Assembly: GCA_029564595.1 (NCBI GenBank)
Contig: JAKQPS010000186.1
Location: forward strand, 1 to 15,171
Length of the DNA: 15,171 nucleotides
DNA from: a bacterium
Lineage (GTDB): Bacteria > UBP15 > UBA6099
Reading direction: 5' to 3'
How positions within the stretch are numbered: the first letter of the stretch is position 1; each line of letters begins with the position of its first letter. Positions 1-15,171 of this stretch are shown here, in pieces. The notes beneath the pieces were generated by a model that saw only the letters and a program-made list of their open reading frames with translations, ran no database searches and was not told the DNA's origin. A program made the translations under genes and the position numbers.

Positions 1-43
1 TGTCAACCAGTTCCTTTGATGCAATAATCTTCTTGTCAGCCAT
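1..43 (-). CDS. 5' end of an unidentified gene (truncated by window edge)
   Basis: Only the first 14 codons are in the window, reading MADKKIIASKELVD, and the rest lies off the left edge. The start is supported by an AAAGGAG Shine-Dalgarno sequence about six bases before the ATG on the minus strand. The stretch is lysine-rich with no signal-peptide character, so the product is probably cytoplasmic. The gene is divergent from the plus-strand gene starting at 239, and the roughly 195-bp AT-rich gap must hold promoters for both. The family cannot be recognised from 14 residues. Confidence 0.7.
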   Translation of the reverse strand, partial: MADKKIIASKELVD

Positions 44-238
44 TTTCTCTCCTTTCTATTTGCCAAAGTATTTAGGAGATACTCTAATGGCTGACTCTTT
101 CCTTCGCCACTACAATTTCGCAGAAAAAAGTTTACACTATCATTAAATTCTATCAGTTTATCTTTAAAGGAAAAAAGTGTATATTCAATTCACAGTGTCT
201 GTCATCTGATTTTGAATTAGCCAATTGAGGTTTTCGGA
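44..238. promoter_or_regulatory. AT-rich divergent intergenic region
   Basis: This region separates two divergent genes and is much more AT-rich than the rest of the window. It must hold promoters in both directions, but no -35/-10 pair with good hexamers and normal spacing could be singled out. TTTACA at about 131-136 is a possible plus-strand -35 without a convincing -10. A GAGG ribosome binding site precedes the ATG at 239 by eight bases. Confidence 0.4.
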
Positions 239-742
239 ATGAAAGTTAACTTGAAACAACCTTTTGACTTTCCTCTCGACGTCGTTTTGCGAGCAAGAGA
301 AGAACGTTTTATTAATTCAGACAAAATTGAAGGCATGAGAAAACCCAAGTTTATTGAAAGAACTGAAGACGAAAAAAGAATCGAAACCAAACGCGAGTTT
401 AACATAGCATTGGATAGAACTCCGGCGTCAATAAAAAAAATGCTTGCCCCGGATATGTTCAGGTTCATAGAGAGCGCGGTTTGGGACAAGAATTCTAACG
501 TTCTCAAGTGGGAAATGGTTCCGGGAGCGCAGAAAGACAGACTGGTATGGAAAGGCATCACGAAGTATTACCAAACAGGAGATAAATCTGAAAGGTCTAT
601 TGAATGCGATATACGAGTGAGAGTGCCGATAATCGGGGACGCAATAGAAAGAATGATCGCGGAAGGATTCAAAAAGAGCCAACAAAAAGACTTTTTATCT
701 ATAGCGGCAATGGCGAGATTGATAACTGAAGAAAACCTCTGA
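239..742 (+). CDS. SRPBCC/DUF2505-like protein, copy 1
   Basis: This 167-residue protein resembles DUF2505-type members of the START/SRPBCC (polyketide cyclase-like) fold, which form a hydrophobic ligand pocket. Visible hallmarks are the central block with TPASIKKMLAPDM, a following run of amphipathic beta strands, and near the C-terminus VRVPIIGDAIERMIAEGF, which fits the long closing helix of the fold. There is no signal peptide or membrane segment, so it is likely cytoplasmic. The start is supported by GAGG eight bases upstream. It is paralogous to the minus-strand protein at 11668-12180: the two share the P(N/S)(L/I)(K/R)K(L/M) block, the G.(I/T)KY(F/Y) strand and the IPLLG/VPIIG motif. 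Codon use is rich in AAA and GAA and lower in GC than its paralogue. No ligand can be inferred, and the family call comes from pattern recognition. Confidence 0.7.
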   Translation: MKVNLKQPFDFPLDVVLRAREERFINSDKIEGMRKPKFIERTEDEKRIETKREFNIALDRTPASIKKMLAPDMFRFIESAVWDKNSNVLKWEMVPGAQKDRLVWKGITKYYQTGDKSERSIECDIRVRVPIIGDAIERMIAEGFKKSQQKDFLSIAAMARLITEENL

Positions 743-845
743 GGCTATAAGAGACCTCTGAATTGACAAAGCTCAACACAAATTAACAACCGTTTTCAAC
801 ACTAATCCATCATTAGAATTCTAGAGCGATTGTTCAGAGCGGATG

Positions 846-871
846 AAATGCGAGGCGCAAGGCGCATTTTT
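846..871 (+). terminator. Terminator-like hairpin after the DUF2505-like gene
   Basis: AAATGCG (846-852) pairs perfectly with CGCATTT (863-869) around a 10-nt loop, and the right arm runs into a stretch of five Ts. It lies about 100 bases after the stop codon at 742, which is far but acceptable with no gene in between. Confidence 0.4.
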
Positions 872-938
872 GCAGTGAATAGAACATAGGGTTCATAAAG
901 AAAAAAATGCGGCCGCAAAGAAGCAGTTCTCGCCTATG

Positions 939-978
939 AAAATCGCCCCGGTTCGTCGGCTTTATCGACGCAATCCGG
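939..978 (-). terminator. Terminator-like hairpin after the secreted protein gene
   Basis: On the minus strand, CCGG-A-TT-G-CGTCG pairs with CGACG-AA-CCGG around a 7-nt loop. This makes an 11-bp stem with two single-base bulges, followed after five bases by TTTT. It lies about 64 bases past the stop of the gene ending at 1042. The bulges and short T-run limit confidence. Confidence 0.4.
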
Positions 979-1041
979 GATCAATGCAACGTCGGAAATC
1001 ATGTATAATCCTGTATGCGCGCGTGTCGTCAGTTATTGCGG

Positions 1042-2064
1042 CTATTTGATTTCAATCTCCCTGTCCACATGAGACACGTTAATAAACATCGTAACGTCAA
1101 CAGGCTGCAATGTTACAGGCGAGTAGCTGACAGCCCTCGCAGAGCCGAAGACGATTCGCAATTTGTCAAACTTGCCGTTTCTCAAAGCTTCAGCGGAGAA
1201 TCTCATGAAAAGTCTTTCTCCATCTGTGTAGAAACGGGCGTCCGCCGTTCGTATCTCGGCAAGCTGCCTGTCTGTGTTCAGCAATCCGATGACTGGGAAT
1301 TGCAAAAACTGCCCGTGCTGAGTATGCACAAGCACATGGTCGGTGCGAATGCTTCCATCCACTAATCTGTCAGGATAAAAAAGGCCCACGCTGTAAACAT
1401 GAACGTCGAAAGGCGTCACGGTTCCACTGGAAATCTTCCCTTCAACCCTCATTGTGAAATATAAGATATCCCCATCGAATGCCACCCCTGCGCTTAAAAT
1501 GTCAAGGTTGTTGGGAACCATTCTAAAATCGTCATTATCGTCGTAGACTTCTAATGGAAATATGGGGTGTCTAATGCCTCCCCATTCGACTTTGGCCTTC
1601 GGAAGCTCTATGAGCATGTTTCCGCCGTCATCCTCTGCTGTGAAGAAGTATTTCAGATTTCCGGGGTAACCCGCCGGGGGAATAACTCCCCTCCAGTTCT
1701 CCCTAGACGCCCCTGCTTCCTCCATCGCTACTGTTCTCCACGTTTCTCCATCGTCTCTCGAATAATAAAGCGAGGCGGAAATCGGTTTTCCTGAAGTTTT
1801 TATAGGATCGTTGACTATTGTCGCAGTTATTGTGATAGCGTCGCCGGGACCGGGCGACTTCGGCGAAACCATCACATTTTTTAATTCCGGCGGGTCGTTC
1901 TCAAGCATGTATTGCTCGACTGGCGAGGGACTGTTCCGCTCGACATAGTAGAGCGAAAATTTCTCGTCAAGTATTCCCTTGTCCTCGGCTAGAGCGTAAA
2001 AATTCCCATATATTCCGGAGAACAACGCTAATATCGTTGCAACACACACAATTATCACGCGCAT
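1042..2064 (-). CDS. Secreted protein of unknown function with Ig-like domain
   Basis: This 340-residue protein has a classical signal peptide: a short basic start, hydrophobic residues 3-20, and a likely cleavage site after Ala-Leu-Ala at 24-26. Residues about 58-150 look like a beta-sandwich (Ig/FN3-like) domain of the kind with YYSRDDGETW near 100-109, a tryptophan at 124, and YFFTAEDDGGN at 139-149. This pattern is common in exported proteins with peptidase or adhesin-type modules. Residues about 165-340 are beta-rich with an acidic DDNDD patch and match no family recognised here. There is no transmembrane anchor, lipobox or sorting motif. GGAGG lies 11 bases before the ATG, slightly far. 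A promoter candidate sits at 2110-2139 and a palindrome just beyond it. It is transcribed as a single gene and its function is unknown. Confidence 0.8.
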   Translation of the reverse strand: MRVIIVCVATILALFSGIYGNFYALAEDKGILDEKFSLYYVERNSPSPVEQYMLENDPPELKNVMVSPKSPGPGDAITITATIVNDPIKTSGKPISASLYYSRDDGETWRTVAMEEAGASRENWRGVIPPAGYPGNLKYFFTAEDDGGNMLIELPKAKVEWGGIRHPIFPLEVYDDNDDFRMVPNNLDILSAGVAFDGDILYFTMRVEGKISSGTVTPFDVHVYSVGLFYPDRLVDGSIRTDHVLVHTQHGQFLQFPVIGLLNTDRQLAEIRTADARFYTDGERLFMRFSAEALRNGKFDKLRIVFGSARAVSYSPVTLQPVDVTMFINVSHVDREIEIK

Positions 2065-2109
2065 AATCTATGGTTCCTCCGCCGTTATTTTTCGGCTTGT
2101 TAAGTTTAG

Positions 2110-2139
2110 AATATATCAAACAATCCCGACAAAAATCAA
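2110..2139 (-). promoter_or_regulatory. Sigma70-like promoter for the secreted protein gene
   Basis: On the minus strand TTGATT (2139-2134) is followed after 18 bases by TATATT (2115-2110), matching the consensus at 4/6 and 5/6 positions. This predicts a transcript start near 2103, about 40 bases upstream of the ATG at 2064. Confidence 0.45.
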
Positions 2140-2146
2140 CAGAATT

Positions 2147-2163
2147 CGATTATTCAATAATCG
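2147..2163. promoter_or_regulatory. Perfect 17-bp palindrome, possible operator
   Basis: CGATTATTCAATAATCG is a perfect 8-1-8 inverted repeat. It sits between the stop of the DUF3467 gene (2178) and the predicted -35 box (2134-2139) of the secreted protein gene. No T-run follows on the minus strand, so it does not look like a terminator for DUF3467. Its size and symmetry suit binding of a dimeric regulator, but the regulator is unknown. Confidence 0.35.
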
Positions 2164-2177
2164 TTGAAAAAAATTCT

Positions 2178-2480
2178 TCAGTGAGTTTCTTTAGAAACAA
2201 CGCCCGGAATCGGCGCTCCCTTTTCAAATTTTAGATCGATTGTGCCGAATTTCTGCTCATATTTCTCAATGTTTTCGATCATCGCCTTGGCGAAAAGCTT
2301 GGCATGTATTGGACTCATAAACAGCCTTGTATGCACATGAATCATGTTTTCTTCGGGAAGTATTTTTGCGAAGTCAAGCATAAAATCTATCGCAGAATGC
2401 TGTATCTTCACAAAATTCGAGTATTCCCCGAGTTGCGCGCTTTCGCTTACTCTTGTCTTAAGTTCTTCAGGCTCTCTCAT
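2178..2480 (-). CDS. DUF3467 family protein
   Basis: This is a 100-residue protein of the DUF3467 type, a small bacterial family without an assigned biochemical function. The recognisable core runs from YSNFVKIQHSAIDFMLDFAK (residues about 24-43), through MIHVHTRLFMSPIHAKLFAK, to an ENIEKYEQKFG helix near residue 82. This is the order expected for the family. There is no signal peptide, so it is probably cytoplasmic. The frame stays open upstream to 2684, but the start at 2480 is preferred. GGGAGG lies seven bases before this ATG, and the upstream extension is rich in Cys, Arg and Trp and unlike a protein. Two TATAAT boxes lie in the 273-base leader. Confidence 0.8.
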   Translation of the reverse strand: MREPEELKTRVSESAQLGEYSNFVKIQHSAIDFMLDFAKILPEENMIHVHTRLFMSPIHAKLFAKAMIENIEKYEQKFGTIDLKFEKGAPIPGVVSKETH

Positions 2481-2535
2481 GTTCAATCCTCCCGCGGAAT
2501 TAAGTTTGCTGCGACATAAATCGCGAGGTCGCCAT

Positions 2536-2541
2536 ATTATA
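2536..2541 (-). promoter_or_regulatory. -10 box (TATAAT) proximal to DUF3467
   Basis: A perfect TATAAT on the minus strand predicts a start near 2529 and a leader of about 48 bases. The best -35 is TTACAT at a wide 19-base spacing, so support is modest. Confidence 0.35.
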
Positions 2542-2663
2542 CCGAATGTGAATTCTAACCATGTAATCGCTCCAAATCCTGAGCAATGGTTTTCTGATCC
2601 GAATGCTGCTCCGCCACATCTAACGCGGCGCGTTCCACACCCCCAAAATAAAAAAACAATGCG

Positions 2664-2672
2664 ATTATAGCA
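2664..2672 (-). promoter_or_regulatory. Extended -10 promoter (TGCTATAAT)
   Basis: TGC directly precedes a perfect TATAAT on the minus strand, giving an extended -10 element that can work without a strong -35. It would start a transcript near 2657, about 177 bases before the DUF3467 start codon. Confidence 0.35.
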
Positions 2673-2708
2673 CACAGTCGTCAAACATGCCGATTCGGAG
2701 AAATGGCC

Positions 2709-2739
2709 AAAGCAACCTTTTGATATGATCTGTTGCTTT
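2709..2739 (-). terminator. Inverted repeat downstream of ilvE
   Basis: AAAGCAAC (2709-2716) and GTTGCTTT (2732-2739) are perfect 8-bp arms around a 15-nt loop, 15 bases after the ilvE stop. On the minus strand the right arm ends in TTT and then GGCC, so there is no proper T-tract. It may be a weak terminator or a transcript-end stabilising hairpin. Confidence 0.35.
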
Positions 2740-2753
2740 CTCGAAGAAAAAAC

Positions 2754-3788
2754 TCAGAAATCTTCCGGGATTATCTCCGTCCAGCCATAAGGATCGGGGA
2801 TGTCGCCGTTCTGGATTCCTGAAAGTTTTTTGTACAGTCCGACGCACATATCGCCGGCAGTCTTTCCGTCGCCATACCTAATGACTTCTCCCCGGTATGT
2901 TATCGACCCGATCGGAGATATGACGGCGGCTGTCCCCACCGCTCCGGCCTCGACAAACGTTTTAAGCTCGTCCACGTGAATCGGCCTCTCCTCCACAGTA
3001 AATCCTTCGTCCTTGGCTATCTGCTTGATGCTCATGTTGGTTACGCTGGGAAGTATGGACGGAGATTTCGGAGTGATATAGCGTTTGTCTTTGGTTATGC
3101 CGAAGAAATTCGAAGACCCCGACTCATCAATGTACTTCTTTTCCTTCGCGTCGAGATAGAGCACCTCGTTGAATCCCTTTTTCTTTGCGGGGATGGTGGC
3201 GCGAAGCCCGGCGGCATAGTTGCCGGCGCATTTTATGTCTCCCGTTCCGTACGGGGCGGCGCGGTCGATATTCTCCTCCACCATGAGATTCACAGTGGAC
3301 AGACCTCCGCCTTTGTAATACGGCCCCACCGGCGACACGAAAACCACGAAGGTATACTCCGTAGACGGATTGACTCCGAGTTGAATCCCAGTGCCCATAA
3401 GAAAAGGCCTGATATATAAGCTCGCGCCCTTGCCGTACGGCGGCACAAACCTTCTGTTGGCGTTTACGACCTTCCAAACCGCTTCCTTAAACATATCAAT
3501 CGGAACTGGCTCCATTATAAGCTTTTCCGCCGACCGTATCATTCGCTTGGCGTTTTCTTCGAGCCTGAAAGTCTGAACCCTGCCGTCGGGTCTTTCGTAT
3601 GCCTTTAGCCCTTCAAAAATCAATTGGCCGTAGTGAAGGCAGGCGGCCGCCACCGGCATCGGCATATATTCGCTGTCGGACAACTCCCCCGCGCCCCATT
3701 CTCCATCCTTGCAGACTCTCCTGTAATTCCAATCCGTCTTTATATAACCGAACGGCAACTCCGAGTATTTAAGGTCGGCCTTTTCCAT
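2754..3788 (-). CDS. ilvE: Branched-chain amino acid aminotransferase
   Basis: This 344-residue fold-type IV PLP enzyme transfers the amino group between leucine, isoleucine or valine and 2-oxoglutarate in the cytoplasm. It is the last step of branched-chain amino acid synthesis and the first of their breakdown. Key features are the HYGQLIFEGLKAY block at 52-64, the Schiff-base lysine at about 186 in GDIKCAGNYAAG, the cofactor-contacting glutamate at 222 in DESGSSNFFG, and the GTAA phosphate-binding stretch at 285-288. The length fits the longer bacterial/eukaryotic-type subgroup of BCATs, and all core residues look intact. An AAAGGAT-type ribosome binding site precedes the ATG. The gene is divergent from the TPR gene at 3999 with a clear promoter at 3866-3893. 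No other ilv or leu genes are adjacent. Confidence 0.93.
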   Translation of the reverse strand: MEKADLKYSELPFGYIKTDWNYRRVCKDGEWGAGELSDSEYMPMPVAAACLHYGQLIFEGLKAYERPDGRVQTFRLEENAKRMIRSAEKLIMEPVPIDMFKEAVWKVVNANRRFVPPYGKGASLYIRPFLMGTGIQLGVNPSTEYTFVVFVSPVGPYYKGGGLSTVNLMVEENIDRAAPYGTGDIKCAGNYAAGLRATIPAKKKGFNEVLYLDAKEKKYIDESGSSNFFGITKDKRYITPKSPSILPSVTNMSIKQIAKDEGFTVEERPIHVDELKTFVEAGAVGTAAVISPIGSITYRGEVIRYGDGKTAGDMCVGLYKKLSGIQNGDIPDPYGWTEIIPEDF

Positions 3789-3865
3789 ATCCTTTCCCTC
3801 TACGCAATCTTAAGATTCCGGCAGACAACACCGCCGCGCGGTCTTCTCTGTCTGGTTGGAAATTT

Positions 3866-3893
3866 ATTATAACACATAGCCGACATACATCAA
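3866..3893 (-). promoter_or_regulatory. Sigma70-like promoter for ilvE
   Basis: On the minus strand TTGATG (3893-3888) is followed by a 16-base spacer and a perfect TATAAT (3871-3866). The predicted start is near 3859, giving a leader of about 70 bases before the ilvE ATG. No leader peptide rich in Leu, Ile or Val was seen. Confidence 0.5.
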
Positions 3894-3998
3894 CATAAAG
3901 TTTTCGCGCTATCACGTATCTTGCGTTTCCGTTCTGGCGGTATCGAAAAAAACAGTTAGAATATCCATGTGGTCGAATCTTTGCGCAATGGAACGGAA

Positions 3999-4697
3999 AT
4001 GGAACAATCGGCTGTGGACATTGTTTTTTGCGAGGGGCTGAATCTGGCGCGCTCGGGAGAATGGGAACGCGCCACTTCATGTTTTGAAAAAGTGATAGCC
4101 GCCTCCCCTTCTCACGACGCGGCGATATACAACCTCGGCGTGGCATATTTCAAGGCGGGAAAACACAAGGACAGCGCGGACAGATTCCGCGAACTGCTGG
4201 CTTTCAGGCCGAACGACCCCGACGTCTATGTTAATTTCGGAAGGATACTTGAGAGAGGCGGAAGGCATGATCAGGCGCTGGTCTGTTACAAGAAAGCTAT
4301 GGGCCTAGACCCTGATCATCCAGAAGCGCTTCTTAGAATCGCGGTTATGCTCGGCAGAGACCACGGAAAATACCGGGACGCTATCGAATATTTCAGAAAA
4401 TGTCTTGAGCTGAACGGCCCGGCGGCGGAAGCGTACCAAGGAATAGCCATCTGTCTGCACCATCTCGGAGAACATCAGGAAGCTTATGACAACTTGAATA
4501 TCGCCGTCAAACTCGCTCCTTCAAGCGGCGTCCTTCACAACCATATCGGCATAATGCTGATGAAACTCGGAGAAGAAGAAAAAGCAGACAAGCATTTCAA
4601 GCGCGCTCTGGAGTTAAACCCCGATTTGAAACTCAAGCATCAGAATCTTTGGGACATAGAAACCGGCGGAGAGCTTTCAGTTAAGAATCATCTATGA
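3999..4697 (+). CDS. TPR-repeat protein
   Basis: This cytoplasmic protein of about 232 residues consists almost entirely of tetratricopeptide repeats, which stack into a superhelix used for protein-protein contacts. About six repeats can be read, with typical signatures such as AAIYNLGVAYFKAGKHKDSADRF, DVYVNFGRILERGGRHDQAL, EALLRIAVMLGRDHGKYRDAIEYF and VLHNHIGIMLMKLGEEEKADKHF (each quoted only in part of its 34 residues). There is no signal peptide, membrane segment or fused catalytic domain. The frame extends to a GTG at 3969, but the ATG at 3999 has a GGA-containing purine stretch upstream and is preferred; the choice is uncertain. It is divergent from ilvE and convergent with the GH2 gene, so it is probably transcribed alone. 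Its partner is unknown. Confidence 0.82.
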   Translation: MEQSAVDIVFCEGLNLARSGEWERATSCFEKVIAASPSHDAAIYNLGVAYFKAGKHKDSADRFRELLAFRPNDPDVYVNFGRILERGGRHDQALVCYKKAMGLDPDHPEALLRIAVMLGRDHGKYRDAIEYFRKCLELNGPAAEAYQGIAICLHHLGEHQEAYDNLNIAVKLAPSSGVLHNHIGIMLMKLGEEEKADKHFKRALELNPDLKLKHQNLWDIETGGELSVKNHL

Positions 4698-4726
4698 AAA
4701 ACATTTTTGCAATCGACAATGATTCC

Positions 4727-4754
4727 TTCGCTATTTCCGGAATTCGCTATTTCC
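4727..4754. repeat. Short direct repeat at the GH2 3' end
   Basis: TTCGCTATTTCC occurs at 4727-4738 and again at 4743-4754, a 16-bp period. The second copy includes the stop codon of the GH2 gene, so it looks like a small tandem duplication of the gene end. The 49-bp convergent gap here shows no terminator-like hairpin. Confidence 0.5.
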
Positions 4755-6924
4755 TAAGTTCAAACTCGTATTGATTCACCACCGGCTCGGAAGCCTCGTC
4801 TGTTTTCAACTCCACCACGAGCGCGTATCCGCCCGGAAGGCTGTCCGTGGAATTCCAGTTGACTCTTCCCGCTTCAATAACTGAGTCCGCCGGAAGCGGA
4901 GATGCCGACAATCCTTCCGCTTTGCATGCCCCTTCGGAATCGCAAATCATCCACCTAATGACAGCGTCCGGAAACTCCCTGTCATAATCGTTCACTGCCC
5001 ACAGCTTCAAACCAACCGTTTCGCCGCGCGGATACCATCGTCTGGGAAACTCCGATATTGCCAAAGCCGGGCTGAAGCTCTGCTTCAACGCGAAATATCC
5101 CTTTTTGGGCTTGCGCCTCCAGTCGACAACCGACCACGTGACGGCCGGACAACAATCGTTGAACATGAAATGAACGGCTCCTCCGCAAGGCTCGTACTTC
5201 ATTCTCCTCAGAAATTCATTGAAGTATTTCACCAGCCTTGCCTGATACCACTGCGACACTTCGATATATTCCTCCAGTTTTCTTCCTCGTCTAGCAGGAA
5301 CATATTTATCCATGAGGTCGCGTTGCAACATGTGTTTCTTTTCCAGAGCGTCCCAATCTATGTCTTTTATCGCGTCCGCATCCTGAAGCTCTATGAAGCT
5401 TTCAATCGAAGGATAAGCCTGCGCGCCGTACTCGGTGACGAACCTGTATGATTTTTTATACAATGACGCGTGACTCTTCAGCATCCTCATGGTTCCGTAA
5501 TACCATCCGAAATAAAGGTGGGTGTCAGAGCCGTCCTTGAGGAAAGAAGCCGTCCCGGATGATTGAACGACCGGCCGGCTTTTATCCTCCTTCAACAACG
5601 CGCCCTTGAGCCGAGGGTCAAGCTCGTCCTTGTTCCAGTCCGGCCCCAGCATCGACGCCATCGAAGGGATAAACTCTTTCAGCGCGCCCGGCGCGAGAAT
5701 GTCTTTAGCGGTTCTGGCCTTGGTTATCTTGAAAGGCTCGTTGTGACAGCACCACACGGCCACGCTGGGATGAGACATAAGCTCGCGGGCCATGTCCGCA
5801 ATCTGCTCGACCGCCGGCTTTAGTATCTCTTTCGAATAATGCCACTGTAGAGGGAAATCCTGCCACACAAGCACGCCCCGCTCGTCGCAGGCTTCATAAA
5901 ATTCTTTCTTCTCAATGTGAGCGTGAACCCGCAGCATATTCAGATTTGCCCGCGCCGCCATTTCGACATCTTTCTCATAAATCTCCCGCGTCGCGAGCGA
6001 CAGTCTGATGTCGGCAGGAGCATAATTGGAGCCTCGGCAGAACATCCGTTTGCCGTTTATTTTCAATACCCAATCTTTCATTTCGACCGTTCGGACGCCG
6101 AAACGCGTTTCGGCCTCGTCAGCCATGGCATCCCCGCAAATCAACTTCGCCCGCAATCGGTACAATGGTTGGCCGCCTCTGTCCCACGGCCACCACAATT
6201 TGGGTTCGGGAATCGATATTTCGAACGTCGCTTCCATCCCTGCGGGATTCGTTTCGTCGATAAGAAATTCGCCTTCCTGACAATCACCGTCAAAATTGGC
6301 CGGTTCGACGCGCCATGCCAGTTTCATCTCCGCGCCGCCGGGGCCTGCCGGAGACAGAATAGTCGCCCGCGCCAGCGCCACAGCCTCGTCTTCGCTTATC
6401 TGGAAATCGCTGACGTTCAATCTCGACAGCCGGGCCTGCCCTGTCTCTATCAGTTCCACGCTGTTCCAAATCCCGCCGGGCTGAATTTCTTTGGGCTTGC
6501 AATCCCAGTTGCCGAACACCCCAAGAACCTGACTCTTGTCGTTCGCGCCCGCCTCGACTTCACACCTTGCGAATACGGACAACAGGTTCGCTCCATCGCG
6601 GAGGCAAGAAGTGACCTCGAACTCGAAAGCAGAGAAATAGCCGGTGTGTTCGCCGAGATAAACCCCGTTCAACCAAACCCGGCAGAAATAAAACACGCCG
6701 TTGAAGCGAAGAAAGAACCGGCGTCCGGGAGCCGGAGCCGCGGCTTCGAAGCGTTTTCTGTACAGAAGTTTTTCAGGATACTTCTCGAACGCGGTCGTCG
6801 TCTGCCAGTGACCGGGAACCTGAATGTCGTTCCATGCCGAATCGTCGAATTCGATTTTTACGAATGATAAATCAGAACTTACGACATCAGACGCTTTCCA
6901 AATTCCGTCAAGTTTCGCCGCCAA
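4747..6924 (-). CDS. Glycoside hydrolase family 2 (beta-mannosidase-like)
   Basis: This 725-residue GH2 enzyme is a retaining exo-glycosidase. Domains in order are an N-terminal jelly-roll sugar-binding domain (about 1-160, with GYFSAFEFEVT and GGIWNSVELIE), an Ig-like beta-sandwich (about 165-275, ending in RFGVRTVE), a TIM barrel (about 280-600) and a C-terminal beta domain. The catalytic acid/base is Glu396 in CHNEP and the nucleophile is Glu498 in VTEYGAQAYPSIES. The WQDFPLQW block at 354-361 and the TEYGxQ-type nucleophile motif favour the beta-mannosidase/exo-glucosaminidase side of GH2 over LacZ or GusA. The exact sugar cannot be read from sequence. No signal peptide is present, so a cytoplasmic enzyme acting on imported oligosaccharides is likely. 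The start is TTG, backed by GGAGG eight bases upstream. It follows the C25 peptidase gene by 75 nt and may be co-transcribed with it. Confidence 0.88.
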   Translation of the reverse strand: MAAKLDGIWKASDVVSSDLSFVKIEFDDSAWNDIQVPGHWQTTTAFEKYPEKLLYRKRFEAAAPAPGRRFFLRFNGVFYFCRVWLNGVYLGEHTGYFSAFEFEVTSCLRDGANLLSVFARCEVEAGANDKSQVLGVFGNWDCKPKEIQPGGIWNSVELIETGQARLSRLNVSDFQISEDEAVALARATILSPAGPGGAEMKLAWRVEPANFDGDCQEGEFLIDETNPAGMEATFEISIPEPKLWWPWDRGGQPLYRLRAKLICGDAMADEAETRFGVRTVEMKDWVLKINGKRMFCRGSNYAPADIRLSLATREIYEKDVEMAARANLNMLRVHAHIEKKEFYEACDERGVLVWQDFPLQWHYSKEILKPAVEQIADMARELMSHPSVAVWCCHNEPFKITKARTAKDILAPGALKEFIPSMASMLGPDWNKDELDPRLKGALLKEDKSRPVVQSSGTASFLKDGSDTHLYFGWYYGTMRMLKSHASLYKKSYRFVTEYGAQAYPSIESFIELQDADAIKDIDWDALEKKHMLQRDLMDKYVPARRGRKLEEYIEVSQWYQARLVKYFNEFLRRMKYEPCGGAVHFMFNDCCPAVTWSVVDWRRKPKKGYFALKQSFSPALAISEFPRRWYPRGETVGLKLWAVNDYDREFPDAVIRWMICDSEGACKAEGLSASPLPADSVIEAGRVNWNSTDSLPGGYALVVELKTDEASEPVVNQYEFELRK

Positions 6925-6999
6925 TGGGATCGCCTCCGTATCAAGAGTATTTTATCCCGACTGAACGAAACCGCGCAATAATGCCGCCGACGTAGTCGA

Positions 7000-9900
7000 T
7001 TAATCGAAATTGATTTCTTGATTTATGAATTCCTTCATCGCGTCTTCAGGATTTCTCGGTTCAGGCTTAAGTTCAAACGATTTATAGAAAGTCTCTTCGG
7101 CTTGGGCGCGTTTTCCCCTTTTCAACATTGCCTGAGCAAGATTTCTCAAAATTATTCCGTCTTTGGGAGCCAGCGCCGCGGCTTCCGCAAAAGCTTCTTC
7201 GGCGTCCCCATACTGCCCAGTCTTCATGTTATATTCGCCAAGAGCGCGCAGACACCCCTCGCATCTTTCATCGGAAGCCAGAGCTTTCCGAGCGAGCGCG
7301 GCGGCAAGCTCATATATGGAGACCGCTTCGGTCGCTGGGTCGGATGTCTCGACGCTTTTTTCTTCGCCTCCGGGAGCTTTTGCGCCGCGTTTCTTTTCTG
7401 CGGTTTTCAATATGCTCTCCGCCTTTGCGGCGAAAGCCGAAGCCATACAGAGGTGCGTTGTCGCCGAAGCGTCATCTTGCGCAATGTAACTTTCATAAAT
7501 ATTTTGCGCGGCGTCGTAGTCTTCCATCCGGGCAAACATCCTCATCAGGGCTATCGCTTTGCTTTCTGAGGGAGCGCGGCCTTCTGGCGCGGCCACATTT
7601 TCCGCTTCGGAAACAAGTTTCAAAGCTTTGTCTTTTCCTTCCGATTTATACAGCGAATATATTTCTTCGGGTTCAGGCGGCAAGCCGGGTTTAAGCTTTC
7701 GGGCGACGGCATAATTCTCCGAAGACTTCTCCCACATCTCCGTGTCATGGTAGTTTTTTCCAAGGCAAAGATAACCCTGAACGTGATCCGGGTCTGCTTT
7801 AACTGCCTCTGCGCATCTTCTCAAAGCCATAGTCGCGGCCAACTTCCTCCAGTTCAGAGACCTGCACTCCGCGCATCCGGGAGCAAACCCGGCGGCAATG
7901 TCGTAGCACATCTCAGCCCTCTGCGAAAAACCTCTTTGCATAGCCAACATCGAGCCGACTTCGGCTATTGCCATTTCCTTTGGCCATGCGCTTCCATTAA
8001 GCTTGTGGTATTTCCACATAATCGAAATGGACGCGGCGGGGTTGTTACGATCCTTCCTCAACTCAAGCTCCGCGAGAATGCGAGTCGCTTCGGGCAGGAA
8101 AGCCCCTACCATGTTCTCAACTATCCGGCGCGCCTTCTCTTCGGAACGCTGATAGTCGTATTTGCGGTTGCGGTAATATCTCAAAGCTTCGATGCGAACG
8201 GGATGATCCGGCGGGGCCATATTTTCCGCTGTTGCCAGAGCCGATTCCGCCTCTTCTGTCTCCCCTGTCTTCAATAAAAGCTTGTGCAGGGCGAAATATG
8301 TCTCGACATTGCCGGACCCGCTTGAGATGATGTCTTTTAAGAACTGTCTGCGTCCTACCAACCCGCGCGAAGAGCCTTTGTGGGACTCCAGAGCTTCCAC
8401 ATTTTTATAGAACTCTTTGTGCGATTCCGATTTCTTCTTTGCCTTCGCTATCTCTTCAGCGGAAACCGGAGGCTCGGCTACCGAATTGATTATCGCGGTA
8501 AGACGGGCAAGCTCGGTAGGCGGATTTTCCATTGCGGGGACAGTTTTAAGGACTGGCTTGTCGCTTTCAACGTCAATCTCAAAAACGCCTGACGCGTCGG
8601 AACTGTCATTCCATGCGTAAGCCTTTATGTAATATTTTCCTGTCGGAATAAAATCAGGAACCTCGACGACAGCGCTTGCGGAGCCGGAAGCGTCAAGAGA
8701 TGTTTCAAGGGAGAAAGCCACTTTATTGTTGGCGTTGGCATAGTTCGTTCTGGCGGCGGCTTTGAGGGCTTCGCCTTCGAGTCCTTCGATGCCTGTGGTC
8801 GGATAAATCATCTCAGTAGGATGCGCCTCGAGAGTGAGAAATATTTTCCCTGACGGGACGTCGCCGGAATCAATCGCGACACTGAAAGAGCCTCCGGCGG
8901 AAGCGTTTTTCGGCGCTTGCATCAAGACTTTGCCTTGCGGGTACGCTATGCGGGTCGCAGGGTCGCCGAGATAGTTGTAGATGTACAGATGATCGTACGC
9001 GTTGTCTCTGAGTTCGTCTTTTCCCATTATCAAAGTGAACTGCTTGTCCATGAAGCGCCTGTCCTCGTCATATCTGCGAATCATGGCTTTTTGAATGCTC
9101 AGAAGAGCTTGGCCTATCGTCTCCGGCTTCTTCATGGTCAGGAAGAAAAGCAAGTCTTTAGATATAAGGGCGTTGGCGTAAGGATGAGAAACCTCGGATG
9201 CGGCAAAAACGCCGACAGGCCCTTCCGGCGACTTCACAAGTTCCTCGGCGATACAATCGTGCAGAATGTTGAACTTGCCAGTCAGGCAGCTAATGCTGAA
9301 GAAAAACGTGTTCTTTCCGCCCGAAGCCACGCGGGGAACATCCGCAACCTCCATAATGCTGCGGCAGTCTCCCCTCCAGCAGACGGTCGAAAGCCCGTCC
9401 ACGTCTCCGTGCCCGATGTACGACATTATTAACGCGCCCTCGTTGAAACGTTCGACCACTTTCGAGTCGAATTCTTCAGGAGCCAAGAAATAAGGGAGGG
9501 CCGATCCGGCGTATGTCATATTCACGTCGAATTCAGGATTGAAACTGCTGCGGAACATCCGTTTCGTAAGCTCTTCGAGGGTGGAGTCGAAAATGCCGAA
9601 GTCGCCTGTGCTTGCGAATACGGAGACGCGGCGCTTCCAGAGTCCGGGCGGCGGATTCGTTTCGTAGGCGATAATTTTCGAAACCATGCTTTTTATGTCT
9701 TCGGGCGTGTCCGCAGGCAGTCTACCGATTGAGATATCGGGGATTTCATCGCCGTCCATGTCGGAGTACGGCGCGTCCGAGCCAGTGTAAGGCTTCCCTG
9801 AAAAGTCGGAGATATTCACTATGAAAGTCGGGATTGAAACGCCGCTCGGATCATACGAAACGGCGACATCCGTGTCGCCGACGATAAGCAGATACTTCGG

Positions 9901-10224
9901 CGCAGGTTCTTCCCAATTGAAATATGCGTATCTGATGAAGGCGCGAATTGTCTTTGGGCCGGAGGGCCATCGTTTGAACTCCTTATGAATCGATTCCGGC
10001 GTGACCACCGCAACTCTGAGACCATCCGAAACGCGTTTTTCAAGCAGAGGCTCCAGAGCTTCCACGAATGCGGCGGGAGAAATCACAAGATAATCAGCGG
10101 CGTTTTTTTCCGCGCGAGGTTTCTCAACCAGATATGAGGCCGCAACCGCCGATGAATTCATCGATATCAAAATCAGCGACAGCGCCGCAAAGACAGTTGA
10201 TGCTGAACGTTTAATAGAAAACAT
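7000..10224 (-). CDS. Secreted C25 (gingipain-family) cysteine peptidase with TPR C-terminus
   Basis: This 1074-residue exported protein has a signal peptide at 1-29 (hydrophobic 10-20, likely cleavage after AVAA). Residues about 40-430 form a peptidase C25 domain: DGDEIPDISIGRLP (157-170) is a typical subdomain motif, the catalytic His is 272 in SYIGHGD, the catalytic Cys is 313 in SISCLTG, and the domain closes with NYLGDPATRIAYP (417-429). An Ig-like beta domain follows (about 432-555), then a helical, TPR-rich half (about 600-1060) with clear repeats at about 810-845 and 985-1055. C25 enzymes cleave proteins, in gingipains after Arg or Lys; specificity here is unknown. No type IX sorting domain is visible at the C-terminus. 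The start at 10224 is chosen because GGAGG lies eight bases upstream and the signal peptide begins there; the frame is open to 10263. Confidence 0.87.
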   Translation of the reverse strand: MFSIKRSASTVFAALSLILISMNSSAVAASYLVEKPRAEKNAADYLVISPAAFVEALEPLLEKRVSDGLRVAVVTPESIHKEFKRWPSGPKTIRAFIRYAYFNWEEPAPKYLLIVGDTDVAVSYDPSGVSIPTFIVNISDFSGKPYTGSDAPYSDMDGDEIPDISIGRLPADTPEDIKSMVSKIIAYETNPPPGLWKRRVSVFASTGDFGIFDSTLEELTKRMFRSSFNPEFDVNMTYAGSALPYFLAPEEFDSKVVERFNEGALIMSYIGHGDVDGLSTVCWRGDCRSIMEVADVPRVASGGKNTFFFSISCLTGKFNILHDCIAEELVKSPEGPVGVFAASEVSHPYANALISKDLLFFLTMKKPETIGQALLSIQKAMIRRYDEDRRFMDKQFTLIMGKDELRDNAYDHLYIYNYLGDPATRIAYPQGKVLMQAPKNASAGGSFSVAIDSGDVPSGKIFLTLEAHPTEMIYPTTGIEGLEGEALKAAARTNYANANNKVAFSLETSLDASGSASAVVEVPDFIPTGKYYIKAYAWNDSSDASGVFEIDVESDKPVLKTVPAMENPPTELARLTAIINSVAEPPVSAEEIAKAKKKSESHKEFYKNVEALESHKGSSRGLVGRRQFLKDIISSGSGNVETYFALHKLLLKTGETEEAESALATAENMAPPDHPVRIEALRYYRNRKYDYQRSEEKARRIVENMVGAFLPEATRILAELELRKDRNNPAASISIMWKYHKLNGSAWPKEMAIAEVGSMLAMQRGFSQRAEMCYDIAAGFAPGCAECRSLNWRKLAATMALRRCAEAVKADPDHVQGYLCLGKNYHDTEMWEKSSENYAVARKLKPGLPPEPEEIYSLYKSEGKDKALKLVSEAENVAAPEGRAPSESKAIALMRMFARMEDYDAAQNIYESYIAQDDASATTHLCMASAFAAKAESILKTAEKKRGAKAPGGEEKSVETSDPATEAVSIYELAAALARKALASDERCEGCLRALGEYNMKTGQYGDAEEAFAEAAALAPKDGIILRNLAQAMLKRGKRAQAEETFYKSFELKPEPRNPEDAMKEFINQEINFD

Positions 10225-10308
10225 AATCCCCGCCTCCGTTCCGCCGATTGCCAGCGGATACAATCACCACCATGCTTATCATATATTATGGAGACGTTAT
10301 AATAAACC

Positions 10309-10321
10309 CGAAAAGTTTTCG
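10309..10321. other. 13-bp palindrome upstream of the C25 gene
   Basis: CGAAAAGTTTTCG is a perfect 6-1-6 inverted repeat about 85 bases upstream of the C25 start codon. It could be an operator or part of a transcript-end structure for the preceding gene. No strong promoter pair was found beside it. Confidence 0.3.
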
Positions 10322-10336
10322 AGAGGCTGATTTCGG

Positions 10337-10358
10337 CAATTGAAGGGCGGTTCAACTG
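10337..10358 (-). terminator. Hairpin downstream of the Cys/Met-enzyme gene
   Basis: On the minus strand CAGTTGAA can pair with TTCAATTG (one G-U pair) around a 6-nt CCGCCC loop, 31 bases after the stop at 10390. No T-tract follows, so it is only a weak terminator candidate. Confidence 0.3.
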
Positions 10359-10389
10359 AATGCTTATATCAATGGCGGCTGGCGGCTCA

Positions 10390-11553
10390 TCATTTGGAAG
10401 CGGCCTTGAACGCCTCTTCCAAGTCTTTGATAAGGTCGTGCGGATCCTCAAGCCCCACCGACAATCTGATTAGCTTTTCGTTGATGCCGAGTCTTTGAAG
10501 CTCTTTCTTGGGGAATGTGGCGTGAGTCATGCGAGGCGGAGACGCGATAAGGCTCTCGACTGCTCCGAGGCTTGCGGCGAGAGTCCAAAGACGGACATTC
10601 TTGAATGCCGCGTCTGCGATGGCGCGGTTTCTGGCGTAAAAAGAAATCATCGCGCCCGGCCCTGAGGCCTGTCCGTTGTGAATGTTGTATCCGGGATGCG
10701 AAGAAAGCCCCGGATAGAAAACCCTTGACACTTCAGGACGAGTGGTTAGCCAATCCGCAATCAAGCGGGCGGCTCTCTGTTGCGATTCCATTCTGGCTTT
10801 TAGGGTTTTCATGCCTCTCATCAGAAGCCAGCAGTCAGAGGGCGCGGGGACCGCGCCGACGCCGTTCTGAATATGCTTAATGCTTTTTGCGGTTTTCTCC
10901 GTTCGAGCGGTCGCAAGCCCCATCACGAGATCGCTGTGGCCGCCGAGGTATTTCGTGGCGCTGTGAACCACCACATCCGCGCCGAACACGTGCGGGTTCT
11001 GCAAGAGCGGCGACATGAACGTGTTGTCAACAATCAACATAATTCTTTTTTTTCTCGCCAGAGCGCCGAGAGCGTCGAGGTCGGCTATCTTCATCAGAGG
11101 ATTTGTCGGAGTTTCCACGTACAACGCTTTCGTTTCGGGGCGAAGCGCGGCTGCCACCGCGCGGGCGTCGGAAGTGTCCACAAATGTGTGTTTGATTCCG
11201 AATCTGTTGAGGATTGATGTCAGCAGCCTGTAGCTTCCTCCGTAGAGGTCTTCCGTGGCGACGATGTGATCTCCCGCCTGAAAAATCATCAGAGCCGCCG
11301 ATATCGCCGCCATGCCTGATGAAAAAGCGTAACCGGAATGAGCGCGCTCAAGCTCGGCGATATAATCTTCGAGGGCTTTTCTCGTCGGATTCCCTGATCT
11401 TGAATAATCAAAACCCGAACTCTCACCGGGGCCGGCCTGTTTGTAGGTGGAAGCCGGGTATATCGGAGGACACACAGCGCCGGTGTTGCCGCATGAACAG
11501 CCCTGATGGTGAATTATCCTAGTGGCAATTCCTCTTTTTTCATTACACTCCAT
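10390..11553 (-). CDS. Cystathionine gamma-synthase/gamma-lyase-type PLP enzyme
   Basis: This 387-residue fold-type I enzyme belongs to the Cys/Met metabolism PLP family, which makes or breaks the C-S bond of cystathionine and related compounds in the cytoplasm. Seen directly: the phosphate-binding YSRSGNPT motif (50-57), the ring-stacking Tyr in EDLYGGSYR (about 104), VETPTNP (146-152), the ring-nitrogen Asp in VDNTF (176) and the Schiff-base Lys201 in SATKYLGGHSD. The usual C-terminal RLSVGLEDPHDLI block is present. The YGGSY sequence lacks the cysteine of typical methionine gamma-lyases. Choosing between synthase (MetB) and lyase is not safe. The N-terminus carries an unusual CSCGNTGAVC cluster (19-28). 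The start at 11553 has GGGAGG five bases upstream; an upstream in-frame ATG at 11586 does not. Confidence 0.88.
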   Translation of the reverse strand: MECNEKRGIATRIIHHQGCSCGNTGAVCPPIYPASTYKQAGPGESSGFDYSRSGNPTRKALEDYIAELERAHSGYAFSSGMAAISAALMIFQAGDHIVATEDLYGGSYRLLTSILNRFGIKHTFVDTSDARAVAAALRPETKALYVETPTNPLMKIADLDALGALARKKRIMLIVDNTFMSPLLQNPHVFGADVVVHSATKYLGGHSDLVMGLATARTEKTAKSIKHIQNGVGAVPAPSDCWLLMRGMKTLKARMESQQRAARLIADWLTTRPEVSRVFYPGLSSHPGYNIHNGQASGPGAMISFYARNRAIADAAFKNVRLWTLAASLGAVESLIASPPRMTHATFPKKELQRLGINEKLIRLSVGLEDPHDLIKDLEEAFKAASK

Positions 11554-11599
11554 TAAGCCCTCCCGGCAATCCGCATATATAAACAAAAGCCCTGCTTGC

Positions 11600-11630
11600 T
11601 AAAACGCGGAACGCAACGAATAGTCCGCGT
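11600..11630 (-). terminator. Likely intrinsic terminator after the second DUF2505-like gene
   Basis: On the minus strand ACGCGGA (11630-11624) pairs with TCCGCGT (11610-11604) around a 13-nt loop, and the right arm runs into TTTT. It lies 38 bases after the stop at 11668. It suggests the aminotransferase/DUF2505 unit ends here and the downstream Cys/Met gene has its own promoter or relies on read-through. Confidence 0.5.
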
Positions 11631-11667
11631 CCCGCGCATTCAACTCATGACCGATTCTGTCAGGCGC

Positions 11668-12180
11668 TTAACAACTGCCGCCTTCCTTCTTTAGAAGTTC
11701 TCTCACTTCCTCGCGCATGTTCTTGATGTCAAGTTCGAGATTCTGCTTCTGAACTTCAACTATCTTCTTTTCCGCAATAGCGCCGAGGAGGGGTATCTTT
11801 ATCTGGATGTCTCCATCCAGAGTGCGGACGGTTTTATCTTCTCCGTCCTTGAAGTACTTTATAACGCCGGACATTTTGAACACGTTCGAGAAATAAAAAG
11901 TTTTAACTTCATATTTATATGTGTGAGTGTCGAAGTCGTGTTCTCCATACTCCGTCCATGTCAGCATGTTCGGAGAAATAAGTTTTCTGAGGTTGGGAGG
12001 TATGTCGCCGTTGGCCACTGTTTCGACCACCACAGTCATCTTGCTCCCTTTGTGTTCTCTCTTTTTCACAGTGGTTTTGGTGACGTTAGGATACACTTTC
12101 ACGTCTCTTGAACGGTCGAGTCCGACTTTCTCAACCGCTTCCAGCGGCCCTTCGATGACATGCCTTGTGTTGTACTTCAT
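11668..12180 (-). CDS. SRPBCC/DUF2505-like protein, copy 2
   Basis: This 170-residue protein has the same apparent START/SRPBCC-type fold as the product of 239-742. It shows alternating beta strands in the middle (for example TYKYEVKTFYF and SGVIKYFKDGEDK), the IPLLGAIAEKKI motif at about 129-140, and a long, charged C-terminal helix ending in GGSC. It has no signal peptide. Such proteins usually bind a hydrophobic or amphipathic small molecule, but the ligand is unknown. AAAGGAG lies 10 bases before the ATG. The gene follows the degenerate class III aminotransferase by 110 nt and is followed by a terminator-like hairpin, so it is plausibly the last gene of the aminotransferase unit. The two DUF2505-like copies are on opposite strands about 11 kb apart and clearly divergent in sequence. 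Confidence 0.75.
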   Translation of the reverse strand: MKYNTRHVIEGPLEAVEKVGLDRSRDVKVYPNVTKTTVKKREHKGSKMTVVVETVANGDIPPNLRKLISPNMLTWTEYGEHDFDTHTYKYEVKTFYFSNVFKMSGVIKYFKDGEDKTVRTLDGDIQIKIPLLGAIAEKKIVEVQKQNLELDIKNMREEVRELLKKEGGSC

Positions 12181-12290
12181 TAAGCGGAGTCTCCTTTCGG
12201 CTCTCTATGTTATTTGCGCCCAACAGTTCGCGCATTGGAATCCCGGTAATTATATCTACGAGCAAGCGTGGAGGCAACCGCGCCGCCTCG

Positions 12291-13511
12291 CTACTTTGCC
12301 GCTTTCTGCGTCGCTTCAAGAATTTCATCTATCTCTTTCTGAAGGATATCTATGGGAGGAGTGAATCTTACGACGGCCGGATTTGCGGGAGCCGGTAGCG
12401 CAATGACGCCTGAAGCCGCAAGCGCCGAAACAAATTTTTCCGCGCGCGCCGCGCCGTCAGCCTCTACGCCGATCAGAAGCCCCGCGCCCCTCGCTTCCTT
12501 AAGCCCGGAGCTTGATTCGACGATTCTCTTCAATCCTTCAAGAAGCTGCCTGCCTCGTTCCTCCGCGTTTTTGCAGAGCTGATCTTTCTTTATCAACTCT
12601 ATGGTCGCCATCGCCACCATGCAACCTATATCCGCCCCGCCGAAAGTTGAAAGATGCACAAGCGGATGCGTGAGCATGAATCTGTTCAGCCGGGATGTGA
12701 AAATCGTCGCGGTAATAGGATACATTCCTCCGCCCATCCCCTGAGCGACCGTTAGGATATCCGGCGCGACGCCCGAACGCTCGCTCTCGAACAACAGTCC
12801 TGCGCGTCCGAAAGCAGTCTGGCCCTCGTCAAAAATCAGGGCTGCGCCGTGTCTGTCGCAAACCGATCTCGCCTTCTTCAACAGCGAAGCCTGCTTGAAT
12901 ATCACTCCAGCGTCGCTCTGGATCGGCTCTATTATGACCGCCGCCGTCTTGTCCGTAACGGCCTTCTCAAGCGCCGCCTCATCCGCGGGGACTCTCTTGA
13001 ACATCGGAATGAGCGGTCCGAAAAGTTTTTCCTGTCCGGGGTCGTCGGTGGCTGTGAGCGCGAACGCCGTCTGGCCGTGGGAGGCTCCTTCAAAACATAC
13101 AATCTCTTTCTTGCCCGTAGATCCTCGTGACAACTTCATCGCAAAATCGTTCGCCTCGCCCCTGCTGACGCCGAACACCGTGTTCTTAAGATTGCCCGGA
13201 GTTATATTCGACAATGTCTTGGCGAGCGCCGCTTTCTGCGCGGACATCAGAATGAAATTTCCGAGATCGCACTGTTTGATGGCTTCGCGCATCGCGGAGA
13301 CGATTTCCGGCCTTCGATGTCCGAGAACCTGTCTTCCTCCTGAGCAATAGCAATCATAATAGGTTTTGCCGTCGGTGTCGGTCGCCTTCGCGCCTTTGCG
13401 TTCAGCAAGAGCGATTTTCAGTCCGTATCTCTCAAGCTTCGACACCCGCGCCTCGCTGACGCGCCGGGCGTACTGTTCGATAATTTCTTTGGTTTCCGTA
13501 GGCATGCTCAT
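12291..13511 (-). CDS. Class III aminotransferase-like protein lacking the PLP lysine (probable pseudoenzyme)
   Basis: This 406-residue protein aligns along its whole length with class III (ornithine/GABA-type) aminotransferases and with its neighbour at 13544-14923. However, the Schiff-base lysine is Gln257 (TVAQGMGGGMYPI, codon CAG), the ring-stacking Tyr of YHG is Ser144 (ASHG) and the Val of DEVQ is Gly230 (DEGQ). Retained are the cofactor Asp228, the inter-subunit phosphate-binding Thr289 in STFGG and Arg382 in VRFTPP. The frame is intact with no stop or shift, and the fold appears complete, which argues for a maintained non-catalytic role over simple decay. Ordinary transaminase activity is not expected. 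GGAGG lies six bases before the ATG at 13511; upstream in-frame starts lack such a site. It sits 32 nt after the intact paralogue and is almost surely co-transcribed with it. Confidence 0.87.
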   Translation of the reverse strand: MSMPTETKEIIEQYARRVSEARVSKLERYGLKIALAERKGAKATDTDGKTYYDCYCSGGRQVLGHRRPEIVSAMREAIKQCDLGNFILMSAQKAALAKTLSNITPGNLKNTVFGVSRGEANDFAMKLSRGSTGKKEIVCFEGASHGQTAFALTATDDPGQEKLFGPLIPMFKRVPADEAALEKAVTDKTAAVIIEPIQSDAGVIFKQASLLKKARSVCDRHGAALIFDEGQTAFGRAGLLFESERSGVAPDILTVAQGMGGGMYPITATIFTSRLNRFMLTHPLVHLSTFGGADIGCMVAMATIELIKKDQLCKNAEERGRQLLEGLKRIVESSSGLKEARGAGLLIGVEADGAARAEKFVSALAASGVIALPAPANPAVVRFTPPIDILQKEIDEILEATQKAAK

Positions 13512-13543
13512 ATATCGCCTCCGCAGGCTGATTCTGTCGCGAA

Positions 13544-14923
13544 TCAATGTCCGCTTTTGGGAATAACTTTTCCGATTGTTTTTGCGATTAAAATCAGGAA
13601 TACTTGCAACTCCTGCACTCCGATAGCGTTTCCGACGAGCGGAATTTTTGAAGCCGCCTCGATAATCTTCGCGGATTTTTTGACCGACGTCATCGAGTTG
13701 TCCAGAGCCGCAATAAGTCTGTCGGCTTCCTCCTTGTTAATAACAATCGGCGGCATGAGCCTCATGACTTTCGGGTTGTTGGCGCTGAAGATTGCCATAA
13801 CTCCGTTTGTGCCTAAGAAGAACGACATCAGCGGCCCCATCATGTCGTGAGTATACTCAAGGCCGATCATAAGCCCTTTGCGGCGCACTTCTTTGACAAG
13901 CCCTTTGTGTTTTTCCACCAGCTTCAGAATCGCGCCGCCTATGTAGTCACCCATTTCCGCAGCGTGTTGCGGGATATTGTTTTTCTTAAGATATTCAATT
14001 GCTTTAAGCCCGACCACGCAGGCCAAATCCCCGCCGCCGAAAGTCGACACAATCATATCCGGATTGGCTTCCATAAACTTGCGCGCGCGGTCGTTGAATA
14101 TGACAGCCGATATCGGATAGACGGAACCGCTAAGCGACTTCGCCGTCGTCATTATGTCGGGGGTCACTCCGTAATGCTCGCAACAGAACATCTTGCCCGT
14201 TCGACCGAAACCGGTTTGAACCTCGTCGAAAATGAGCATTATGCCCCTCTCGTCGCATATCTTTCTGAGGCCTTCTAAAAACTTCTGTTCGGCCACGAAA
14301 ATGCCCGCTTCGCCCTGAACTAGTTCGAGAATGATAGCCGCAGTGTCCGCTCCGGCAATCCGCTTGACAGCTTCGAGGTCGTTCATAGGCGGCTCGTGCG
14401 TGAACCCCGGAATCAGCGGCTCGAAAGAATCCCTGTAAATCGGTTTTCCTATCGCCGAGAGCGAGAACCCGGTGTGGCCGTGATACGCCTTAACAAACGA
14501 AATAACCTCTTTGCGACCTGTCACGCCGCGCGCCATCTTGAGAGCAGAATCGTTCGCCTCTCCGCCGCCGGAACACAACATAACATTGTTAAGGCCTTCA
14601 GGGGCAATCTCGACCAGCTTCTCCGCAAGCGCCGCCTTCGGGCCTGACGGGAACATGCCGTCTCCCATCCCCCAACTGTCAATCGCGGCGTCCAGCGCGT
14701 TCACTATCTCCGTGTTTCTTCTGCCGACATTGAAACTTCCGGCGGAACAGAAACAATCTATGTACCGCTCCTGCGTGTCCACATCCCACAGATGAACGCC
14801 AAGCCGTTTGCCTTCCAGCACCTCTAGTCCCACCGATTTCAAAAATATCGTCTGTGTTAAGTTGATATGTTTTTTGAAATCGCTTATTCCTTCCTGCTTT
14901 ATTTGTTTGGCGGTTTTAGTCAT
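13544..14923 (-). CDS. Class III aminotransferase (PLP-dependent), intact
   Basis: This 459-residue fold-type I, class III aminotransferase belongs to the family of ornithine, GABA, diaminobutyrate and putrescine aminotransferases, which move an omega-amino group to an oxo-acid. All core residues are present: the GGGEAND phosphate loop (119-125), ring-stacking Tyr147 in AYHG, Asp233 and Val235 in FDEVQTGFGR, Schiff-base Lys262 in TTAKSLSGSVYP, Thr294 in STFGG and Arg388 in MRLMPP. The substrate cannot be read from sequence. Beyond the usual end of the fold (about 410) there is a 45-50 residue tail with a hydrophobic, amphipathic stretch VQELQVFLILIAKTIGKVIP that the neighbouring paralogue lacks. 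The start at 14923 is chosen because AAGGTGAT lies just upstream; an ATG at 14929 and a TTG at 14953 are alternatives. It is the first gene of the likely operon. Confidence 0.9.
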   Translation of the reverse strand: MTKTAKQIKQEGISDFKKHINLTQTIFLKSVGLEVLEGKRLGVHLWDVDTQERYIDCFCSAGSFNVGRRNTEIVNALDAAIDSWGMGDGMFPSGPKAALAEKLVEIAPEGLNNVMLCSGGGEANDSALKMARGVTGRKEVISFVKAYHGHTGFSLSAIGKPIYRDSFEPLIPGFTHEPPMNDLEAVKRIAGADTAAIILELVQGEAGIFVAEQKFLEGLRKICDERGIMLIFDEVQTGFGRTGKMFCCEHYGVTPDIMTTAKSLSGSVYPISAVIFNDRARKFMEANPDMIVSTFGGGDLACVVGLKAIEYLKKNNIPQHAAEMGDYIGGAILKLVEKHKGLVKEVRRKGLMIGLEYTHDMMGPLMSFFLGTNGVMAIFSANNPKVMRLMPPIVINKEEADRLIAALDNSMTSVKKSAKIIEAASKIPLVGNAIGVQELQVFLILIAKTIGKVIPKSGH

Positions 14924-14997
14924 CTTCATCACCTTTTCTAGTTTTGCTTTCAATTAGACAAAGCAGGCATGTTACGCGCATAAAAATATTTTTTGTT

Positions 14998-15026
14998 ATT
15001 CTATGCTGAATTTCGATATTGCGCAA
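14998..15026 (-). promoter_or_regulatory. Sigma70-like promoter for the aminotransferase unit
   Basis: On the minus strand TTGCGC (15026-15021) is followed by a 17-base spacer and TAGAAT (15003-14998). The -10 matches consensus at 5/6 and the -35 at 3/6. The predicted start is near 14991, leaving a leader of about 68 bases. Confidence 0.4.
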
Positions 15027-15063
15027 ACGGATTTATCCCGGATTCGTCAATAGAACCCTAGAA

Positions 15064-15093
15064 TCAGGAAGAATCAGCCGTATGTTTTGGCAT
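15064..15093 (-). CDS. Possible 9-codon mini-ORF with strong ribosome binding site
   Basis: On the minus strand GAGGTGAATACC directly precedes ATG, and the frame reads MPKHTADSS and stops. The spacing and the GAGGTGA match to the anti-Shine-Dalgarno sequence are as good as for the real genes here, but nine codons are too few for a family call. It may be a short leader peptide, a gene remnant or part of a dispersed repeat. It lies upstream of the predicted aminotransferase promoter, so it would need a promoter further right. Confidence 0.25.
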   Translation of the reverse strand: MPKHTADSS

Positions 15094-15171
15094 GGTATTC
15101 ACCTCGTAGATTTCTAATGCGCGGCAATAGGAAGTGAAAAAGAATCTAGAAACAACAGGGAATTCTCTATC

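Follow-up and report, generated by a model that had tools for sequence, protein, structure and literature searches.

Complementary conservation in a tandem pair of class III aminotransferase homologues suggests a heterodimer with a single active site

In the bacterial genome studied here, the gene of a class III aminotransferase homologue that has lost much of its cofactor pocket (B) directly follows the gene of an intact homologue (A), and we propose that the two proteins probably form an obligate heterodimeric, or (AB)2, class III aminotransferase whose one active site would lie in A. With slightly less confidence, we favor a history in which such an obligate heterodimer arose from a tandem duplication followed by complementary decay of the two copies, with a single active site remaining in each dimer, and, jointly with this, in which B would have lost the phosphate cup and the cofactor sandwich first and the lysine later, twice and independently. 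The proposal builds on the gene pairing, the duplication into two clades, the residue changes, purifying selection, and complementary conservation, all read directly from the sequences; it concerns the arrangement of subunits and leaves the amine and carbonyl substrates aside. The window, meaning the whole stretch of DNA that was analyzed (15,171 nucleotides), is an entire contig (G000:C77) of a 4.4 Mb genome and ends just upstream of A; the two closest named genomes found, bacterium ADurb.Bin236 and isolate USCA_metabat.19_sub, are both uncultured MAGs. The features discussed are listed in Table 1.

Table 1. Features of the A-B region in the window (codons of B numbered from the ATG at 13511)
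Feature	Positions	Strand	Description	Basis
A	13544..14953	-	Intact class III aminotransferase, directly upstream of B	Profile and alignment
A-B gap	13512..13543	-	32 bases; GGAGG Shine-Dalgarno-like motif ahead of the B start	
B	12291..13511	-	Class III aminotransferase pseudo-subunit, 406 aa	Profile, structure-sequence and homologue alignments
B codon 117	13161..13163	-	AGG (Arg) at the phosphate-cup glycine position; Arg in 8/8 B proteins	
B codon 257	12741..12743	-	CAG (Gln) at the Schiff-base lysine position	Codon comparison, three assemblies
B codons 284-290	12642..12662	-	LVHLSTF, equivalent to the YgjG Phe327*-Phe333 loop into the partner's PLP site	
DUF2505 gene	11668..12180	-	SRPBCC-like; downstream of B, same direction, 110-base gap	

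B is an open frame without internal stops and matches PF00202 over profile positions 11-402 of 403 (E 4e-81; 273 bits against a cut-off of 30.5), in agreement with an earlier sequence-only reading of this DNA, which had described a class III pseudoenzyme of full length. Judged by this full-length match above the curated cut-off, B is a class III aminotransferase by descent. Its nearest NCBIfam models are the acetylornithine and putrescine aminotransferases, and it scores under all the curated cut-offs listed. By sequence, its best match among solved structures is E. coli YgjG (phmmer 1.5e-63, near full-length; PDB 4uox); residue roles in B were assigned by alignment to it, together with its published PLP contacts (PMC4244111). 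In YgjG, Lys300 forms the Schiff base, Phe180 and Val273 sandwich the ring, Asp271 contacts the ring nitrogen, and the phosphate is bound by Gly150, Thr151, and Thr332*, the last of these contributed by the second subunit; active sites of class III enzymes form where the two subunits of the dimer meet, and Thr332* of one contacts the PLP phosphate bound by the other (PMC4244111). In GabT, T297 has the same cross-subunit phosphate role and G111 the cis role (PMC9309667).

In B, Gln257 aligns with Lys300, Ser144 with Phe180, Gly230 with Val273, Arg117 with Gly150, and Gly118 with Thr151, while Asp228 (Asp271), Thr289 (Thr332*), and Glu195 are kept. Among the features of a working PLP enzyme, B lacks the Schiff-base lysine, the aromatic and Val/Ile sandwich, and the glycine of the phosphate cup (Gly150 in YgjG, Gly111 in GabT), and it retains the aspartate on the pyridine nitrogen and the cross-subunit threonine. 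Alignment to YgjG, in line with the comparison to class III aminotransferases that the sequence-only reading had proposed, confirmed the pocket substitutions, and Ser144, Asp228, Gly230, Gln257, Thr289, and Arg382 all stand where that reading had placed them. The three lost residues that it counted are borne out, but the count was incomplete, as the replacement of the phosphate-cup glycine by Arg117 had been missed.

The partner A has an intact pocket (Lys272, Tyr157, Val245, and a GGG phosphate cup), retains the cross-subunit threonine in this genus along with all the pocket residues, and is 37-38% identical to B. It lies next to B in all eight genomes in which B was found, and these fall into three separate groups: three genomes of this genus (B proteins 97-98% identical), two from a single order that carry the label Firmicutes or Syntrophomonadaceae (G060 and G061; loci L023 and L024, 61-62%), and three genomes of a small separate phylum (G041, G068, and G069; 36-40%). 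The two genes overlap in G041, at the stop of A and the start of B. Among the genomes searched, B never occurred without A, and the only A without an adjacent B is that of G004, where the contig ends inside A. The pair is rare. In the Firmicutes order, 2 of 71 genomes have it, and among 398 genomes drawn from the phylum of this order it occurs once, in G060; this patchy distribution suggests horizontal transfer of the pair.

In a maximum-likelihood tree, the B proteins form one side of a branch (support 100/98) and the A proteins form a group (92/93). In 8/8 genomes, B is accompanied by a homologous, co-inherited partner with an intact lysine that belongs to a clade of its own. The two clades split alike between phyla; therefore, either the duplication predates the divergence of the carriers or A and B moved together. 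A single-copy homologue related to both, L053 in G269 (425 aa), is intact and somewhat closer to A (516 vs 465 bits), being 46-48% identical to A proteins and 36-43% to B proteins, and has all pocket residues and the STFGG loop; unlike A and B, it has no tandem partner and is therefore presumably a homodimer, resembling the state before duplication. Each of the eight A-type proteins ends in an additional ~45 aa at the C terminus that B and the single-copy relatives lack; this extension is hydrophobic, probably amphipathic, and could be a membrane contact or a contact between A and B.

Conservation was expressed as mean pairwise identity with one genome per lineage, for six lineages in three groups. 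Over all B positions, A is the more conserved protein (0.57 vs 0.46 for B), as it is at the contacts made within a subunit (positions 117, 118, 144, 195, 228, 230, and 257; A 0.91 vs B 0.69). The order is reversed in the loop that would reach into the neighboring site (B 284-289, equivalent to YgjG Phe327*-Thr332*), where identity is 0.94 in B, 0.32 in A, and 0.82 in eight single-copy relatives. This loop lies in one of the stretches of strongest conservation in B relative to A, ranking second of 401 six-residue windows, and of the 39 sites, out of 406, that are invariant only in B, it holds five within its six residues; the hypergeometric value of 4e-5 for this enrichment overstates the significance because adjacent sites are not independent. 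Within the nearly invariant B motif HPL(V/I)HLSTFGG lies the equivalent of Thr332*, the residue donated to the neighbor's PLP. In G041 and G068, A has a tyrosine in place of this threonine, and the partner B keeps it. B has thus retained what the site of A would receive from it and lost what its own site would need, and A shows the reverse; the subunit without a working pocket of its own keeps the residues given to its partner's site.

We propose that A would hold the sole working PLP site, which has the lysine, an aromatic and an aliphatic residue on the two sides of the ring, and the glycines of the phosphate cup. B itself would lack a cofactor site, as Arg117 is predicted to fill its phosphate cup and both the sandwich and, in this genus, the lysine are gone. 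Instead, B would close the site of A by inserting the loop HPLVHLSTFGG, which may place Thr289 on the phosphate and Leu284 at the substrate entrance, and the mirror site, made of the loop of A and the pocket of B, would be dead. Counting against a heterodimer, A of this genus keeps the cross-subunit threonine and might in principle function as a homodimer, two B proteins still have the lysine, and the contrast in conservation comes from six lineages in three groups. AlphaFold monomer models, built on shallow alignments (pLDDT 56 and 64), are too weak to place Arg117, and a Foldseek search with such a weak model returned YgjG first but at 10 A rmsd and a TM score of 0.43, which merely echoes the sequence match.

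B could instead form homodimers that lack PLP and have taken on a new role, as a ligand sensor, regulator, or scaffold, and adjoin the enzyme A by position alone, which we consider unlikely. An invariant Arg117 and a Gln147, at which position A and the nearer single-copy relatives have a histidine, refill the pocket and suggest selection for a new one, and the purifying selection on B described below fits as well. However, such a role leaves unexplained why the highest relative conservation of B falls in a loop that serves the PLP site of a neighbor, and why A has a relaxed loop and has lost the threonine in two genomes.

The pocket of B varies between the three groups, and Arg117 is the sole cofactor-contact substitution that is identical throughout. 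Position 144 is Ser in this genus, Ala in G060, Ser in G061, Cys in G041, and Trp in G068 and G069; position 230 is Gly in this genus, G060, and G061 and Thr in the other three; position 257 is Gln in this genus, Lys in G060 and G061, and Glu in G041, G068, and G069. Less probable still is that B remains an enzyme, using PLP non-covalently, another cofactor, or a lysine-independent reaction. Asp228 at the pyridine nitrogen, Glu195, and Gln198 are invariant in all B proteins, as is Thr289, and the lysine kept in two homologues agrees with retained catalysis; on the other hand, every B protein has the arginine in its phosphate cup and altered ring faces, and in two lineages the lysine became Gln or Glu.

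Returning to the heterodimer, the two distant homologues that keep the lysine have lost the rest of the sandwich. By parsimony, the lysine of B would have been lost twice, independently, to Gln in this genus and to Glu in another phylum, and its loss would have come after the change in the phosphate cup and in at least one face of the sandwich. We therefore rejected lysine loss as the founding event, given that two homologues keep the residue and two lineages lost it separately. The sequence-only reading had made its case depend on whether relatives share the loss: Gln257 is indeed fixed in the genus, but one lineage, with both homologues at 61-62% identity, has lysine throughout.

The dimer of A might also work by itself, with optional heterodimers with B tuning its activity, much as antizyme inhibitor modulates ornithine decarboxylase. 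In this genus, A still has the threonine together with all its other residues, which fits this reading; yet the loss of this threonine in two A proteins and the tight linkage of A and B favor an obligate partner, and we regard a modulatory pairing as very improbable.

B is maintained by selection, with neither the relaxed selection nor the broken frame of a pseudogene. Within the genus, dN/dS is 0.044-0.075 for B (8-13 non-synonymous and 49-61 synonymous differences) and 0.030-0.057 for A; the Ka/Ks comparison that the sequence-only reading had called for thus gave values far from neutral decay. All three genus assemblies, at 94-95% nucleotide identity, have the codons CAG257, TCC144, GGC230, and AGG117. 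Although one base change could turn Lys into Gln, we rejected an assembly or sequencing error, which the sequence-only reading had also doubted, and a decaying pseudogene as practically negligible, because the same codons recur in three assemblies, the frame is intact, and dN/dS is as low as in A. The changed function, possibly as a binding partner, that had been suggested for B is upheld by the dN/dS values, the conserved substitutions, and the presence of the B clade in three groups. That suggestion had missed the active partner A and the complementary conservation, which together favor a more specific role for B, as the putative non-catalytic half of a heterodimer, over that of a generic regulator.

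The surroundings of the pair vary. The DUF2505 gene next to B is kept only in the three genomes of the genus, and a second gene of this SRPBCC-like type lies on the same contig (239-742, +), as does that of a 1087-residue protein (7000-10263, -) with a gingipain-type C25 peptidase domain and C-terminal TPR repeats. In a sister genome, the pair is preceded by a same-strand gene run (L030:5021-14340 on G003:C68) comprising a PadR regulator, two SDR-type oxidoreductases, a glycyl radical enzyme (PFL2-3 family, 706 bits), two CoA-transferase-like genes (the second by position only), a PrpD-like gene, and an acyl-CoA dehydrogenase, which looks like an uncharacterized catabolic operon. None of these genes lies upstream of A in G004, of the same family, and elsewhere the pair has a zinc or iron alcohol dehydrogenase as neighbor instead. 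In G041, G068, and G069, a zinc alcohol dehydrogenase always follows the pair (L031:11848-13047, L046:10644-11846, and L047:6879-8258; 61-71% identical). As A-B alone is constant and the other neighbors differ between lineages, substrate inference from neighbor genes was dropped and no pathway is claimed. Separately, a related single-copy class III clade with the motif FETxPAT (L033, L055, L056, L057, and L061) adjoins a gene of a shared type, which matches DUF6206 in L055 and looks alike by eye in the others, possibly another conserved pair.

The usual view of class III aminotransferases is of homo-oligomers whose sites are equivalent. A class III heterodimer in which one subunit is dead is not known to us, and full-text searches of open papers returned none. 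If the proposal is correct, A and B would show an obligate heteromer evolving from a homodimer by duplication with its intermediate stages still alive, in which the lysine is kept or replaced by Gln or Glu and the cross-subunit threonine is kept or lost. The pair would also carry a warning for annotation: the presence of lysine alone would misclassify such subunits, because two B proteins keep it and would be called active.

With YgjG (4uox/4uoy) and other PF00202 members, B shares the fold, as judged by sequence, the Asp/Glu framework, and the cross-subunit threonine; YgjG differs in forming a homodimer that has two PLP sites, and B in lacking the lysine, the aromatic residue, the valine, and the phosphate-cup glycine. 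Heteromeric PLP enzymes with one homologous subunit lacking the lysine do exist, as in the GcvPA/GcvPB glycine decarboxylase P-protein, which unlike A-B belongs to another PLP family and catalyzes another reaction. In serine palmitoyltransferase, LCB1 lacks the lysine and LCB2 has it, and the two are thought to share a single active site (PMC3794620). These subunits (SPTLC1 and SPTLC2) resemble A-B in being two homologous PLP-fold proteins of which only one has the lysine. They differ in belonging to the alpha-oxoamine synthase family, in forming an experimentally established heterodimer, and, for the human enzyme, in being membrane-bound; in the profile search, A and B matched only PF00202 and no class I/II alpha-oxoamine synthase profile. 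The proposed A-B pair would thus be analogous in its working to LCB1 and LCB2, within a different family.
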